Both the position numbers and the translations under genes were made by a program. This document shows positions 1 through 64,000 of a stretch of DNA of 64,000 nt, piece after piece. Positions within the stretch are counted from its first letter, which is position 1; each line of letters opens with the position of its first letter. The DNA is from Bacteroidales bacterium (GTDB lineage: Bacteria > Bacteroidota > Bacteroidia > Bacteroidales > ML635J-15). Below the pieces are notes generated by a model. That model did not search any database and was not told the DNA's origin. It saw nothing but the letters and a program-made list of their open reading frames with translations. The DNA lies in contig JAFZRE010000023.1 of NCBI GenBank assembly GCA_017620015.1, positions 1-64,000 on the forward strand. Direction: 5' to 3'.

Positions 1-150
1 ACGAAATAAGTGCTGAAAGCATCTAAGCACGAAGTTCACCTCAAGATGAGGTCTCTATATAGGGTCGTCGAAGAATACGACGTCGATAGGCTGCAGGTGT
101 ATAGGCAGTAATGTCAAAGCCGAGCAGTACTAATTGCCCGAAAGCTTCCG
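1..150 (+). rRNA. 23S ribosomal RNA, 3' end (partial)
   Basis: The first ~150 bases match the conserved 3' end of bacterial 23S rRNA: the 'gctgaaagcatctaagc' helix region, a late hairpin, and the closing 'gagcagtactaattgccc' segment. The gene begins outside the window. It is followed at once by 5S rRNA, so this is the tail of an rRNA operon on the plus strand. The exact mature 3' end is approximate. Confidence 0.93.
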
Positions 151-206
151 CATTCTTGGAATCCTTCTATTCTTATGCCGGTCTCGATACGACAAAAAAA
201 TATTTT

Positions 207-312
207 AGGTGGCTATGGCGGTGAGGAAACGCCCGATCCCATTCCGAACTCGGAAGCTAAGCTCACCAGCGCCGATGGTACTGCGTATTGTGGGAGAGTA
301 GGTCGCCGCCGT
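207..312 (+). rRNA. rrf: 5S ribosomal RNA
   Basis: A ~105-base stretch with the usual 5S landmarks: the opening 'ggtggctatggcggtgagg', the conserved 'cccgatcccattccgaact' loop and the closing 'ggagagtaggtcgccgcc', whose ends pair to form helix I. It lies about 57 bases after the 23S end, as expected for a 16S-23S-5S operon. Mature ends are uncertain by a few bases. Confidence 0.95.
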
Positions 313-321
313 CCTTCAAGG

Positions 322-349
322 TCCCGACTATATGTCGGGATCTTTTTTT
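322..349 (+). terminator. rRNA operon intrinsic terminator
   Basis: A 7-bp perfect stem (tcccgac / gtcggga, 322-328 with 334-340) with a 5-base loop is followed by a run of seven T. It sits 10 bases after 5S rRNA and should end the rRNA operon. Confidence 0.88.
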
Positions 350-377
350 GTATATACACAAATAATTATTATCTTTG
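348..377 (+). promoter_or_regulatory. Bacteroidota-type promoter for the surface-protein gene at 404
   Basis: A -33-like TTG (348-350) and a -7 box TATCTTTG (370-377) are 19 bases apart, the layout of the Bacteroidota housekeeping promoter. The start codon at 404 lies about 20 bases after the expected transcription start. The -33 element overlaps the T-run of the rRNA terminator. Confidence 0.75.
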
Positions 378-403
378 CACAAAATTTGATAATAAGGTTT
401 AAC

Positions 404-3400
404 ATGAAAAATTTTGCAGTACTTATTTGTGCCTTCTTAATGTCGTTTGCTTTTGACTCAATGGCATTAAACGCACCAACACTATCGTCACCCAATGACG
501 GTACAGTTTATACATCATCGGTAAAACCGACAGTATCATGGAATTCCGTATCCGGGGCGAATAAATACATATTGGATTGGGATATCGAATCTTCGTTTTC
601 ATCCCCAAGGTTCCGTACATATACAACGACATATACTTATGTTAATTTAACAGCATTGTCGTATGGGACAACATATTACTGGAGAGTCCGTGCTGTAAAT
701 GAAAGTGCAAATGATACATCAGACTATTCTGCTGTACGGAATTTTACAACTTGCTCAGCACCAACATTATCTTCTCCCAATGATGGTATAGTTTATACAT
801 CGATTGTAAGGCCGACAGTTTCTTGGAATACAATAACAGGCGTTGGAAGTTATATCCTTGAATGGGACACTGTATCTTCATTTTCATCACCAAAATCATT
901 TACAACAACTTCAACATCTGTCAATATAAATGCATTGCGATACAACACAACGTATTATTGGCGAGTAAAGGCAACCAACAGCAACGACAGCGACACTTCC
1001 AACTATTCTGAAGTTAGGAATTTTACAACTTGCTCGGCTCCAATTTTGAGTTCTCCAAGTAATGGTATGGTTTATACGAGTATGGTCAGACCTTCTGTTT
1101 CTTGGAATTCAATAACCGGTGCAGGAAGTTATATCCTAGAGTGGGATACAGTGCCTTCGTTTTCATCAACGATGTTCCGCACATATACAACATCATCGAC
1201 ATCCATTTATATTAATGGATTGCTATACAGCACAAAGTACTATTGGCGCGTTAAGGCAACCAATACAAACGACAGCGACACATCCAGTTATTCCGAAGTG
1301 TGGAATTTCACAACAGCCGGAACAGTTACTTTAAGTTCACCAACCAACAATCCAAGTCCGACAGGCAGGTTTTATTCACGGCAGTATTTACGCTGGAATA
1401 CATTACCAGGTTCTTCAGAATACATGATCCAGCTTGATACAACTTATGATTTCAGTTCAAGTGTATTGCGCAATATAAGTGTATCAACATCAAATACAAA
1501 TACAGATTCATATTATGAAAAGTGTGTGTACGATTTATATTATGGAACAATGTACTATTGGAGAGTTTGTGCAATAAGTTCTGTCGATACAACCGACTGG
1601 TCTGAGACTTGGCAGTTCCATACGATGGATGATGTACTGCTGTTTTTCCCAAGTGATACTAGTGCAAATGGCACTTATTTTACGCGGCAAGAATTTCAAT
1701 GGAAGAATTCATTAGGTTCTAAATCGTATATTCTTCAGTTAGATACAGTTCCGAGTTTTGATTCTGGATTGTTGCAGAGCATAGATGTTTCATCATCAAC
1801 TACAAACACAGATACATACATATACAAGTATATTTCCGATATGCGTTATGGCACAATGTATTATTGGCGTGTATGTTCGGCAAATGCAGTCGATACATCT
1901 GGCTGGTCTGCTACATGGCGATTCCATACTACCGATTGGGTTGCGCTATATTATTTACCGAACGATACAAGTTCTACTGTTGGCTATTATACCCGCCAAG
2001 AACTGGAATGGCAGAATTCAAAAGGTTCTAAAGCGTATATTCTTCAGTTAGATACAGTTCCGAGTTTTGATTCCGGGTTGTTGCGCAGCATAGATGTTTC
2101 ATCAACAACCACCAATACCGATACATACATATATAAATATGTTTCTGATATGCGTTATGGTACAATGTACTATTGGCGAGTTTGTGCTATAAACAATGCT
2201 GACACATCGGGCTGGTCTGCAACTTGGCAATTCCATACTGTCGATTGGGTTGTATTGGATTCTCCATCAAATAATAGTACAGGTTTGGCAGTATCTTCGC
2301 GTACATTGTATTGGAATAACTCCAGAGGCTCTTCATCGTACATAGTTCAGGTTGATACAACAACAAACTTTAATTCGGAATTATTGCGTAATGTAAGTGT
2401 TTCGTCATCAACGACAAGTACAGAAACATACAAGAGTACAAGCATAACGAATATGCTCTATGGAACAACTTATTATTGGCGAGTTTGTGCTATAAATGCC
2501 TCGGATACATCTGGTTGGTCGAATGTATGGCGTTTCACTACTGCTTACCAGCTTACTACTGCGCCTACGCTTGTAAGTCCCGCAAACGGCAGCAACGAAA
2601 TACAGCCATCAGGTGTGGATTTGGTTTGGAATCCGTTGGACAATGTTACCGGCTACCGCTATCAGGTGTCAACTGATAATACTTTTGCAACAATATACCG
2701 TAGTGGAACCACCGCCAACACAACGGCAACCTGCTATCTAAATTATGGCACAACTTACTATTGGCGTGTTCAAGGCTACAACGCAAGCGGAAATTCGGTT
2801 TGGTCTCAGGTGTGGAGTTTCGATACTCAATCGTGCGAACTCACTGGCGAAACAACTGTCGAGGCTTGCGGCTCGTACTTGTGGCGTGATTCAACCTACA
2901 CCGAATCGGGTGACTACGACTTTACCAAGCATCTGTCGAACGGTTGCGACAGCATAATAACCTTGCATCTGACAATCAACCAGTCGTCGGAGCGCGAATT
3001 CTCGCATACCGCCTGCGGCAACTACATTTGGAACGGCGTAACCTACGACGAAAGTGGCGACTATGTACAGAATATCACTGCTTCAAACGGTTGCGACAGC
3101 GTTGTTACACTGCATCTTACGATAAATTATCCGCTGACTGAGCTTGTCGAAGTCGAGGCCTGCAATTCATACGTATGGAATGGTACTACCTATACCGAGA
3201 GTGGTAATTATACGCGTACTTTTACCGCAGCAAACGGTTGTGATTCGGTTGTTACCTTGCAGTTAACAATAAATGAATCGCCGCGTCGAGAATTTTCAGC
3301 AGTTTCGTGCGGCAGCTATGTATGGAACAATCAAACATACACCCAATCTGGAAATTATGAGCAAACGATTTCATCCGACAGCGGTTGCGACAGCATTGTT

Positions 3401-4267
3401 ACATTGCATCTTACAATCAATCAACCGCTGACTGAGCTTGTCGAAGTCACGTCCTGCGAATCCTACGAGTGGAACGGGGAAACATATACGGCAAGTGGCA
3501 ACTATCAGCAAACATTCACTGCTGTCAATGGTTGCGATTCTGTAGTTACATTGCATTTGACAATAAATCATCCGACTACGGCAGAATTCGCGGTTTCCGC
3601 TTGCGACTCCTACGTATGGAATGGTGAAACTTATACCGAAAGTGGAATCTACACCCAGAATTTCACTATTGCAAGTGGTTGCGATTCTGTTGTAACCTTG
3701 CATTTGACAATCAATCACCCGCAGGCAGAGCATGTAGAAGCCGAGGCTTGCAATTTCTATGTATGGAACGGTGTGTCATATAACGAAAGTGGTGACTATG
3801 TTCAGACTTTGTCTGCTGCAACTGGCTGCGATTCGGTCGTTACGTTGCATCTTGTCATCAACGAACCGGTAACTTATGAGTTCGATACTTCTGTAAATGA
3901 AGCTTTCGTTTGGAATGGCGAAACATTTACCGAAACAGGTGATTACACTCAGACATTCACTGCTGCAAACGGCTGTGATTCAATCGTCACCTTGCATCTG
4001 AATGTTATTACAGGAATTTTAGAAGCAGAAATGCAGATAAACATTTTCCCAAACCCAGTAAACGACATCCTCAACATCACATCATCAGAGCAAATTTCTG
4101 AAATTGAAATTGTGAATGCTTTGGGACATGTTGTAAAGCGTCTGGAAGTGAACGCTGATAATGCTGTTTGCGATGTGGAAGATTTGACAAGCGGGGTGTA
4201 TGTGGTACGTCTCCGCACCCTTCGACAAGCTCAGGGGGCGGTTTTACGAAAATTTGTAAAAGAATAG
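404..4267 (+). CDS. T9SS type A secreted surface protein with fibronectin-like and GCDS repeats
   Basis: A 1287-residue protein beginning at the ATG at 404, chosen because a clean signal peptide (MKNFAVLICAFLMSFAF) starts there and a promoter lies just upstream. After it come eight fibronectin-III-like repeats (motifs 'TLSSPNDG', 'TYYWRV', 'W.FTT'). Then follow eight copies of a ~45-residue module with the pattern C-x2-Y-x-W-x3-TY-x2-SG-x-Y and 'GCDSxVTLHLTIN'. The C-terminal ~75 residues ('NIFPNPVND', 'GVYVVRL') are a T9SS type A sorting domain, so the protein is predicted to be exported through the outer membrane and attached to the surface. A REP-like repeat (4218-4241) is inserted in frame within the sorting domain. 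Adhesion is plausible, but no ligand is suggested. Confidence 0.85.
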   Translation: MKNFAVLICAFLMSFAFDSMALNAPTLSSPNDGTVYTSSVKPTVSWNSVSGANKYILDWDIESSFSSPRFRTYTTTYTYVNLTALSYGTTYYWRVRAVNESANDTSDYSAVRNFTTCSAPTLSSPNDGIVYTSIVRPTVSWNTITGVGSYILEWDTVSSFSSPKSFTTTSTSVNINALRYNTTYYWRVKATNSNDSDTSNYSEVRNFTTCSAPILSSPSNGMVYTSMVRPSVSWNSITGAGSYILEWDTVPSFSSTMFRTYTTSSTSIYINGLLYSTKYYWRVKATNTNDSDTSSYSEVWNFTTAGTVTLSSPTNNPSPTGRFYSRQYLRWNTLPGSSEYMIQLDTTYDFSSSVLRNISVSTSNTNTDSYYEKCVYDLYYGTMYYWRVCAISSVDTTDWSETWQFHTMDDVLLFFPSDTSANGTYFTRQEFQWKNSLGSKSYILQLDTVPSFDSGLLQSIDVSSSTTNTDTYIYKYISDMRYGTMYYWRVCSANAVDTSGWSATWRFHTTDWVALYYLPNDTSSTVGYYTRQELEWQNSKGSKAYILQLDTVPSFDSGLLRSIDVSSTTTNTDTYIYKYVSDMRYGTMYYWRVCAINNADTSGWSATWQFHTVDWVVLDSPSNNSTGLAVSSRTLYWNNSRGSSSYIVQVDTTTNFNSELLRNVSVSSSTTSTETYKSTSITNMLYGTTYYWRVCAINASDTSGWSNVWRFTTAYQLTTAPTLVSPANGSNEIQPSGVDLVWNPLDNVTGYRYQVSTDNTFATIYRSGTTANTTATCYLNYGTTYYWRVQGYNASGNSVWSQVWSFDTQSCELTGETTVEACGSYLWRDSTYTESGDYDFTKHLSNGCDSIITLHLTINQSSEREFSHTACGNYIWNGVTYDESGDYVQNITASNGCDSVVTLHLTINYPLTELVEVEACNSYVWNGTTYTESGNYTRTFTAANGCDSVVTLQLTINESPRREFSAVSCGSYVWNNQTYTQSGNYEQTISSDSGCDSIVTLHLTINQPLTELVEVTSCESYEWNGETYTASGNYQQTFTAVNGCDSVVTLHLTINHPTTAEFAVSACDSYVWNGETYTESGIYTQNFTIASGCDSVVTLHLTINHPQAEHVEAEACNFYVWNGVSYNESGDYVQTLSAATGCDSVVTLHLVINEPVTYEFDTSVNEAFVWNGETFTETGDYTQTFTAANGCDSIVTLHLNVITGILEAEMQINIFPNPVNDILNITSSEQISEIEIVNALGHVVKRLEVNADNAVCDVEDLTSGVYVVRLRTLRQAQGAVLRKFVKE
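4218..4241 (+). repeat. REP-like palindromic repeat inside a coding sequence
   Basis: A copy of the dispersed CCTTCGAC-aag-CTCAGGG repeat seen also near 6161, 20347, 28548 and 57811. Here it is read in frame as TLRQAQGA between 'YVVRLR' and 'VLRKF' of the T9SS sorting domain, where the family normally has a short turn. Confidence 0.75.
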
Positions 4268-4290
4268 GATATGAAAAATACACAATAATG

Positions 4291-4316
4291 AAGGGCGGTT
4301 AATTCCGTCCTTTTTG
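4291..4316 (+). terminator. intrinsic terminator
   Basis: An 8-bp stem (aagggcgg / ccgtcctt, one G-T pair) with loop ttaatt, followed by five T, starting 24 bases after the surface-protein stop codon. Confidence 0.75.
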
Positions 4317-4388
4317 TTATGAGATATATTGTATTTGTAAATTTGTTTCTATTTGTTCAATACCAGTCCGTAGGATACTAAATTTTCT

Positions 4389-4396
4389 TACCTTTG
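4389..4396 (+). promoter_or_regulatory. -7 box TACCTTTG immediately upstream of the phosphatase start
   Basis: TACCTTTG ends only four bases before the ATG at 4401. In Bacteroidota transcription starts a few bases after this box, so the mRNA would begin at or next to the start codon (leaderless or nearly so). No convincing -33 TTG is visible at the right distance. Confidence 0.55.
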
Positions 4397-4400
4397 CATT

Positions 4401-5201
4401 ATGAACTTAGAGAATATTTGCAAACAGACTGTATTTGTGGCTGAGAATGCTGCCGAAATCATCCGTAGCCACATCAATAGTGCCGACTATAAAATCGACG
4501 CCAAGGGAAAGAACGATTTCGTTACCGAAATTGATAAGAAAACCGAGAAATTCATCGTTGACGAACTGCAAAGGATATTGCCCGATGCTGGTTTCATCGC
4601 CGAGGAAAAGTCATCGTTGAAGGTCGGCGAGGTTTTCAACTGGATAGTTGACCCGATTGACGGAACTTCCAATTTCATACACGGGATTTATCCTTGTTCC
4701 GTCAGCATTGCCTTGAAGCAGAACGACGAAATTGTTGTCGGGGTGGTGTACGAAGTGGGGTTGAAGGAATGTTTCTATGCCTACAAGAACGGTGGCGCGT
4801 GGCTCAACGGCGAGAAAATTTCCGTTTCAAAGGTAAATTCCGTTTCTAATGCCTTTGTCGCAACCGGGTTTCCATACAACAGGTTCGAAATCATAAATCC
4901 GTACATTGATTTGCTGAAGCATTTTGTCACTAATGCACAGGGAGTTAGACGATTGGGTTCGGCTGCCGTGGATATGGCTTACGTTGCTGCGGGACGCTTC
5001 GATGCTTTCTACGAGTACGACCTGAAACCTTACGATGTGGCGGCTGGTATAATCATTTTGCAGGAGGCTGGCGGCAAGGTCTGCGACTTTTCTGGTGGCG
5101 ACAACTATCTGTTCGGCGGCGAAATGGTTGCTACAAATTCGTTGATACACAAGGAATTTTCTTCCATAGTAACAAAATTTATGAATGGATGCAAGGGCTA
5201 A
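4401..5201 (+). CDS. suhB: inositol monophosphatase family protein (SuhB-like)
   Basis: A 266-residue, Mg2+-dependent phosphatase of the inositol monophosphatase family, cytosolic. It shows the metal-binding motifs of the family: Glu68-Glu69 in 'AEEKS', the DPIDGTSNF motif (84-92) and the C-terminal metal ligand Asp212 in 'YDVAAG'. The length is typical. The substrate (inositol-1-phosphate or a related sugar phosphate) cannot be decided from sequence. The stop codon overlaps the rhomboid start by 17 bases, so the two are probably co-transcribed and coupled. Confidence 0.9.
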   Translation: MNLENICKQTVFVAENAAEIIRSHINSADYKIDAKGKNDFVTEIDKKTEKFIVDELQRILPDAGFIAEEKSSLKVGEVFNWIVDPIDGTSNFIHGIYPCSVSIALKQNDEIVVGVVYEVGLKECFYAYKNGGAWLNGEKISVSKVNSVSNAFVATGFPYNRFEIINPYIDLLKHFVTNAQGVRRLGSAAVDMAYVAAGRFDAFYEYDLKPYDVAAGIIILQEAGGKVCDFSGGDNYLFGGEMVATNSLIHKEFSSIVTKFMNGCKG

Positions 5202-5862
5202 GATAGAGATTAGGCGCTTGCTTGCGGCGGCTGTCATTCCCACGTTCTTTATGGTCCTGTGCTGGATGATGTTCGCTGCCGAAAGACTGCTGGATGTAAG
5301 TTTCTCGCAGTACGGACTTATGCCGCGGGAAATTTCGCACTGGTTCGGTGTGTTCACAATGCCTTTTCTCCACGCTAGTCTTTCCCACATTTTCTCCAAC
5401 ACAGTGAGTTTCGTTGTGCTTGGAACTATGCTTTTTTACTTTTACCCCGAAAAGGCACTGCGTGTTTTCCTTATTTCGTACATTTTTACCGGAATATTGA
5501 CGTGGATAATCGGTATCGGTGGTGTACACATCGGGGCAAGTGGAATGATATACGCCTTTGCCGCATACATATTTACGGTTGGTGCACGAAGCGGAAACAT
5601 CCAGAATATGGCACTGTCGCTGATTGTTGTTTTCTTGTACGGCAGTATGGTGTGGGGACTGTATCCGCAGAACACTGGCATAAGTTGGGAAGGCCATCTG
5701 GCAGGGGCGGTTACGGGACTTGTATGCGCCTTTATCTATCCAATCAAAAAGGTTGTTCACGACTTTGACGATGAGGACGATGATGACTACGATACGACCT
5801 TCGAAGGTTCTGATATTGAGATAAAATACCATTATACATCAGGAAAGGAGAAAAATGAGTAA
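5185..5862 (+). CDS. rhomboid family intramembrane serine protease
   Basis: A 225-residue polytopic membrane protein. The catalytic dyad is visible: Ser119 in 'GASG' and His171 in 'GHLAG'. An HxxxxHxxxN pattern (His63, His68, Asn72) lies in the second membrane segment, as in GlpG. Rhomboids cleave transmembrane substrates within the bilayer; the substrate here is unknown. The C-terminal tail is short and acidic (FDDEDDDDYD, about residue 193 on) and probably cytosolic. The gene overlaps the phosphatase upstream and the radical SAM gene downstream (8 bases), so the three form one operon. Confidence 0.9.
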   Translation: MDARAKIEIRRLLAAAVIPTFFMVLCWMMFAAERLLDVSFSQYGLMPREISHWFGVFTMPFLHASLSHIFSNTVSFVVLGTMLFYFYPEKALRVFLISYIFTGILTWIIGIGGVHIGASGMIYAFAAYIFTVGARSGNIQNMALSLIVVFLYGSMVWGLYPQNTGISWEGHLAGAVTGLVCAFIYPIKKVVHDFDDEDDDDYDTTFEGSDIEIKYHYTSGKEKNE

Positions 5863-6874
5863 CGCATTGCAGTGGAACGACTATTCATCGTACATCCGCA
5901 GGACTTTTGGCGAGCGGGTGCAGAAAATCTCTGTAAATGCGGGTTTTACATGTCCCAACCGCGACGGAAAGATTAGCACCGACGGCTGCATTTATTGCAC
6001 CAACAAAAGTTTCAGTCCGTTTTATTGCAATTCCGATGATTCCATTGCCGTGCAGTTGCAGAAGGGAATAGATTTTTTCAGACCGAAGTACAGTGCACAG
6101 AAATATCTGGCTTATTTTCAGTCATATACTAATACGTATGTGCCAGACAGGAGCGAAAAACCTTCCCTTCGACCCTTCGACAGGCTTACTTCGACAAGCT
6201 CAGCATGCCGCAGGGAGCGAAGCTCAGGGGGCGGTTTGGATATCCTTCGCAAAAAATTTGACGAAGCCCTCTCCGTTGATGGAGTGATTGGCCTTGTTGT
6301 TTCTACCCGTCCCGATTGTATTGACGATGAGATACTTAGACTTTTTGCCGACTATGCTGCAAGCAATTACGTCGAAATCGAATATGGACTTGAATCGACA
6401 AAAAATTCTACTTTGGAATTTATAAATCGCGGACATACCTACGAGCAGGCGGTCGAGGCAGTTGATTTGACTTACAAATATGGCATAATGTGCGGACTTC
6501 ATCTTATAATCGGTTTGCCTTACGAAACCGAAGATGACTTTTATGCTCACGCCGAAAAAATTTCCCATTTGCCAATCTCTACTCTGAAACTCCATCAGAT
6601 GCAAGTACTTAGGGGTACTCGTTTGGAAAAGTTGTATGCCGAAAATCCAAGTATGCTTGCCGATATGTCGCTGGAAAATTATGTGCGCATAGTTTCCAAT
6701 TTTATTGATATTCTTAATCCCGAAATAATTGTAGAACGCCTGACCAGCGAATCTCCACGCGATATGCTTTTGTATCCCGATTTTGGGGGACGAAAAAATT
6801 TCGAGGTGGTGCATATCGTGGATGCCTATATGAAAAGGAACGGGATGTATCAGGGAAGGAATTATAAAGGCTAA
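5855..6874 (+). CDS. radical SAM protein, YhcC/TIGR01212-like, with a repeat-derived insertion
   Basis: A 339-residue radical SAM enzyme. The N-terminal 'FTCPNRDGKISTDGCIYC' holds Cys33, Cys45 and Cys48, the spaced 4Fe-4S ligands of the TIGR01212/YhcC family. Later family landmarks are 'EYGLES' and 'GLHLIIGLP'. The reaction is not known with certainty. Residues ~101-128 are not family-like: they are translated from a cluster of REP-like repeats (6161-6234) inserted in frame between 'YFQSYTNTY' and 'ILRKKFDEAL'. The reading frame is kept, so the protein may still fold with a surface loop. Confidence 0.85.
   Translation: MSNALQWNDYSSYIRRTFGERVQKISVNAGFTCPNRDGKISTDGCIYCTNKSFSPFYCNSDDSIAVQLQKGIDFFRPKYSAQKYLAYFQSYTNTYVPDRSEKPSLRPFDRLTSTSSACRRERSSGGGLDILRKKFDEALSVDGVIGLVVSTRPDCIDDEILRLFADYAASNYVEIEYGLESTKNSTLEFINRGHTYEQAVEAVDLTYKYGIMCGLHLIIGLPYETEDDFYAHAEKISHLPISTLKLHQMQVLRGTRLEKLYAENPSMLADMSLENYVRIVSNFIDILNPEIIVERLTSESPRDMLLYPDFGGRKNFEVVHIVDAYMKRNGMYQGRNYKG
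6161..6234 (+). repeat. compound REP-like repeat cluster inside the radical SAM gene
   Basis: Several partial cores lie in a row: CCCTTCGAC, CCCTTCGACAGGC, ACTTCGACAAGCTCAG and GAGCGAAGCTCAGGGGGCGG. The same core occurs at 4218, 20347, 28548 and 57811. The cluster is read through in frame and adds roughly 25 residues rich in Ser, Arg and Gly. Confidence 0.8.
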
Positions 6875-7018
6875 CAGTCTGTCAGAAGACCAGTCAATCG
6901 GAAGACCAGTCTATCAGAAGGCCAGTCAATCAGAAGACCTGTCAATCAGAAGACCTGTCTATCAGAAGACCAGTCAATCGGAAGACCTGTCTATCAGAAG
7001 GCCAGTCAATCAGAAGAC
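6875..7018 (+). repeat. 16-nt tandem repeat array, nine units
   Basis: Nine exact-length 16-nt units follow one another without spacers (type unit cagtcaatcagaagac; variants at positions 2, 5-6, 10 and 15). A 48-nt block (6891-6938) recurs at 6971-7018 with one difference, which shows higher-order duplication. Degenerate 'ctgtctgtcgg' sequence continues to about 7076. The array starts on the base after the radical SAM stop codon and carries no open frame of its own. Confidence 0.9.
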
Positions 7019-7087
7019 CTGTCTGTCGGTCAGTCTGTCTGTACGCCTGTCGGTCTGTCAGACTGTTCGACAGTTAGACTTTTCCCA

Positions 7088-7118
7088 TTGTTTTGAATAG
7101 AAATAATTATTACCTTTG
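7088..7118 (+). promoter_or_regulatory. Bacteroidota-type promoter for the lipoprotein-addA operon
   Basis: TTG (7088-7090) and TACCTTTG (7111-7118) are 20 bases apart. The downstream gene starts at 7134. Confidence 0.72.
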
Positions 7119-7133
7119 GCAAAAAAATAAGAG

Positions 7134-7430
7134 ATGAAAAAATTAGCTTTTATAATTATCCTAATCGCTTCATTTATAGTGGTTTCTTGCCGTGTGAGAA
7201 ATTCTTGTGAGATTAATCATACAGGAAGTATCGCCGTAATAAATAATTATGGTGAGACTGTGGAGCTTCGCATCAACAACGAGAAAATTGGCGAAATAGA
7301 AAATGGAAACGTTATGAAATCCGACAGGGTGGTTGGTAAATATGATGTAAACGTCGTAAAGTTTCCAAATGTCTGGGACACAACTATAAATGTAGTTGAG
7401 TGTGAGATTATTGAATATACAATAAAGTAG
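7134..7430 (+). CDS. small lipoprotein of unknown function
   Basis: A 98-residue protein with a signal peptide and lipobox (IVVSC, Cys19), so it should be lipid-anchored. The mature part is short and mostly beta-like ('SIAVINNYGETVELRINNEKIGE'), resembling a small carboxypeptidase-regulatory or Ig-like strand protein. No family is recognised. It has its own promoter and ends 7 bases before the AddA-like helicase, with which it may be transcribed. Confidence 0.7.
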   Translation: MKKLAFIIILIASFIVVSCRVRNSCEINHTGSIAVINNYGETVELRINNEKIGEIENGNVMKSDRVVGKYDVNVVKFPNVWDTTINVVECEIIEYTIK

Positions 7431-7437
7431 TCGGCAG

Positions 7438-10400
7438 ATGGAGAATCTGTCAGTATATTCGGCTTCGGCAGGTTCTGGAAAGACCTTTACGATAGCATAC
7501 GAATACATTTCGATGATGTTGGAGGCGGAAAACAATGCTGCTTTCCGCAATATTCTTGCCGTTACTTTTACAAATAAGGCTTGCGACGAGATGAAGTCGC
7601 GAATAGTGTTGAACTTGTTCCAGATTTCAAATGTTGACAAGGCTCCGGATGACCTCAAGAAGAAAACAAAAGGTATCATCGACAAGATAAAGGAGAGAAC
7701 AGGGCTTGACGAGGCTACCATAATCAGGCGTTCTCGGAATTTCTTCACTCAGATTATACACGACTATTCATTTTTCTCGGTACATACAATCGATAGCTTT
7801 TTCCAGAAAATCGTCAGAAACCTGACCTATGAACTTGATATGCAGCAGAATTACGAGTTGGAACTGAATACCGGACTTGTGATTTCGCAGCTTGTGGATG
7901 ATATTATGCTTATGGCGGAGACTGATGACGAACTGAACAAGTACATATCGTCGATGATTGAGGATAATATTGAAGCCGACAAAAAATGGATTCCGAAGGA
8001 AGCGATAGAAAATTTCATATTGCAGGCGGTTAAGGCGGATTATAAGGGATGTGACTTTGATATTGATGCATATGAGGCTAAAATTGACGGTATTATCAAG
8101 GATTTCTGTGCCGAGTTAAAGAGAAGTATTGACGGAATTACAGCTATAATAGAAAAAAATAGCCTGAGTGACAGCGATTTTTCACATGCTAGCGGTGGCA
8201 TTTACAACAATTACAAGAGTTTCGCCGATTTCGATTATAGAAAACCATTATGCTTGGATACCCTTCTTGATAAATTTTCCGCCGTCAAATTCTTACAGGA
8301 TAATTGGTTTAAGAAAGATTCAAAAAATAAAGGTCTTGTCAGTGTGTTTAAGCCATTTACAGATGCAATAAGTAAACTCGACTCGGATAGCGATTCTAAA
8401 TACAAGAAGTTCTGTACGGCATATATGCTAAAGAAGAACCTGAATCTGGTTCGTTTGTATGCCAAGGCAACCGAAATTTTGCACGAAAACCTTGGACGCG
8501 ATTCCGTGTTCCTGCTTTCGGATGTGCCGTCGTTGCTGTCGAAGATAATCAGAAGCTGTGACGATGGAAGTGGCGATGTGTCGGTGATGCCATTCGTATT
8601 TGAAAGCATCGGCACAAAGTATGACAATTTTATGATAGACGAGTTCCAGGATACAGGTGACAAGCAGTGGGATATTTTCCAGACCATGTTGCACGATGCC
8701 TTGTCGCAGGGACACGACAGCATTCTGGTCGGCGACATCAAGCAGTCGATTTACTCGTGGCGTGGTGGTGACTGGCGTATCCTTTCGCGTCTTGTAAACA
8801 AGGATAGCACCGAGTTGCTTTCAGATTACTGCGGATTGAAGAATCTTGCTGATAACCATAGGACAGCACGAAATATTGTTGAATTCAACAATGATTTTTT
8901 CTATCATGAATACACTAACAACAAAAGCTTGTTTGGCGATGAAAAAATAGACCCGCAGTTCTTGTCGCTATATAATGATGTATGGCAAGGTGTAACAAAG
9001 GATGACAATTCAGAAATAAAGGTAAGGCTTTATAATGGTCCCCATGGTGTCTCTGATGAACTGACGATGACGCGTGTGTTCAAGGATATGGTTTCTGAAA
9101 TTGAGGCCTTGCAGTTGGAACACAACGTACCGCCGAGCAAAATAATGATACTTGTCCGTAAGAAGAACGAGGCAAGCTTTGTGGCAAATAGTTTTCTTGC
9201 TATTGCCGAATCCGATAGGAAACCGGGTGTGCGCTACGATGTAGTTTCCGATGAAGCCTTATATATAGCTACAAACCGTGCTGTCAAGATTATTCTGGCA
9301 TATATGCGCTATATTCTTAGCAGCACTAGCAAGAATTATAAAAATAGCGGTGACGACAAGGAAAATGTCAACTATAATATTTTGCTTGTCGAGGCGGCAT
9401 ACCTTTATTATTTGGAGAAGAACAGTCTCGAGGTTTGTTCCTGTTTCAACAAGGAAGAGATGGTGCAGGCGTTCTTGGAGGATTTGAATCCTGATAGCGA
9501 AACATTGGATAAACATGATTGTGGAACCATGAAATTTTTGTCGGAGAAGCAGGCTTTCGATATTGTTGAATATATGATCGGTAAGCTTAAGCTAAACGAA
9601 AACGGCAAAAACGTACCTTTTTTGATTGCATTTAGGAATGTTGTCCATAACTTTTCTGAAAAGTCAACCGATTTGCAGGCATTCATTGATTATTGGGACG
9701 AGCGAGGCGATGAGGAGACATTGAAGATTCCCGAGAGCCAGAATGCGATGAAAATCATAACAATACACAAATCGAAAGGACTTGAGGCCGATTACATCTT
9801 CATACCGTTCTGCAACTGGGAGTTTGTTGGTAGTGGAGGCGTTGGCGTTGATTATTTGTTTGTGGATGAGCCTATTGAAGGGAAATTGTCTAAAGATGGA
9901 GAAAGGATAAAGATTCCTGTTGCCAGCAAAAAGATTTTGGAAAAGACTGATATGGCAGCTGAATATCAAGCAAATAACTACCGCAAGGCTATCGAGTCGT
10001 ACAATCTGCTATATGTGGCATTCACAAGGGCTAAATATGGTCTTTATGTTTCGGCATACGATAAGGTTGAGGGCGATAATGTCGACAAGAAACCTAATAT
10101 TTCTCAGGTTTCACATTTGCTTGTCGACTATTTTGGAAAAGAAAGTTTGACCAGTGATATTGTTGTTCCTCCCAAAAGTGAACCATTAAGGAAAAGGGGA
10201 TCCGGTTGGGTAGAGACAATTGTCAAGGCTGGTGACGATTCCATAAGTGTTAGAATATTTACAAAAGGCAGGCTGTCTGGTGAAGAGAAAAGAGATGCTT
10301 CAAATGGCGATTTTATAACCGACTATCCAGTATGCGACGAGCCGCAGATAAGCATTGTCCACCACCTGCGCGATGATGTTGACGGAGATTGGTCGGCACG

Positions 10401-10881
10401 AATTAGGGGAACGAAGTATCATGCAATTTTCGAGCAGATAATTACCGCAGATGATGTGGAGCCTGCTGTCGCAATAATGTACAACAACGGGGAGATTGAC
10501 AAGGATACATACGAAAGCCTTGTTCGTGAATTTAGTACGGCCTTGTCGTGCGAGACTATGCGCAAGTGGTTCGACGGTAGTTGCAAGGTGTATAACGAGT
10601 TTACAATTATCGATCCGATGGCTAAAAAGGATGACGACAAACTGAAACGTCCCGACAGGGTTATGGTTTTCCCCGACGAGGTTGTTATTCTTGACTATAA
10701 GTTCGGCACAGAAAAGCACGACAAGAAATATGCGGAGCAAGTTCTTCGATATAAAGAACTTATCTCTCAAATGAAGCCGTTCGAGGGGAAGAATATTTCT
10801 GCTTATATTTGGTATTATTTTAAGAATGAATTGGTAAAAGTTGATTCCACTGAGGCTATTACCACTATAAATTTGAGTTGA
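7438..10881 (+). CDS. addA: UvrD/AddA-like ATP-dependent helicase-nuclease
   Basis: A 1147-residue superfamily 1 helicase with a C-terminal RecB-type nuclease, cytosolic, expected to act in double-strand break repair. The Walker A 'SAGSGKT' is at residues ~11-17, the Walker B 'DEFQDT' at ~400, motif III 'GDIKQSIYSWRGGD' at ~430, and the late helicase motif 'LLYVAFTRAK' at ~860. The nuclease shows 'RPDRV' (~1070), 'ILDYKFG' (~1084) and 'YAEQVLRYKEL'. This is the AddA/RecB layout of Bacteroidales. The usual partner AddB nuclease is not adjacent, so it must lie elsewhere or the enzyme differs. The stop is two bases before the next start. Confidence 0.85.
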   Translation: MENLSVYSASAGSGKTFTIAYEYISMMLEAENNAAFRNILAVTFTNKACDEMKSRIVLNLFQISNVDKAPDDLKKKTKGIIDKIKERTGLDEATIIRRSRNFFTQIIHDYSFFSVHTIDSFFQKIVRNLTYELDMQQNYELELNTGLVISQLVDDIMLMAETDDELNKYISSMIEDNIEADKKWIPKEAIENFILQAVKADYKGCDFDIDAYEAKIDGIIKDFCAELKRSIDGITAIIEKNSLSDSDFSHASGGIYNNYKSFADFDYRKPLCLDTLLDKFSAVKFLQDNWFKKDSKNKGLVSVFKPFTDAISKLDSDSDSKYKKFCTAYMLKKNLNLVRLYAKATEILHENLGRDSVFLLSDVPSLLSKIIRSCDDGSGDVSVMPFVFESIGTKYDNFMIDEFQDTGDKQWDIFQTMLHDALSQGHDSILVGDIKQSIYSWRGGDWRILSRLVNKDSTELLSDYCGLKNLADNHRTARNIVEFNNDFFYHEYTNNKSLFGDEKIDPQFLSLYNDVWQGVTKDDNSEIKVRLYNGPHGVSDELTMTRVFKDMVSEIEALQLEHNVPPSKIMILVRKKNEASFVANSFLAIAESDRKPGVRYDVVSDEALYIATNRAVKIILAYMRYILSSTSKNYKNSGDDKENVNYNILLVEAAYLYYLEKNSLEVCSCFNKEEMVQAFLEDLNPDSETLDKHDCGTMKFLSEKQAFDIVEYMIGKLKLNENGKNVPFLIAFRNVVHNFSEKSTDLQAFIDYWDERGDEETLKIPESQNAMKIITIHKSKGLEADYIFIPFCNWEFVGSGGVGVDYLFVDEPIEGKLSKDGERIKIPVASKKILEKTDMAAEYQANNYRKAIESYNLLYVAFTRAKYGLYVSAYDKVEGDNVDKKPNISQVSHLLVDYFGKESLTSDIVVPPKSEPLRKRGSGWVETIVKAGDDSISVRIFTKGRLSGEEKRDASNGDFITDYPVCDEPQISIVHHLRDDVDGDWSARIRGTKYHAIFEQIITADDVEPAVAIMYNNGEIDKDTYESLVREFSTALSCETMRKWFDGSCKVYNEFTIIDPMAKKDDDKLKRPDRVMVFPDEVVILDYKFGTEKHDKKYAEQVLRYKELISQMKPFEGKNISAYIWYYFKNELVKVDSTEAITTINLS

Positions 10882-10882
10882 T

Positions 10883-11647
10883 ATGAAGAAACTTATAAGG
10901 TTTTTGGTTCGTAAAATACCGCGTCCTATACTGATAAGGTTTTCGGGGCTGTTTTCGATTCTCGTAAGGCCGTTTTATATAGGTAACAATGTTACTTGTC
11001 CTGTTTGTGGAAAATCGTTCCGCAAGTTTTTGCCATACGGCAAGAGCGGTAGTGACAACCGCTTGTGTCCCAAATGCTTGTCGCTCGAAAGACATAGGCT
11101 TATGTGGTTGTACTGGACTGAATATTCCGATTTCTTTACAACTAGGAAATCCGTGCTTCACATTGCTCCGGAGCAACCTTTCATAAAGAGGTTTAAAAAG
11201 GCTGAGAATCTGGAATACACCACCGCCGACCTTGTGTCTCCAATTGCCGACTTGCATTTCGACATTATGCAGATACCTTTGAAGGACGAATCTTACGACT
11301 ATGTCATCTGCAATCATGTCCTCGAACACGTACCAAACGACATAACCGCTATGAAGGAGATTTTCCGCGTGCTGAAAAGCGGAGGAACTGCCATTTTGCA
11401 GGTACCTATAAATACCGATTTCAAGGAGACTTACGAGGATGCAAGTATTACCGACCCGTTGGAACGAGAAAAGCACTTCGGTCAGTACGACCATGTTCGC
11501 TGGCATGGTTTGGATTATCCAGACAGACTTAGGTCGGTAGGCTTCGAGGTCGAGGAATTTGACATTAAGGAAAAGTTGCCAGCCGAAAAAATTGAACGCT
11601 ATCGTCTTGACAAAAAGGAAATTCTCTATGTGGCGCGAAAAAAATAA
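10883..11647 (+). CDS. SAM-dependent methyltransferase with N-terminal zinc ribbon
   Basis: A 254-residue class I methyltransferase (Methyltransf_11 type). Residues ~39-75 carry two Cys pairs (CPVC, CPKC) that form a likely zinc ribbon. They are followed by 'VLHIAPEQ' (SAM-binding loop region), 'DIMQIPLKDESYDYVIC' and 'HVLEHVPND', a common motif II/III. The C-terminal part contains 'QYDHVRWHG'. Proteins of this form are often found in polysaccharide or surface-glycan loci, but the substrate is unknown. It is tightly coupled to the AddA-like gene upstream. Confidence 0.8.
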   Translation: MKKLIRFLVRKIPRPILIRFSGLFSILVRPFYIGNNVTCPVCGKSFRKFLPYGKSGSDNRLCPKCLSLERHRLMWLYWTEYSDFFTTRKSVLHIAPEQPFIKRFKKAENLEYTTADLVSPIADLHFDIMQIPLKDESYDYVICNHVLEHVPNDITAMKEIFRVLKSGGTAILQVPINTDFKETYEDASITDPLEREKHFGQYDHVRWHGLDYPDRLRSVGFEVEEFDIKEKLPAEKIERYRLDKKEILYVARKK

Positions 11648-11691
11648 TTGATTTTTTTGCTGCAGTTTCGAAAATTTATTTTAAATTTGCC

Positions 11692-11699
11692 TCGTTAAA
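11692..11699 (+). promoter_or_regulatory. possible -7 box TAAATTTG for the sigma-factor gene
   Basis: TAAATTTG lies about 83 bases before the ECF sigma start, in an otherwise AT-rich leader. No clear -33 TTG is seen, so the call is weak. Confidence 0.4.
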
Positions 11700-11781
11700 G
11701 TATTATTATTGACATTAAAAAAAGAAAGGAAGAACGCCTATAAGATACATTTTTATCCTTAACTTATTGTAAGACAGAAAT

Positions 11782-12366
11782 ATGACATACGACAAGTTTT
11801 CGGATCAGATGCTGATTGACGCATTTGTTTCAGGGGATAAAAAGTGCATCGAGGTTCTTATCGAGAGGTATAAGGGCAAAGTTTATTCTTATATACTTTT
11901 AAATGTCAAGAATCCCACCGTTGCAGACGATATATTTCAGGACACATTTTTGAAAGTGATGTCTTCGTTGCGTTCGCGTTCCTATTCCGAGGAAGGCAAG
12001 TTCCTGCCTTGGGTGATGCGTATTGCTCACAATCTTGTAATCGACTATTTCAGGAACGACAAGAATAATGGCATGACATCAAGCGATGAAAACGAATATG
12101 TGTTGAATTCATCCTCGCTTACCGATTCCACTATTGAGGACAAGATTGTTGACGAGCAGATTCTTACCGATGTCAAGAAGTTGCTCGAATACTTGCCGCC
12201 AGAGCAGAAAGAAGTGATAATGCTGAGGCATTACGGTGGAATGAGTTTCAAGGAGATTGCTGATGTCACCAACGTAAGCATCAACACTGCGTTAGGTCGT
12301 ATGCGCTATGCAATCATGAACCTTCGCCGGATTGTTGACGAGAAGAAGATAATTCTTACCAGGTAG
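11782..12366 (+). CDS. ECF-type RNA polymerase sigma factor (RpoE-like)
   Basis: A 194-residue sigma-70 family factor of the extracytoplasmic-function group. Region 2 is visible as 'DDIFQDTFLKVM' and 'FLPWVMRIAHNLVIDYFR'. Region 4 is 'LLEYLPPEQKEVIMLRHYGGMSFKEIADVTNVSINTALGRMRYA', the helix-turn-helix that binds the -35 element. No anti-sigma factor follows, unlike the FecR-paired sigma factors of polysaccharide loci. It resembles the stand-alone sigma factors conserved in Bacteroidales. An intrinsic terminator follows. Confidence 0.88.
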   Translation: MTYDKFSDQMLIDAFVSGDKKCIEVLIERYKGKVYSYILLNVKNPTVADDIFQDTFLKVMSSLRSRSYSEEGKFLPWVMRIAHNLVIDYFRNDKNNGMTSSDENEYVLNSSSLTDSTIEDKIVDEQILTDVKKLLEYLPPEQKEVIMLRHYGGMSFKEIADVTNVSINTALGRMRYAIMNLRRIVDEKKIILTR

Positions 12367-12396
12367 AATATACTCCACACTCAATATCTTCATAAG

Positions 12397-12423
12397 CATC
12401 CGTCGTGAGACGGATGTTTTTTT
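12397..12423 (+). terminator. intrinsic terminator of the sigma-factor gene
   Basis: A perfect 8-bp stem (catccgtc / gacggatg) with loop gtga, followed by seven T. Confidence 0.88.
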
Positions 12424-12446
12424 GTGGATATTTATAAATTTTAAAA

Positions 12447-12477
12447 ATCCTAAATCCTAAATCGTAATTCGTAAATT
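12447..12477 (+). repeat. TAAATCC/TCGTAAAT short-period repeat upstream of the dsbD promoter
   Basis: Imperfect 7-8-nt periods (taaatcc, taaatcg, taattcg, taaat) lie directly upstream of a -7 box. The same kind of run occurs at 54307-54337 and 60341-60373, each time directly before a promoter. Confidence 0.6.
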
Positions 12478-12483
12478 TATTTG

Positions 12484-12491
12484 TATATTTG
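12484..12491 (+). promoter_or_regulatory. -7 box TATATTTG for dsbD
   Basis: TATATTTG lies 22 bases before the chosen dsbD start. No -33 TTG stands at the right spacing. Confidence 0.55.
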
Positions 12492-12513
12492 CGACTTACA
12501 AAACAAAACGTAT

Positions 12514-14637
12514 ATGAACTTTTTGCGAAAATTCTTTTTGTTGGCTACTGCAATGTTCGCATTCTCAATGCTTTTTGCGCAGATGGCCGAACCTGTTAAG
12601 TGGAAATTCTCAACCGAGAAGATTTCCGACAAGGAATTCAATCTTGTAATGACGGCAACAATCGAGGACAAATGGCACCTCTATTCACAGCATTTTGATG
12701 CGGGTGGACCTATGCCTCTCGAAATAAAGTTCGACAAGTCGGGCAAGTACAAACTGGTAGGCGCAACTACCGAATCACCTGCTCCAACTGCCGAATACGA
12801 CGATGTATTCATGGTAAATGTCAAGTATTTTACCAAGAAGGCTACTTTCAAGCAGAAAATCGAGGTGACTGCTGATGCTTCTTTTTCGGTGACAGCATCT
12901 TTGTCTGGCCAGGCTTGCTTCGAAGATGGTCAGTGTCTGCCGGTGAATGCCGATGCAAAGTTCAACATCGACTTGCCAAAGAAGGAAACTGCCGAAACAG
13001 AAAAGATTGCTGATGCTAAAACCGAAACCGACAACAAGGAACAAGAAACTATTGATGCTGTTGTTGCAGAGGAAGAAACCACTACCGACTCCGCTGAAGT
13101 AGTTGCAGAACCAGTACAGTCGGACAAGGGCGGAACTCCACGCATAGTTTCGCAGAACGAGTTTGTTGAAGAACCCGATGAAGACGGTTCGTTGTGGTCG
13201 TTCTTCTTCCTTTCGTTGCTGTTCGGTATTCTGGGTATTCTCACACCTTGCGTGTTCCCGATGATTCCTATGACCATCAGTTTCTTTATGCAGGGAGATT
13301 CGAGCAAGTTCAACTCGATACTCAAGGCTTTGATTTTTGGTATTTCAATAACCATACTTTACACGCTTATTGGTGTTATTGTCTCGCTTACAAATGCTGG
13401 TGCAGGACTAACTACCGTACTTAGTACACACTGGATTCCAAACCTTATCTTCTTCATTTTGTTTGTTGCGTTTGCTGCATCTTTGTTCGGTCTGTTCGAG
13501 ATTATTCTCCCGACTTCGCTGGCAAACAAGAGCGACAAGCAGGTCGATAAGGGCGGAATTTTTGCATCGTTCTTCTTGGCTCTCACAACGGTTATCGTAA
13601 GTTTCAGCTGCACAGGGCCTATAGTTGGTGCTTTGCTGGTTAAGGCTGCTGGCGGAAACGTACTCGAGCCGACAATCGGTATGCTTGGCTTTGGACTTGG
13701 CTTTGCATTGCCGTTCACAATCTTGGCAATAGCACCGAACTGGCTCAAGAAGTTGCCGAAGTCGGGCGGATGGATGAACTCGGTGAAGGTTGTAATGGGC
13801 TTCTGCCTGTTGGCATTCTCGCTCAAGTACTTCTCAAACATCGACCAGAACTACCACCTCGACATTATGAGCCGCGAACTTTACATTGCTATATGGATTG
13901 TAATCAGTGTTTTGTGCGGACTTTACCTGCTTGGCAAGATTCGTTTCAAAATGGACAGCGAGGTTAAGACTGTCGGTTTCTTCCGTATGATTCTGGCATC
14001 GGCGTTCTTTGTGTTCGCACTTTATCTGTTCCCAGGAATGTTCGGTGCTAACCTCTCGTCGGTATCGGGCTTGCTTCCGCCAATGACTACGCAGAACTTC
14101 AACCTTGCCGATGATGGCGGCGCTGCTTCCGAAGGTGCTTTGTGCGGAACGCCAAAGTATTCTGAATCGATGCATACTGCATACGGTGTAAATGCATATT
14201 TCGACTACAAGCAGGCATTCGAGTGCGCAAAGGCTCAGAACAAGCCGATAATCCTTTATTTTACAGGACATTCGTGCGCTAACTGCAAGAAGATGCAGGC
14301 TGAAATCTGGGCAAACAAGTCGATTGCCGAAAAGTTCAACAACGAGTTTGTTATGACCGCCTTGTATGTGGATGAAAAATCTGTTGAAGTGCCTGCCGAA
14401 GAGCAGTTTACATCGTCGAACGACGGCAAGGTGAAGAAGACTTTGGGCGAGGTTAACGCCGACATCCAGATTGTCAACTTCCAGTGCAACACCCAGCCGT
14501 ACTATGTGGTTGTAAGTCCTGAAGGTCAGGTGCTTACGAAACCGATGTCGTACAACACTAATGCAGAGGAATTTACTGAATTCTTGAACGAAGGTTTGGA
14601 GAAATACAAGAAGTGTACTTGCAATTCTGCAAAGTAG
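12514..14637 (+). CDS. dsbD: thiol:disulfide interchange protein DsbD
   Basis: A 707-residue inner-membrane protein that passes electrons from cytosolic thioredoxin to periplasmic thiol proteins. The start at 12514 gives a signal peptide ending 'SMLFAQ'; the longer frame from 12481 overlaps the promoter. Domain order: an N-terminal periplasmic DsbD alpha-like domain with Cys135 and Cys141 ('ACFEDGQCLP'), a Glu/Thr-rich linker, a polytopic central domain with Cys246 ('LTPCVFP') and Cys366 ('SFSCTGP'), and a C-terminal thioredoxin fold with the CANC pair (Cys588, Cys591). All three redox pairs are present. Confidence 0.92.
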   Translation: MNFLRKFFLLATAMFAFSMLFAQMAEPVKWKFSTEKISDKEFNLVMTATIEDKWHLYSQHFDAGGPMPLEIKFDKSGKYKLVGATTESPAPTAEYDDVFMVNVKYFTKKATFKQKIEVTADASFSVTASLSGQACFEDGQCLPVNADAKFNIDLPKKETAETEKIADAKTETDNKEQETIDAVVAEEETTTDSAEVVAEPVQSDKGGTPRIVSQNEFVEEPDEDGSLWSFFFLSLLFGILGILTPCVFPMIPMTISFFMQGDSSKFNSILKALIFGISITILYTLIGVIVSLTNAGAGLTTVLSTHWIPNLIFFILFVAFAASLFGLFEIILPTSLANKSDKQVDKGGIFASFFLALTTVIVSFSCTGPIVGALLVKAAGGNVLEPTIGMLGFGLGFALPFTILAIAPNWLKKLPKSGGWMNSVKVVMGFCLLAFSLKYFSNIDQNYHLDIMSRELYIAIWIVISVLCGLYLLGKIRFKMDSEVKTVGFFRMILASAFFVFALYLFPGMFGANLSSVSGLLPPMTTQNFNLADDGGAASEGALCGTPKYSESMHTAYGVNAYFDYKQAFECAKAQNKPIILYFTGHSCANCKKMQAEIWANKSIAEKFNNEFVMTALYVDEKSVEVPAEEQFTSSNDGKVKKTLGEVNADIQIVNFQCNTQPYYVVVSPEGQVLTKPMSYNTNAEEFTEFLNEGLEKYKKCTCNSAK

Positions 14638-14679
14638 TAATGCGTTGAAAATCAATTGTCAAACTAAAAAAATAACTAT

Positions 14680-16839
14680 ATGAGAAAATTTACAGCGATT
14701 TTATTTGTGTTTGTTCTTGTTTTCGGAATGACAGCAAGGGCTGACGAAGGTATGTGGCTATTGTCGATGATTGGCAAGAACTACGACGATATGAAGAAGC
14801 AGGGTTTCAAGCTGACACCCGAAGATATTTACAGTGTAAACAAAGGTTGTATCAAGGATGCAGTTGTAGGTTTGGGTAGGGAAGGTTCTCCTTTCTGGCA
14901 TTTCTGCACGGGCGAAATCGTTTCGGGCGAAGGTCTTATGTTCACCAACCACCACTGCGGATATTCAATGATTCAGACCCATTCGACAGTAGAACACGAC
15001 TACCTGAAGGATGGTTTCTGGGCATACTCAAAGGAAGAGGAACTTTCAAATCCGGGTATTACCGCTTCGATTCTTGTTAGGATTGAGGATGTTACCTCCG
15101 AAATTGAAAAGTCGTTCAAGAAGGATATGTCCGAAAAGGACCGCAACATTGCATTGAAAAAGGCTTCGAAGACCATAATCGACAATGCTGTTGCTGGAAC
15201 CAACTACAAGGCTCAGGTAAAGGATATGTTCGGTGGAAACCAGTATTTCCTGTTGGTATATGTTACTTATCAGGATGTTCGCCTTGTTGGTGCTCCTCCT
15301 TCATCGATGGGTAAGTTCGGTGGCGATACCGACAACTGGATGTGGCCGCGCCATACTGCCGACTTCTCAATGTTCAGAATTTACACAGCTCCCGACGGTT
15401 CACCGGCAAAATATTCAAAGAAGAATGTTCCTCTGAAACCGAAGCATTTCCTACCTGTTAGCGCAAAGGGAATCGAAGATGGCGACTTTGCAATGGTTAT
15501 GGGTTTCCCTGGTACAACCAACCGCTATGTCACTTCGTACGGACTCGAAGAAGTCATGCAGGTTACAAACAAGCTGAGATACGAAATCAGAGATGTGAAG
15601 GTCAACGAGTTGCGTAAGAAGATGAACGCCGACCCGAAGGTAAAGATTCAGTATGCTTCGAAATATGCTTCCTGCTCAAACTATTGGAAGTACTCCAACG
15701 AGCAGAACAAGGCTTTGGCTCACCTTAATACAATGGGAATCAAGAAGCAGATTGAGGCTGACTTGTGCAAGTGGGCCGATGCAAAGGGCGAATCGAAGTA
15801 CCGTGACGCTTTGAATGCTTTGCAGAAAATCTATAGTTCAAGAAGAAATCATGCAGTAGCAAGAATGTATATCACCGAAGGTCTTCTCGGTAGCGAATTG
15901 CCATATTTTGCATTTGGCTGCAGGTCGTTGGCAACGGCTTTCGCTTCGAAAGAAATCGCTGAAATAAATTCGGCAGTAAGCGATATGAGAGAGCCAGCAA
16001 AGGAATTCTACAAGGACTACGACCCCGAAACGGAACGCGCACTTATGAAGGCTTTGTTCAGAAAGGCATATAACGAAATGAGCCCCGATTTCTATCCCGA
16101 ATTCTTCAAGACTATCCAAGGCAAGTACAAGGGCGATGTAGAAAAATATGTTGATGATGCTTTCTCGAAGTCAATTTTCTCTACCGAAGCAAAGTTTAAC
16201 GCTTTCCTCGACAAGCCATCGGGTTCAGCCTTCACTAAGGACCCAGTATTGCAGATGGGTAACGACATAATTGATGTTTACAGAAATGTTTCGATTGCAT
16301 ACAACGACTTGTCGGCTGACCTTGAACGCAACAACCGTATTTTCATCGAAGGAGTACTTGCAATGAACCCCAGCAAGAACTTTGCTCCCGATGCAAACTC
16401 GACAATAAGAATGACTTACGGAAATGTCAAGAGCTACGAACCTCGTGATGGCGTTTTCTACGACTACTATACTACCTTGAAGGGTGTGATGGAAAAGGAA
16501 AATCCTGACAGCTATGAATTTATTGTTCCCGAAAAGTTGAAACAACTTTACAAGGACAAGAATTTCGGTCCGTATGTAAACAAGAACGGCGATGTGCCTA
16601 CCTGCTTCATTACCAACAACGATATTACCGGTGGTAATTCGGGCAGCCCTGTTATCAATGGCAACGGCGAACTTATCGGTCTTGCATTCGACGGCAATAG
16701 CGAAGCAATGTCTGGCGACATCGACTTCGAGGAAAACTTGCAGAGATGCATCTGCTTGGATGTAAGATATGCTTTGTTCATCATCGACAAGTACGCAAAT
16801 GCGCAGAACCTGATTAAGGAGATGGACATTAAGAGATAA
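14680..16839 (+). CDS. S46 family dipeptidyl-peptidase (DPP7-type)
   Basis: A 719-residue exported serine peptidase with a signal peptide ending 'GMTARA'. The catalytic His lies in 'FTNHHCGY' (His91/92) and the nucleophile Ser654 in 'TGGNSGSPV'. S46 enzymes remove dipeptides from peptide N-termini in the periplasm, feeding amino-acid fermentation. In Porphyromonas enzymes the residue 18 after the nucleophile separates DPP7 (Gly, broad hydrophobic) from DPP11 (Arg, acidic). Here it is Gly672 ('AFDGN'), which points to DPP7-like specificity. A strong terminator follows. Confidence 0.92.
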   Translation: MRKFTAILFVFVLVFGMTARADEGMWLLSMIGKNYDDMKKQGFKLTPEDIYSVNKGCIKDAVVGLGREGSPFWHFCTGEIVSGEGLMFTNHHCGYSMIQTHSTVEHDYLKDGFWAYSKEEELSNPGITASILVRIEDVTSEIEKSFKKDMSEKDRNIALKKASKTIIDNAVAGTNYKAQVKDMFGGNQYFLLVYVTYQDVRLVGAPPSSMGKFGGDTDNWMWPRHTADFSMFRIYTAPDGSPAKYSKKNVPLKPKHFLPVSAKGIEDGDFAMVMGFPGTTNRYVTSYGLEEVMQVTNKLRYEIRDVKVNELRKKMNADPKVKIQYASKYASCSNYWKYSNEQNKALAHLNTMGIKKQIEADLCKWADAKGESKYRDALNALQKIYSSRRNHAVARMYITEGLLGSELPYFAFGCRSLATAFASKEIAEINSAVSDMREPAKEFYKDYDPETERALMKALFRKAYNEMSPDFYPEFFKTIQGKYKGDVEKYVDDAFSKSIFSTEAKFNAFLDKPSGSAFTKDPVLQMGNDIIDVYRNVSIAYNDLSADLERNNRIFIEGVLAMNPSKNFAPDANSTIRMTYGNVKSYEPRDGVFYDYYTTLKGVMEKENPDSYEFIVPEKLKQLYKDKNFGPYVNKNGDVPTCFITNNDITGGNSGSPVINGNGELIGLAFDGNSEAMSGDIDFEENLQRCICLDVRYALFIIDKYANAQNLIKEMDIKR

Positions 16840-16861
16840 AAGGTTACCTTTAGAAATACAA

Positions 16862-16891
16862 AGCCGGTAGAATTTCTATCGGCTTTTTTTT
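16862..16891 (+). terminator. intrinsic terminator of the S46 peptidase gene
   Basis: A long stem (agccggtagaa pairing with ttctatcggct, nearly perfect) is followed by a run of T. Confidence 0.88.
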
Positions 16892-16897
16892 ATTCTG

Positions 16898-16996
16898 GTT
16901 TTCAGTAATTTGCCAAAAATGTTGACGAAAATTTTGCTTATCTCACACATTTTTGTGACGAATATTTGGCATATCTCGCACATTTTGTTGACGAAT
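16898..16996. repeat. left copy of a 99-nt direct repeat flanking the ATPase gene
   Basis: This stretch matches 18340-18438 in the same orientation over 99 bases with 11 mismatches and no gaps. It contains two ~33-nt tandem subunits with the motif 'tgacgaa..tt..cat/ttatctc.cacat'. Its right part encodes the last residues of the ATPase ('NVRDMPNIRHKNV' on the minus strand). Confidence 0.88.
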
Positions 16997-18307
16997 GTTG
17001 CCAATAACTTGTGGCAGAAACATTATGGCGAACAGCGGCAAGTCGGTTATGGTCTTTCCTTGCTCAAATGGTGCCATAGAAGTTCTAACAACGCATGATG
17101 CCCCATACTGATTTATGAATAGTCCCAACGACTTAGCTTTCAGATTCTTTTCTGCTTTTACTTCCAACGGAACAATCATATCGCCAAGTTGTATGATAAA
17201 ATCCACCTCGGCAGTTCCCACATCTGGTGTCCAATAGTGGATTTCCATATCTTCGTTAACACTTATCTGCTGGAATACGAATTGTTCAGTTAGCGCACCT
17301 TTGTACTGCGAAAAAAAGTCATCGCCATCGACAAGCGACTTGGCATCAAGTCCGGCAATGGCACCCATAAGTCCGATGTCCAAAAGGTACAACTTGAATG
17401 AATCGGCATCTTCGTAGCCTTTAAGAGGGAGCCATCCTGCCGAAATACGTGTTACTTTTGACACCACTCCTGCATTGCATAGCCATTGGATTGAAGTTTC
17501 AAAGTCCCTTGCACGTGCACTCGGTCGCACTGCCGTATATACGAATTTCTTGTTTTCCTTTGCCAACTGGGAAGGAACAGAATTCCAGACCATTATCATA
17601 CGCTGTACGATTTCTTTTGGCGGATGGTTCGAAAAGTCGCGTTCGTACGACTTCAGCAGGTTGTTCTGTACGGTTCGCACTGCATTGTAGTCCTTCTCCT
17701 CGGCGAATGTCAGCACGGCTTCGGGCATACCTCCAACATAGTAGTACTGGCGTAGCATCTCAATATAATTTGATGCAAAAGGTTCTATTGCCTTCCAGTC
17801 GAGTGTGCGGAGCATATCAGCAAGACCATCCTTGCCAAGTGCGCAAAGAAATTCGTCGAATGTGAGCGGATGCACATTTATGAAATCGACCTTGCCGACA
17901 GGAAACGAATCATCCTTGTGGTCGATTACGCCAAGCAAAGAGCCTGCAGCTATTATGTGATACTGCGGAGCCTTGTCGTGGAAATATTTTAGCGACAGCA
18001 AACCGCGCCGTGCGTGCTGAATCTCATCGAAGAAAAGCAATGTTTTTCCTGCTTCGACCTTCGTGCCAGTAGCCGACTGTATTGCAAGCAATATGCGGTC
18101 AATGTCGAAATCCATCTCAAAAATCGACCTCAACTGCTCTGAATCCTCAAAGTTTACTTCGACAAACGACTCAAATTCGTTTTTGCCGAGTTCCCTTGCC
18201 AGCCAAGTCTTGCCGGTCTGCCTTGCACCTTCCAAAATCAGAGGTTTACGCTTTCCCGACGGCTTGTTTTTCCACTCCACTAGTTTGCTGTAAATATTTC
18301 GTTTCAT
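16943..18307 (-). CDS. AAA ATPase with DUF4143 domain
   Basis: A 454-residue ATPase. The Walker A 'GARQTGKT' spans residues 27-34 and the Walker B 'LLFFDEIQ' ends near Glu95. The AAA_14 domain is followed by a C-terminal DUF4143 region with a nuclease-like 'AEVDFIIQ...VPLEVKAEKN' motif. Such ATPases are common, often strain-variable, in Bacteroidales; their cellular role is unclear. The last ~15 residues repeat a short peptide pattern because the stop lies inside the left direct repeat. The gene runs against its neighbours and stands alone between the two repeats, which suggests it was acquired or can move as a unit. Confidence 0.85.
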   Translation of the reverse strand: MKRNIYSKLVEWKNKPSGKRKPLILEGARQTGKTWLARELGKNEFESFVEVNFEDSEQLRSIFEMDFDIDRILLAIQSATGTKVEAGKTLLFFDEIQHARRGLLSLKYFHDKAPQYHIIAAGSLLGVIDHKDDSFPVGKVDFINVHPLTFDEFLCALGKDGLADMLRTLDWKAIEPFASNYIEMLRQYYYVGGMPEAVLTFAEEKDYNAVRTVQNNLLKSYERDFSNHPPKEIVQRMIMVWNSVPSQLAKENKKFVYTAVRPSARARDFETSIQWLCNAGVVSKVTRISAGWLPLKGYEDADSFKLYLLDIGLMGAIAGLDAKSLVDGDDFFSQYKGALTEQFVFQQISVNEDMEIHYWTPDVGTAEVDFIIQLGDMIVPLEVKAEKNLKAKSLGLFINQYGASCVVRTSMAPFEQGKTITDLPLFAIMFLPQVIGNIRQQNVRDMPNIRHKNV

Positions 18308-18327
18308 AATCTAAAAATATGTCGTTG

Positions 18328-18358
18328 CAAAAATAATTAGTTTTCAGTAATTTGCCAA
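18328..18358 (-). promoter_or_regulatory. Bacteroidota-type promoter of the DUF4143 ATPase gene
   Basis: On the minus strand TATTTTTG (18335-18328) and TTG (18358-18356) are 20 bases apart, an ideal spacing. The -33 element lies inside the right 99-nt direct repeat, the -7 box just outside it. Confidence 0.7.
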
Positions 18359-18438
18359 AAATATTGACGAAAATTTTACTTGTCTTACACGTTTTTGTGA
18401 CGAATATTTAGCCGACCTCTCACATTTTATTGACGAAT
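18340..18438. repeat. right copy of the 99-nt direct repeat flanking the ATPase gene
   Basis: About 89% identical to 16898-16996, same orientation, no gaps. Here it is non-coding and lies upstream of the ATPase start. The rest of the interval to 18549 shows nothing else recognisable. Confidence 0.88.
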
Positions 18439-18549
18439 AAAGACAAAGAAATAGTATTTCGTTTCCTTGTTGATGATATGTTCCTTGAATTTCGTTTGCA
18501 GCAAAAGTGCGTTGTTAGTAATTTTTTTTTATTACATAGAAAATATGAT

Positions 18550-18557
18550 TATCTTTG
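18550..18557 (+). promoter_or_regulatory. -7 box TATCTTTG for the META-domain lipoprotein
   Basis: TATCTTTG lies 55 bases before the start at 18613, with no clear -33 partner. Confidence 0.55.
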
Positions 18558-18612
18558 CAACGTAAAGATGGGCAGGCGGAGAAACATAATGTAAATAAAA
18601 AATGAATGTATT

Positions 18613-19431
18613 ATGAGTAAACTTACAATGTTACAAAATGTAGCAATGACATTAGTGGTGGCAATGATAGTCGTTGGAACAATGTTAGTCATAGGTTGTG
18701 AAAAGCAGGAAATTGAAACTCCGCCACAAGCAACACAAAATCAGCAGCAGGAACAGCCGCAACAATCGGAAACGAGACCGCAATCACTTGTGAATACATC
18801 GTGGCAACTGGTTGCTTTCATGGAAAATAATGTTTCAAGAACGCCGGAACATTGGCCGCAAATCAATCACTATCCTTTTTTGCTTAATTTTTATCAGGAC
18901 AGCATTTCCGGAGTTGCTTGTTGCAATGAGATTAATGGTCGTTTCTCATGCGACTCCGTGAATACTACGATTAGGATAGGGACGATGACGTATATGAATG
19001 AATGTGATGATGGATTTTTATACATGGATAGGATTAACGAATCTTCTACATACAAAATAAATGACGATACGTTGAAACTGTATGTGGATGAAAATAATTA
19101 TTTGGTATTTAGGAGTACTGCAATAAGTCCAACTTCCTTTATATTAGGAGAATGGTCTGTAAACGCCTCAATGTCGGAAGGTGTTTCTTTTGATTATAAA
19201 GATACTCTTGTTTTTACGACTTCGGGCATAATAGAAAGACATTCGGGCTTGGCAGGATGCAGATATTATTTGCTTAATGACACAACAATCAGGATTGAGG
19301 GCGCATCATATATGGCTTACAATAAGAAACTTACATATTATTCGCCGAATGGCATTATGTTCTATAACTTTTGGGACAATACGATTGCTTCCAATATAAA
19401 GAATGTTTATTACGAAAGGGTACAGCGATAA
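18613..19431 (+). CDS. lipoprotein with META/HslJ-like domain
   Basis: A 272-residue protein with an N-terminal membrane-targeting segment and a likely lipobox (MLVIGC, Cys29), then a Gln/Pro-rich linker. Residues ~60-165 ('NTSWQLVAF', 'CNEINGRF', 'IGTMTYMNEC', 'LYMDRINESSTYKINDDTLKLY') match the META/HslJ domain pattern. The C-terminal half is a lipocalin-like region beginning 'FILGEWSV'. META proteins have been linked to heat-inducible and envelope stress proteins; the function here is not established. It stands before another lipoprotein of similar composition. Confidence 0.75.
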   Translation: MSKLTMLQNVAMTLVVAMIVVGTMLVIGCEKQEIETPPQATQNQQQEQPQQSETRPQSLVNTSWQLVAFMENNVSRTPEHWPQINHYPFLLNFYQDSISGVACCNEINGRFSCDSVNTTIRIGTMTYMNECDDGFLYMDRINESSTYKINDDTLKLYVDENNYLVFRSTAISPTSFILGEWSVNASMSEGVSFDYKDTLVFTTSGIIERHSGLAGCRYYLLNDTTIRIEGASYMAYNKKLTYYSPNGIMFYNFWDNTIASNIKNVYYERVQR

Positions 19432-19504
19432 ATGGATTGGTCAACACAATATTTTCATTGTATTCACGTTATTAAAAAGTTAAATCATTAAAAGGGATAA
19501 GATT

Positions 19505-20335
19505 ATGAAAAACTTGATGTTAGTTATAGGAATGTTGTGCATGATTTGCCTAAGTTGCGCAAATGCAGAAAATCAGACCGAGCAAACCGACAGCATTGCG
19601 GAAAATGTTCAGGAAAAGCCGCAGAATCTTGTAAAGCAACTGTTGATAAACGATGATGACTGGCAGAAACGTATTGTCGATTTTGAGTATGACGAATCGG
19701 GGCGTTTGGTTGCGGTTTCTACGACTTACAATGCTGGAGCAAAATCGGAATTTACCGAAAAGGCTACCGTGACATACGGCAAGAGCACAATTGTATGCGA
19801 AGGTCCAAAGGAAAAGTTGACGCTTACGTTGGATTCGGATGGTTTTGTAAAGAAGAGAGAAAGGATAACCGAAGATACGGTTACGGTTGCAGCCTACGAA
19901 TACAATTCTGGAAGGTTAAGTGCTTGTGGTGATGCCGAGTGCGGGAACAAATATTTGTGGGATGGCGACAATATTGCAAAAATGACTGTTGTCTTGTGCG
20001 AGGACGATGGAAATTGGTACGATACTATTGAATACAAATATAGCGATGTTGCTCGTCCTAACATTGATGTGCTGGCTTTTTCGGATATGTTTGGCGGTTT
20101 CCCCAATGCCGAGTCTGTAGCTTCCAAAGGATTGGTTTCCAAATATATGCCGTCGGAGATAAAGGGTAGCAACTATAACAGCGATGGAGCGATGACAAGA
20201 GTTTTGTTGCTTACTCACAAGTACACTACAGATGATGCAGGTCGCATTACCGACATTGAATATTACAGGTATTCGTTCGATATTGCCAGCAAGTTAAAGG
20301 AAGAAACAAATATGACGGTGAAGGTGGTGTACTGA
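19505..20335 (+). CDS. lipoprotein, DUF4595-like
   Basis: A 276-residue protein with a signal peptide and lipobox (CLSC, Cys18). The mature part is made of strand-turn repeats of the 'YDESGRLVAVSTTY' / 'YTTDDAGRITDIEYY' type, similar to YD-like or DUF4595 proteins common in Bacteroidales envelopes. No function can be assigned. The stop codon lies in the arm of a hairpin whose loop carries a REP-like repeat. Confidence 0.7.
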   Translation: MKNLMLVIGMLCMICLSCANAENQTEQTDSIAENVQEKPQNLVKQLLINDDDWQKRIVDFEYDESGRLVAVSTTYNAGAKSEFTEKATVTYGKSTIVCEGPKEKLTLTLDSDGFVKKRERITEDTVTVAAYEYNSGRLSACGDAECGNKYLWDGDNIAKMTVVLCEDDGNWYDTIEYKYSDVARPNIDVLAFSDMFGGFPNAESVASKGLVSKYMPSEIKGSNYNSDGAMTRVLLLTHKYTTDDAGRITDIEYYRYSFDIASKLKEETNMTVKVVY

Positions 20336-20384
20336 CAATAACAAAAGCCCCCTGAGCGTCAGTCGAAGGGGTGATTAATTGTCA
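20333..20384 (+). terminator. hairpin with REP-like repeat in its loop
   Basis: An outer stem tgacaat (20333-20339) / attgtca (20378-20384) encloses an inner stem with a REP core (20347-20372: gccccctgagcg, cagtcgaaggggt). No clean T-run follows, so it may be a weak terminator or only a structured 3' end. Confidence 0.5.
20347..20372. repeat. REP-like palindromic repeat
   Basis: The core CCCCTGAGCG-tcag-TCGAAGGGG is the reverse complement of the family core seen at 4218. It forms a CCCC/GGGG stem by itself. Confidence 0.75.
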
Positions 20385-20421
20385 ATAGTCCATTATTAAT
20401 TATCCATACTTAATTTTTATT

Positions 20422-20452
20422 TTGACAGTATCGTCATTTTTTACTATTTTTG
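20422..20452 (+). promoter_or_regulatory. Bacteroidota-type promoter for the DUF4175 gene
   Basis: TTG (20422-20424) and TATTTTTG (20445-20452) are 20 bases apart; the start codon follows at 20470. Confidence 0.75.
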
Positions 20453-20469
20453 TTCGTTTTGAAATTTAA

Positions 20470-23400
20470 ATGGACGAAAAGTATAACATACTGATTTCCA
20501 AACTTGATAAGTTTATCAGGAAATACTATCTGAACAAGATAGTAAAGGGTGTTATACTTGCGCTCGCCATTTCAGGTCTGTGGTATCTCATTATTGTGAT
20601 AGCGGAATATTACGGTAGATTCTCGTCGGCTTTCCGTACCGCACTGTTTGTCTCGTCGATAACGCTCTATGCAATCGTCTTTGTAACTATGATACTTTGG
20701 CCGTTGCTCAAACTGATGAAAATCGGCAAGCGCCTATCGTATTCCGAAGCAAGCCGCATTCTTGGCAAACATTTTCCAGAAGTTGCCGACAAGTTGCAGA
20801 ATACATTGGAACTCAACTCATTGCTTGATGCAAATACCGAAACTCGCGACCTTATTTATGCAAGTATCTCGCAGAGAATCGAGAAACTTTCGCCAATACC
20901 GTTCCTGTCGGCAATAAAGATAAAGAAGAATGTCAAGTATCTGGTGTATTTGGCTCCTGTCGTGCTGGTTTTTGTGCTGATAATTTCGTTCAAGCCGGCA
21001 ATCGTTACCGAAGGCACCGAGCGAATTGTGAAGTACGACGAGCATTTCGAGATGCCCGCACCGTTTGCTTTCTACTTGGAAAACGATTCGCTGCAGGTAA
21101 GGCAGGGCGATGATTTTACTGTAAATCTTTCTGTCAAAGGTGACTACGTTCCCGAACAGGTAATGATAAACTTTGGCGGAAATTCCTTCTATATGGAAAA
21201 ACTGTCGGCATCGACATTCAAGTACGACTTCAAGACGCTGAATAATTCGTTCAAGTTCTATTTCACGGCACAGGATGTAGAGTCGAAGGATTACGAGGTA
21301 AGCGTTTTGCCGGCTCCTATAATCTTGGATTTCAAGGTGAACATCACGCCTATGGCTTACACAGGTCTCGATGCCATTGAAATCAAGAACTCCGGCGATA
21401 TGGAAGTGCCGATTGGCTCAAATGTGGTGTGGACTTTCGGAACGGCAAACCTCGATTCGCTTGTGGTTGTGATGGATAGCACCGTTCTACCGACCGAAAA
21501 GAACAAGAATGAGTACAAGTTGAGCAAACGCATAACCGCCAGCAGCGACTATTCGCTGTTTGTCGCCAACGACTATTTCAGCGAACTTGTTGACATCAAG
21601 TATCGCATCCGCGTAATTCCAGACCTTTATCCGGCAATTGTCGTAAATGAAGCAAAAGACAGCACCAATCCTGCAATCGTGTATTTCAAGGGCGCAATTG
21701 ACGACGATTATGGTTTTACTCGTCTGACTTTCCATTGTTTCGATGGCGACAAGGAAATTTCAAAGTCGCCAGTGCAGTTCTCGCAGAGGCTGAGTTCGCA
21801 GGATTTTTACTATGCGTTTGATTTCGCGTCGGTTGAGCATACTGGCAACAAACTTACATACTATTTCGAGGTTGCCGACAATGACGGTTATAGCGGACCT
21901 AAGACTGCTCGCTCCAAGATTATGGAGTTCAATATTCCCTCGGCTCAGGACTTGCAGGATATGAGCGACCAGACCAACAGCGAAACTGAGAACAAGGTTG
22001 ATGAGGCAAAGAAAATCAGCGAGGACATCAAGAAGAGCATCGATGAGTTGAAGCGCAAACTTGTCAACGAAAGCCTTTCTCCTTACGACCGCTCGCAGTT
22101 GATGCAGGACATAATAGAGAAGGAAGACCAGCTTGAGCAACTCATGGAGCAGATAAAGCAGGAGCAGAATCAGCTTCAGCAGGCAAAGGAGCAGTTCTCG
22201 AAGAGCGAGGAACTTCTGAAAAAGCAGGCCGAAATCAACGCGCTTATGGAAAACCTCATGACCGACGAGATGCGCCAGATGATTGAGGAGATGAAGAAGT
22301 TGATGGAGAACTTCAACAAGGACGACTTTTTCAAGAAGTCGGAGGAGTTCAAGATGTCGGTTGAGGAGATGGAGCAGAATATGGACAATACTCTCGAACT
22401 GCTGAAGCGCTCCGAAGTCGAGGAACGCGTAAAGAGCATTGCCGACCAGATGGAAAACCTTGCCGAGAAGGAAAAGAAACTCGCCGAAGAAACCAAGGAT
22501 AAGAGCAAGTCGCAGGAAGAACTGAAAAAGGAACAGAACGAACTCAACGAGCAGTTCGATAAGTTGAAAGAAGAGTACGAGAAGACATTGGACAAGAATT
22601 CCGACTTGAAGGAACCAATGCCTTTGCAGGATTTCAAAGAAGATATGAACGACATCTCAAACGAGATGCAGCAGTCCAGCGATGACCTTAACGACAACAA
22701 GAACAACAAGGCTTCTGACAAGCAAAAGAACAGTTCGCAGAAGATGCAGCAGTTGTCGGAGAAGATGAATTCGATGATGGCGCAGATGGAGATGGAGGAA
22801 AACGGCGAAAATATGGAGAATGTAAGGCAGTTGCTCGAAAATGTGCTCACTTTTTCGTTCGACCAGGAGGACATAATGTCGGGAATGAAACCTTTGTCGT
22901 ACAAGTCGCCGCAGTACAAGGACTATGTTGTCCGCCAGAAAAATATAACCGATAATTTTACGGTTATAAGGGATTCTATCAACGCTTTGGCAGGACGAGT
23001 ACAGGGACTTGCTTCAATGGTGTCGAAGGATGTCATGGAGATACGCAAAGGATTATCGTCTGTAATGGATTTCTTGGGCAATTCGTCAAAATATCAGGCG
23101 CAGACTTCTCAGCAGAAGGTATTGACTTCGGCAAACAACCTTGCTTTGTTGCTTTCGGAATTGCTCGACCAGATGCAACAGCAGCAGATGCAGATGCAAA
23201 GCAATTCGAGTTCTAGTTGTAACAAGTGCAAGAACAAGGGGCAGGGTCAACCACAGCAAAAGCAGATGGGACAGATGCGCGATATGCAGCAGCAATTGAA
23301 ACAACAGATGCAGCAGATGCTTGACCAGATGAAGAAAAATGGTCAGCAGGCGCAGAGCGGCGAACAGCTTGCAAAGATGCTTATGCAGCAGGAGATGATG

Positions 23401-23778
23401 CAGAAGATGATGAACGATATGATGAATGGAGAACTCAGTCCCGATGCAGCCAAGTATTTGAAGGAAGCCAGCAAAATGGTTGAGCAGAACATCAGGGATT
23501 TGGTGAACCGTAACATCACGCAGCAGACGGTAAACCGTCAGGAGCAGATAATTACGCGCTTGCTACAGGCCGAAAACAGTCAGAACGAGCGCGAAACCGA
23601 GCAGAAACGTCAGTCGCACGAAGCTAAGGAGTACAAACTGAGCAATCCCGACAAGGCTTTCGAGGAAAAGGAAAGCGAAATTAGGTTCAACGAATTGCTG
23701 CAGGTGTCGAATTTGAAGTTAAGGGATTATTATAAAAACAAATACAAGGAATATTTAAAGAATTTAAAGGATAAATAA
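20470..23778 (+). CDS. DUF4175 family membrane protein
   Basis: A 1102-residue protein with three N-terminal membrane segments (residues ~25-45, ~55-80, ~155-175), a periplasmic beta-rich region with Ig-like stretches (~190-500), and a long Glu/Lys/Gln/Met-rich coiled-coil tail (~500-1100) holding Gln-rich 'QMQQQQMQMQ' runs. This is the DUF4175 layout of Bacteroidota. The function is unknown; the shape suggests an envelope scaffold. It ends two bases before ybeY, so the two are co-transcribed. Confidence 0.8.
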   Translation: MDEKYNILISKLDKFIRKYYLNKIVKGVILALAISGLWYLIIVIAEYYGRFSSAFRTALFVSSITLYAIVFVTMILWPLLKLMKIGKRLSYSEASRILGKHFPEVADKLQNTLELNSLLDANTETRDLIYASISQRIEKLSPIPFLSAIKIKKNVKYLVYLAPVVLVFVLIISFKPAIVTEGTERIVKYDEHFEMPAPFAFYLENDSLQVRQGDDFTVNLSVKGDYVPEQVMINFGGNSFYMEKLSASTFKYDFKTLNNSFKFYFTAQDVESKDYEVSVLPAPIILDFKVNITPMAYTGLDAIEIKNSGDMEVPIGSNVVWTFGTANLDSLVVVMDSTVLPTEKNKNEYKLSKRITASSDYSLFVANDYFSELVDIKYRIRVIPDLYPAIVVNEAKDSTNPAIVYFKGAIDDDYGFTRLTFHCFDGDKEISKSPVQFSQRLSSQDFYYAFDFASVEHTGNKLTYYFEVADNDGYSGPKTARSKIMEFNIPSAQDLQDMSDQTNSETENKVDEAKKISEDIKKSIDELKRKLVNESLSPYDRSQLMQDIIEKEDQLEQLMEQIKQEQNQLQQAKEQFSKSEELLKKQAEINALMENLMTDEMRQMIEEMKKLMENFNKDDFFKKSEEFKMSVEEMEQNMDNTLELLKRSEVEERVKSIADQMENLAEKEKKLAEETKDKSKSQEELKKEQNELNEQFDKLKEEYEKTLDKNSDLKEPMPLQDFKEDMNDISNEMQQSSDDLNDNKNNKASDKQKNSSQKMQQLSEKMNSMMAQMEMEENGENMENVRQLLENVLTFSFDQEDIMSGMKPLSYKSPQYKDYVVRQKNITDNFTVIRDSINALAGRVQGLASMVSKDVMEIRKGLSSVMDFLGNSSKYQAQTSQQKVLTSANNLALLLSELLDQMQQQQMQMQSNSSSSCNKCKNKGQGQPQQKQMGQMRDMQQQLKQQMQQMLDQMKKNGQQAQSGEQLAKMLMQQEMMQKMMNDMMNGELSPDAAKYLKEASKMVEQNIRDLVNRNITQQTVNRQEQIITRLLQAENSQNERETEQKRQSHEAKEYKLSNPDKAFEEKESEIRFNELLQVSNLKLRDYYKNKYKEYLKNLKDK

Positions 23779-23780
23779 TT

Positions 23781-24242
23781 ATGGCAGTAGAATTTTTCTG
23801 TGAAGATGTTGAGAAGCCAAGAGTAAAGTACATTGCTCTTAAGAAATGGATTAAGGAAGTTGTCGAATCTCACAAAAAGAGGGTCGGAAAAATTGCTTAT
23901 GTTTTTTGTTCTGATGAGTTTTTGCTGAATATGAACAAGGAATACTTGAAGCACGACTACTATACTGATGTTATTACATTTGACAATACCGAGGATGAAA
24001 AAGGAAAGATTTCGGGGGAAATATATATAAGTGTAGATAGGGTTGCTGAGAATGCAAAGACCTATAATACTGAAGATACTGAGATTTTCAGGGTTATAAT
24101 ACATGCGGTATTACATTTGCTGGGTTACGATGACAAGACTCCTGATGACCAGGTGAAAATGCGTGCAGCTGAAGACAATTGCCTGTCAATGCCGGGTTTT
24201 GCAAATTGCAAGTGGCTGAAAGATAGTAAAGTTAAGGATTAA
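23781..24242 (+). CDS. ybeY: endoribonuclease YbeY
   Basis: A 153-residue cytosolic metal-dependent RNase that matures 16S rRNA 3' ends and takes part in ribosome quality control. The family motif is seen as 'HAVLHLLGYDD': the first two His ligands are present, but the third position of the usual HxxxHxxxxxH is Asp. This may be a lineage trait rather than inactivation. Other landmarks are 'YYTDVITFDN' and 'GEIYISVDRVAENA'. The length is normal. Confidence 0.88.
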   Translation: MAVEFFCEDVEKPRVKYIALKKWIKEVVESHKKRVGKIAYVFCSDEFLLNMNKEYLKHDYYTDVITFDNTEDEKGKISGEIYISVDRVAENAKTYNTEDTEIFRVIIHAVLHLLGYDDKTPDDQVKMRAAEDNCLSMPGFANCKWLKDSKVKD

Positions 24243-24265
24243 TATAAGGTATCGTTATCATATTT

Positions 24266-24298
24266 AAGGAACAGCCTTATTGTTACTGTTCCTTTTTT
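24266..24298 (+). terminator. intrinsic terminator of ybeY
   Basis: An 8-9-bp stem (aaggaacag / ctgttcctt) with an 11-base loop, then T-rich sequence. The right arm is at the same time the end of the minus-strand relic at 24283-24362. Confidence 0.75.
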
Positions 24299-24362
24299 AC
24301 ATCGTACTTCTCGATGATATTCTGTTTGGTCTTGTGAGGGTTCTGCTGAATCGAAATTCAGA
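24283..24362 (-). pseudogene. relic copy of the 3' end of the AsmA-like gene
   Basis: Read on the minus strand this encodes 'ISIQQNPHKTKQNIIEKYD' then VKKEQ and a stop. The intact AsmA-like protein ends 'ISLQQNLRKTIQNIIENYD' then EKKEQ and a stop (24708-24788). Over ~62 bases about four fifths of positions agree. Nothing upstream in this frame belongs to the gene, so it is a stranded fragment left by duplication, insertion or recombination around the 101-residue gene next to it. Confidence 0.82.
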
Positions 24363-24377
24363 CCAGATGGTATTGGA

Positions 24378-24683
24378 TTAACTATTCATTATCTTTTTGC
24401 CGAGTATAACGGTAAAAACTATGCCCAAGACAAAAACAATTACTGCAAGCCAATAAATCTGTGTTAACCCGACAAGAGAACTTGCCAGAAACGAAAGTGC
24501 AATCAGCGCGATAATTTTTACAAATTTTTTGCGGACATATTCCTTTTTCTCCTTTTTGCCTTTCGGAAACGAATATACACCCTGAAACAAAATTATCGGA
24601 TCGCCAGACAAATATGCAATTCCGGCGTATATCAGCAGCGATATACCCATTGCTGCCATCATTATTGAAAATACAGTTTCCAT
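24378..24683 (-). CDS. small polytopic membrane protein, unknown
   Basis: A 101-residue protein with three predicted membrane segments: residues ~4-25, ~56-72 and ~74-95, with a Lys-rich cytosolic loop ('PKGKKEKKEYVRKKF') between the first two. It resembles short DUF3784-like proteins but is not firmly recognised. The gene lies 24 bases after the AsmA-like stop and just before a relic copy of that stop region, so it appears to sit inside a local duplication. Confidence 0.6.
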   Translation of the reverse strand: METVFSIMMAAMGISLLIYAGIAYLSGDPIILFQGVYSFPKGKKEKKEYVRKKFVKIIALIALSFLASSLVGLTQIYWLAVIVFVLGIVFTVILGKKIMNS

Positions 24684-24707
24684 AACTTGGATTAGGTAGG
24701 GTGTATT

Positions 24708-27700
24708 TTATTGTTCCTTCTTTTCGTCGTAGTTTTCGATGATGTTCTGTATGGTCTTGCGCAAATTCTGCTGCAGCGAAATTCTGCCCAATCCCGACTT
24801 GTTGACAAGGTTAATCGATTGTGCTATAGATTTTTCGTCCTTGTATAGTGGTTTTACCAGACGGAACTGGAAGTCGTCGGTTTCTTCGGCAAGTTCGCCT
24901 TCTTCTTCCTCGTCTTTGCCCTTGTCCTTCTTGTTCTTCTTCGGTTCCTTGGTCTGAACATTAATGCCTAAATTTGGCAGAGCCTTTGGTTCAAGCACCG
25001 AAATGTGGAAGAAGTACTTGAAGTCGAAATCCATCCTTCCGCTTACGGCAACCTTGTACTTGTCCATCGAAAGAGTGAACGGATATACGCTTAGCATGTT
25101 CTTGTCAATCGTAAATTCAACCGACATGTTGTCTATCACGTTCTTGGTCTTCTTCTTGAACATCAAATACTTGGCAACTGTTGTGAATGTCTCGCCGTCG
25201 AGCAGAACAAGGTTTTTGCCGTTGATGTGACAAGCAGTCTGCAAGGTAGGCAGTATCGGTTCCATTTCCTTGTCTAGGTCGGTTATAGCCGACAGCTCGC
25301 AGTCCAATTTGCCTTCGAACGAACTGAGCATTGGTAGTATCGAGTCAATCATCGGGAATGCTGTCAACAGGTCTTCAACGGTTATGTTTGTGCCGATGAG
25401 GTCAAGTCCTGCCTTGGCGGTGTCTGGATTGTTGCAAGTATAGATTGCATTCAGTTTCAAGTCACCGACATTGCTGGTAGTTTTCAAGTCCTTGATTGAT
25501 AACGTGCTATTCTGTGCTGTAATGTCGCCATTGAGGTCGTTCATCTTGAGTCCCGCAAATTTTACAGTGTCGAGTTTCAGTTTTAACTTGCAGTCGAGGT
25601 TTGCAGGAATTTCGATTAGCGTCATCGGGACCGTATCGTATTCTTGTTCGGCAGTATCCTGGATTTCATTATCGTCTTTAGCGGCAAGTTCTTCCTTGTG
25701 GGCGCGGTCCATCATCTCCTTCATCTTGCCCATGCGCTCGTTGTATATTTCGCTGAGGTCCTTCTTGCTGTATGCTTTTCGTATCGAATCGACATAATGT
25801 GCTCGTGCCGAGTCGGTTATGTTGGGCATTTGACGTTGTGGAGCATTACCCATGCCAGCTTTTGCTTTAGCAAGTCTTTCCTGAACTGATTTCTTGGCTT
25901 CGTCATCCTTTTGCTTCGCTTGCTCGCCCATGTAGTTGGCATAAAGTATCTCGTTGAGGTCAAGGTTTCGCGACTTTATGTTGAGATCGGCACTGAGCGT
26001 ACGTCCGCGCAGGAATGCACGACGCATATTATCGACACGTCCGTCAACTTTCATCAGCGAACGTCCTACGCGCAGCATGAAGTTATTGAGGTGCAGCGTG
26101 TCGTCGGTAAAAGTAATATCGAGTCTGCGCGTGCCGGTTTTCAGGTCGAAGTATGGCGACATGTAACGTGCCGTCTTGGCGTATATCTTTCCGTCGAAGC
26201 GGAACTTGCGCAGAGCACCTTCGGCATCTTCGATACTGGTGCAAAGGTTTATGAGCGAATCGGTGTTGATTGGTTTTCTGGTAGACGGGTCAATTTCGAC
26301 ACGTTCGCCGTTTACGCGAGTGAATCTGCGTACTCTCGGACGTCCGTTGAGAACTATTCGTGTCGAGTCGAGGAAAGCGCCTTGGGTTGGTTCGTAATAA
26401 ACGATTGAGTCAAGTCCGAGCGATGCCCTGAGTGCAGGAATGAGCGCGTCGGTGGTGTCGGGACGGATAGCCATCGATATGCGGCCGGTCTTTCCCGAGA
26501 CGAACATTGTGTCGGCAACTATAGCTTCCATTCCCCTTAGGCTTCCAGCAACAATGAGGTGCGGGACTTCGTTAATCGGCTCTTCGACGTTGGCGTAGAG
26601 ATTCAATTTCGAAACTCTTGCCTCGATGGTGCGCGGTGACGATACTCTCACGGTATCTACGGTAACTCTTGCACTGCTGAGTTGCAGGCGCTCCGAACGG
26701 CGCGATTTCATCGAGTTTATGCCGAGGTCGGCAGTAGCGTTTTGTCCGAAGACAAGGAATCGCATCGATGGTATTCTCAGCAATATTCTTTCGATGTTGA
26801 TGTTGCCGAGCATGTATATTTTCTGGACGTTCATCTTCATTAGGTTGGCAAGTGAGAACCGCGCTTCGATGTCCGATGAAAGTTTTCCTTTATATGTTAA
26901 GTCGTCGATTGGGAACAGCGACGATATATAGTCAAGATTGAGGTTACATTTCAGTTTTGCGTTTATGTATGGGTCGCCAAGAATGTTGCTGGCTTTACCC
27001 TTGAGGTCGAAGTATGTTTCGCCGACTGTGGCGTTCAGCCGCTTGACGTTTATGTACGATTCGCTTTGCTTTTCGGAAACGTATTTCAGGTCGGTTTCCA
27101 TGTCGAGTTTCACGACTGCGTTTTGTTCGAGTACAATTGCCCTTATGTTGTCTAGCGTGAGATTTGCATCGATATTGGGGTAGGTGTCGTCCTTGTATTT
27201 TCCTTGGGCGGTACCATTGAAGTTCATGGCACCCGAAATCTTGTATTTCTTTAGGTCGGCCACAAGACTTTTCGGTATCATTTCCAGCACGTTGTCGATG
27301 TGTGGAATGTCAAGGACAAGCGATAGGTCGGTATTCCACGACGAGTCGGCCAGATTTTCAGCCAGACCCGATGCTCCGACAAATATGTCGTTGCTTGTTA
27401 TGCTTAATGTGTCGATGTCGTATCGGTTGAAATCGGCATTGCTTATTGCCTTCAGTTCAATATTTAATGGTATGTCATTGAATGTAAGTGTGGAATCGTT
27501 GTATTCCGAAAGCAAAAGGTTTAGTTTTGTGTCGAGGTTGTAGGTGGTGTCGGTGATTTTTGCCAGAGCACCGATTCCTATTGTATCGACGTTTATTATT
27601 GTTCTTGATGTGCTGTCGCTGAATTCTGCAGTCAGCAGACCGAACTCGGTGTCGAGCTTGTATTTACCGTCGGTTATGTTTCCGTTGAGAGTTATGGTTG

Positions 27701-28409
27701 TAGGCTGTACGTCGGCGAGTATCTGCGATTCTCCGTCGTCGTATGCTGCCTTGAGTTTAAGGTTTGTGGCTATGTCAGTTATTTCGGCGGTAATTTCGCC
27801 TGTAAGTTCCAGGTTTGTAGAGTCGAGCGAAGCCTTCATTTGCGATTCTTCGTCGGTGTATGAGGCTTGCAGGTTGTCGATGAACAGGCGTTTTATGCGT
27901 ATTTTGTAGTCGAACGAAGACGTGTCTTCGTCGGGTGTGGTGTCCGATTCGTAGATTTCCCAGTTAGCTTTGCCGTCGGCGGTAATGTAGGTGTTTGCAA
28001 CGGGGTGGGAGAGAAATGCTTCGTTGACAATGATGCTGTCGTTTTTGAAAAATTCTATAATGTTGACAGAAAGGCGTAGTGTGTCGAACTTTAAAAGCGT
28101 ATCGGTAAGGTCGTCCTTGATGGCTTTCGAGATGATTTCGCTGTTAATGAGTTCGAGTTCAACGTTAGGCATGTTCTTCCAGACCTTGATGTTTATTTTT
28201 CCCAAGTCGAATTTAGCGTTAAGGTAGTCGCCTGCGATTTCATTCACTTTTCGGTTGCCCGATTCGGAATTGATGTAGGTTTCCAGTATCAGTGGCGAGA
28301 ATGCTACGAGCAACACAAGGATGCCAATGAGGCTTCCAAATGCGATCAGCAGTCCTTTCAATACCTTTCTGCCTTTACTTTTCTTCTTTTTTTCGACTTG
28401 TTCTTCCAT
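24708..28409 (-). CDS. AsmA family protein
   Basis: A 1233-residue envelope protein. One N-terminal membrane anchor (~residues 17-40) follows a Lys-rich start. It is followed by the AsmA N-terminal signature ('YLNAKFDLGKINIKVWKNMPNVELEL'), long beta-repeat stretches, and the AsmA C-terminal region ('LKLNAIYTCNNPDTAKAGLDLIGTNI', 'EGKLDCELSAITDLDKEM'). AsmA-like proteins form long grooved bridges thought to move phospholipids between membranes. A Lys/Glu-rich insert ('KEPKKNKKDKGKDEEEE') stands close to the C-terminus. The gene end is duplicated as a relic at 24283-24362. Confidence 0.85.
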   Translation of the reverse strand: MEEQVEKKKKSKGRKVLKGLLIAFGSLIGILVLLVAFSPLILETYINSESGNRKVNEIAGDYLNAKFDLGKINIKVWKNMPNVELELINSEIISKAIKDDLTDTLLKFDTLRLSVNIIEFFKNDSIIVNEAFLSHPVANTYITADGKANWEIYESDTTPDEDTSSFDYKIRIKRLFIDNLQASYTDEESQMKASLDSTNLELTGEITAEITDIATNLKLKAAYDDGESQILADVQPTTITLNGNITDGKYKLDTEFGLLTAEFSDSTSRTIINVDTIGIGALAKITDTTYNLDTKLNLLLSEYNDSTLTFNDIPLNIELKAISNADFNRYDIDTLSITSNDIFVGASGLAENLADSSWNTDLSLVLDIPHIDNVLEMIPKSLVADLKKYKISGAMNFNGTAQGKYKDDTYPNIDANLTLDNIRAIVLEQNAVVKLDMETDLKYVSEKQSESYINVKRLNATVGETYFDLKGKASNILGDPYINAKLKCNLNLDYISSLFPIDDLTYKGKLSSDIEARFSLANLMKMNVQKIYMLGNINIERILLRIPSMRFLVFGQNATADLGINSMKSRRSERLQLSSARVTVDTVRVSSPRTIEARVSKLNLYANVEEPINEVPHLIVAGSLRGMEAIVADTMFVSGKTGRISMAIRPDTTDALIPALRASLGLDSIVYYEPTQGAFLDSTRIVLNGRPRVRRFTRVNGERVEIDPSTRKPINTDSLINLCTSIEDAEGALRKFRFDGKIYAKTARYMSPYFDLKTGTRRLDITFTDDTLHLNNFMLRVGRSLMKVDGRVDNMRRAFLRGRTLSADLNIKSRNLDLNEILYANYMGEQAKQKDDEAKKSVQERLAKAKAGMGNAPQRQMPNITDSARAHYVDSIRKAYSKKDLSEIYNERMGKMKEMMDRAHKEELAAKDDNEIQDTAEQEYDTVPMTLIEIPANLDCKLKLKLDTVKFAGLKMNDLNGDITAQNSTLSIKDLKTTSNVGDLKLNAIYTCNNPDTAKAGLDLIGTNITVEDLLTAFPMIDSILPMLSSFEGKLDCELSAITDLDKEMEPILPTLQTACHINGKNLVLLDGETFTTVAKYLMFKKKTKNVIDNMSVEFTIDKNMLSVYPFTLSMDKYKVAVSGRMDFDFKYFFHISVLEPKALPNLGINVQTKEPKKNKKDKGKDEEEEGELAEETDDFQFRLVKPLYKDEKSIAQSINLVNKSGLGRISLQQNLRKTIQNIIENYDEKKEQ

Positions 28410-28432
28410 AAGTGTCGGATTTTAAACGTAAC

Positions 28433-28625
28433 CGTCATTCCGTAAAACAGAACGAACAGCATAAGGAACGTTGCTCGTGAGTTCGTTTATACGGAACGCT
28501 GCTTGCAGCTTCGCGAAACGAAGTGAGCAATCTCCTATAGATAGCCGCACTTCGACTACGCTCAGTGAGCGACCGCAACGCTTTCCGTTCCGTTTCGCGT
28601 TATTGTTCTGACTTGTGGAATGACG
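28433..28625. repeat. palindromic MITE-like element with a REP core
   Basis: A 193-nt stretch bounded by inverted ends (cgtcattcc / ggaatgacg, continuing imperfectly inward, e.g. cagaac / gttctg). Inside are further inverted blocks: aacgaact-type 'gagttcgtttatacggaacg', 'agcttcgcgaaacgaag', and a REP core cacttcgactacgctcagtg (28548-28567). It has no open frame. It fills the gap between the AsmA-like gene and the peptidase gene; the rest of the gap (28626-28708) is AT-rich with nothing else visible. Confidence 0.7.
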
Positions 28626-28708
28626 TAAAAAATAAGCATTTCTTTTTTCTTTAAAATGGAAAAGCGAAACGCATGGCTTCGCTTTCCAGTTGAGTTTTTA
28701 GTTATATC

Positions 28709-29938
28709 TTATTTGATACCTAAGTTCTTCTTTATGTCCTTTGGCAAAGCGTCCTTGTGAACGACGATGTTCATGGTTTTGTATCTAACGTAAGCCTTGC
28801 TTGCATAGAACATTCCTTTGTATTCGCCGTATTCACCCCAGCTGTTCTTAACCATGTAGTATTCGTTGCCAGTCTGGTCCTTTGCTGTACCGTATATAAC
28901 CATACCATGGTCGTCGGTAGTTTCCCAGTTGTCGAATGCAGCCTGACGTTCTTCCTGGGTAACCCAGCGCTGTGGAGTCGGGTGCTTTGCTGCTTCGTCA
29001 ACAATCTGCTTTGCGCTCATGCCTGTCCAGTGAGCCATATCGCTGCCCTTCATGCTGGCTGCTTCGGCGTTGGTCTCTGGCAATACGCAGAAGCCCTTGC
29101 GTGTACCAATCTTGAATCCCTGTTCGCTTACATCGGCACCCCATGCAACAGTGTAGCCGTTTTCGATAGCGTTGTCAAAAATTCTCATAAGTTCGTCAAT
29201 GGTGACATTGTAGCACTGCGACCATCTCCAGTTGTCCTGAATTTCGAGGACAAACTTTTCGTTGAATGGGTGGTGTGTGTATGAAGTTATTGATACATAG
29301 TCGTCTGGATTAATTCCGAGTGACTGGTAGAATGACATTGGGGTGTATTCACGACCCTTGTAGTTGAACTTTTCTGGGCATTTGCCAAGGTAAACTTCGT
29401 GGATGGCCTTTATTGCCTTGAGCCACAAAGTCTGGTTTGCGCTGTCCTTCTGCAAGCTCTTGTGGTCGCCCTTAGCGATAGCCTTCACAACAGCATCTGA
29501 TACAGCCGAAAGTTCAGTGTGGTCCGACAAAGTGTCACCGTACATAACACCGGGACGCATTTCTTCTTCTGGAACAAGTCCGAAGTGCGACATGCCGTAT
29601 AATACATCGTAGAACGAACCGCCCTGCGAGAACGAAACGTCACCGTGGGTACGAACAGCAGCCTGAGCACGGTCGATATAAGTGTTACAAACTATGAACA
29701 TTTCAGAGAAGTCGTATTCGCCCTTTCCCATACGGAGCAATTCTGCTTCGATGAAACCAAGTCCCGAATAGCACCAGCATGTTCCTGCACGATTCTGGTC
29801 CTTTACTGAGGTGATAGGAATTTCCTTCACATTGGTGAAAACATAACCTTCATCTTCTTTCTCTTCTTTCTCCTGTGCCCAGAGGTTCGTTGAAATCAAC
29901 GCTATACCGAGCAATGCAATGATAACTTTTTTATTCAT
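28709..29938 (-). CDS. C1B peptidase, bleomycin hydrolase/aminopeptidase C-like
   Basis: A 409-residue papain-fold cysteine peptidase. The catalytic residues are Cys54 ('NRAGTCWCYSG'), His344 ('DDHGMVIYG') and Asn365 ('VKNSWG'), in the order and spacing of the bleomycin hydrolase group. A signal peptide ending 'STNLWAQ' places it in the periplasm or outside, as for other Bacteroidales members. It may trim peptides together with the S46 dipeptidase. A possible -7 box (TATTTTTG, minus strand, 30036-30029) lies ~90 bases upstream. Confidence 0.9.
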   Translation of the reverse strand: MNKKVIIALLGIALISTNLWAQEKEEKEDEGYVFTNVKEIPITSVKDQNRAGTCWCYSGLGFIEAELLRMGKGEYDFSEMFIVCNTYIDRAQAAVRTHGDVSFSQGGSFYDVLYGMSHFGLVPEEEMRPGVMYGDTLSDHTELSAVSDAVVKAIAKGDHKSLQKDSANQTLWLKAIKAIHEVYLGKCPEKFNYKGREYTPMSFYQSLGINPDDYVSITSYTHHPFNEKFVLEIQDNWRWSQCYNVTIDELMRIFDNAIENGYTVAWGADVSEQGFKIGTRKGFCVLPETNAEAASMKGSDMAHWTGMSAKQIVDEAAKHPTPQRWVTQEERQAAFDNWETTDDHGMVIYGTAKDQTGNEYYMVKNSWGEYGEYKGMFYASKAYVRYKTMNIVVHKDALPKDIKKNLGIK

Positions 29939-30138
29939 ATTTAACTTTATTAATTGTTTGTAATTTTGTGTTTTACAGTTACTTAAATTTGAAATTAATA
30001 CTATTGGTCAGTTGCAAATAATTCGTTTCAAAAATAAGCAATGATTCCTATGCTAAAATAAATAAATTGTTAATAAATAAATGGTCAAGATGTGACAGGG
30101 CAGAGGTTAATTAAAGTTGAACCATAAATCATTGTGTA

Positions 30139-30402
30139 TTAATACAATATTGATAATGGTCCCGAATAGTTGTGGTGGCCTTCGCCCAATTCTACTACAT
30201 AGAAATAGGTTCCAGCTGGTACTTTTTTGCCTCGGTATTCGCCGTTCCAGTATTCGGATGTGCCGTTGCCTTCATACATTTTCTGTCCCCAGCGGTTATA
30301 AACTGATATTTTTGCATCGGGGTACATGTCAATGTGAGTGATTTCCCAAGTGTCGTTGATGCCATCGTCGTTGGTGTGAATACGTTTGGAATGTGGATAC
30401 AT
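30139..30402 (-). pseudogene. out-of-frame T9SS type B (CHU_C) sorting domain
   Basis: On the minus strand this frame reads 'NDDGINDTWEITHIDMYPDA', 'ISVYNRWGQKMYEG', 'WNGEYRGKKVPAGTYFYVVEL', the gliding-motility-associated C-terminal domain that directs proteins to the T9SS. It belongs to the 30195-33932 protein, whose frame reaches 'HIPNVFTP' and then leaves it. One base is missing near 30373 (CC-AAC where CCN-AAC is expected). It is not an independent gene. Confidence 0.85.
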
Positions 30403-33400
30403 TCGTTAAGATTCTCAGGGATTCTTATGTTTTTCAACGAGTACGAGCATCCTGTCGAATCGGTTACTATCAGGTGGTATGTTCCTGACCTAAGTCCTGT
30501 AATTGCAGGATTGTCGGCAATAGGCTGTTCGCTGATGACATCGGTGGTGATATAATACGGAGGATGTCCGCCTATTGCGGAAACGTGGATTTCACCGTCG
30601 GATGCTTCCTTGCAGCTTGTCTTTACAATTTCTGATTCGGCCAAAAGTCTTTCAGGACTGTTTATGGTAACTTCTGTGCGGGTCATACAATTCCTGGAGT
30701 CTCTTATGTAAACCACATAATGTCCAGCAGAGATTTGATTCAGAATGTTATTAGTTGTGCTTTCCGACATATACTCGTTCAGAGCATACGAATAGGGTGC
30801 GGTTCCACCCGAAACGGTTACCGTTATCTTACCGTCGTTACCGGCATAGCAGGTTACATCGGTTGCAGTTGCACTGGCGGTAATTTCTGATGGTTGTATT
30901 ATTGTATAGGAGCGGTTTGCTACGCATCCATGTGCATCGGAAACGGTTAGGTTGTAGGTGCCGGAGCAAAGTTCGGTCAACTCGGTCATGTCGTATCCCG
31001 TGCTCCATCTGTATGAGTAGCCAGGAGTTCCGCCGTTTGCTACTACAGTAATTCTTCCGTCGCACATGCCCACGCAACTTGCATTGCTTACGCTGCTCTC
31101 AATTGTCAGAGCTTCGGGTTGCGATACAGATACGGCAGCCGTAGCTGTGCAGTTATGGTCGTCGGTCACGGTTACCATGTAGTTACCTGCGGCAAGGTTG
31201 ATTGCGGTTTCGCCAGTCTGGTTGTTGCTCCAGCTGTAGCTGTAAGGTTCGTGTCCGTTGTTAACGCGAGTAACAGTTATTGAGCCATTGATGCCGTTGT
31301 TGCACGATACGTCTTCGTGCGATAGCCTGATTGTAATTGGCGGTTCCTGTGTTATTTTTGTAGAGTCGGTCAATGTACATCCGTTTGCGTCGCTCAATAC
31401 GTATGTGTTGTATTGTCCTGGGATAATCCTAGTGTTTGTCAGGTTAGTTGAACCGTCGGCCCATATTATTGAATATGGAGATTTGCCCCCGTGAGGAATT
31501 ACGGTGACGGTTCCGAATTCATCGTTACAATAGGCTTCGTTTTCAATTCGTTCGTTAGTGAGTTCTTCTGGTTCGGTAATTGTTATAGTTTCTTGTGCGG
31601 TACAGCCTTCTGCATCGGTTACCCTATATGTCCTTGAGCCAGCAGCTACGGTTTCTGTCCGTTCTCCTGTGTATGGCGGGACACCATATTGGGCGGTGAC
31701 TCTTACTTCGGTAGTGTTGCCGAAGCAGGGTATCGGGTCGTATGCTACGTTTATGCGTATTTCACTGGAAACTTGGTGACGTGCTGTCGCGGAACAGCCG
31801 AATTCACTGGTTACTGTTACCAAATATGTGCCGGGTTCGGTGAGCGTAAGTGCATTGGTGTCGTCTCCAGTTGACCAGTGGTATGTTTCGCCGCCGTTTG
31901 CAACTAGTGATACTGAGCCGTTGCATAGGGCATGGTTGCCAGTAATTGTTGCATTAGGAATTTCGTGTACTACCAAGTAAAGGTTTGTTATGCTATCCAT
32001 TCCGGTAGGAAGGGTTGTCGTGTGTGTGTATGTTCCTGTTGTCGATTCGTTAAATCCGTTTGCGTTGTAAGTTTCACCTTCGCACAAATCCACATGTATG
32101 TCGTGGACAATAGTCCTGATTATGACGTGGTGGTTTACGGTGCTGTCGCAGCCTTCTGAACTTTGGTAGGTGTGTGTTATTGTCGTGTCGTTTCGAGCGA
32201 CGAATGTCACGCCTTCGACGGTTATGGTTTCTCCATAGTTTGCTTCGCTTGTCACTTCACGTTCCCAGACTCTGCCTATTGAAACGTTGAAGTTTACTGA
32301 ATTTGAGAAACTTGTGCAACCGCTTCCGTTTGAGTTGACCTGCATGTTTACGGTATAGTCGCCATGGTTTTGGAAGGTGTGGGTTATTGAGGTGCCTGTA
32401 TAGGTGGTTCCGTCGCCGAAATTCCATATTATGTTGTCGTAGTCGTAGTCAACTTCCGACGAGAATGATACTTCCTGCCCTTCGCAGAAATTTCCGTTAG
32501 CGCTGGCATCGGTACTGCCGATTCCGTTTATGTACATTCTTTCGGCAAGGTTTGTTGCCATCGAGCCTACCGAGTAGGCGTACGAAACTGCATTGCCTAT
32601 TCCATAAACGTGTGCAATGAAGCCGTTGCCTCCTGTTGTTGTTATTGAGTGAGCAGAGTGGCTGATGACTTTTCTTGCAAACGAATAGTTGGTGTTTCCT
32701 GATACGGTTTCCCAACCTGTTATCGCACTGCCGTCTAATCTTATTTGTGAAGTGTTGGCTGTTTCTGCAACGATGTTGACAATATGGGTAGATGGTGTGT
32801 TAGATGCTGAAATTGTTGGATAGAATGTGTTGAATACGATTCCGTCTATTCTTTGTTCGAGAGGTGCTACCCATACCATTGATGGGTCTCCATTTTCAGA
32901 GCCGCCTTGTGTCTGGCTGACAAGGTACATATATACGGCGCTGGGATTTGATGTTTCAATATATGCTGACTTTTCTGTCCCCGTAAGCTGAAATTCGTAA
33001 GTTTGTCCTTCATTAATTGTTGTGAGAAGAGTGTTGTTTTTCCTTATGGTTGTGTTATTTGCAGAAGCGGTTACCCTAATGCAGTCCTTTGATCTACCGG
33101 TTGTTGAGTTCTGCAAAGTGTTTGTTATTACAAATTTTTTACCCCATGATGTAACGGGAAATGCCTGTTCGAAAATGTGGTCTCCAAAGTTTCCTGTTGG
33201 CACCTGCGTGGTATTGTTTCCGTTGAAAACTGCTATTTTCTTGCAGTCGCGGGCTACTACCCGTGTTCCCGAAAGGTTGCCGCTAGCGCCAAAGCTGGTT
33301 GACTTTATGAATGCTGACTGTCCTCTGTTTAGTGTAATCGTAAAAGGAGAAGATGTGGTTGCGCTTGAGTTTGTGTAGCAAAGTACGGTTGGTGTAATGT

Positions 33401-33932
33401 CAACTATCGTTCCGTCTTCGACTGCCGTTACCGAGAATTCAGTCCTTGACTCTGATTGGGATTCGTATCCGACAAGTGTGGGAGGGTAGGCTTGTATTAT
33501 GTATTCGTTTCCAAGTGCGGTTGTCGGAAGTACGATAGAGCCGTCGAATGAAGCGGATGCAAAATTTGATGCATAAAGCGATATTGTGTCCGTAGATGTT
33601 ATAAGAAGTCCTTTGTTTACAGCTGTACTTGTTGGGGTGTTGATGTAGCATTGTGAATGTTGTGATGTCGGAATTACAAACTTGTAGGTAGCGTTAGCGC
33701 CAACGCTGAAAGTGTTTGTCCAGGTTGAGTTCGGATTTCTCACGGTGACGCTACAGGCACGTTTGGCTGTTACCATAAGGCTTAGTTCTAGTCCAGAGTC
33801 ACCGACAGTGTGCGAACCGTTCAGCATGAATGCCGCCCAGAATTCAGTTCCTTGCGTTGTAACTGACTGATGCTGCGAAAAGACGAGGCTTGTGACAAGC
33901 AGCATAAATATTGTTATTATGTATTTTCTCAT
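30195..33932 (-). CDS. SprB-repeat surface protein with frameshifted C-terminus
   Basis: A 1245-residue reading frame with a signal peptide (MRKYIITIFMLLVTSLVFS). Order of parts: an IgGFc-binding-like region starting 'TTQGTEFWAAFMLNG' (~25-480), a PKD domain ('NIIWNFGDGTTYTGTSITHTF'), a GCDS-type module, and at least five SprB repeats ('SCNNGINGSITV', 'PYSYSWS', 'GNYMVTVTD'). The frame should continue into a T9SS type B domain encoded at 30139-30402, but a one-base loss near 30373 replaces it with ~60 unrelated residues. As read, the protein would be exported to the periplasm but not sorted. The cause may be a true mutation, a phase-variable site or a sequence error. Confidence 0.83.
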   Translation of the reverse strand: MRKYIITIFMLLVTSLVFSQHQSVTTQGTEFWAAFMLNGSHTVGDSGLELSLMVTAKRACSVTVRNPNSTWTNTFSVGANATYKFVIPTSQHSQCYINTPTSTAVNKGLLITSTDTISLYASNFASASFDGSIVLPTTALGNEYIIQAYPPTLVGYESQSESRTEFSVTAVEDGTIVDITPTVLCYTNSSATTSSPFTITLNRGQSAFIKSTSFGASGNLSGTRVVARDCKKIAVFNGNNTTQVPTGNFGDHIFEQAFPVTSWGKKFVITNTLQNSTTGRSKDCIRVTASANNTTIRKNNTLLTTINEGQTYEFQLTGTEKSAYIETSNPSAVYMYLVSQTQGGSENGDPSMVWVAPLEQRIDGIVFNTFYPTISASNTPSTHIVNIVAETANTSQIRLDGSAITGWETVSGNTNYSFARKVISHSAHSITTTGGNGFIAHVYGIGNAVSYAYSVGSMATNLAERMYINGIGSTDASANGNFCEGQEVSFSSEVDYDYDNIIWNFGDGTTYTGTSITHTFQNHGDYTVNMQVNSNGSGCTSFSNSVNFNVSIGRVWEREVTSEANYGETITVEGVTFVARNDTTITHTYQSSEGCDSTVNHHVIIRTIVHDIHVDLCEGETYNANGFNESTTGTYTHTTTLPTGMDSITNLYLVVHEIPNATITGNHALCNGSVSLVANGGETYHWSTGDDTNALTLTEPGTYLVTVTSEFGCSATARHQVSSEIRINVAYDPIPCFGNTTEVRVTAQYGVPPYTGERTETVAAGSRTYRVTDAEGCTAQETITITEPEELTNERIENEAYCNDEFGTVTVIPHGGKSPYSIIWADGSTNLTNTRIIPGQYNTYVLSDANGCTLTDSTKITQEPPITIRLSHEDVSCNNGINGSITVTRVNNGHEPYSYSWSNNQTGETAINLAAGNYMVTVTDDHNCTATAAVSVSQPEALTIESSVSNASCVGMCDGRITVVANGGTPGYSYRWSTGYDMTELTELCSGTYNLTVSDAHGCVANRSYTIIQPSEITASATATDVTCYAGNDGKITVTVSGGTAPYSYALNEYMSESTTNNILNQISAGHYVVYIRDSRNCMTRTEVTINSPERLLAESEIVKTSCKEASDGEIHVSAIGGHPPYYITTDVISEQPIADNPAITGLRSGTYHLIVTDSTGCSYSLKNIRIPENLNECIHIPNVFTPTTMASTTLGKSLTLTCTPMQKYQFITAGDRKCMKATAHPNTGTANTEAKKYQLEPISM

Positions 33933-34114
33933 ACGGACAAATGTGCAAAAATTCGTTCCAAAGTTAATTAAAGAAAATCATAAATACAACATTGTTTTAA
34001 TAAAATTTTAAAATTATTTTAATAGTGTAATTTGTTGAAAATTAGGTGATTATTAGAAAAATGTAGGTATGGCGTATTTTGTTTTGTTGTTTTTTAGCGT
34101 AATATAAAAACAAA

Positions 34115-34152
34115 ATAAGGGGACATTTTTTTTCGAATGTCCCCAGTTTTTT
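34115..34152. terminator. terminator left of the mobile element
   Basis: The stem ggggaca(tt) / (aa)tgtcccc (about 34120-34144) carries a T-run on the plus strand and, read on the minus strand, a T-rich tail. On the minus strand it would be the original terminator of the DUF2795 gene before the element separated the two. The interval 33933-34114 is AT-rich and holds nothing else I can identify. Confidence 0.6.
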
Positions 34153-34171
34153 TCCGAATCGTTCTAGATGC

Positions 34172-34192
34172 TAGTATTCGTCTTCGTTGAAG
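34172..34192. other. attL: left attachment site of the mobile element
   Basis: The 21-nt sequence tagtattcgtcttcgttgaa+g matches 48057-48077 at 20 of 21 positions, same orientation. It repeats the 3' end of the DUF2795 gene (minus strand, ...NEDEY-stop). A tyrosine integrase lies just inside the other end. Confidence 0.82.
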
Positions 34193-34245
34193 TTTTGTTT
34201 ATGTGCTGATATATAATAAGGTGCGATATTGCATCGTAGATTTAC

Positions 34246-34280
34246 ACAAGCATATTTTGGCGTAAAATGGCGTAAAATGA
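34246..34280. repeat. left subterminal repeat, possible integrase arm site
   Basis: This 35-nt stretch (acaagc-tattttg...taaaatg...taaaatga) matches 47957-47991 at about 26 of 35 positions in the same orientation. It sits 54 bases inside attL, while the partner sits 66 bases inside attR. A 13-bp stem (34389-34401 / 34425-34437, one G-T pair) lies further in, before the Rep gene. Confidence 0.6.
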
Positions 34281-34482
34281 AGAAGGGTAGGCTTTTGGCT
34301 GCGATTTTGCCGCTATTGTAATAGGATTTTGAGCATTGCCAGATGTGTGTTATCGACTTTCGGAAAAATCTAAAAATATAAATAAGGTATGGCGAGGCGG
34401 GTTTTCCATCGTTGTAGCATTTTCCCCGTCTCGCCATTGCCTTAAAATGCTCAACGAAGGCTTATAATAAAATGCTACAAGT

Positions 34483-35892
34483 ATGGCAATATCTTTTTAT
34501 ACGGAAAAGATTTTTCGCATTGAAGTTTCGGTCAGCAAGCAATGTTACACCGTAAAACCCATTAAGGATAAGGACAAGGACAAGTTCCCCGAAGGCACAC
34601 CCCTTATTTCCTCTATACGCTGGGAGGAAAAGTCCGTAAGCATAGACGATTTTGCTGAACTCATAGAGAGAGGCGGTTGCTTCTGCGCCATCTTCAATCA
34701 CGAGGGCGACTATATCTCTCGAAGCAAAAAGAAGTTCAAACACCAATGGTATCTGGGCGTTGACTGCGACTGTATGCCTATGGATTTTGATGAGTTCCTA
34801 CCCACGCTACCCATACCACCCACAATAGCCTACCGAACTCCCTCCGACGGTGTTGACGGGAACAGGTACAGGCTTTTCTACTTCTTGAACTACCCCTTGA
34901 CGAGCGAGGAAGAAGTAAAGGCGAAGTATTTTGGCTTGCTGGAGGAACTCGGCATAGAGGAACTCATAAAAGATAATTGTGGAGGTCAATGCAACAGGTA
35001 TTTCAACGGGGCGTATGGTCGCAAGCCAGTCATAAACTACACCATACTGCAAACGGACACGATACCAAATATTGTCGTGGAAACGGAGAAAGAGGCTGTC
35101 AAGTCAAAGGAAAGGAAGCCAGCACCAGATGACCTTACTATTGACGAGAAGTTCCTGCACGACTTTCGTTCTATGTGCTACGGTCAGTTCCTCATCAAGT
35201 ATTGCCGATATGAGTTCTATGGCACTTCCACCCCGCTGTACTTCGACCCGATGACAGGTATTGCCGAACTCCCAGAGGACTATGCGGAATTGAAGCCAGT
35301 GTATGTTCACGGGAGAATAGCGAAAGTTGCGGACGGCTACCGCCACAAGGTTCTTGCCGTCACAGCCCTCAAACTGCTTAAAATAAACGAGGGTATGTGC
35401 ATTGAACAACTTATCTACGCGATGACAAGGCACGCTGTCGAGAACCTCGACCTCACGGACGGCAAGGTAGTGCCAGACACAATAGTTGGCGTAGCGCAGT
35501 GGGCAATGAAGAGGCGCGGGGAAATCCACATCAAGAAGGACAAGCGCAAGTTCCGAGTTTCAGGCGAGGTCGCAATGGCGCAGGGCAAGACAATCCAGAA
35601 ACTTATAGGCGAGGAAAACCAAAGGCGCAAGGACGCTATTATTGCCCCGTATTTCGAGCCGACAAGGACGGACAGGGCAAACAGGTTGCTATTACAGGAA
35701 AAGGGCATTGCTGTTTCCATTGATTTCCTGCGTGGCTACCGAAAGCGCAACAACTGTTCCATTGCCAGCGCAAGGCTGACCACAATCAAGGCTTTGTATT
35801 CAAAGGGCAAGCGGGACAAGGATATTATGCAGTTGCTGGGGATTACCAAACCGACACTCTACAAGTTCAAGAAAGTTATTTTCGGGCAGTAA
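34483..35892 (+). CDS. Rep/primase-like replication protein of the mobile element
   Basis: A 469-residue protein. Residues ~85-130 ('HQWYLGVDCDC', 'TIAYRTPSDGVDGNRYRLFYFL') resemble the hhhDhD metal-binding motif and following strand of archaeo-eukaryotic-type primases (Asp94, Asp96). The middle part is unrecognised. The C-terminus ('TTIKALYSKGKRDKDIMQLLGITKPTLYKFKKVIFG') is a resolvase-like helix-turn-helix. It is the first gene inside the element and lies beside an iteron-like region, so I infer a replication initiator or primase. A transcriptional regulator is an alternative. Confidence in the exact role is low. Confidence 0.6.
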   Translation: MAISFYTEKIFRIEVSVSKQCYTVKPIKDKDKDKFPEGTPLISSIRWEEKSVSIDDFAELIERGGCFCAIFNHEGDYISRSKKKFKHQWYLGVDCDCMPMDFDEFLPTLPIPPTIAYRTPSDGVDGNRYRLFYFLNYPLTSEEEVKAKYFGLLEELGIEELIKDNCGGQCNRYFNGAYGRKPVINYTILQTDTIPNIVVETEKEAVKSKERKPAPDDLTIDEKFLHDFRSMCYGQFLIKYCRYEFYGTSTPLYFDPMTGIAELPEDYAELKPVYVHGRIAKVADGYRHKVLAVTALKLLKINEGMCIEQLIYAMTRHAVENLDLTDGKVVPDTIVGVAQWAMKRRGEIHIKKDKRKFRVSGEVAMAQGKTIQKLIGEENQRRKDAIIAPYFEPTRTDRANRLLLQEKGIAVSIDFLRGYRKRNNCSIASARLTTIKALYSKGKRDKDIMQLLGITKPTLYKFKKVIFGQ

Positions 35893-35937
35893 AAAAAGTA
35901 GTAGGTATGCACTACCAATGTTATAACTTTATAATTA

Positions 35938-35960
35938 AACCCCTACGGGGTTGTTTTTTT
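35938..35960 (+). terminator. intrinsic terminator of the Rep-like gene
   Basis: A 6-bp perfect stem (aacccc / ggggtt) with loop tac, followed by g and seven T, 45 bases after the stop codon. Confidence 0.85.
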
Positions 35961-36002
35961 ACCCTAAACCGTTTAGCCGATTATACCTTGCTTTAAATAA
36001 GG

Positions 36003-36200
36003 AAGCCCGCGACCAAAAAGGGAAGCGGGCTTAACCTTTATAAAATATATAGAAGTTCTTTGGCGTGCGCTGAACAGCGCGGGAAAGGCAAAGATAAAGT
36101 CCGCGACCGATAGGGAAGCGGAGTTTATCTTGCGCTTTCACAGGCTCGCGTGTAGGGAGCGTCAGCGAAAGGGCTTTCCCCGGAGGGGACAAAAAGCCCT
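36003..36200. other. hairpin-rich GC-rich region, candidate structured RNA or origin
   Basis: Between the Rep-like and adhesin genes. A stem aagcccgc / gcgggctt (36003-36032) and a stem aagataaa.t.ccgc / gcgg.a.tttatctt (36091-36131) carry near-identical loops (gaccaaaaagggaa, gaccgatagggaa). A stem gcgct / agcgc (36067-36080) stands between them. A further stem gggctttcccc / gggg..aaagccc spans 36171-36199. The region is far richer in G+C than its surroundings. The minus-strand frame across it looks like a shadow. Whether it acts as RNA or as DNA structure is open. Confidence 0.55.
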
Positions 36201-36362
36201 TGAGCGGGAACGAAGCGTCCCGAACGACCAACGGGAGTGAGAGGTGCAAAAGCGAAGTGGTAAGCGGACGGAAAGCGAGCATACGCCAACACAGAAGTCG
36301 GATTAGCACGCCCTAAATAATTTAAACAATAAAACGCCTAAACGATTAAACCGATTCTACAT

Positions 36363-36397
36363 CGGCTGAACGGATAAGCGGCTGAGCGGCTAAACGG
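36363..36397. repeat. iteron-like repeats near the Rep gene
   Basis: Three copies of cggctRaRcgg start at 36363, 36379 and 36387, two of them followed by ataag. Related pieces stand at 36336 (cctaaacg), 36346 (taaaccg) and 35964 (ctaaaccgtttag). Short clustered repeats beside a replication-type gene suggest an origin. Confidence 0.45.
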
Positions 36398-36508
36398 ATA
36401 AGGCGTGTAGCGCGTTGCCGTATTTTCTTCACCGATGACGAATATATTATTCTTCTTCACAAAACGCCTTGGGGATAATCAAGGATTGCGATGATTGTTC
36501 CTTAATCC

Positions 36509-39500
36509 TTACCACACCGCAACCTTTTCGGCTTTCATTTCGCCAACCCTTACAACATAAACGCCTGTATTAGGTACATTTATGCGCAATGGTTCATCTG
36601 CTATTACGGTTCCAGAATATATGTGGCGACCTACAATGTCGTAAACATAGACTGGCAAGGTTTCTGAACATTCAACAACTATTTGACCGTCGGATGAATA
36701 AACCTTCAGGTCGGCATAGTGTACTTCGTCAATGCCATTCTCGTCATTGCCTTGCGCAAAAATAGCCATATAGGATTCGTCGCTCTGCACCAGAACTTCC
36801 CTTGTCGCGTTGGCATTGCCATCGTCCCAGCGGACAAAATGATAGCCTTCGTATGCACGAGCCGTCAGAGTTGCTGTTTCCCCGTATGCGTATGCACCGC
36901 CACCACTAACACCACCCATTGCTGGATTGTTGCTATTTGCCGTGATTATGTAGGTATATGGTGCGAAATATGCCGTATATGTTGCATCGCTCAACACGGT
37001 TATAGTACGCGGATTCTGTGTGCTTCCGTCTGCCCAATGGCTAAAGTAGTAATGCTCGTGCGGACTTGCAACCAGCGAAGCCCTTTCGCCAGTATGGTAC
37101 AAGCCTCCGCCATATACCATTCCCCTTGCTGTGTCGGCACTCAAAGCTGTTATGGTAAAGGTAGGATTCTCGGCAAACTGCGCCACGAAAACGGAATCGG
37201 ATGTTACATTTATCAGTCTTGGGTTAGTCGTGCTTCCATCGCTCCATTGCTCAAAGTGATAGTTGGTAGCAGCAGTTGCAATTATTGTTGCCTGCGACAG
37301 ATAGTTGTAGCTTCCTGAGCCAGACACGCTACCCATTTGAGCATTCTCCGCCTCGACGGTAATCGTAAACGATGATATTTCAAATATTGCCGTTAAGGCT
37401 GTGTCTTGCGTGATGACAAGTGTGCGCGGATTGTCGGCGTTGCCATCGTTCCAACGGGCGAAATGGTATCCATAGAATGCCGTCGCCGACAATTCCAAGG
37501 TAGTGCGGTAGTCGTAGAAACCACTGCCAGTTACCGTTCCCATTGTCTCGTCGTTGCTCGTTATGGTTGCCGTATAGCCGTTAACGACAAATTCAGCCGT
37601 AAATATCGTGTCCTGCGTTACGATTATCCTGCGTGGATTTGCAGTTGCACCATCGCTCCACTGAACGAAATGATAGCCAGTAAACGCTTCTGCCGAAATG
37701 TAGGTGGCAGAATTGTAATCGAAATCTCCGCTTCCAATCGCCTCTCCCATTGTCGGATTGTTCGAAGTTGTGGCAACCGAATGTTTGTCGATTGCAAACG
37801 AAGCCGTGAATGTGGTGTCCCTTGTCAGGACTATTGTTCGCGGATTGTCGGTTATGCTGTCGTTCCACTGCACAAAATGGTAATGCTCGATGGCATTTGC
37901 CGTTATTGCCACAAGCGAATTATACTCGTAGGTTCCGCCACCTGTAACATTTCCAAGTGTCACATCGGTGCTGTTGGCTGTTAGCAGGTAATTGTTTGCA
38001 TCGAACTGCGCGGTATAGTTTTCGTCCTGCATAACGACCAGCGAGCGTGGATTTTCGGTATTGCCGTCGCTCCACTGAACGAAGTGGTAACCATAGAATG
38101 CACTTGCCGATATGGTTGCAACGGTGTTGTATGTATAGCTTCCGCTACCCGAAACCGTTCCTCGGTTCGAATTGTTAGGGCTGACCGATACCGCATACGA
38201 ATTTATAGAGAACTGCGCCGTGTATGTGGCATTCTGTATAACGGTGATTGTGCGCGGATTTTCGGTGTTGCCGTCGCTCCATTGCACAAAGTGGTAGCCG
38301 TAGTTGGGCGTTGCCGAAATGTTTACGATAGTGTTGTAGCTATATGTTCCGCCACCAGCCGCAGTGCCGATTGCTGGGTTTGAGCTTCCGACAGAAATGG
38401 CGTAGGTGTTAATCTCGAATATTGCAGTGTAGATGGCGTTCTGCGTCACAGGAACGGTACGCGGATTTTCGGTGTTGCCGTCGCTCCACTGCACGAAATG
38501 ATAACCGTAGGTTGCTGTTGCAGAAAGTGTTGTGGTAGTGTTGTAGCTGAAATTTCCAGTACCGTATGCGCTACCCATACGCGGGTCGTTTGCCTGAACG
38601 GTAATGCTGTAGGTGTTGGCGGCAAACTGAGCCATAAACATAGTGTCCTGAATTACATTTATGGTTCGCGGATTGTTTGAAAGCCCGTCGTTCCACTGCT
38701 CGAAGTGGTAGCCGTAGGCTGGCGTGGCTGTGAGTGCCACCAACGACAGGTAGTTGTAGTTACCTCCGCCCGAAACGCTTCCCATAGTGTTGTTGTTGCT
38801 CGTTGCCGACACCGCATAAATGTTCACTGCAAAGTTGGCTGTAAACGCTGTGTCCTGCGTAACGGTTATCATACGCGGATTGGCGGTGTTGCCGTCGTGC
38901 CACGAAGTAAAATGATAGCCGTAGTTGGCTGTGGCTGCAATGCTTATCTGGTTCTGGTAATAGTAAACACCGCCACCGCTTACCGTACCCATTTCGGGAT
39001 TGTTGTTCGACAGCGTAACCGTTGAAACATTGGGCAAAAATACAGCTGTAAATGTGGAATCCTGCGTAGCAAGCAGATAGCGAGGATTGTCGGTAACTCC
39101 GTCGTGCCAACGCTGGAAATGATAGTTGGTGTATGGTGTTGCCCGCAATTCCACAGGAGCATTGTATGAATACAAGCCCGAACCGCTAACCGAACCCATT
39201 GTAGAATCGTTGCACTGTACGGAAATGTACGAATTGTTTACTACGAATATTGCCATAAAAGCCGTGTCGGAATCGAGTTCAAGTATTCGCGGATTGCTTT
39301 CGTTGCCGTCGTTCCATTTCAGGAAATGGTAGCCGTAGTTGGCATTAGCCCTTATGTGGCACTGGAGGTTACTACAGGTTGGTTGCTGTGCTACGACAGC
39401 CACACCCATCGCATTGTCGTTTGACGAAAGCGAAACCTCGAAGGGCGTAGCCTCCTGTATGTTCGGGAAGTTCTCCCAGTAGTCGGTGACATAGTAGTTT

Positions 39501-41047
39501 AGTACGCGACCGCAAGGCACATACACTGGCACTTCGTTGCTGATACCAGCGAAGGTGTTTTCCGATATTACTGGCGGATTGGTTGGCTTTGCGGTTATAG
39601 CCGTAATCCCCGAACAGCCCGAATACGCACTGTCGCCTATCTGTGTCAAGTTGCGTGGCAGGGTTAACATTCCCTCGAAGCGCGAACATCCGTTGAATGC
39701 CGATGTGCCTATGCTTGTAAGAGTTTCGGGAAGTGCGGGCGAAACCAGCCTTATGCAACCGTTGAATGCGTTGTCGCCAATAGTTTCCACCGACTTGCCA
39801 ATGCTTACCGACGACATACGGAAACATCCGCCAAAAACACCATTGCCAATACTGCGTAACGAATCGCCAATATTTACCTGCACAAGCCTGTCGCAGTTGG
39901 CAAATGCCGAATCTCCCACCGAAACCACATTGCGAGTATCAAGCGAAAGAAGGTTATCGCAGTTTGTAAAGGCGTTAGAGCCAATGGATACTAAAGTGTA
40001 GGGTAATGAAAGAAATGAAGAATTTGCGCAATTGTAGAATGCAAAACTTCCTATCGTTACAACAGAATCTCCTATACTAATGTTTTCCAATCTATTACAA
40101 TCACAAAAAGCATAATCTCCAATACTTGTAACGGAATTGGGTATTGCCAAATCTCCAGCTAAATTGACACAAGACCTAAAAGAACAATTGCCTATTGAAA
40201 CAATATTATTTCCAAGTTCAATTCCAGATAATAATGTACAATTATAAAAAGAATAATCGCTAACATAAGACAAGCGTTTCGGAAGTGTTATAACGCCACT
40301 AATTCTATTACAATTGTAAAATGCACTATCGCCTATATATCTGATTGAATCTCCTAAAATCAAAGTATCAATAGATTCACATTTATAAAAAGCACAAATA
40401 CCAATGCTATCCACATTATTGGGAACAACTAATTTTCCTGTAATTTTGCATTGATAGAATGCATAATCGGGAACTACCTTTACACTATCTCCAATTATTA
40501 AATTTCTGATTGTTTGATTATTAGCAAACCCATTGTTGCATTTCCTTGCATTATAATATATAGTTTCCAATGAATTGCAACCTCTATATATGCTACTATT
40601 AATTGTGGATACAGAATTTCCAATATAACAATAACGAAGATATTCACAATTATAGAACAATTCGTTTCCTAATGACACAACATTATCACCAATAATTAAA
40701 GTATCTATATATGTTTGAGCAAAAGCCTGTTCTCCTATTTCCCTTACAGTATTTGGTACTACTAATTTACCAACAATGTGACATCCGTGTAAAGCGTGTG
40801 CAGCAATCCCAACTACGGGGATTTTTACATTATTATGATTAATAGAATCTGGAATAATAACTGTTGAAGATGAAAAAATATAATTATTGTAAAAACTATC
40901 ATTGTTGTCTCCGGGTCCAAATCCTGACTCGCGAACAACAACGGCTCCCGTAGAACCTATACGATATGTCAATAGTCCAATTTTTACATCTCCGAAAATT
41001 TGGCTAGCAATTAAAATCGTTATAATAAATAGGATAATCTTTTTCAT
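36509..41047 (-). CDS. giant BspA-like LRR and InlB-type repeat T9SS protein
   Basis: A 1512-residue secreted protein with a signal peptide (MKKIILFIITILIASQIFG). Residues ~45-490 are about 18 leucine-rich repeats of the BspA/LRR_5 type ('IGDSAFYNC', 'LTSIGTSAFNGC'). Then come 13 copies of a ~68-residue divergent InlB B-like repeat ('MGSVSGSG', 'YHFVQWSDGNTENPRTI', 'FTAQF'). The C-terminal ~80 residues ('LKVYSSDGQIVVECSETLPVYVYDIVGRHIYSG') form a T9SS type A sorting domain. BspA-like proteins bind host matrix or other bacteria; the ligand here is unknown. The first ~350 residues are encoded by AT-rich DNA, the rest by GC-richer DNA, with a sharp change near 39,990. The start overlaps the upstream gene by ATGA. 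Confidence 0.85.
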   Translation of the reverse strand: MKKIILFIITILIASQIFGDVKIGLLTYRIGSTGAVVVRESGFGPGDNNDSFYNNYIFSSSTVIIPDSINHNNVKIPVVGIAAHALHGCHIVGKLVVPNTVREIGEQAFAQTYIDTLIIGDNVVSLGNELFYNCEYLRYCYIGNSVSTINSSIYRGCNSLETIYYNARKCNNGFANNQTIRNLIIGDSVKVVPDYAFYQCKITGKLVVPNNVDSIGICAFYKCESIDTLILGDSIRYIGDSAFYNCNRISGVITLPKRLSYVSDYSFYNCTLLSGIELGNNIVSIGNCSFRSCVNLAGDLAIPNSVTSIGDYAFCDCNRLENISIGDSVVTIGSFAFYNCANSSFLSLPYTLVSIGSNAFTNCDNLLSLDTRNVVSVGDSAFANCDRLVQVNIGDSLRSIGNGVFGGCFRMSSVSIGKSVETIGDNAFNGCIRLVSPALPETLTSIGTSAFNGCSRFEGMLTLPRNLTQIGDSAYSGCSGITAITAKPTNPPVISENTFAGISNEVPVYVPCGRVLNYYVTDYWENFPNIQEATPFEVSLSSNDNAMGVAVVAQQPTCSNLQCHIRANANYGYHFLKWNDGNESNPRILELDSDTAFMAIFVVNNSYISVQCNDSTMGSVSGSGLYSYNAPVELRATPYTNYHFQRWHDGVTDNPRYLLATQDSTFTAVFLPNVSTVTLSNNNPEMGTVSGGGVYYYQNQISIAATANYGYHFTSWHDGNTANPRMITVTQDTAFTANFAVNIYAVSATSNNNTMGSVSGGGNYNYLSLVALTATPAYGYHFEQWNDGLSNNPRTINVIQDTMFMAQFAANTYSITVQANDPRMGSAYGTGNFSYNTTTTLSATATYGYHFVQWSDGNTENPRTVPVTQNAIYTAIFEINTYAISVGSSNPAIGTAAGGGTYSYNTIVNISATPNYGYHFVQWSDGNTENPRTITVIQNATYTAQFSINSYAVSVSPNNSNRGTVSGSGSYTYNTVATISASAFYGYHFVQWSDGNTENPRSLVVMQDENYTAQFDANNYLLTANSTDVTLGNVTGGGTYEYNSLVAITANAIEHYHFVQWNDSITDNPRTIVLTRDTTFTASFAIDKHSVATTSNNPTMGEAIGSGDFDYNSATYISAEAFTGYHFVQWSDGATANPRRIIVTQDTIFTAEFVVNGYTATITSNDETMGTVTGSGFYDYRTTLELSATAFYGYHFARWNDGNADNPRTLVITQDTALTAIFEISSFTITVEAENAQMGSVSGSGSYNYLSQATIIATAATNYHFEQWSDGSTTNPRLINVTSDSVFVAQFAENPTFTITALSADTARGMVYGGGLYHTGERASLVASPHEHYYFSHWADGSTQNPRTITVLSDATYTAYFAPYTYIITANSNNPAMGGVSGGGAYAYGETATLTARAYEGYHFVRWDDGNANATREVLVQSDESYMAIFAQGNDENGIDEVHYADLKVYSSDGQIVVECSETLPVYVYDIVGRHIYSGTVIADEPLRINVPNTGVYVVRVGEMKAEKVAVW

Positions 41048-41619
41048 AACCTATGCATCTTTTTTATAATTCTATCAGCCTTAAATTTAGACACCATCTT
41101 ATTTTGAGGTGTTGCTGACATTATAAAGTAAGTATATTTTTTTCTATTGTTGTCATTCTCATATTCTAATAACAAATGTATGTCGTCAACAATACATTCT
41201 TTTCTTTTAAGAAAATCTGTTGATTGTTTAGCAGTCATTTTCAAAGGTTGTCTAAGTGTAAATTCTATAGATTTTTTTTCTGCACTTTTTAAATTAAAGA
41301 CATCTGTTTTCAAGTTTTCTCTATCTACATATTTTGGTTGGAATCCAACTATTTTGACTTGATATGCATTAAAAATAGAGTTATTTGAAAATGTTACTTT
41401 ACAAAAATACTCAAACTCATAATTGCATTGTATTTCAGAGACATAATGGACTTTCCCATCATTGATAATATCTACCTGTTTTTTCCCTTTAGAATCCAGA
41501 CTTAAATCAAGAGAAATTCTTGGTCGTTTAAATGTAGGAAGAATAAAACTAAGTAGAGCTATTAATCCATCTAGAATTAGATTTGCAATAGTGTCAATTG
41601 TTATCTTTTCTGTAATCAT
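41044..41619 (-). CDS. unknown protein with N-terminal membrane segment
   Basis: A 191-residue protein not matched to any family. One hydrophobic stretch (residues ~8-28, 'TIANLILDGLIALLSFILP') suggests a membrane anchor. The rest is beta-rich and Lys-rich ('RISLDLSLDSKGKKQVDIIND', 'HLLLEYENDNNRKKYTYFIM'). Its stop overlaps the start of the giant adhesin (ATGA), so the two are translationally coupled. It belongs to the AT-rich block 39.99-42.03 kb and may be a dedicated partner of the adhesin head. Confidence 0.55.
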   Translation of the reverse strand: MITEKITIDTIANLILDGLIALLSFILPTFKRPRISLDLSLDSKGKKQVDIINDGKVHYVSEIQCNYEFEYFCKVTFSNNSIFNAYQVKIVGFQPKYVDRENLKTDVFNLKSAEKKSIEFTLRQPLKMTAKQSTDFLKRKECIVDDIHLLLEYENDNNRKKYTYFIMSATPQNKMVSKFKADRIIKKMHRL

Positions 41620-41679
41620 TTCTACTCGATTCTAAATTTCATACAATGCCACCTAAATAGTATTTCCTATTTAACAATA

Positions 41680-42027
41680 TTACTCAATATCAGAAACATC
41701 ATCCAATTTTATTACCACTTCTTTTTTATATTCATAATTCACATTAGATTTCTCTTTTAGACTGTCTTCCAATGCTTCTTCCAAATCAGACATAACAACA
41801 ACCTTAATCGAATCAAGGATTTCTCTATTTTGAAAAAGATGCAATCTCAGATTGCTTTTTTCTTCTTCTGACAAATCTATGATTGTCAAAAATCCTCCAT
41901 ATTTCTCATAAGATTCGGATGACGGATAGAAGAATAAATTAATTGCGTGTTCCGAAACTGCATTTACAATATCATCATAAGAGTATTTATGTTTCATTCC
42001 CAAAGTTTCTTTATCATTTAAAATCAT
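41680..42027 (-). CDS. small acidic protein, unknown
   Basis: A 115-residue protein of no recognised family, with no signal peptide. It is acidic and mostly helical by composition ('SDLEEALEDSLKEKSN'), ending 'VVIKLDDVSDIE'. An alternative start is the second Met (residue 11, 'MKHKYSYDDIV'). It lies 12 bases after the fibronectin-like lipoprotein stop and within the AT-rich block. A regulatory or chaperone-like role is possible but unsupported. Confidence 0.5.
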   Translation of the reverse strand: MILNDKETLGMKHKYSYDDIVNAVSEHAINLFFYPSSESYEKYGGFLTIIDLSEEEKSNLRLHLFQNREILDSIKVVVMSDLEEALEDSLKEKSNVNYEYKKEVVIKLDDVSDIE

Positions 42028-42039
42028 ATCAATGCATAT

Positions 42040-43341
42040 TTAATTTGTCATAAACATTCTTTCCTCTCCATACACCGTACCTGCACCATTGGTGGCGTAG
42101 GCGCGTACATAGTAGGTTGTGCTGCTGCTAAGGTTGTAGAGCTGGCTCACAAAGTTGCCCAAGCCTGCTCCGTCGGAAGTATGTGGACTGGCAATAGTGG
42201 GATTTGGTGTGGTGCTGTAGCATACGCCACGCGCTGTTACGGCAAATCCACCATCGGCAGAAACAGAGCCTCCGCAGGTCGCAGATGTAGCCGTTACAGC
42301 AGTAACCTCGGAAGTAGTAACCGTTGCCAATCCGCTGAGAGTTGTAAACGACATCTGCTCGCCGTAGGCAGTACCAGCCTCGTTGGTAGCGTAGGCTCGG
42401 AGATAATAGGTTGTGTTGGGTTCAAGGTTTGACACAGAACTAATGAAAGAGCCAAGCCCAGCACCATCCGAAGTGCGCGAGTTGGAAATTGTAGGCTGCA
42501 TTGTAGTACTCCAGCATACGCCACGCGCAGTTATGGCAAATCCGCCATCGGAAACAACATTGCCACCGCTTGATGCAGTAGTTGGCGTAACAGACGAAAC
42601 AGCCACCGTTGTAACGGATGGAAGTCCGTCGCAGGTGGTAAAACTCAACTGCTCGCCATAGCTTGTGCCAACGCCATTGGTCGCGTATGCCCTTATGTAA
42701 TAGGTAGTATTGTAGTGCAAAGTGGAAATTGTAGTCTCGAAAACGCCTGTGCCGTTGCCCACAGCCACAACGCTGTCGCGCAGTGTAGGATATTGCATTG
42801 TACTCCAGCACAAACCTCGCGAAACCACATCGGAACGCCCGCCGTCGGTAACATTACCTCCGCAATGCACCGATGTTGCCGTAACCGCCGAAAATTCCAT
42901 TGTGCTTACCAACGGAAAATCGGGGCCAACGACATACACAGAACCGATTTCGTAGAACTGCTTGCCAAAGCCCATATCGGTCAAAGCAATAGTCCGCGAC
43001 TCATACAGCGAATCGGCTTCAACTTTCAGGTAGTAGCCTTTCCCTGCAAGGTCGCAGTCAATCTCGATTTCAAAACTACCATCGCGTCCCGAAACCACAG
43101 TAAGCGGAACAAGCTCTCCATCGGTAAGCGAAATACGAGCATCGACAACAGGATTGTTGGTTCGTTGGTCAAGGAGCACGCCGCTGCATAAGGTTGTGTC
43201 GTATATGCCTTCCTTCTCCAACTGCTTTATGCAGGACGGAAACAAGAAGGAAAAAACAATAAGCGTAAAAATGAATACGAAGGAGTTTCTCCTTACCGCA
43301 ATTATTCTTCCGATTTTAAATTGTCCTTTATCCATTTTCAA
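42040..43341 (-). CDS. lipoprotein with carboxypeptidase-regulatory-like and fibronectin-like repeats
   Basis: A 433-residue protein with a signal peptide and lipobox ('FLFPSC', Cys37). Residues ~45-140 look like a carboxypeptidase regulatory-like Ig domain ('GVLLDQRTNNPVVDARISLTDG'). Three ~95-residue fibronectin-like repeats follow, each with 'SGGNV..DGG..ARGVCWSTT..PT', 'NTTYYLRAYATN' and 'YGEQMSFTT'. Repeats of this kind are common in Bacteroidales surface lipoproteins. The nearest upstream Met alternative is residue 3. The protein probably sits on the outer membrane and accompanies the cargo adhesin. Confidence 0.75.
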   Translation of the reverse strand: MKMDKGQFKIGRIIAVRRNSFVFIFTLIVFSFLFPSCIKQLEKEGIYDTTLCSGVLLDQRTNNPVVDARISLTDGELVPLTVVSGRDGSFEIEIDCDLAGKGYYLKVEADSLYESRTIALTDMGFGKQFYEIGSVYVVGPDFPLVSTMEFSAVTATSVHCGGNVTDGGRSDVVSRGLCWSTMQYPTLRDSVVAVGNGTGVFETTISTLHYNTTYYIRAYATNGVGTSYGEQLSFTTCDGLPSVTTVAVSSVTPTTASSGGNVVSDGGFAITARGVCWSTTMQPTISNSRTSDGAGLGSFISSVSNLEPNTTYYLRAYATNEAGTAYGEQMSFTTLSGLATVTTSEVTAVTATSATCGGSVSADGGFAVTARGVCYSTTPNPTIASPHTSDGAGLGNFVSQLYNLSSSTTYYVRAYATNGAGTVYGEERMFMTN

Positions 43342-43348
43342 TTCCTAA

Positions 43349-44167
43349 TTAGAATTTTACCGTCATCTGCACTCCAAGCGCAACATTCTCCTGCACAGGC
43401 ATTACACTAGGCGCAAACGACAAGCCATCCTTGTATTTCGGACTTATCGAAAACGCCCTGTACAAGTTGAAAACATATACGGCAGCAGCCGTTCCCCAAG
43501 CAATGTAGCTTGTGGTACGCAACGAATTGTAGGTCTTCTTCGCATTGGAAAAATCCTCGTATGTAACATTGCTGTCGCGCATAATGTCAAGCTGCCGTCT
43601 CGAAAATAGGTAGCAACCAGTACCGACACCAGCAAGAAGCACCTCGGATGTAAGAGTGATAATGCCCTCGCCATAATGTCGCTTGCCCATCTGCCCAAGA
43701 CCGGGCACGAATGCAGACTTCAGCAAGGCTACACCATTGTTGTACTCGTGTATGTCGTTACAGCCATTGAATGTTTCCCATATCACGGTTATATTTCCCG
43801 CCACAGCCACCTGACATAGCACATACACACGAAACATTCCGCCCGACACCTTTTCTACATACTCGCAGACCTTGTTCATCGGAATATTGAACTGTCTTGA
43901 AATCACTTCCAATGCAGTTCCACTCTGTACGGCTGCATTTACATCGGCGGCATCCACAGGTTGTCCAAGTCGGTTCGCCGTAGTCTGAAACACTCGCGCA
44001 ATCGCCTGATTTCTTGCATCCGCTTCGGAATAAGCAAGAGCCGACTCGCACACATACATATAAGTGCCGTTGCCAGCCTTCGGTAGTTTTTTTGTCCACG
44101 CAGGCGTTTGTGCATTGGCGAATGCAACCGCCAGCAATAGCAATATCAGTGGGAAAAGTTTATTCAT
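43349..44167 (-). CDS. exported DUF5683-like membrane protein with LPP20-like N-domain
   Basis: A 272-residue protein with a signal peptide ending 'FANAQ'. The N-terminal half ('YSEADARNQAIARVFQTTANRLG') resembles LPP20/SIMPL-like envelope proteins. The C-terminal half has membrane-like segments and the 'KSAFVPGLGQMGKRHYGEGI' motif of DUF5683, often annotated as an outer-membrane or membrane-embedded protein of Bacteroidota. No activity is known. It follows the LPP20-like lipoprotein and precedes the fibronectin-like lipoprotein by 7 bases. Confidence 0.65.
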   Translation of the reverse strand: MNKLFPLILLLLAVAFANAQTPAWTKKLPKAGNGTYMYVCESALAYSEADARNQAIARVFQTTANRLGQPVDAADVNAAVQSGTALEVISRQFNIPMNKVCEYVEKVSGGMFRVYVLCQVAVAGNITVIWETFNGCNDIHEYNNGVALLKSAFVPGLGQMGKRHYGEGIITLTSEVLLAGVGTGCYLFSRRQLDIMRDSNVTYEDFSNAKKTYNSLRTTSYIAWGTAAAVYVFNLYRAFSISPKYKDGLSFAPSVMPVQENVALGVQMTVKF

Positions 44168-44261
44168 ACGAATGTTTTTCCGTCAGCAAAAACAAACTAA
44201 GTTTCGTCCCTTGAACTCCGTACTATGTGAGTCAAGGAACGAAGCTCAGTTAGCGACAATC

Positions 44262-44840
44262 CTAATATTCTCCGCTCTTAATCTTTGCCATACGGTCTTC
44301 TGCGAACTTGCGGAACTGTGCCCTGTTGAACTCGATTTCAAGTTCTTCGCTGTCCGAAAGTGCGGTTGACATCTTGTCTAGCATTTCCTTCTTCGATACC
44401 CTAATGGCAGTATGCGACTGGTATGTACCCGATTGTGTCTCATACAACTTTTCGCAAGTCTTTTCTGCATCGTTAAGCATTTTCTGAACTACGGTGTTCA
44501 TTTCGCCTTCCATTGCACGCTGAACCTTGTCCTGCTGTGCGCTACCCGACATAGTACGACTGTAATCGGTTGCCAATCCAACGACAAAACCACCTAGACG
44601 CTTCATCAGCATACTCTTTGCTGCATCAAACGAAGCGGAACGGGCATTCTGCATATTGGTATTTTCGGCAGTACCCATACCAGTGAAATACTCCTCGGTG
44701 TCGTGGTCAAACCCTTCACACGGCAACTGGATTTCCTTCATACCTTTGTCCTGCGGCGTAACAACAGCCTGTTTCGATTTGCATCCTACGAATGCCATTG
44801 CAGCTAAAAACAATGCTGCGATTAAAACTTTTGTATTCAT
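44262..44840 (-). CDS. LPP20-like lipoprotein
   Basis: A 192-residue lipoprotein (lipobox 'AFVGC', Cys20). The family pattern is 'FTGMGTAENTNMQNARSASFDAAKSMLMKRLGGFV', the LPP20/curli-associated type region in which an Ala-rich helix follows a short strand. The first gene of the cargo operon, directly behind the structured leader. Function is unknown; its repeat of the LPP20-like theme with the next gene suggests that the two form a complex. Confidence 0.7.
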   Translation of the reverse strand: MNTKVLIAALFLAAMAFVGCKSKQAVVTPQDKGMKEIQLPCEGFDHDTEEYFTGMGTAENTNMQNARSASFDAAKSMLMKRLGGFVVGLATDYSRTMSGSAQQDKVQRAMEGEMNTVVQKMLNDAEKTCEKLYETQSGTYQSHTAIRVSKKEMLDKMSTALSDSEELEIEFNRAQFRKFAEDRMAKIKSGEY

Positions 44841-44885
44841 TTCTATAATAGTTTAAAATTAATCAACTACAAAAAATCCTACTAC

Positions 44886-45151
44886 CACGGATTCCTTTGG
44901 CAGAAACTAATTTTAAACAATCGAAATAGGCATATAAAAAAGCGTGGAATCCGTGCTGTTGCCCGTTCCCACACATAGGGGCCTTCGCATTGCCCAACCT
45001 AGTAAAACGAGCAACGCTGAAGCCCACGCTGGTATATGGTTAGAGTAAACCATACTCAGTCGCAGGCATTCACAGTTGCTATTGTCTTGACTAGGTTTTT
45101 AGAAAGTTGCGAAGTTTCTATGTGTCAAAACAAAGCGTCAGTAAACGCCTT
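44886..45151 (-). ncRNA. candidate structured leader RNA of the cargo operon
   Basis: In transcript (minus-strand) order there are: stem 45151-45145 / 45138-45132, stem 45119-45101, stem 45054-45048 / 45041-45035 (7 bp perfect), a long stem 45025-45009 / 44995-44978 (~16 bp) and a 10-bp perfect stem 44955-44946 / 44895-44886 followed by a T-run (44873-44868). The loop of the long stem (44996-45003) is perfectly complementary over 8 bases to 45090-45097, a possible pseudoknot. A -7 box lies upstream at 45213-45206 and the LPP20-like gene starts at 44840. It could be a riboswitch-like attenuator or an independent RNA. No known family was recognised. Confidence 0.6.
44913..44990 (-). CDS. possible 25-residue leader peptide inside the structured RNA
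   Basis: An ATG-started frame of 25 codons (begins MRRPLCVGTG, ends PISIV) lies within the structured leader and spans its terminal 10-bp hairpin. Its translation would compete with that hairpin, as in attenuators. No clear ribosome-binding site is visible, so it may be chance. Confidence 0.3.
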   Translation of the reverse strand: MRRPLCVGTGNSTDSTLFYMPISIV

Positions 45152-45205
45152 AAATATATGTCTGCCATACTGCCTATCACAATGATAAAGCAAGGTATGA
45201 CGAGA

Positions 45206-45213
45206 CAAAGGTA
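45206..45213 (-). promoter_or_regulatory. -7 box TACCTTTG for the structured leader
   Basis: On the minus strand TACCTTTG lies ~55 bases before the first hairpin of the leader. No -33 TTG stands at the right distance. The start of the cargo operon transcript is expected near 45200. Confidence 0.55.
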
Positions 45214-45287
45214 CAAAAAATATGTATTAGGAAAATAAATCTTGGATTTTTTTATGTTTTGCTTTTCGGGATGAAAATGTTCTGATT

Positions 45288-45920
45288 TCAGATGCCTAGT
45301 CTTCCTTTGATTTTCTGGACGGTTGGCAGGCTCACATCGCAGAGCTTTGCCGTCCTTCGTAGGCTGGTGCCTTTCTTCAATTCTTTGATGACTTTCGGGT
45401 ATTCCTTTTCGAGTTGTTCCGCAGTCTTTTTTGTCCCTTTCGGGCGACCCACATATCCGCCATCCGCGATGTATTTCGCTCGTCCACTGTTTAGTCTGAA
45501 CTTGATGTTCTCTCTTTCTAGCTCTGCGCAGGTAGATAATGTCGCAAGCATTATGGGGGCGAATGTGGATGGTTTGCCATCTTCATTCAGTAGAGTGAAT
45601 TGTTCTTTCTGGAGATACAAGTTGATTTGATGGTCAACGAGCAGTTTTATTGTTTCGAGAACTTCGAATGACGACCTGCCAATCCTTGACAGTTCGCTCA
45701 CCAACAGAATGTCTATATCATTGTCGATGCAATAGGAGAGTGCTTCTTGTAGAGTTTTTCGTTCTTCGTTCTTCTTCGCTCCCGATATTTTTTCCTCAAA
45801 GGTGTTTGCAACATCATATTGAGCGAACTCCGCGTACTTCCTCAAATCTACTACTTGTCGTTCTGTGTTCTGCCTGTCGGTGGTAGATGATACTCTGGCA
45901 TAAATGACCGCTGTTTTCAT
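45288..45920 (-). CDS. serine recombinase (resolvase/invertase family)
   Basis: A 210-residue site-specific recombinase. The N-terminal catalytic domain shows 'YARVSST' with the nucleophile Ser11 (or 12) and Arg9, and 'DILLVSELSRIGRSSFEVL', the conserved active-site helix. The C-terminal 'GYVGRPKGTKKTAEQLEKEYP' and 'SLRRTAKLCDVSLPTVQKIKGRLG' are the linker and DNA-binding helix-turn-helix of the small resolvase/invertase group. It could resolve element dimers or invert DNA. No obvious inverted res/hix pair was found nearby. A -7 box (CAAAGGTA on the plus strand, 45942-45949) lies upstream. Confidence 0.87.
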   Translation of the reverse strand: MKTAVIYARVSSTTDRQNTERQVVDLRKYAEFAQYDVANTFEEKISGAKKNEERKTLQEALSYCIDNDIDILLVSELSRIGRSSFEVLETIKLLVDHQINLYLQKEQFTLLNEDGKPSTFAPIMLATLSTCAELERENIKFRLNSGRAKYIADGGYVGRPKGTKKTAEQLEKEYPKVIKELKKGTSLRRTAKLCDVSLPTVQKIKGRLGI

Positions 45921-46124
45921 ACTTCAATTTTTTTGTTTCCGCAAAGGTAATAATATATTGACAATATATAACGAAAAATCAAAGATTTTTTATTATACAA
46001 AAATCTGAGTGTATAATGTGGTTGTTTAAGATTTATCGTTGTACAGTTTGACGTGTTGTACAGAATGGAAGAGTTGGCAATTTGTAAAAATATAAATAAT
46101 ACATAATATATGTATTGAAGTTAT

Positions 46125-46496
46125 ATGAGCGAAAAGAATATAACGAAACAAGAATTTGTCGGTAACTCCGACAGCAGTCAAGATTATGATTTATTCTCGT
46201 ATGTGAAAGATATGACACATACGCTTTCTGAATTGAAGCAGATAGTCTATTCTTTAAAAGACGAGGTGGATTATATAAAGGAAGTGGCAGGAAAGAGTCC
46301 GAAGATGATATATACAAGTTCGGAGGTGATGAAGATGCTAGATGTATGTCCAAACACATTGAAGTATTATCGCGACAATGGTATGTTGGGCTATTCTCGT
46401 GTAGGAGACAAGTGCTTTTACACCACGGAAGACCTTTTGGAGTTTATGGGAAGGAACCATCACGTTGCATTCAAGTATGAAGATAGCCGTGCTTGA
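46125..46496 (+). CDS. excisionase-like helix-turn-helix protein
   Basis: A 123-residue protein with a Glu/Lys-rich helical N-terminus and a MerR/excisionase-type winged helix at residues ~64-110 ('YTSSEVMKMLDVCPNTLKYYRDNGMLGYSRVGDKCFYTTEDLLEFM'). It lies head-to-tail against the integrase gene (convergent, 21 bases between stops) and so probably sets the direction of recombination. Confidence 0.75.
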   Translation: MSEKNITKQEFVGNSDSSQDYDLFSYVKDMTHTLSELKQIVYSLKDEVDYIKEVAGKSPKMIYTSSEVMKMLDVCPNTLKYYRDNGMLGYSRVGDKCFYTTEDLLEFMGRNHHVAFKYEDSRA

Positions 46497-46517
46497 TAAT
46501 AGTGGCGTTTCCTTATG

Positions 46518-47864
46518 TCATTTTTTTATTTTGGGGATTGGTATGTCCAAAGACATATCGATGAGGTCATCTGATAAGGTCTTGGGTAGGTATTTGGCAT
46601 ATATTCTTTCTGTAATTTCGGACGATGCGTGACCTAGCATCTGACTGACTTTTGACATTTGGATTTTCTTCTCATTAAGTGCATACATTGCGAATGAATG
46701 GCGGGCAACGTGGAATGTCAGTGTGAATGGAAGTCCGATTTTTTCTCCGACAACGCGCAGGCTTTGGTTAATAGATGCGGTTACAGAATTTCGCCTATTA
46801 TAGATGTCTTCTGCATTGTTTAGGTCGAAGTCATCGGGAAGCAGTCCGAATACGAAATGTTGTTTGCTATGTGTCTTTTCCCAGTTCTCAAGAATGTCTT
46901 TAGCCCCTTGGGTAAGAGGGATTGTGTTCCGTTGTTTCGTCTTGATTTGGTTCTTTGTGATTTTTTTATGTTCGAAGTCAATGTCCTTCCATCTTAGAGT
47001 TATTATGTCTGATACTCGTAATCCGCAAGCGTGGAATGCGAATAGAAACATTATGATATATTCGCGCTGTCTGTCTCGACATAGTTCCTCATCGCAATAT
47101 TGTGCAAGGCGAGATAGTTGTTCTTCGACTAAGTATTTCCCGTCGAACTTTTCATTAGCATCATATTCTTCAATCTCGGTGATTCTACAATCTTCGAGCA
47201 GAACACCTATTTTGTGGTCTATCAGACCAAGGGCGCAGGCATACTTACAAGCTTTGATGATAGGTGTTAATGCGTGGTTTATGGTTGCGCTACAGTTGTG
47301 TTTTATGTTTTGCTTGAATAGAATGTATTCGTTTAATAGTTCTGGTGTTATTTCCCCAAGGTATATTGAGTCGGTTTTGTATGTGCCGTGTGATGTTGAA
47401 ACAAGAAACTGTTTGAAAATGTTAATGGCACTTCGTCCATTGTTGTAGGTGCTGAAGCTAATCTTGTGCTTGTTGTACTCGCTTTGAAGATAAGAGAGAA
47501 CAAAGTCGCAGAAATCTTTGCCTTCGTCTTGCCTGCAAACACCTTTCCCGTCCAAAATGTCTTTTATTATATCGGCAGTAAGCCTGTTAGGATGTTCCTG
47601 AGCATATTGAGCGACAATCGCATCGTATTTGCTTATTCTGTTTGCTAGGATGTTGTTTACTTCTCGGTAATCCTGCCCGTATGAAGCTTTTAATTGTTCT
47701 CCATCCCAGTCGGCTATTCTGGCAGTGTAGCCGCTCTGCCGACGGACTGGTTTCCTGAAAATACAATACTCATAACAGATTGAATAACGCTTGTCTGTTT
47801 GTGCATTCTTTGGCGCCATTAAACGCAACTTTCCATTCGGAAATAACTTTCGGTTTCGTCCCAT
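46518..47864 (-). CDS. int: tyrosine recombinase (integrase) of the mobile element
   Basis: A 448-residue phage-type integrase. The N-terminal arm-binding region ends near residue 60 ('SGYTARIADWDGEQLKASYG'); a SAM-like core-binding domain spans ~115-210. The catalytic set is present: Arg283 ('CGLRVSD'), His385-x-x-Arg388 ('HVARHSF'), His412 ('LGHASS') and Tyr422 ('ERIYAKY'). This is the large integrase type common in Bacteroidales mobile elements. It lies ~190 bases inside attR. A -7 box TACATTTG (minus, 47927-47920) stands ~55 bases upstream. Confidence 0.9.
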   Translation of the reverse strand: MGRNRKLFPNGKLRLMAPKNAQTDKRYSICYEYCIFRKPVRRQSGYTARIADWDGEQLKASYGQDYREVNNILANRISKYDAIVAQYAQEHPNRLTADIIKDILDGKGVCRQDEGKDFCDFVLSYLQSEYNKHKISFSTYNNGRSAINIFKQFLVSTSHGTYKTDSIYLGEITPELLNEYILFKQNIKHNCSATINHALTPIIKACKYACALGLIDHKIGVLLEDCRITEIEEYDANEKFDGKYLVEEQLSRLAQYCDEELCRDRQREYIIMFLFAFHACGLRVSDIITLRWKDIDFEHKKITKNQIKTKQRNTIPLTQGAKDILENWEKTHSKQHFVFGLLPDDFDLNNAEDIYNRRNSVTASINQSLRVVGEKIGLPFTLTFHVARHSFAMYALNEKKIQMSKVSQMLGHASSEITERIYAKYLPKTLSDDLIDMSLDIPIPKIKK

Positions 47865-47956
47865 AGTATTAAATCTTAGTCTCTAGAATATTCATTTTTT
47901 TCATTCGAAAATAGACAAGCAAATGTAATACTATTTTTGTAAATAGTTGAAAATAA

Positions 47957-47991
47957 ACAAGCGTATTTTGCTTTAAAATGACATAAAATAA
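47957..47991. repeat. right subterminal repeat, possible integrase arm site
   Basis: The partner of 34246-34280, in the same orientation and 66 bases inside attR. Further acaagca motifs stand at 47915 and 47997. Confidence 0.6.
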
Positions 47992-48022
47992 AACGAACAA
48001 GCAAATATGCTTGTTCGTTTTT
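47990..48022. terminator. bidirectional terminator at the right end of the element
   Basis: A 12-bp perfect stem (aacgaacaagca / tgcttgttcgtt) with a 4-base loop, T-rich on both strands. It lies 35 bases after the DUF2795 stop, inside the element, so the element seems to bring a new terminator for its target gene. Confidence 0.82.
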
Positions 48023-48055
48023 GTTGATTATCAGGTAGATAATCAAAAATTTCTT

Positions 48056-48277
48056 TTAGTATTCGTCCTCGTTGAAGAAAAAGTCGTCCTTTGAAGGATA
48101 GTCTGGCCAAATGTCCTCTATGCTTTCAAAGATTTCCTCGTCATCTTCAATTTCTTGAAGGTTTTCAATAACTTCCAGATTTGCACCAGAACGGATTGCG
48201 TAGTCAATGAGTTCGTCCTTTGTTGCAGGCCACGGTGCGTCTTCAAGTTTTGATGCTAATTCCAATGTCCAATACAT
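48056..48277 (-). CDS. DUF2795 family protein, integration target
   Basis: A 73-residue cytosolic acidic protein ('MYWTLELASKLEDAPWPATKDELIDYAIRSG...'; Trp and Asp/Glu rich, ending 'NEDEY'). The start at 48277 is chosen because it begins with the conserved 'MYWTLELASKL'; the longer frame to 48340 gives a Lys/Asn-rich extension unlike the family. The function is unknown; the family is very conserved in Bacteroidales. Its last codons are the attR core, and the copy at 34172-34192 keeps only the end. Confidence 0.85.
   Translation of the reverse strand: MYWTLELASKLEDAPWPATKDELIDYAIRSGANLEVIENLQEIEDDEEIFESIEDIWPDYPSKDDFFFNEDEY
48057..48077. other. attR: right attachment site of the mobile element
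   Basis: It matches attL at 20 of 21 bases and lies within the last codons of the DUF2795 gene. Confidence 0.82.
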
Positions 48278-48340
48278 ATTCGTAATATTTTTTTTGTTTC
48301 CTTTATTTTTGGGAGTGCGAAATAATGAAATTTTTTGCAA

Positions 48341-48901
48341 TTAGCAGTTTACATCCCAGAAAAAATCTTCTTTTTTATTAACAGCCATGTATTTTCGTCC
48401 CAGTACGAATAGATAATCGGATAATCTATTGATATACAGCATTATATTCTTGTCAACAAATCCGATTTTGCTTAGGCTGACTATGCGGCGTTCGGCACGG
48501 CGACATATTGTACGCGAAATGTTGCACCAGCTTGTAATCTCACATCCTGTAGGCAAAACAAAGCCTTTCTGCGGTGGAAGATTTTCGCTGATTCTGTCAA
48601 TCTCGTTTTCGATATTGTTAATATCTTTTTCGGAAATCTTGTTGATTTTAGTCGCAATTTGTTCGTATGCGGCTTCGTCGGGAGTTGCAAGGAAGGAACC
48701 GATGCTGAAAAGTTTATTCTGTATTATATTTATGGTATCGTCGTCGGCTTTTTCGAGTCCGAAGTTGCGAATCATACCTATATTAGAATTCAGTTCGTCG
48801 ATTGTTCCGTACGATTCAATTCTTATGTCGTCCTTGTCGATGCGTGTTCCACTGACCAATGATGTGGTGCCTTTGTCGCCTGTCTTTGTGTATATCTTCA
48901 T
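48341..48901 (-). CDS. cob(I)yrinic acid a,c-diamide adenosyltransferase, PduO type
   Basis: A 186-residue cytosolic enzyme that transfers the adenosyl group of ATP to cobalamin. Family landmarks: 'YTKTGDKGTTSLVSG' (P-loop-like ATP-binding start), 'IESYGTIDELNSNIG' and the C-terminal 'CRRAERRIV' motif. The length is typical. It lies 63 bases upstream of the DUF2795 gene on the same strand, likely co-transcribed. Confidence 0.92.
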   Translation of the reverse strand: MKIYTKTGDKGTTSLVSGTRIDKDDIRIESYGTIDELNSNIGMIRNFGLEKADDDTINIIQNKLFSIGSFLATPDEAAYEQIATKINKISEKDINNIENEIDRISENLPPQKGFVLPTGCEITSWCNISRTICRRAERRIVSLSKIGFVDKNIMLYINRLSDYLFVLGRKYMAVNKKEDFFWDVNC

Positions 48902-48978
48902 TGTGGTATGTGTTTAATTGTTGTCGTTAAAGTGTTACAATTTGTAACGTTTTCGTTTTTATATTCAATTGTGTGTTG

Positions 48979-51933
48979 TTATTTTGTAAGTTTCTGATAC
49001 ATCTTAAATAGTTCTGCTACAATCTCGCTATCAGTCATTTTTGATGAAAATCCATATGCTTGCATTACAGCTAGGTCATTAATTTTGTGAGCATGACGCA
49101 ATTCTTTTGGCATAAATGTTTTGTCGTATAAATCACCCAAAGTGCTATCGGGATATTTTTCTCTTGCTTCTAAAATGGCTTTTGCTGATTGCTCGATTTT
49201 TGCCTTTTGTGAATCTGTAGGTGTCGGCCATGGAAAGTTGTTGTAAACTATGTTTACAGAATAGCGTAAGTCGCTTTTTAAACGACCACAAACTACTCTC
49301 ATCCATACATTATGGACAAAACTGGTAAGTATGCCAAAGTGATATATGTTTGCGTTAGGTACGAAGGAGGTGGCGTCACTTGCTATAACAATTGGTTTGA
49401 CAAATCCAATAGGAACATATTCCCTTCTTTCTGAAGAAACGCGAGGAATCAACAAGTATTCTGTTTCAGGTTGTTTTATCTCCATGAATTGAGCTGGGTA
49501 ATTTGCGTATTCTCTAGTGGCAGCCTTGACACTGTCTAAACGGAATTTCCTTACAGCTTCAACACGCTCTGCAACTTTGGGCATTGAACGCAAAATGCCT
49601 GGAGAAACACCAAGAAGCCATAAACACCATCTTTTGTGTCCGTTGATAAAGTCGTCAGAACTAATAAAAGGACGGAAAAAACGTTCTGCTTCTGGTTCGT
49701 TTTTTAAAAATATTTCTTTTTCTTCCTCTGTGAAAATAAGGTATCCTCCTTCTACTGGCTTTCCTCCACTGGACATTTGAGGGACAGAACATATTGGTTT
49801 ATTCCTACTTTCTATCCAAACATTATCCGCTTCAATAAGATATGGATTAATGTTTGATACTTTAATTATTTGTGAGTCGTTGGTGAATATGTACTTATTT
49901 TCATTTTCAGAATTAGTAGAAGAAAAACCAACAATAACACAATGTACCTGTGCTTTTGATTCAGATTCGCTATCCCACCTAAATGTCCTGTAAGCGAAGT
50001 CTATATGGATTCCGAATCTTTCGAACAACGGCTTCCATACAGCAGCAACCTGCTCACCTTGTGTTATGCTGTTGGTTGAAACAAATGCACATTTGGTGTG
50101 TTTGTCTTGGATGAGTTGTGCCGCTTTGAAATACCAGTTGGCAACATAGTCAATTTTCCCAGCTGTTTTGTATGGCTTTCCACAATAGTCAACATAAGTG
50201 TTCAGTGTGTCTTCCTTTTGCTCTTTGCTTTGAAGAGAATATCCCACAAATGGCGGATTTCCCATTATATAGTCGTAAACCACTTGCGAAGTTTGTTTTT
50301 TAGGAAGTTCCTTTTCTTCAATTTCTTTGGCGACAACATTCAATTCCTTGTAGCGTCTGCCATATTCCGGGACAGGCTCGTGGGCAACCATGCCGTTAAA
50401 ATCATTGCCATCGTCAAGCTTGTAGATGTTGAGTTTGTCGGCATATAGGAAACCTGTTTGTTCTTCCTTGTCAAGGGTTGACCAGTCGAGCTTCAGTGCG
50501 TTGCCTTCCACTATGTTGGCGTGATTTTTCAACGGCAGGAAATCCAAGTTCATCCCGAGGATTTTTTCCGTTTCCTCCATCATCTGACATTCTGCAATCC
50601 ATAGTGCTGTCATTGCAACCGTAACTGCGAAATCGTTTATCTCTATTCCATAGAACTGACTGATGCTAACCTTAATAAACTCGTCATTAAAGCCTAAAAC
50701 TTTTTCGCCTTTGTTCAGAATTGAAATGACTTTGTTTTCGAGGCGACGGAGCGAGATGTAGGTTTCTGTAAGAAAATTTCCGCTACCACATGCAGGGTCA
50801 AGGAATTTAAGACTGCCAAGTTTTTTCTGGAACGCAAAAAGTTTGTCGTTACGAGCCTTTGCGGCTGTTGTTTTGCATATGGCATCAAATTCCACATTAA
50901 GGTCGTCCATGAAAAGCGGATCGATAAGCTTGTGTATGTTGGCGATGCTAGTGTAGTGCATTCCGCCTTTTCTGCGTGTATCAGGATTGAGGGTGCTTTC
51001 GAATACAGAGCCGAAAATAGTAGGGCTGATTTCTCTCCAGTCGAAAGTAGCACAATGGTTTACAATGACATCAACAATCTCCTGCGTGAAATTTGGTATT
51101 TCAATCTGTTCGTCTCTGAATAGTCCGCCGTTTACGTATGGGAATGGCTTTAGTGCCGTGTCGTACTTATCGCGGTTTTCCAACTTTGTGTCCAGACCTT
51201 TGAATAAGTCTATGATTGCTTTGCGTAAATTAGGAAGATTGAACGACTTTATGTAATCCTCAAAGCTTGTTCTTGTTTCGAAAAGTCCCGCGTCTTCTGC
51301 ATACAGGCAAAAGACAATTCTTACACATAAGATGTTGAGCGACCGCAAACTGTCCTCGTCGGGATTGATGTATTCCTTGTAAAGAGCATCGTAAAGTTTT
51401 CCGACAAGTTCACCGGCTTTCATGCTAACTTCCTCTTCTCGGCGTATACGTTCGTTGCCTTCATCAACAAGGAATTGCAAGCGATAGTATTCCTTTTCTA
51501 AGTTTTCCAGAAGAATTATTTGTGGTTCGCCTTTAGGCTGCTCCATATCATATACCCAGAATTCACGGAAGTTGCAAGTGACAATCCATCGAGGACGTTG
51601 AGAGTAGGGTAGTTCGGCGGCATAGCGTTTTGCTTGTTGGAATGGTGTTAAAGAACGACCATCCGATTGCTTGATTGGGGCACCTAAATCCTTTTCGATT
51701 GACTTCTGTTCAATCATTACATGTGTACTTGGAATGTAGCCGTCAATAAACGCGGTATGGTCAAGTTTTACTTGGTCTTCGAAACTAATGAAATTGATAA
51801 AATTCTGTACACCGAAAACATTGCATAGCAAATCAAGCCAGAATTTCTGGCTTTCGCCCTTTTCATAGCCTTTATCTTTCCACTCTTGTGCAAATTTCTT
51901 TGCAGCCTTTGCCTGATAGTCGCTTGTCGTCAT
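48979..51933 (-). CDS. MmeI-like type IIG restriction-modification enzyme
   Basis: A 984-residue single-chain methyltransferase and nuclease. The start at 51933 (MTTSDYQAKAAKKF) is preferred over the upstream MYLIIIYM. The N-terminal 'AFIDGYIPSTHVMIEQKS' fits a D-x8-ExK nuclease core. The gamma-class N6-adenine methyltransferase motifs are 'DPACGSGNFLTE' (~residue 380) and 'MGNPPFVGYSL' (~555). The C-terminal ~350 residues resemble the target-recognition domain. Such enzymes cut and methylate by themselves. It is outside the mobile element but close to its right end. The specificity cannot be read from sequence. Confidence 0.85.
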   Translation of the reverse strand: MTTSDYQAKAAKKFAQEWKDKGYEKGESQKFWLDLLCNVFGVQNFINFISFEDQVKLDHTAFIDGYIPSTHVMIEQKSIEKDLGAPIKQSDGRSLTPFQQAKRYAAELPYSQRPRWIVTCNFREFWVYDMEQPKGEPQIILLENLEKEYYRLQFLVDEGNERIRREEEVSMKAGELVGKLYDALYKEYINPDEDSLRSLNILCVRIVFCLYAEDAGLFETRTSFEDYIKSFNLPNLRKAIIDLFKGLDTKLENRDKYDTALKPFPYVNGGLFRDEQIEIPNFTQEIVDVIVNHCATFDWREISPTIFGSVFESTLNPDTRRKGGMHYTSIANIHKLIDPLFMDDLNVEFDAICKTTAAKARNDKLFAFQKKLGSLKFLDPACGSGNFLTETYISLRRLENKVISILNKGEKVLGFNDEFIKVSISQFYGIEINDFAVTVAMTALWIAECQMMEETEKILGMNLDFLPLKNHANIVEGNALKLDWSTLDKEEQTGFLYADKLNIYKLDDGNDFNGMVAHEPVPEYGRRYKELNVVAKEIEEKELPKKQTSQVVYDYIMGNPPFVGYSLQSKEQKEDTLNTYVDYCGKPYKTAGKIDYVANWYFKAAQLIQDKHTKCAFVSTNSITQGEQVAAVWKPLFERFGIHIDFAYRTFRWDSESESKAQVHCVIVGFSSTNSENENKYIFTNDSQIIKVSNINPYLIEADNVWIESRNKPICSVPQMSSGGKPVEGGYLIFTEEEKEIFLKNEPEAERFFRPFISSDDFINGHKRWCLWLLGVSPGILRSMPKVAERVEAVRKFRLDSVKAATREYANYPAQFMEIKQPETEYLLIPRVSSERREYVPIGFVKPIVIASDATSFVPNANIYHFGILTSFVHNVWMRVVCGRLKSDLRYSVNIVYNNFPWPTPTDSQKAKIEQSAKAILEAREKYPDSTLGDLYDKTFMPKELRHAHKINDLAVMQAYGFSSKMTDSEIVAELFKMYQKLTK

Positions 51934-51952
51934 ATATATAATTATTAAGTAC

Positions 51953-51988
51953 AAAAAATGGAAACCCTCTTCGGATTCCCATTTTTTA
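51953..51988 (-). terminator. intrinsic terminator of the buk operon
   Basis: The stem aaaaaatgg / ccattttttt encloses a loop with an inner aacc / ggatt pairing, 14 bases after the buk stop on the minus strand. Confidence 0.7.
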
Positions 51989-52001
51989 TTTAAGATGCCG
52001 A

Positions 52002-53102
52002 TTACTTATACTCCTTTACGGTACCGGTTCCGTTGAGAACTTCGTTTCCGCAGATTGCAAGAGCAAGCATTTCGTTTTCGCCCTTGTAAATCTTTACGTT
52101 AGGAGTAATCCAGCTAATCTGGTCGGTAATCTGCTGCATCCATGGCTTGCTGTATGCAATACCGCCTGTGAGGATGATGGCATCAACCTTGCCACGAACT
52201 ACTGCTGCAAGACGGCTGATTTCCAATGCAACCTGATAGCAGAATGCATCAACCAGAAGCTTGCTCTTCGGGTCGCCGTTGAGAGCGTCAACTTCTACCT
52301 TGTATGCGTCGTTTGTGCCAAGGTAAGCAACGAAACCGCCTTCGGCAGTTACCATCTTCTTAACCTTTGCCATGTCGTACTTTCCGCTGAAGCAAACTTC
52401 GATAAGCTTGCTGGCGTTGATAGAGCCGGAGCGGGTAGGCGAGAATGGACCGAGACCGCAGAGTGCGCGGTTAACTTCAACGCAACGTCCGTGCTGGTGA
52501 ACACCAACCGAAACGCCACCGCCCATGTGAGCGATGATAAGGTTGAGGTCTTCGTAGGTCTTGCCGATTTCGCGGGCGTAGAGCTTTGCCGTCATCTTCT
52601 GGTTGAGGCAGTGCCAGATAACGCCTTCGCGTGTCGGATCGAGGTCGAATTCGGGGTGACCAGTAATCTTTGCGTATTCTGGACGTTCGTCAACAATACC
52701 CGGATCAGCGATGTATGCGCATTCGAGGCCGATTTCCTTTGCAATACTGTCGGAAATGAGAGCTCCGAGGTTGCAGGCATGCTTTCCCTGAATACCTGCA
52801 CGGCATTCCTGAAGCATAAGTTCGTCAACGCGGTAGGTTCCCGATTCGCATGGACGGGTAAGACCGCCACGACCAACTACTATTGCAATTTCATCGGTGC
52901 TGATGCCGTGCTTCTTAACCATGTCGAGGATAGCATTCTTTCGGTATTCGAACTGGTCGGCAACCTCTTTGTACTGCTGAATTTCCTCGATTGGGTGCTT
53001 GATGTTTTCGGTGAAGATTTCAGTTTCTCCCTCAAATATCGAAGCCTTGGTCGATGTTGCTCCGGGGTTGATTATTAAGCTTTTATTCTTCTTTAATTCC
53101 AT
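52002..53102 (-). CDS. buk: butyrate kinase
   Basis: A 366-residue member of the acetate/butyrate kinase family that turns butyryl-phosphate plus ADP into butyrate plus ATP. Landmarks: 'LIINPGATSTKASIF' (phosphate-binding start), 'GRGGLTRP', 'HMGGGVSVGVH' and 'GPFSPTRSGS'. It follows ptb with a 24-base gap on the minus strand. The pair allows energy gain from butyryl-CoA or branched-chain acyl-CoA. Confidence 0.93.
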   Translation of the reverse strand: MELKKNKSLIINPGATSTKASIFEGETEIFTENIKHPIEEIQQYKEVADQFEYRKNAILDMVKKHGISTDEIAIVVGRGGLTRPCESGTYRVDELMLQECRAGIQGKHACNLGALISDSIAKEIGLECAYIADPGIVDERPEYAKITGHPEFDLDPTREGVIWHCLNQKMTAKLYAREIGKTYEDLNLIIAHMGGGVSVGVHQHGRCVEVNRALCGLGPFSPTRSGSINASKLIEVCFSGKYDMAKVKKMVTAEGGFVAYLGTNDAYKVEVDALNGDPKSKLLVDAFCYQVALEISRLAAVVRGKVDAIILTGGIAYSKPWMQQITDQISWITPNVKIYKGENEMLALAICGNEVLNGTGTVKEYK

Positions 53103-53125
53103 ATATCTTTTGTGTTAATGATTAC

Positions 53126-54034
53126 TTATTTAGCTGCAAGTGCTGCAAGAGCGATTGAATACATCTTCGACTTTGCAGAGTCGCCACGCGAAGTGAGAAC
53201 GCAAGGAACCTTTGCACCCATTACCATTGCGCCGAGGTTTCCACCTCCGAACTTGGTTATGCTCTTGTAGAATACGTTTCCAGATTCGATGTTGGGGAAT
53301 ACGATGCAGTCGGCATCACCTGCAACTGCGCTTGTGAGCTTCTTGGTCTGTGCGCATTCCTTGTTGATTGAAACGTCGAGAGCCAAAGGTCCGTCAACCA
53401 AAGCGCCCTTAATCTGTCCGCGTTCTGCCATCTTCGAGATGATAGCAGCGTCAACGCATGCCTGCATTCCTGGAAGCATCTGCTCGGTAGCAGCAAGCAT
53501 TGCAACCTTCGGAGTTTCAATCTGCAACGACTTTGCAACTTTGATTACATAATTGCAGATAGCTATCTTCTGGTTCAGGTCTGGAGCGGGGATAATAGCA
53601 ACGTCACCTGCTACCAACAGCTTGTGGTACGATGGGATTTCAAAAACTGTAACGTGCGAAAGAACAGCCTTTGGTCCAGGCATAAGTCCTGTTTCCTTAT
53701 TGAGGATAGCACGCATGTACTTGTCGGTGCTGAGGAGACCCTTCATGAGGATGTCGCCTTCGCCCTTGTTGATGAGCGATACAGCAACGGCACCAGCCTT
53801 GTTTTCGTCAGCTTCCTGAACTATGCGGAACTTGCTAACGTCGAAATTGTGGCGAGCACAAACTTCCTTGATTGTAGCTTCGTCGCCAACCAATGTACCT
53901 TCAACTATGCCTTCCTGAATTGCATTGTAAACTGCTTCGATTGTGTGGTCGTCGTTTGCGTATGCAGCAACCAATCTCTTCTTTTCCCTTGTCTTGAGGA
54001 CGGTTAGAACGTCATCTAATTTTTTAATATCCAT
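53126..54034 (-). CDS. ptb: phosphate butyryltransferase
   Basis: A 302-residue cytosolic acyltransferase that exchanges CoA for phosphate on butyryl-CoA. Landmarks of the Pta/Ptb family: 'EGTLVGDEATIKEVC', 'NKGEGDILMKGLLSTDKYMRAIL' and the C-terminal 'SGNVFYKSITKFGGGNLGAMVMG'. First gene of the ptb-buk operon, facing away from the glycosyltransferase. The short form without a DRTGG domain excludes the long Pta type. Confidence 0.92.
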   Translation of the reverse strand: MDIKKLDDVLTVLKTREKKRLVAAYANDDHTIEAVYNAIQEGIVEGTLVGDEATIKEVCARHNFDVSKFRIVQEADENKAGAVAVSLINKGEGDILMKGLLSTDKYMRAILNKETGLMPGPKAVLSHVTVFEIPSYHKLLVAGDVAIIPAPDLNQKIAICNYVIKVAKSLQIETPKVAMLAATEQMLPGMQACVDAAIISKMAERGQIKGALVDGPLALDVSINKECAQTKKLTSAVAGDADCIVFPNIESGNVFYKSITKFGGGNLGAMVMGAKVPCVLTSRGDSAKSKMYSIALAALAAK

Positions 54035-54306
54035 GAGTTAAATTTTATAAAGTCATTAATTTTTTAAGTGCCACTAAAATAGTATTTTTTTTTGAAAAAA
54101 AACTGTTCAGTTAAAATTTTTTATCAAAGAAAAGTCATTGCATAGTGTTGAAAAAAATCATAAGGATAACACTATTAATAAGTTTGCTATGTTTCGTATT
54201 GGGTAAAAGTGTTTAAGAACATTGTTTTAAGGACTAAACAATACCTTTGTCTGACTCAGATGGTGGGAATCATCAAATCTTCAAATTGTCAAATCATAAA
54301 ATTTCC

Positions 54307-54351
54307 AATCGTAAATCTAAAATCGTAAATCGTAAATATTTTTTATTTTTG
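54307..54351 (+). promoter_or_regulatory. TCGTAAAT repeat run and -7 box TATTTTTG for the glycosyltransferase gene
   Basis: Imperfect 'aatcgtaaat' periods (54307-54337) run directly into TATTTTTG (54344-54351), 16 bases before the start codon. A second possible -7 box TACCTTTG lies at 54243-54250. The remainder of the gap 54035-54306 is AT-rich with nothing else recognised. Confidence 0.6.
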
Positions 54352-54367
54352 CGCCAAATTAATAATT

Positions 54368-55321
54368 ATGGATATTTCTGTTGTAGTTCCGCTGTATAAC
54401 GAGGAGGAATCCTTGCCAGAATTGTGCGAATGGGTAGTACGTGTAATGAACGAGCATTCGTTTACCTACGAAATTCTGTTTGTGAACGATGGTAGCACCG
54501 ACAATTCCTGGAATGTTGTCTGCGACCTGAAGAAGAAGCACGAGCAGGTGCGTGGTATCTCATTCCGTAGGAACTATGGCAAGTCGGCTGCTTTGCAGGT
54601 AGGTTTTCAGGCTTGCAAGGGTGATGTTGTCATTACAATGGATGCCGATATGCAGGATAGTCCCGATGAGATTCCCGAACTTTACCGCATGATAAAGGAG
54701 GAGGGCTTCGACCTTGTGTCGGGCTGGAAGAAAAAACGCTACGACAATACCTTTACAAAGAATATCCCCTCGAAAATATACAATGCTACTGCTCGCCGAG
54801 TCACAGGCATCAAGCTGCATGACATGAACTGCGGACTGAAGGCTTATCGCAACAAGGTGGTGAAAAATATCGAGGTTTACGGTGAAATGCACCGCTATAT
54901 TCCATATCTGGCAAAGAACGCTGGTTTTTCGAAGATAGGCGAGAAGGTCGTTGAGCATCGCAAGCGCCAGTATGGTGTGTCTAAGTTCGGTTTGGACAGG
55001 TTTGTACACGGCTATTTGGACTTGTTCTCTCTGTATTTCCTGTCGCGCTTTGGCAAACGCCCGATGCATTTCTTCGGTTTGTGGGGCAGCGTGATGTTCA
55101 TTATCGGTTTCATAGCCATTTGTGTGGTTGGCGGAATTAAGATTGCCGCCTTGTGCAAGCATGTTCCTGCACCGCTGGTTACCGATACTGCATATTTTTA
55201 CCTTGCATTGGTAATGATGATTCTTGGCACGCAGATGTTCCTTTCGGGCTTTGTCGGCGAGATGATTGCCCGTAATTCAGCAACAAGAAACGATTACCAG
55301 ATAGAGGAGACGTTGGAATAA
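54368..55321 (+). CDS. family 2 glycosyltransferase with C-terminal membrane segments
   Basis: A 317-residue GT-A enzyme of the DPM1/GtrB type. Landmarks: 'SVVVPLYNEEESLPEL', 'INDGSTD'-like 'FVNDGSTDNSW', the DxD-like 'ITMDADMQDSPDEI' and 'QYGVSKFGLDRF'. Two hydrophobic segments (~230-255 and ~265-290) anchor it. Such enzymes charge undecaprenyl-phosphate with a sugar for later transfer at the outer side. It has its own promoter and lies between the two acyl-kinase operons. Confidence 0.87.
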   Translation: MDISVVVPLYNEEESLPELCEWVVRVMNEHSFTYEILFVNDGSTDNSWNVVCDLKKKHEQVRGISFRRNYGKSAALQVGFQACKGDVVITMDADMQDSPDEIPELYRMIKEEGFDLVSGWKKKRYDNTFTKNIPSKIYNATARRVTGIKLHDMNCGLKAYRNKVVKNIEVYGEMHRYIPYLAKNAGFSKIGEKVVEHRKRQYGVSKFGLDRFVHGYLDLFSLYFLSRFGKRPMHFFGLWGSVMFIIGFIAICVVGGIKIAALCKHVPAPLVTDTAYFYLALVMMILGTQMFLSGFVGEMIARNSATRNDYQIEETLE

Positions 55322-55345
55322 ATCCGCATTTATATAATTGGATAA

Positions 55346-55411
55346 ATATGCAATTCTTTGCTAATAAGGCGCAATGCGTTGCGCCTCTACGTGTTTTGTG
55401 TAATTGCATAT
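55346..55411 (+). terminator. nested hairpin after the glycosyltransferase gene
   Basis: A 10-bp perfect outer stem (atatgcaatt 55346-55355 / aattgcatat 55402-55411) encloses a second perfect stem ggcgcaa / ttgcgcc (55368-55374 / 55379-55385) followed by tctacg. The inner repeat resembles the palindrome inside the RAYT gene. No T-run follows. Confidence 0.6.
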
Positions 55412-55472
55412 GCTGTTGATAAATTTGCTAAAAAACATCGTTTTTGTTTGCGTTGTTCTGCTATAAAAAACT

Positions 55473-55480
55473 TACCTTTG
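55473..55480 (+). promoter_or_regulatory. -7 box TACCTTTG for pta-ackA
   Basis: TACCTTTG lies 39 bases before the pta start; a TTG at 55453-55455 is 17 bases upstream, slightly short. Confidence 0.6.
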
Positions 55481-55519
55481 GTTTTTCAAATTTTGGAACA
55501 ATAAAATTATAATACAACA

Positions 55520-56530
55520 ATGGATTTGATTCAAGAAATTATCAGAAATGCGCAGGCAAACAAACAGCGCATCGTACTTCCCGAAGGTGACGAACCTCGT
55601 ACATTAAAGGCCGCAGACCAGATTATTGCAGACGGAATCGCCGATGTAATCCTTATCGGTCCTGCACAGAAAATTGCTGAAATGACAGCCGAATTCGGTT
55701 TGAAGAACATCAGCAAGGCTCGCATTATCGACCCGAAGAACAACCCCGAAAAGCAGAAGTATGCCGAAATGCTTTACGAAATCCGCAAGGCAAAAGGTAT
55801 GACAATGGAACAGGCCGAAGGTCTTGCCGAGAACTTCATGTACCTCGGTATCCTCTTGGTTAAGGCTGGCGAAGCCGACGGTCTCGTAAGCGGTGCCCGT
55901 TCGACCACTGGCGACATGCTCCGTCCTGCATTGCAGATTATCAAGACCGTTCCTGGCGTTAGCTGCGTATCTGGTGCATTCATCATGTTCCTCCCCGAAG
56001 GCAGTAAGTATGGAACCGACGGCAAGATGGTATTCGCCGACTGCGCCGTTACTCCAATGCCCGATGCAAAACAGCTAGCAGAAATCGCAGTTTGCACCGC
56101 CGACACTGCAAAGAACATAGCAAAGATCGACCCGGCAGTTGCTATCCTCAGCTTCTCGACAAAGGGTTCGGCAAAGCACGAAGTTGTTGACAAGGTTATC
56201 GAGGCTACACGTCTTGCTCAGGAAGCTCGTCCCGACCTGCTTCTCGACGGTGAACTTCAGGCTGATGCAGCTATCGTTCCTTCTGTAGGTTCGAGCAAGG
56301 CTCCGGGCAGCAAGGTTGCTGGTAAGGCTAACACCTTGGTATTTCCGTGCCTCGAAGTAGGTAACATCGCTTACAAGCTCGTTCAGCGTCTTGCTGGTGC
56401 CGAAGCAGTAGGTCCCGTTCTTCAGGGTCTCGCCAAGCCTTGCAACGACCTCAGCCGCGGATGCTCGGTAGACGATGTTTACAAACTTGTTGCAATAACC
56501 TGCAACCAGGCAATAGCTCAGAAAAAATAA
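55520..56530 (+). CDS. pta: phosphate acetyltransferase
   Basis: A 336-residue cytosolic enzyme that turns acetyl-CoA and phosphate into acetyl-phosphate. Landmarks: 'IVLPEGDEPRTLKAA', 'DGLVSGARSTTGDMLRPALQIIKT' and 'DGELQADAAIVPSVGSSKAPGSKVAGKANTLVFP'. The short form without N-terminal regulatory domains. It is followed by ackA after 25 bases; together they give ATP from acetyl-CoA, the main fermentation route to acetate. Confidence 0.95.
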   Translation: MDLIQEIIRNAQANKQRIVLPEGDEPRTLKAADQIIADGIADVILIGPAQKIAEMTAEFGLKNISKARIIDPKNNPEKQKYAEMLYEIRKAKGMTMEQAEGLAENFMYLGILLVKAGEADGLVSGARSTTGDMLRPALQIIKTVPGVSCVSGAFIMFLPEGSKYGTDGKMVFADCAVTPMPDAKQLAEIAVCTADTAKNIAKIDPAVAILSFSTKGSAKHEVVDKVIEATRLAQEARPDLLLDGELQADAAIVPSVGSSKAPGSKVAGKANTLVFPCLEVGNIAYKLVQRLAGAEAVGPVLQGLAKPCNDLSRGCSVDDVYKLVAITCNQAIAQKK

Positions 56531-56555
56531 TCATTAACAACAAAATACGTAAAAG

Positions 56556-57773
56556 ATGAAAATATTAGTTTTAAACTGCGGTAGTTCTTCAATTAAATAC
56601 CAGCTCATCAACATTGACGCTAACAACAATTCTACCGTAATGGCAAAAGGTCTTCTCGAAAGAATAGGCCTCGAAATGGGAGAATTCACTCACAAGTACA
56701 ACGGACAGAAGCACTACGAACAGACTCCAATCGCCGACCACACTGCCGGTATCAGAATGGTTCTCAAGGCTCTCACCGACCCGGAAATGGGTGTAATCAA
56801 GGACTTGAAGGAAATCGAAGCAGTAGGTAACCGCGTTGCTCACGGTGGCGAACTTTTCAAGGCTAGTGCTCTCGTTAACGACGATGTAATCGAAAAGATT
56901 AAGTCGTTGATGGAACTCGCACCGCTTCACACTCCTGGTAACTTGGCAGGTATCTACGCTATGCGCGAAGTATTGCCGAATGTTCCGCAGGCAGTTGTAT
57001 TCGATACCGCTTTCCACCAGACACTTCCTCCGAAGTCGTTCCTCTATGGTTTGCCATACGAATACTATCAGAAGTATCATCTCCGTCGCTACGGCTTCCA
57101 CGGAACAAGCCACGGCTTTGTTGCTGAGAAGGCAGCCAAGATGATTGGCAAGGACTGGAAAGACCTCAAGATAATTAGCTGCCACCTCGGTAGCGGTGCT
57201 TCGATTGCTGCAATCGACCACGGAAAGTCGGTTGACACCACTATGGGTCTCACAGCTCTTGAAGGTCTTATCATGGGTAGCCGTCCAGGTGATGTTGACC
57301 CGGGTGCAGTATTGTATATTGTAGAAAAGGAACTTGCTGAAGGCAAGACCATGAAGGATATTACAAATATCTTCTACAAGAAGAGCGGTCTTGTTGGTAT
57401 CAGCGGTGGCAAGCAGGATATGCGCGACATCCGTGCAGGTCGCGATGCAGGTGACGAAAGAAGCACCTACGCATTCGATATGTTTGCACAGCGCGTAAAA
57501 CGTTACATCGGCGGTTACATGGCTGAGATGGGCGGTTGCGACATCCTTCTGTTCACAGGTGGTATTGGCGAAAATGCATGGTTCATGCGTCACCCGATAC
57601 TCGAAAACATGGAATGCCTCGGCATTAAGGTCGATATGGAAAAGAACGACAAGATTATGGGCGAAGATGCAGTTATCTCAACTCCCGATTCGAAGGTTAC
57701 AACAATCGTTGTTACCACCGACGAGGAATATGTAATTGCAATGGATACCATGAAGCTCGTTCAAGGCAAATAA
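56556..57773 (+). CDS. ackA: acetate kinase
   Basis: A 405-residue kinase that makes ATP and acetate from acetyl-phosphate. Landmarks: 'LVLNCGSSSIKYQL', 'RRYGFHGTSHGFVAEKAA', 'SCHLGSGASIAAIDHGKSVDTTMG' and 'GDVDPGAVLY'. The length is typical. A strong nested terminator follows. Confidence 0.95.
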   Translation: MKILVLNCGSSSIKYQLINIDANNNSTVMAKGLLERIGLEMGEFTHKYNGQKHYEQTPIADHTAGIRMVLKALTDPEMGVIKDLKEIEAVGNRVAHGGELFKASALVNDDVIEKIKSLMELAPLHTPGNLAGIYAMREVLPNVPQAVVFDTAFHQTLPPKSFLYGLPYEYYQKYHLRRYGFHGTSHGFVAEKAAKMIGKDWKDLKIISCHLGSGASIAAIDHGKSVDTTMGLTALEGLIMGSRPGDVDPGAVLYIVEKELAEGKTMKDITNIFYKKSGLVGISGGKQDMRDIRAGRDAGDERSTYAFDMFAQRVKRYIGGYMAEMGGCDILLFTGGIGENAWFMRHPILENMECLGIKVDMEKNDKIMGEDAVISTPDSKVTTIVVTTDEEYVIAMDTMKLVQGK

Positions 57774-57795
57774 TATTATAGGTATTCAAAAAAAA

Positions 57796-57858
57796 GGAGT
57801 CAAAATCCTGTGCTCCCTGAGCGTAGTCGAAGGGCAGGATCTTGACTCCGTTTTTTTT
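57796..57858 (+). terminator. ackA terminator with a REP-like repeat in its loop
   Basis: A 15-bp near-perfect stem (57796-57810 / 57835-57849, one mismatch) is followed by eight T. The 24-base loop is a full REP-like unit (57811-57834, CCCTGAGC-gtag-TCGAAGGG). Confidence 0.85.
57811..57834. repeat. REP-like palindromic repeat in a terminator loop
   Basis: The same core as at 4218, 6161, 20347 and 28548. It stands 42 bases upstream of the RAYT gene. Confidence 0.75.
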
Positions 57859-57875
57859 GATGTTACAACAAATAT

Positions 57876-58433
57876 ATGTCGGAAGAAAAATTTCAGAGGA
57901 AATACAGAATTGCTTCGGTGCGCGCATCGTGGCATGATTACAGGTGCGGTGCATATTTCGTAACTATATGCACCAAAGACCGTGAACATTATTTTGGCGA
58001 AATTGAAAATGATGAAAACGGAAATCAAAGGATGAAATTATCTCCGATTGGGGAAATTGCAGACGAATGTTGGCGGGCGATTCCACAACATTTCCCGCAT
58101 GTTCAAATTCCATTATGGGTTGTGATGCCAGATCATATACATGGGATTGTGATTATTGATGATTTTGTAGAGACGCAAAATTTTGCGTCTCTACATGATA
58201 ACGAACCCAATAAATTTGGACCGCAATCAAAAAATCTGGCATCTGTGATTCGTGGATTCAAAATCGGTGTGACAAAATTTGCCCGCCAAAACAATATCCT
58301 TTTTTCATGGCAATCCAGATATTATGACCGTATTATCCGTGATTCTGCCGAAATGAACCATATTGCCGAATACATTGAAAACAATGTGTCAGAATGGAAT
58401 GCGAATAAAGATATTGACTATCAAATAGATTAA
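57876..58433 (+). CDS. REP-associated tyrosine transposase (RAYT, Y1/IS200-like)
   Basis: A 185-residue Y1 transposase-like protein. The HUH pair is 'MPDHIHGIVII' (His87, His89) and the nucleophile Tyr149 or Tyr150 lies in 'FSWQSRYYDRII'. The N-terminal 'GAYFVTICTKDREHYFG' is also typical of RAYTs, which are single-copy enzymes that handle REP palindromes. Residues ~98-106 (VETQNFASL) are translated from a perfect 28-nt palindrome inserted in frame after the HUH motif, where homologues have a shorter loop. A REP unit lies just upstream in the ackA terminator. Confidence 0.87.
   Translation: MSEEKFQRKYRIASVRASWHDYRCGAYFVTICTKDREHYFGEIENDENGNQRMKLSPIGEIADECWRAIPQHFPHVQIPLWVVMPDHIHGIVIIDDFVETQNFASLHDNEPNKFGPQSKNLASVIRGFKIGVTKFARQNNILFSWQSRYYDRIIRDSAEMNHIAEYIENNVSEWNANKDIDYQID
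58167..58194. repeat. perfect 28-nt palindrome inside the RAYT gene
   Basis: The half-site gtagagacgcaaaa and its exact reverse complement meet without a spacer. A related unit (ggcgcaa-tgcg-ttgcgcc-tctac) lies at 55368-55390. Confidence 0.85.
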
Positions 58434-58443
58434 ATAAAACAAT

Positions 58444-58451
58444 TATCTTTG
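58444..58451 (+). promoter_or_regulatory. -7 box TATCTTTG for the outer-membrane protein gene
   Basis: TATCTTTG lies 28 bases before the start at 58479. Confidence 0.6.
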
Positions 58452-58478
58452 CAGAAATAAATTGTAAACAAACAAGGC

Positions 58479-59291
58479 ATGAAAAGATTTTCAATTATGC
58501 TGATTTTGCTGCTGCCCATGTGCATTGCAATGGGGCAGAAAACATCGTTGGAACATTCGCGCGTACCTATATATTTGACTGGTGGCGGAAGTTTGGGAGC
58601 AACCGAATTTTACGATGCAGGGGTGTCGCCTTTGCATTATTTGGGATTTGCCCTTGGTGTTGATTTCGGACTTACCGTCGAGTGGAAAAAGTGCCGCATT
58701 ACATTGGATAATACCGTCGGCGGATGCCTGGCGGCAGGAAACAAGGCCGATTCCAAAGCTGGTGCATACGGCATTACAATTAATAATAGGATTGGTTTCC
58801 TATATCGTGTTTCAGAACCTGCCGACGGATTGAGGCTTTGGGTGGGCGGTTCTTTCAATCCATATACCGACATTCGCATAAACCAGAAAATGATGAATGC
58901 AGCTGTCGGATTAACCTCTATGTATGCTATGGACGGAAATTTCCGCCTCGAATTCGACATACCTTCGCGTCGTCGTACCGACTTGTTTATGTTGTTTGCC
59001 GACATTACTTTGCCGCTCGTGGCTTTGGGCGAACGTCCCAGTTATGCGTATGTGTATAACGCAACGTCATCAAGCGATCCAATAGAGTATGTGCTCGATG
59101 GTTATCAGGGATTTGCAAAGGCTATGCCTGGTGCAACAACCGACATAGGAATATTCTTCAACTTAAAGAACCGCAATAGGATAGGGCTTTCGTATCGTTG
59201 GGACTATTGGACAACACACAATGCATCGGTACATCGTTTCGACAACGCCTACCACACTGTAAACTTAAAGTTCATGTTTAATATCAATTGA
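58479..59291 (+). CDS. outer-membrane beta-barrel protein, unknown
   Basis: A 270-residue protein with a signal peptide ending 'CIAMGQ'. The mature part is made of alternating strands with many aromatic and Gly residues ('LHYLGFALGVDFGLTVEWKKCRITLDNTVGG', 'NRIGLSYRWDYW'), and the last residues ('HTVNLKFMFNIN') fit an outer-membrane barrel, though the final residue is Asn rather than Phe. No family was recognised. The stop is 3 bases before the S41 peptidase start, so the two are coupled. Confidence 0.7.
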   Translation: MKRFSIMLILLLPMCIAMGQKTSLEHSRVPIYLTGGGSLGATEFYDAGVSPLHYLGFALGVDFGLTVEWKKCRITLDNTVGGCLAAGNKADSKAGAYGITINNRIGFLYRVSEPADGLRLWVGGSFNPYTDIRINQKMMNAAVGLTSMYAMDGNFRLEFDIPSRRRTDLFMLFADITLPLVALGERPSYAYVYNATSSSDPIEYVLDGYQGFAKAMPGATTDIGIFFNLKNRNRIGLSYRWDYWTTHNASVHRFDNAYHTVNLKFMFNIN

Positions 59292-59293
59292 TT

Positions 59294-60331
59294 ATGAGAA
59301 AATTACATATAATATCAGCCTTGTTTGCCTTTACTTTGCTCGGTACTTCGTGCGAAAAGGCTTTTATGGAAAAGGAACCTAGCAACGATCCTGTGACAAC
59401 CTTTGAATACTTGTGGGATGTGGTTGACAGGCAGTATTCCTTCTTCGATGTTAAGGGTGTTGACTGGGATTCGGTCTATGCTGTATATAGTCCAAAGGTT
59501 TCGGAAAAAATGAGCGACGACAGCCTGTTCAGTGTGCTTGGTGCAATGCTGAATACACTTAACGACGGACATACAAATCTGGTTTCTCCGTTCGACGTGT
59601 CGCATAACGAGGAAGTTTATCGCAGGATGTATGCAAACAAAAACATCAATTCCGAAGTAGTGGTGCTTAATTATTTGACAATCAATTATCATACTACAGG
59701 TGCTTTTGCACACAATGCTATCCGCAACGGGCAGATTGCTTATCTGCGTTATTCGTCGTTCATGGACGCTATTGCTGATGAAGATTTGGAGTACATTGTA
59801 AATAAGTACAAGAATACCAAGGGTATGATAATCGACTTGCGTCAGAATGGTGGTGGTAGTGTAGATAATGTATGGAACCTGATGAAGCTTTTCCCGACAG
59901 GAAACCGCCAGCTGTATCAGACTCAGATAAAGAACGGACCTAAGCATGACGACTTTTCGGAAATGACGATTGTTACTCAGCCTTCCCACGATGAAAAAAC
60001 AACATATCGTCATCCAATTGCAGTGCTTACCGACCGTGGTTCGTTCAGTGCGACTTCGTTTTTCTCGCTGTGCATAAAGTCGAACTTTCCTGATGCTACC
60101 ATCGTTGGCGATACTACTGGCGGAGGTCTTGGACTTCCTAATGGCGGCGAATTGCCAAACGGTTGGACATATCGCTTTTCAATCACGCGTACCCTCGACA
60201 TGAACAACAATAATTACGAAAATGGTATGCCGCCAGATGTTACGGAAATTCTTGACCCTGTGCAGACGGCACAAGGCATCGACAATGTGATTGAAAAGGC
60301 ATGCGATATTTTGCTCAATAGCGGAAAATAG
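59294..60331 (+). CDS. S41 family peptidase lipoprotein
   Basis: A 345-residue lipoprotein (lipobox 'LLGTSC', Cys20). The start at 59294 (MRKLHIIS) is preferred to the TTG at 59288. The S41 (C-terminal processing/tail-specific) protease fold shows 'LNDGHTNLVSPF', 'GMIIDLRQNGGGSVDN' and the catalytic Ser in 'LTDRGSFSATSFF' near residue ~253. No PDZ domain is clear. It probably cleaves envelope proteins. It follows the barrel protein in one operon. Confidence 0.88.
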   Translation: MRKLHIISALFAFTLLGTSCEKAFMEKEPSNDPVTTFEYLWDVVDRQYSFFDVKGVDWDSVYAVYSPKVSEKMSDDSLFSVLGAMLNTLNDGHTNLVSPFDVSHNEEVYRRMYANKNINSEVVVLNYLTINYHTTGAFAHNAIRNGQIAYLRYSSFMDAIADEDLEYIVNKYKNTKGMIIDLRQNGGGSVDNVWNLMKLFPTGNRQLYQTQIKNGPKHDDFSEMTIVTQPSHDEKTTYRHPIAVLTDRGSFSATSFFSLCIKSNFPDATIVGDTTGGGLGLPNGGELPNGWTYRFSITRTLDMNNNNYENGMPPDVTEILDPVQTAQGIDNVIEKACDILLNSGK

Positions 60332-60340
60332 ACTTTCCAC

Positions 60341-60384
60341 AATCGCAAATCGTACTTCGTAAATCGTAAATTACATTATCTTTG
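60341..60384 (+). promoter_or_regulatory. TCGTAAAT repeat run and -7 box TATCTTTG
   Basis: The 'aatcgcaaatcgtacttcg taaatcgtaaa' run (60341-60373) ends just before TATCTTTG (60377-60384), 20 bases before the start at 60404. This is the third example of this arrangement in the window. Confidence 0.62.
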
Positions 60385-60403
60385 CATCACAAAAAAAATT
60401 TTT

Positions 60404-61144
60404 ATGGCTTTACAGGAATCTTTTGAAATACAAGGAAATAAACTTTTCAAGCGCCGCAGCTGGCTACCAGTGTTGATACTTGTGCCAGGAGCTGCGTGGT
60501 TTGCATATCTGACATATTTGCGCAATAGTGTTATGCCGTGGTGGTTGCCTGTAATTTTCCTGTGCATTGGTTTTGTTGGACTTGCAATCAGGATAGCAAC
60601 AGTTGGACATACGCCCAAAGGTACTAGCGGACGAAATACCACTCAGGGACAGGTCGCAGAGCAACTCAACACATCTGGAATTTATTCTACAGTAAGACAT
60701 CCTCTGTATCTGGGCAATTTCTTCATGTGGTTGGCTCCTGCTTTGATGGTCATGGATGTCTGGTTTGTATTGTTCTTCTGCGCGTTCTATTGGATTTACT
60801 ACGAACGCATTATGTATGCTGAGGAGGCGTTCTTACGCAAAAAGTTTGGAGATGCTTACCTCGACTGGGCAAATCGTACACCGGCATTCATCCCCAGTTT
60901 CCGCAATCATTGTAAGTCGACATTGCCATTCTCGGTGCGCAATGTATTGAAGCGCGAGTACAACGGATTTTTTAATCTTATACTTGTTTTGACAGCATTC
61001 CGCGTGCTCGAATTCGCAATAGTGGAACACCGATTCTATTTGGATTGTGTGTGGATAGGTATTTTTGCCGCTGGATTGCTTATATTTTTGATACTTAAAA
61101 TTTTAAAGAAATTTACTAATATTTTAAATGTGGAGGGTAGATAA
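60404..61144 (+). CDS. membrane methyltransferase, isoprenylcysteine/PEMT-like
   Basis: A 246-residue polytopic membrane protein. The SAM-binding region of the ICMT/PEMT family is seen as 'LNTSGIYSTVRHPLYLGNFFMWLA' and 'YYERIMYAEEAFLRKKFGDAYLDWANRTPAF'. Five or so hydrophobic segments surround it; the last (~215-238) is C-terminal. The substrate is unknown (lipid or protein thiol). It overlaps the next start by one base (TAATG), first gene of a six-gene operon to 63686. Confidence 0.82.
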   Translation: MALQESFEIQGNKLFKRRSWLPVLILVPGAAWFAYLTYLRNSVMPWWLPVIFLCIGFVGLAIRIATVGHTPKGTSGRNTTQGQVAEQLNTSGIYSTVRHPLYLGNFFMWLAPALMVMDVWFVLFFCAFYWIYYERIMYAEEAFLRKKFGDAYLDWANRTPAFIPSFRNHCKSTLPFSVRNVLKREYNGFFNLILVLTAFRVLEFAIVEHRFYLDCVWIGIFAAGLLIFLILKILKKFTNILNVEGR

Positions 61145-61749
61145 TGAAAAAATGTTTTGTTTTTGCAATTGTATTGTCTCTTGTAGCGATTTCTTCATGC
61201 CGCAATGGTGACGAAGTAGTAAAAGGGGAGGTTCTAACCAAGAAAATTCTTTACGATGTGCCTATCGTGAATTTGCTGTTGGAAGACAGGTCTGAGAACG
61301 ATCCTAACTGGTTCTGGGAAAATTTGCCATATCCGGCTGGCGATGAGTTTGTCGACAAACTTTTTGTCGATGCCCGCGACTGCGAAATACCTATTTACTA
61401 TTACGACCCCGAAGGCGACTATGAGCATCTCGACCGTATTCCCGATAAGGAAGTGAAGAATTTGTTCGATAACGATATGAAGGTTTCGCTTCCTGTGCCA
61501 GATGTATATGATGAAGAAACAGCTTCTTTCATTCAGCGTCCCAATGTAGAGTTTAAGCTCGATCAGACAAGGATTCTGAAACTCAGGTTCTTGGAAGAAT
61601 GGCGTATGTACGATGGAATGATTGAAAAGAAAGTTCTTGCTGTGGCACCTGTATTTACAATAAAAATAGGTGGCACCGATGCTCAGGAAGGTTATGAATA
61701 CAATACTGTGAAGTTCTGGTTTATGGCAGATGCTAAACTTCTAAAGTAA
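61144..61749 (+). CDS. lipoprotein of unknown function
   Basis: A 201-residue lipoprotein (lipobox 'AISSC', Cys19). The mature part is acidic and rich in aromatic residues ('NDPNWFWENLPYPAGDEFVD', 'YYYDPEGDYEHLD', 'VLAVAPVFTIKIGG'). It is faintly reminiscent of GldN-like gliding-motility proteins ('VLAVAP'), but this is not enough to assign it. It overlaps its neighbours by one base on both sides, so it is translationally coupled. Confidence 0.6.
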   Translation: MKKCFVFAIVLSLVAISSCRNGDEVVKGEVLTKKILYDVPIVNLLLEDRSENDPNWFWENLPYPAGDEFVDKLFVDARDCEIPIYYYDPEGDYEHLDRIPDKEVKNLFDNDMKVSLPVPDVYDEETASFIQRPNVEFKLDQTRILKLRFLEEWRMYDGMIEKKVLAVAPVFTIKIGGTDAQEGYEYNTVKFWFMADAKLLK

Positions 61750-62267
61750 TGGATGGGTATAATGTTGTATATCAGCGCGAAGCTATTGAATTTGTGACGG
61801 TTGCGAAGGAATTTGTTTCGTTTCTGGAGAATGCACGCGATTTTACGAAAGATGATTTTGTTGACCGAGCGGTGAAGATTCTGCCGTTGCTCTACTTGAA
61901 GGGAACATTGTTGCCCGAAATAGAGGACTACGACGAGAGTTTTTCGGAAAAGTTTGTAGATGAGGCAGCATGGTCGTTCATACAGCAGGTAACTTCGTCG
62001 AAGCTTGAGGAGGACGATGATTACATACAGTTGCAGGATGCTGGTATGATGAGTTCGATGGATTCGATGAGTGTTGGTCTGTCGGAGATTTTTGCCGACT
62101 TGTATCAGGAGATGGCCGATCTTGTAGGGGCCTACCGTATTGCAAACGACGATGTTATGCTTGTGGCTCTTGCTTGCTGCCGTAACAATTTTTCCGACTA
62201 CTGGGGCGTGAGGTTGCTTGCGTTGTTGAAGGCTCTTCACGAGATAAAGTATCGCAGAGATGACTGA
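61749..62267 (+). CDS. DUF5063 family protein
   Basis: A 172-residue cytosolic, acidic, mostly helical protein ('EAIEFVTVAKEFVSFLENARD', 'LPLLYLKGTLLPEIEDYDE', 'NNFSDYWGVRLLALLKALHEIKY'). This is the DUF5063 pattern of Bacteroidales, usually found next to an RNase D-like exonuclease, as here. Function is unknown; the conserved pairing suggests a role in RNA or DNA processing. It overlaps the exonuclease by 8 bases. Confidence 0.8.
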   Translation: MDGYNVVYQREAIEFVTVAKEFVSFLENARDFTKDDFVDRAVKILPLLYLKGTLLPEIEDYDESFSEKFVDEAAWSFIQQVTSSKLEEDDDYIQLQDAGMMSSMDSMSVGLSEIFADLYQEMADLVGAYRIANDDVMLVALACCRNNFSDYWGVRLLALLKALHEIKYRRDD

Positions 62268-62859
62268 AAATAAATATAGTCCGAATATTACCAACGAAGA
62301 ACTGATGGTTTTGCCGCTGTATTCCTACGACGGCGAGGTGGTGTGTGTCGATACTTTGGAAAAGTTTCGTCAGGTGAAAGACGAGCTTTTCCTGGAACCG
62401 CTATGGGGCTTCGATACCGAGACTAAGCCTTGCTTCAAGAAGGGTGCGTCGAATAGGAAGAATGTTGCACTTTTGCAATTGAGCAGCAGGGAGAAAACAT
62501 ATATTTTTAGGCTTAGCATAATTGGTTTGCCGAAAGAACTCTGCGATTTCCTATCGTCCGACAGGTTTACCAAAATCGGACTTTCGTCCCGCGATGACAT
62601 TAAGGGTTTGCAAAAGCTTACACCATTTACACCTGCTGGATTTATTGATTTGCAGAGCATTGCACCCAATTATGGAATAGAGGAGATGAGTTTGCGTAAG
62701 ATGGCTGCGATTGTTCTGGGATTCAGAATCTCTAAGGCTCAGCAGCTTAGCAACTGGGAAAGCGAGACGCTTAACGAAAAACAGATTCGCTATGCTGCAA
62801 CCGACTCGTGGGTTACGAGACAGATTTATGTAAGGCTGACCAATGGAAACAATTTATAA
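62260..62859 (+). CDS. 3'-5' exonuclease, RNase D/DEDDy type
   Basis: A 199-residue cytosolic exonuclease of the DnaQ-like DEDDy group. Motifs: Exo I 'WGFDTETKP' (Asp and Glu), Exo II 'TKIGLSSRDDIKGL', and Exo III 'QIRYAATDSWVTRQIY' (Tyr and Asp). It lacks an HRDC domain and so matches the short 3'-5' exonuclease form of Bacteroidales. It overlaps the DUF5063 gene upstream and the thioesterase downstream (17 bases). Confidence 0.88.
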   Translation: MTENKYSPNITNEELMVLPLYSYDGEVVCVDTLEKFRQVKDELFLEPLWGFDTETKPCFKKGASNRKNVALLQLSSREKTYIFRLSIIGLPKELCDFLSSDRFTKIGLSSRDDIKGLQKLTPFTPAGFIDLQSIAPNYGIEEMSLRKMAAIVLGFRISKAQQLSNWESETLNEKQIRYAATDSWVTRQIYVRLTNGNNL

Positions 62860-63253
62860 ATATCGTGTGCTTTATGCCGACACCGATGCTATGGGCGTGG
62901 TGTACTACGGCAACTATCTACGCATTTACGAGGCTGCTCGCGGTGATTTTCTCCACAAGGTTGGAATGCCGTTCTCGAAGATGGCAAGCGAATTGAACAT
63001 TGTCTGTCCCGTCGCTAATGCCGAAATAAACTATCACAAGCCAGCAGTACTCGACGAGGAAATTACAGTAAAGACAAGTATTGTCTCGCTGCGTGGTGCA
63101 AGGATGGTTTTTGACCAGCGCATTTTCAATGCCAAGGATGAACTTCTCAACGACATAAAGGTTACTGTGGCGTTTGTCGATATGGAAAAGAGAATACCGG
63201 TAAAATATCCCGATGTGTTTGATGGATTGGTAGATTTGAACGAAAACCAATAG
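62843..63253 (+). CDS. acyl-CoA thioesterase, YbgC/4HBT family
   Basis: A 136-residue hot-dog-fold thioesterase. The signature 'VLYADTDAMGVVYYGNYLRIYEAARGDFL' holds the active-site Asp and the conserved YYGNYL. It hydrolyses acyl-CoA; the exact chain is unknown. It overlaps the exonuclease by 17 bases. Confidence 0.9.
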   Translation: METIYKYRVLYADTDAMGVVYYGNYLRIYEAARGDFLHKVGMPFSKMASELNIVCPVANAEINYHKPAVLDEEITVKTSIVSLRGARMVFDQRIFNAKDELLNDIKVTVAFVDMEKRIPVKYPDVFDGLVDLNENQ

Positions 63254-63266
63254 GAAGTTAGCTGCA

Positions 63267-63686
63267 ATGAAGAAGATTTATATAGACGTTGACGGTGTAT
63301 TGCTGACTACAAGTAATATTCGTGCTGCGAAAGGGGCGGTTGATTTGTTGTACTTTGTACTGCAAAACTTTGATTGCTATTGGTTGACAACGCATTGCCA
63401 TGATAACGATACGACTCAGGTCATTAGTTATTTGTCACGATTCTTTTATCCCAGTGTGATTGAAAAGTTTAAGGCCATAAAACCAGTTGTTTGGAATACG
63501 ATGAAGACCGAAGGCATTGATTTCGATTCTGACTTTATTTGGCTTGATGACTATCCGATGCAAGGCGAGAGAAAAGTTCTGGAGCAACATGGCTGTTTGA
63601 AAAATCTGATACAAGTGAACCTGGACAATAATGATGAATTGTTTCAGGTGATTCAAAAATTGAAGGATTTGAACGGATGTTGTTAA
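63267..63686 (+). CDS. HAD-like protein
   Basis: A 139-residue cytosolic protein with the HAD start motif 'IYIDVDGVLLTTSN' (Asp nucleophile and acid). Later parts include 'WLTTHCHDNDT' (motif II Thr) and 'FIWLDDYPMQGE' (motif IV Asp pair). The cap is short. It could be a phosphatase of small substrates or an inactive relative. Last gene of the operon. Confidence 0.75.
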   Translation: MKKIYIDVDGVLLTTSNIRAAKGAVDLLYFVLQNFDCYWLTTHCHDNDTTQVISYLSRFFYPSVIEKFKAIKPVVWNTMKTEGIDFDSDFIWLDDYPMQGERKVLEQHGCLKNLIQVNLDNNDELFQVIQKLKDLNGCC

Positions 63687-63790
63687 GCGGTCGTTTTGCA
63701 ATAAATTTATAATCAGCAACTTATATATTTATTAAACCTTGTTGTTCACAAATAAAGTGGCAGTAGTGGTTCTAGTTGTATATTTTGTGG

Positions 63791-63798
63791 TAATTTTG
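63791..63798 (+). promoter_or_regulatory. possible -7 box TAATTTTG for the zeta-toxin-like gene
   Basis: TAATTTTG lies 29 bases before the start at 63827; no -33 TTG fits. Confidence 0.5.
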
Positions 63799-63826
63799 CA
63801 TCGTCGAAAAAATTGATGATTGAGAA

Positions 63827-64000
63827 ATGAACATGTACGTAATTGCCGGTTGCAATGGAGCGGGTAAGACTACAGCTTCTTATTCCATACTTCCAGAAAT
63901 GCTGGAATGTACGCAGTTCATCAATTCAGACGAGATTGCCAAGGAATTGTCTGCTCAGTCGAGAGGCATAAAGTTCGAGGCTACGCGCATAATGCTTGCC
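63827..64000 (+). CDS. zeta-toxin/AAA kinase-like protein (partial, runs off window)
   Basis: The first 58 residues of a P-loop protein: 'MYVIAGCNGAGKTTASYSILPEML' with Walker A GCNGAGKTT, then 'FINSDEIAKELSAQ', a typical start of the zeta-toxin-like ATPase group. The rest is beyond the window. Start 63827 or the second ATG at 63833 are both possible. Whether an antitoxin is present cannot be seen; the gene upstream is not of that type. Confidence 0.75.
   Translation, partial: MNMYVIAGCNGAGKTTASYSILPEMLECTQFINSDEIAKELSAQSRGIKFEATRIMLA

Follow-up and report, generated by a model that had tools for sequence, protein, structure and literature searches.

The window analysed here, a 64,000-nt stretch of a Bacteroidales contig, carries on its minus strand a leader (45206-44886) flanked by a serine recombinase gene and a leftward-transcribed operon. 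Since the operon runs leftwards, the minus strand is the relevant one, and on it a Bacteroidales promoter is followed by a structured core of about 217 nt, a U-tract and then the operon from 44840:

45206..45213, minus strand: -7 promoter element TACCTTTG (TAnnTTTG), a motif conserved upstream of the core
45160..45206, minus strand: 5' stem-loop of the transcript, variable in sequence and present across relatives (from the sequence, an alignment of 99 relatives, and folding)
45151-44935, minus strand: structured core, about 217 nt
44936..44941, minus strand: U-tract of the predicted intrinsic terminator, directly after CCACGC
44262..44840, minus strand: first operon gene, an ORF for a 192-aa putative lipoprotein
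36509..44167, minus strand: remaining co-directional operon, from ORFs and Pfam matches

The remaining operon products are proteins of 272 aa, 433 aa (Fn3-like), 115 aa and 191 aa and a 1512-aa BspA-type LRR protein. Other genera encode homologues of the 192-aa putative lipoprotein immediately after the same RNA. The next genes upstream of the leader (45288-47864) are the serine recombinase gene, an HTH/MerR-like gene and a tyrosine integrase gene, which suggests a mobile element boundary at the window copy.

A first-pass annotation, made from the sequence alone, had proposed a structured leader upstream of this cargo operon, and our analysis confirms one, on the minus strand. The minus-strand fold of the 346-nt region has an energy of -124.7 kcal/mol (z -7.1, with 0 of 100 shuffles reaching it), its helices covary among relatives, and the plus-strand fold is weaker (z -4.7 only). 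Across relatives the helices contain 459 G-U cells but only 59 A-C cells, which shows that the RNA is the minus strand; a plus-strand RNA was ruled out by this balance together with the weaker fold.

When 100 related genomes were searched at the DNA level, 19 had matches, often several in each, and a pattern scan of GTDB returned at least 117 stretches; among the matches listed, nearly all are from Bacteroidales, including the named isolates Paraprevotella clara, Hallella mizrahii and Phocaeicola oris. A profile search collected about 140 full or near-full copies, including some loci fetched twice, from which an alignment set of 117 non-redundant copies was made. The covariance model from Bacteroidales relatives that the annotation had suggested was built for the 3' domain and used for a genome census, in which 83 of 393 Bacteroidales genomes match at E 0.001 and 58 below 1e-6 (strong carriers), with up to 9 copies per genome; under stricter filters, no copy was found in 197 other Bacteroidota genomes sampled. 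The leader is found across gut and rumen Bacteroidales, and in 13 of the 26 genomes of the window's own genus. In the window genome itself, the same contig carries another full copy at a distance of 47 kb (L042, G000:C21:92172-92268). No match to the RNA was found in PLSDB, and a plasmid-borne element was rejected on that ground. Viral matches amount to a single weak one, on a 4.3-kb scaffold that lacks annotation, and one convincing IMG/VR copy (L185, IMGVR_UViG_3300021319_000137), so a phage-specific element was likewise rejected, viral copies being only occasional. Copies on contigs of viral collections (L185, and L031, MT839469.1, at 2517-2779 of the locus), one of them from human faeces, hint at occasional carriage of the RNA by phages or prophages.

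The core folds through the following local and long-range helices:

45132..45151, minus strand: P0, local hairpin AAGGCG..CGCUUU, 95.7% of cells paired
45149-45141 with 45073-45065, minus strand: P1, 97.9% paired, double changes in 2 pairs (21 cells)
45130-45124 with 45091-45085, minus strand: P2, compensatory changes in 5 of 5 counted pairs
45125-45118 with 44978-44971, minus strand: PKa, long-range, compensatory changes in 8 of 8 pairs
45114-45109 with 44988-44983, minus strand: PKb, long-range, CUUCGC with GCGAAG, 99.5% paired, 4 of 6 pairs compensatory
45097-45090 with 45003-44996, minus strand: P6, AACCUAGU with ACUAGGUU, permutation test in 117 relatives
45030..45058, minus strand: P3, stem-loop of variable length, mean fold z -4.2 against mononucleotide shuffles
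45015-45007 with 44966-44958, minus strand: P4, GUUGCUCGU with ACGGGCAAC, 96.5% paired, double changes at 5 of 9 pairs
44979..44995, minus strand: P5, short hairpin GGGC/GGCC, 97.1% paired, double changes at 2 pairs
45029-45023 with 44948-44942, minus strand: A, GCGUGGG with the terminator 3' arm, 98.2% paired
44944..44972, minus strand: B, terminator hairpin GUGGGA/UUCCAC, 93.7% paired, 29 double-change cells at 2 pairs in A1

Covariation was counted on an alignment of 70 sequences. With P1, P2 and A in the helix set, 96.2% of pairs are standard and 28 of 48 pairs have changed on both sides (340 such cells); none of 500 shuffles matched any of these measures, and sliding the partners by 1-3 columns lowers pairing to 40-51%. 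An alternative set, in which P0 and B replace P1, P2 and A, scores equally well (297 double-change cells; 40-53% paired after sliding). P1 and P0 are themselves alternatives, and P0 shows G-C/A-U exchange at one pair in 13 sequences. Several PKa pairs occur as all four Watson-Crick types. P6 is among the strongest pairings of the family: it cannot be aligned column by column, and was scored by permutation instead, giving a mean Watson-Crick run of 7.68 nt within the same relative against 3.76 +/- 0.09 with permuted segments. It corresponds to the 8-bp loop pairing of the first-pass annotation, its arms lying 86 nt apart rather than the 90 noted there. Compensatory change, on which the annotation had made its proposal depend, is thus seen in the stems (340 double-change cells) as well as in this pairing (7.7 against 3.76), and the secondary structure of the leader RNA is kept by it.

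PKa, PKb and P6 join the loop of P2 to that of P4, so that the RNA is pseudoknotted when P1/P2 and A/P4 are formed; without these, a long rod is the minimum-energy fold. The 3' strand of PKb lies in the loop of P5, and the P3 region spans 31-117 nt among relatives.

The 3' arm of the terminator, UUCCACGC (44949-44942), is claimed by two partners, the far-upstream strand of A (45029-45023) and the local strand of B (44972-44967). A is nearly invariant, with double changes at 2 pairs, and three core positions covary together: 132 in A, 187 in B and 207 in the shared arm. Sequences with U rather than C at arm base 207 mostly have A at the B partner 187, and about one in three of those with U also has A at the A partner 132. 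The energies of the A and B folds lie on average within about 2 kcal/mol of each other, and both folds sequester the arm ahead of the U-tract. This is direct sequence evidence for predicted states of the terminator arm that are mutually exclusive, as in an attenuator.

In 115 of 117 relatives the contested arm is followed by a U-tract (44941-44936 in the window) with 5 or more U among 8 nt, and with the covarying B stem this tract places a predicted intrinsic terminator between promoter and gene. The T-run that the annotation had noted after its final stem, some 30 bases ahead of the gene, is local to the window copy and not conserved. The final 10-bp stem drawn there represents, in this copy, a pairing found throughout the family that reaches past the terminator:

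44955-44946 with 44895-44886, minus strand: post-terminator pairing, CACGGAUUCC with GGAAUCCGUG, the terminator arm with a downstream hairpin loop

Complementarity between these segments is 5.66 within the same relative against 4.74 +/- 0.10 when permuted, and the pairing is short or missing in about a quarter of relatives. In many relatives (e.g. L052, L104 and L142) the 5' stem-loop carries a conserved CACGCCGA ... GGGUGGG motif, in which the CACGC core of the terminator arm recurs and which could serve as a third partner for arm A; the window copy is without it.

The RNA is consistently found upstream of, and co-directional with, a gene a short distance away: in 130 cases the first downstream gene is co-directional by 122:8, usually 45-100 nt away and mostly within 100 nt. 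The upstream gene is co-directional too in about two thirds of loci (87:45), so that local orientation bias supplies part of this figure. Of 117 relatives, 103 have TAnnTTTG ahead of the core, where about 8 are expected, and mostly at a distance of 60-80 nt; between core and gene the motif shows no excess (5 of 100 against 4.7 expected). A stable trans-acting sRNA that ends at the terminator, its adjacent gene being incidental, would likewise have its own promoter, a strong predicted terminator, a compact ornate fold and multiple copies per genome, but it would not explain why the downstream gene is so regularly co-directional and close, why that gene lacks a separate promoter, or why conserved pairing extends past the terminator. 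We consider the sRNA improbable, and the orientation ratio, the absence of a gene-proximal promoter excess and the co-evolving post-terminator structure together support a predicted cis-acting leader with an intrinsic terminator. The annotation had left the choice between riboswitch, attenuator and stable small RNA open; an attenuator-type cis leader is favoured by the 122:8 ratio and the post-terminator pairing, with ligand binding only a candidate role.

What the leader precedes is highly diverse. Pfam matches in the 98 first genes span 91 families, none seen in more than 6 of the genes, the commonest types being LRR/BspA, Big_2, PEGA, T9SS-sorted and DUF2971 proteins; lipoproteins also occur, as do defence-type matches (AbiH, a PD-T4-6-like kinase and PDC-S31). 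A crude test scores 57% of first genes as having a signal-like N-terminus, compared with 28% for the upstream genes (p 1e-7). The second copy in the window genome precedes a PIN-domain/superfamily-1 helicase operon, and genus mates carry different cargo at that site. Five genus mates share one chromosomal site at which the leader and the flank upstream of it are conserved and different genes follow; homology breaks off at about leader position 340 and, in four of the five, picks up again several kb further on. The downstream genes do not share a ligand-linked pathway, which argues against a classical metabolite-feedback switch, and so varied a cargo suggests that the leader answers to a general signal, physiological or environmental, to a protein or to an elongation factor rather than to feedback by a pathway product.

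A cargo-independent, pseudoknotted leader of accessory operons could also be a processive antitermination element, whose fold modifies RNA polymerase to ignore the leader terminator and later operon terminators. EAR and put are such RNAs, found as structured leaders of long or accessory operons. The present RNA resembles them in preceding accessory operons, but differs in phylum, has no sequence match to them and gives no sign of action past its own terminator; the intrinsic switch features inside the leader suffice to explain control. Nor does any NusG partner fit: extra paralogues are present in genus mates lacking the RNA, while in carriers one NusG or none was found, and a NusG-paralogue partner was rejected for this mismatch of copy numbers. 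We regard processive antitermination, too, as an unlikely account. An RRM_1 RNA-binding protein is absent from 13 of 13 carriers in the window's genus and present in 13 of 13 non-carriers; order-wide the association is weaker (absent in 40 of 58 strong carriers against 96 of 335 others). Since 18 strong carriers possess the protein as well as the RNA, and the split within the genus is confounded by clade, the link is a correlation only, and RRM_1 as counterpart of the RNA was set aside as phylogeny-confounded and kept as a lead.

The serine recombinase and tyrosine integrase genes adjoining the window copy, and the exchange of cargo exactly after the leader at one site, would be expected of a DNA-level recombination site, be it a folded cassette end resembling attC or an invertible promoter belonging to the recombinase next to it. 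We think this very unlikely: the G-U to A-C balance means that selection acts on an RNA made from one strand, the recombinase formed a cluster of its own in neighbourhood clustering and so is not a standard neighbour of the RNA, and no second copy marks the ends of the cargo. Ribosome-mediated attenuation by a leader peptide is scarcely credible and was rejected even though amino-acid operon leaders likewise have a terminator whose partners exclude each other, because the cargo is non-biosynthetic and the core, which ranges from 205 to 297 nt and falls about equally often into each of the three frames, shows no frame preference and hence no conserved short ORF.

The attenuator-type cis leader is the reading that we favour. 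Judging from sequence comparison, we think it likely that the RNA is the 5' untranslated leader of the 44840-36509 operon and represents a new Bacteroidales family of cis-acting, attenuator- or riboswitch-like elements with a contested terminator arm. Transcription would start from the Bacteroidales promoter element 60-80 nt before the core, and the RNA would fold via the long-range helices P2, PKa/PKb, P6, P4 and P5, some crossing as pseudoknots. The terminator 3' arm would then pair either with far-upstream A (GCGUGGG) or with local B (GUGGGA), never both, and we infer that the tertiary fold picks the winning partner. The last two bases of PKa are common to B, and P4 is nested directly within A, so that a signal acting on the pseudoknotted domain, whether by stabilising or by melting it, would determine how much of the RNA polymerase reads through. 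Such a signal, perhaps a small molecule, a protein or an elongation factor, would make this a form of attenuation. After read-through, the loop of the further hairpin near the start codon may capture the same arm, locking the read-through form or tuning translation.

No family of Rfam 15 (4227 families) reaches its gathering score for the leader in the window and 16 relatives' loci, in line with the annotation, which had recognised no known family; the only matches in those loci are rRNA, tRNA and an unrelated DUF805b, and a permissive Rfam scan gave chance-level matches only. None of the papers found describes it; an earlier unnamed listing is possible, either among the 224 motifs published in 2017 or among the human-microbiome candidates, which number in the thousands (PMC8040213). 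Terminator-embedded riboswitches, of which the HMP-PP/thiS class is an example (PMC6478431), similarly occupy a 5' leader and have a terminator arm within the conserved fold and mutually exclusive helices, but the present leader is much larger (about 280 nt), has no Rfam sequence relation and precedes cargo of no single pathway. The Bacteroidales-1, Bacteroides-1 and Bacteroid-trp motifs are structured RNAs of the same order (Weinberg 2010, PMC2864571); the comparison covered those of that work with Rfam numbers (RF01692-RF01694), which gave no match, Bacteroides-2 having no Rfam number there. GOLLD, ROOL and OLE (PMC12286853) are also ornate pseudoknotted bacterial RNAs, ROOL also coming from the rumen, but the present RNA has no Rfam match, is smaller and is a cis leader with a terminator directly before a gene.

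The family occurs in about a fifth of sampled species, before surface proteins, BspA-type repeats and defence-like genes. We propose, tentatively and as somewhat short of probable, that it is a new class of ligand- or factor-sensing RNA switch, a transferable control module before exchangeable surface and conflict operons. If so, one cellular signal would set a large accessory repertoire through an RNA rather than a transcription factor, and identifying that signal would reveal a shared input over a large, fast-changing gene set. Bacteroidales are dominant members of gut and rumen communities, and to our knowledge few RNA switches are known in them. The leader is an orphan riboswitch candidate present in cultured isolates. 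The window genome also holds a natural deletion mutant (L050, G000:C32, about 178602-178783), a leader that has lost its middle, so that promoter and 5' half run directly into the terminator arm, and that precedes an SPFH/Band_7 gene.

Follow-up and report, generated by a model that had tools for sequence, protein, structure and literature searches.

TnpA_REP recognizes a GTAG tetramer together with a hairpin in single-stranded DNA and nicks at an adjoining CT (PMC8266576), and in the Escherichia coli enzyme the residues contacting GTAG are W94, Q95, E100, H101, and R104 (PMC6006769). The closest described relatives of the locus reported here belong to RAYT subclass 2.4 of Quentin et al. (2018; PMC6006769), which carries the motifs NH[IFV]H, WQ, and YIxNNP and, with its double-foot REPs, is equated in their table with RAYT group 4. 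Those authors found REPs in frame inside subclass 2.4 genes, Bacteroidetes included, and considered that they possibly have little impact on protein activity; REPs flanking the gene are common in the subclass without being universal. In E. coli, REPs flank the gene, contain a bulge, and have a single foot, whereas the unit described here is a perfect, loopless palindrome inside the gene. The repeats also resemble the GTAG-tagged REPs of Di Nocera et al. (2013; PMC3733652), which, in the sections of that paper drawn on here, have a GTAG foot, form palindromes of 20 to 40 bp, occur as several subtypes per genome, and are mostly intergenic; RAYT genes are not singled out as REP hosts in those sections. 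An earlier, sequence-only reading of this DNA had held that a Bacteroidales RAYT with such repeats would be worth describing. A RAYT subclass with in-gene REPs in Bacteroidetes is already published (PMC6006769), and what is new is the evidence against neutrality of the in-gene REP, namely its rates of change, covariation, use of two reading frames, and persistence where no other copy was found.

The gene lies in a window of 64,000 nucleotides (C21:1-64000 of a 3.49-Mb draft genome), among whose open reading frames it encodes 185 amino acids. From its sequence and a predicted structure, we assign the product as a RAYT (TnpA_REP), an HUH single-tyrosine (Y1) transposase similar to subclass 2.4, in agreement with the sequence-only reading, which had placed a RAYT at 57876. 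The NCBIfam model NF047646 (REP_Tyr_transpos) matched with an E value of 1.1e-10 and 41.6 bits, under its curated cut-off of 80, a value that is an annotation threshold and not a biological feature; its paralogues likewise score under it. Pfam returned no match at E<=1e-3, and neither did a search of PHROGs. The weak NF047646 score and the Pfam blank are probably due to the in-gene insert, which splits the domain. The RAYT call nevertheless stands because a PDB profile search with a profile of 12 relatives returned a sole match, 4ER8, the REP-bound form of E. coli TnpA_REP, the AlphaFold model (mean pLDDT 85) had the same structure as its top Foldseek match (E value of 2.6e-07), and the GTAG-contacting residues have counterparts. 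W145, Q146, and R155 are identical to those of E. coli, while E100 and H101 are replaced by D151 and R152, replacements noted in other subclasses (PMC6006769). In fold, catalytic motifs, and GTAG-contacting residues, the protein is like E. coli TnpA_REP and REPtrons. Its motifs read DHIH, WQ, and YIENNV, those of its homologues mostly NHIH and NNP. Between a strand at residues 87 to 94 and a helix at 121 to 138, the model has a low-confidence loop equivalent to the variable insertion (beta3-alphaC) of subclass 2.4. We rejected an identity as an IS200/IS605 insertion sequence: a mobile multicopy element would be expected, but the genome has one copy of each RAYT type, and true IS200-type genes occupy separate loci. 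Two homologous genes of relatives (L087/L203 and L088/L210) match genes of rumen Bacteroidales MAGs without a difference, and this places the genus.

Table 1. Coordinates in the window of the RAYT gene, its motifs, and the repeat units of both families
Feature	Position	Strand	Remarks
Family 1 unit in frame, 3' end of ORF 331-4267	4220..4234	+	
Family 1 unit nested amid partial units	6189..6203	+	
Family 1 unit, 4-base loop (TGAC)	20352..20367	-	
Family 1 unit ACTTCGACTACGCTCAGTG, outer stem pair altered on both sides	28549..28567	+	
Single-foot dispersed REP of other subtype, core GGCGCAATGCGTTGCGCC; GTAG foot at 55387-55390 (one CTAC after core on + strand)	55368..55390	-	
Bidirectional terminator between ackA and RAYT	57786..57860	.	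RNA fold -35.5 kcal/mol, z -6.8
Family 1 unit CCTTCGACTACGCTCAGGG, perfect core, in ackA terminator loop	57815..57833	-	
RAYT open reading frame	57876..58433	+	
HUH motif H87-I88-H89 (MPDHIH)	58134..58142	+	H87 and H89 columns invariant in 56 homologues
In-gene double-foot REP GTAGAGACGCAAAATTTTGCGTCTCTAC, perfect 28-bp palindrome GTAG...CTAC, encodes V98-H107	58167..58194	.	Perfect match
W145, Q146, D151, R152, R155	58308..58340	+	Alignment to 4ER8; counterparts of W94, Q95, E100, H101, R104
Catalytic tyrosine Y166 in YIENN	58371..58373	+	Column invariant in 56 homologues

A second palindrome type that the sequence-only reading had listed at 55368 and 58167 is real at both places, the unit at 55368 being a single-foot form of another subtype. 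Position 58167 had been given without remark on its place, which is within the RAYT's own reading frame. As DNA, this in-gene unit folds at -14 kcal/mol (z of -7.2). Residues 99 to 107, which it encodes, have pLDDT values below 50, and on the AlphaFold model the peptide would be a disordered surface loop of low cost to the protein. The genome has six short RAYTs, 34 to 56% identical to that of the window, and in every one the corresponding linker contains a near-perfect unit; the units differ in sequence from gene to gene and are read in two frames. Across phyla, a tagged palindrome was present in 39 of 80 RAYT ORFs compared to 8 of 753 other ORFs of the same loci (p=1e-36). In a wider set, 93 of 133 RAYTs had a clear tagged unit in the linker; since ~30% were without one, the unit is not essential everywhere. 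Over both sets, units lay in frame 0 or 1 and hardly ever in the one where TAG becomes a stop (67, 40, and 1 cases). Because the units use two reading frames and encode many unrelated peptides, we rejected retention of the unit as a needed peptide. Furthermore, the in-gene cores matched REPs of their own flanks 48 times, against a mean of 6.6 and a maximum of 24 in 20,000 permutations. Since matches to own flanks far exceed those to other loci, the in-gene unit is the cognate REP of its RAYT.

Units of this kind also occur in other arrangements. The distant genes L207, L233, and L262 have a second, identical in-gene unit near residues 47 to 50, and in the RAYT linkers of L063 and L077, stretches coded by half or all of the palindrome (TQNIASLHDNETD) recur in tandem, so a unit can expand in place. 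Two long Y1 proteins of 354 to 373 amino acids, L038 (G000:C24:118740) and L039 (G000:C18:163074), contain an in-gene CCCGAATT-T/A-AATTCGGG palindrome, which in L038 spans 45 bp with perfect arms; in-gene palindromes are therefore not restricted to short RAYTs.

Comparison of related genes shows that conservation of the palindrome acts on the DNA and not on the encoded protein. Pairing held in 95.3% of cells across the 29 distinct units from the genus, against 30 to 44% in slid controls, and both-side changes were found in 120 cells, against 31 in shuffles. The GTAG/CTAC feet of these units are nearly invariant, while the stem varies. In 16 sister pairs, a comparison that presumes shared descent of the unit, divergence of the in-gene unit was 4.6%, whereas four-fold sites in the catalytic core had diverged by 26.4% (p=3e-23). 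The same pairs differed by 5.3% at first and second positions and by 16.5%, with 204 gap columns, in the linker outside the unit, and 1 of 75 four-fold sites within the unit had changed. Under the same presumption, 43 sister pairs of the wider set showed 55 compensated and 56 one-sided differences; one-sided changes were present in recent pairs. On a tree obtained by a quick search, from draft genomes with ORFs called by simple rules, the minimum numbers of changes were 28 for unit presence, 46 for unit type, and 12 for frame, so in-gene units are also gained, lost, or replaced.

The central four bases, of which unit selection made no use, would form the unpaired loop of any hairpin from the unit. 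Self-complementarity of these bases was found for 27 of 29 in-gene units from the genus and for 30 of 40 from the broad set, compared to 24 of 51 dispersed units. G-U pairs were rare (7 GU/UG cells of ~387 paired). Because the loop bases are self-complementary and G-U pairs are few, these properties fit two-fold symmetric DNA rather than an mRNA hairpin. The symmetry tests, like those on sister pairs, were designed in the course of the analysis. Altogether, the sequence comparisons suggest that the enzyme makes use of the palindrome as a site, and that the palindrome is more than a harmless insertion. Where subclass 2.4 was read as carrying REPs of possibly little consequence (PMC6006769), the units here differ in that they are conserved at the nucleotide level, have undergone compensatory change, and are exactly two-fold symmetric.

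We refer to palindromes of the form GTAG...CTAC as family 2, of which there are 29 genome-wide at <=2 mismatches compared to 0 in the control. De novo palindrome statistics were drawn from 1.217 Mb (35% of the genome). In this sample, 27 of 51 intergenic units had at least one GTAG foot, where ~0.3 would be expected by chance among the 102 ends. Both feet were GTAG in 49 of 57 in-gene units versus 5 of 51 dispersed ones, the other 46 of which had one or none. GTTG stood at one end of 14 of the 51 dispersed units, often with GTAC opposite, and of none of the 57 in-gene units; such ends differ from the REPs of Di Nocera et al. (PMC3733652) as described in the sections drawn on here. The unit at 55368 resembles the in-gene unit of the paralogue on G000:C32. 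A repetitive gene at G000:C21:147630-148300 contains several GTAG- or GTTG-footed palindromes (GTAGAGACACAAGGTTTTGTGTCTCTAC) in tandem and is the only other coding place in the sample with several such units.

The family 2 pattern count tracks RAYT number in 23 genomes of the family (Spearman rho of 0.83), with counts of 0, 0, 1, and 0 in four RAYT-less relatives. Among 148 Bacteroidales genomes, the generic double-foot pattern was found in 43 of 64 RAYT-bearing and 14 of 84 RAYT-less genomes (p=3.5e-10), at mean copies of 4.7 with and 0.6 without a RAYT; in both samples the counts include in-gene copies and ignore kinship. As judged from sequence, then, family 2 is the REP of this RAYT. A link between the RAYT and the repeats, which the sequence-only reading had drawn for both palindrome families, accordingly holds for family 2, with its GTAG feet and a copy number that follows the RAYT, and is not supported for family 1. 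Near the RAYT genes, flanking REPs are present in many distant loci. No similar unit was found within 1.5 kb of the window's RAYT, and the same was true for 51 of the 54 genes from the genus, where, in contrast to subclass 2.4 at large (PMC6006769), the in-gene copy is usually the sole copy near the gene. For the in-gene unit of the GGCC type, no other exact core match was found in genomes G000, G002, G015, and G017, and one-mismatch matches did not exceed the reversed control. Within the clade carrying this type, the stem has been altered on both sides yet is still paired.

Family 1 (CCTTCGAC..GCTCAGGG) is unrelated to family 2. With <=2 mismatches allowed, the 3.49-Mb genome contains 43 sites, and the reversed-pattern control 0; written as CTTCGAC, 2 to 5 bases, and GCTCAG, with other loop lengths allowed, it amounts to about 50 to 65 units per 1.2 Mb. 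The core reported to recur near 4218, 6161, 20347, and 28548 does so as variants at 4220, 6189, 20352, and 28550, and two further variants in the window, at 3138 and 3432, had been overlooked. All 50 of 50 units have a Watson-Crick second outer pair, of which three types occur. Doublets are inverted in eight cases, direct in two, and in the opposite orientation in none, an arrangement in one orientation like that of REPINs (Bertels and Rainey 2011; PMC3116915). Unlike for REPINs, a search for a partner that covered every Y1 gene type in the genome and the family found none, and neither the RAYT type scoring above the cut-off nor the long Y1 type tracks family 1 in number. A literature search on the core sequence returned no paper. 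Units nested in the loops of other family 1 units were clear in six cases in 1.2 Mb; nested places include window positions 6161-6230, G000:C33:143335, C10:190899, and C32 near 58650. Two C-terminal segments, one in the window (4220-4234) and one in L019 (G000:C4:53154), contain an in-frame family 1 unit at matching positions; both segments read GVYVVRLRT[LRQAQG]AVLRKFVKE and resemble type IX secretion sorting domains. The terminators at 57786-57860 and G000:C10:190870-190965 both hold a family 1 unit in the loop and have similar outer arms (CGGA[GA]TCA.GATCCTG), and unit and shared arms may form one composite element.

Other hairpins in the genome were considered for the window's RAYT and rejected. 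The GTCGTAGGCT hairpins go with a different RAYT at C20:75467-75937, and the CCCGAATT palindromes go with the two long Y1 genes on C24 and C18. The C20 gene, on the minus strand and scoring 112 bits, represents a second kind of RAYT; it is flanked by GTCGTAGGCT..AGCCTACGAC hairpins (G000:C20:75000-76000) and has an intact rsmA on one side and a duplicate of the rsmA 3' end on the other, as though its insertion had restored the end of the gene.

Several explanations other than recognition by the RAYT could account for the in-gene unit. It might be overwritten repeatedly, through conversion or re-insertion, from other RAYT genes or from REPs that are dispersed or flank the gene. REP pools are indeed alike in sequence, unit types switch often on the tree, and flanking copies in the broad set are often identical to the in-gene copy. 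However, 51 of 54 genes in the genus have no flanking copy to draw on, the dispersed pool differs in form (46 of 51 with one or no GTAG foot; GTTG in 14 of 51 versus 0 of 57), and the GGCC-type unit stays paired with no donor copy detected by search, so we consider such homogenization unlikely. The unit might instead be a neutral passenger, REPs landing widely and being merely tolerated in the flexible linker of the RAYT, a reading near that of Quentin et al. (PMC6006769). A disordered peptide, as predicted by the model, would suit this reading, as would the use of both open frames and almost never the stop frame, which is the pattern of random in-frame survivors; REPs within unrelated genes are also known from the sections of PMC3733652 drawn on here. 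Yet a passenger should not diverge ~6 times less than four-fold sites and ~4 times less than neighboring linker DNA, compensatory changes and retained feet would be unexpected, and other ORFs of the same loci seldom carry a unit (8 of 753); neutrality is therefore rather improbable. We give slightly less credence still to an mRNA hairpin that controls translation or decay of the transposase independently of RAYT binding. The unit folds strongly in mid-gene, and mRNA structure controls ISPpu9, another REP-associated transposase, according to the part of PMC8450116 drawn on here; an RNA hairpin, however, has no need of GTAG feet or self-complementary loop bases, and G-U pairs are rare.

It is very unlikely that family 1 (CCTTCGAC..CTCAGGG) is mobilized by the window's RAYT. 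Family 1 is a real hairpin family with inverted doublets and a fully paired outer stem pair of three types, one copy lies ~40 bp upstream of the RAYT start codon, and there is a weak correlation between its copy number and the number of RAYTs (rho of 0.62 in the 23 genomes, weaker than for family 2). However, that copy, which had been proposed as the RAYT's REP-like partner, sits in the ackA terminator loop, and the partnership is unsupported. Family 1 sites are few at RAYT genes (five loose sites among the RAYT loci examined). The family is absent from G003, which has four RAYTs, and from RAYT-bearing G013, and is present at 10 to 14 copies in G004 to G006, which have one or two diverged RAYTs and no family 2. 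Comparison with relatives, suggested by the sequence-only reading together with a search for guide-like tetramers at unit ends, thus favors the link to the RAYT for family 2 and not for family 1; the tetramers likewise were found in family 2, as GTAG, and no GTAG foot was found on family 1 units.

We favor the reading, at a probability of roughly 0.55, that the in-gene unit is the cognate REP and a cis site recognized by its own RAYT, which may serve in self-regulation and as a source copy. Its computed basis is the position of the unit, its cognate relation to the RAYT, nucleotide-level conservation, compensatory change, and symmetry. Being double footed and two-fold symmetric, the unit at 58167-58194 can present a GTAG foot and a hairpin on either strand, and the RAYT would be expected to recognize it when the gene is single stranded or the palindrome extruded. 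Binding or nicking there would couple the dose of the enzyme to its substrate, and the RAYT gene may be the source copy from which the dispersed REPs, most of them single footed, derive. In genomes where the searches found no further copy, self-regulation would be the likeliest reason for retention. More tentatively, and at somewhat less than even odds, the primary REP may be the in-gene, strand-symmetric self-target, kept perfect by selection even where no other copy was found; the gene would then be its own operator or licensing site, and dispersed REPs would be its secondary, decaying offspring.

An in-gene REP would lock enzyme and substrate together, which bears on how RAYTs and REPs remain matched and on the long retention of RAYTs as single-copy genes. 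Furthermore, the dozens of distinct palindromes, each lying in the gene of its likely enzyme, provide natural enzyme-substrate pairs from which rules of recognition may be drawn.
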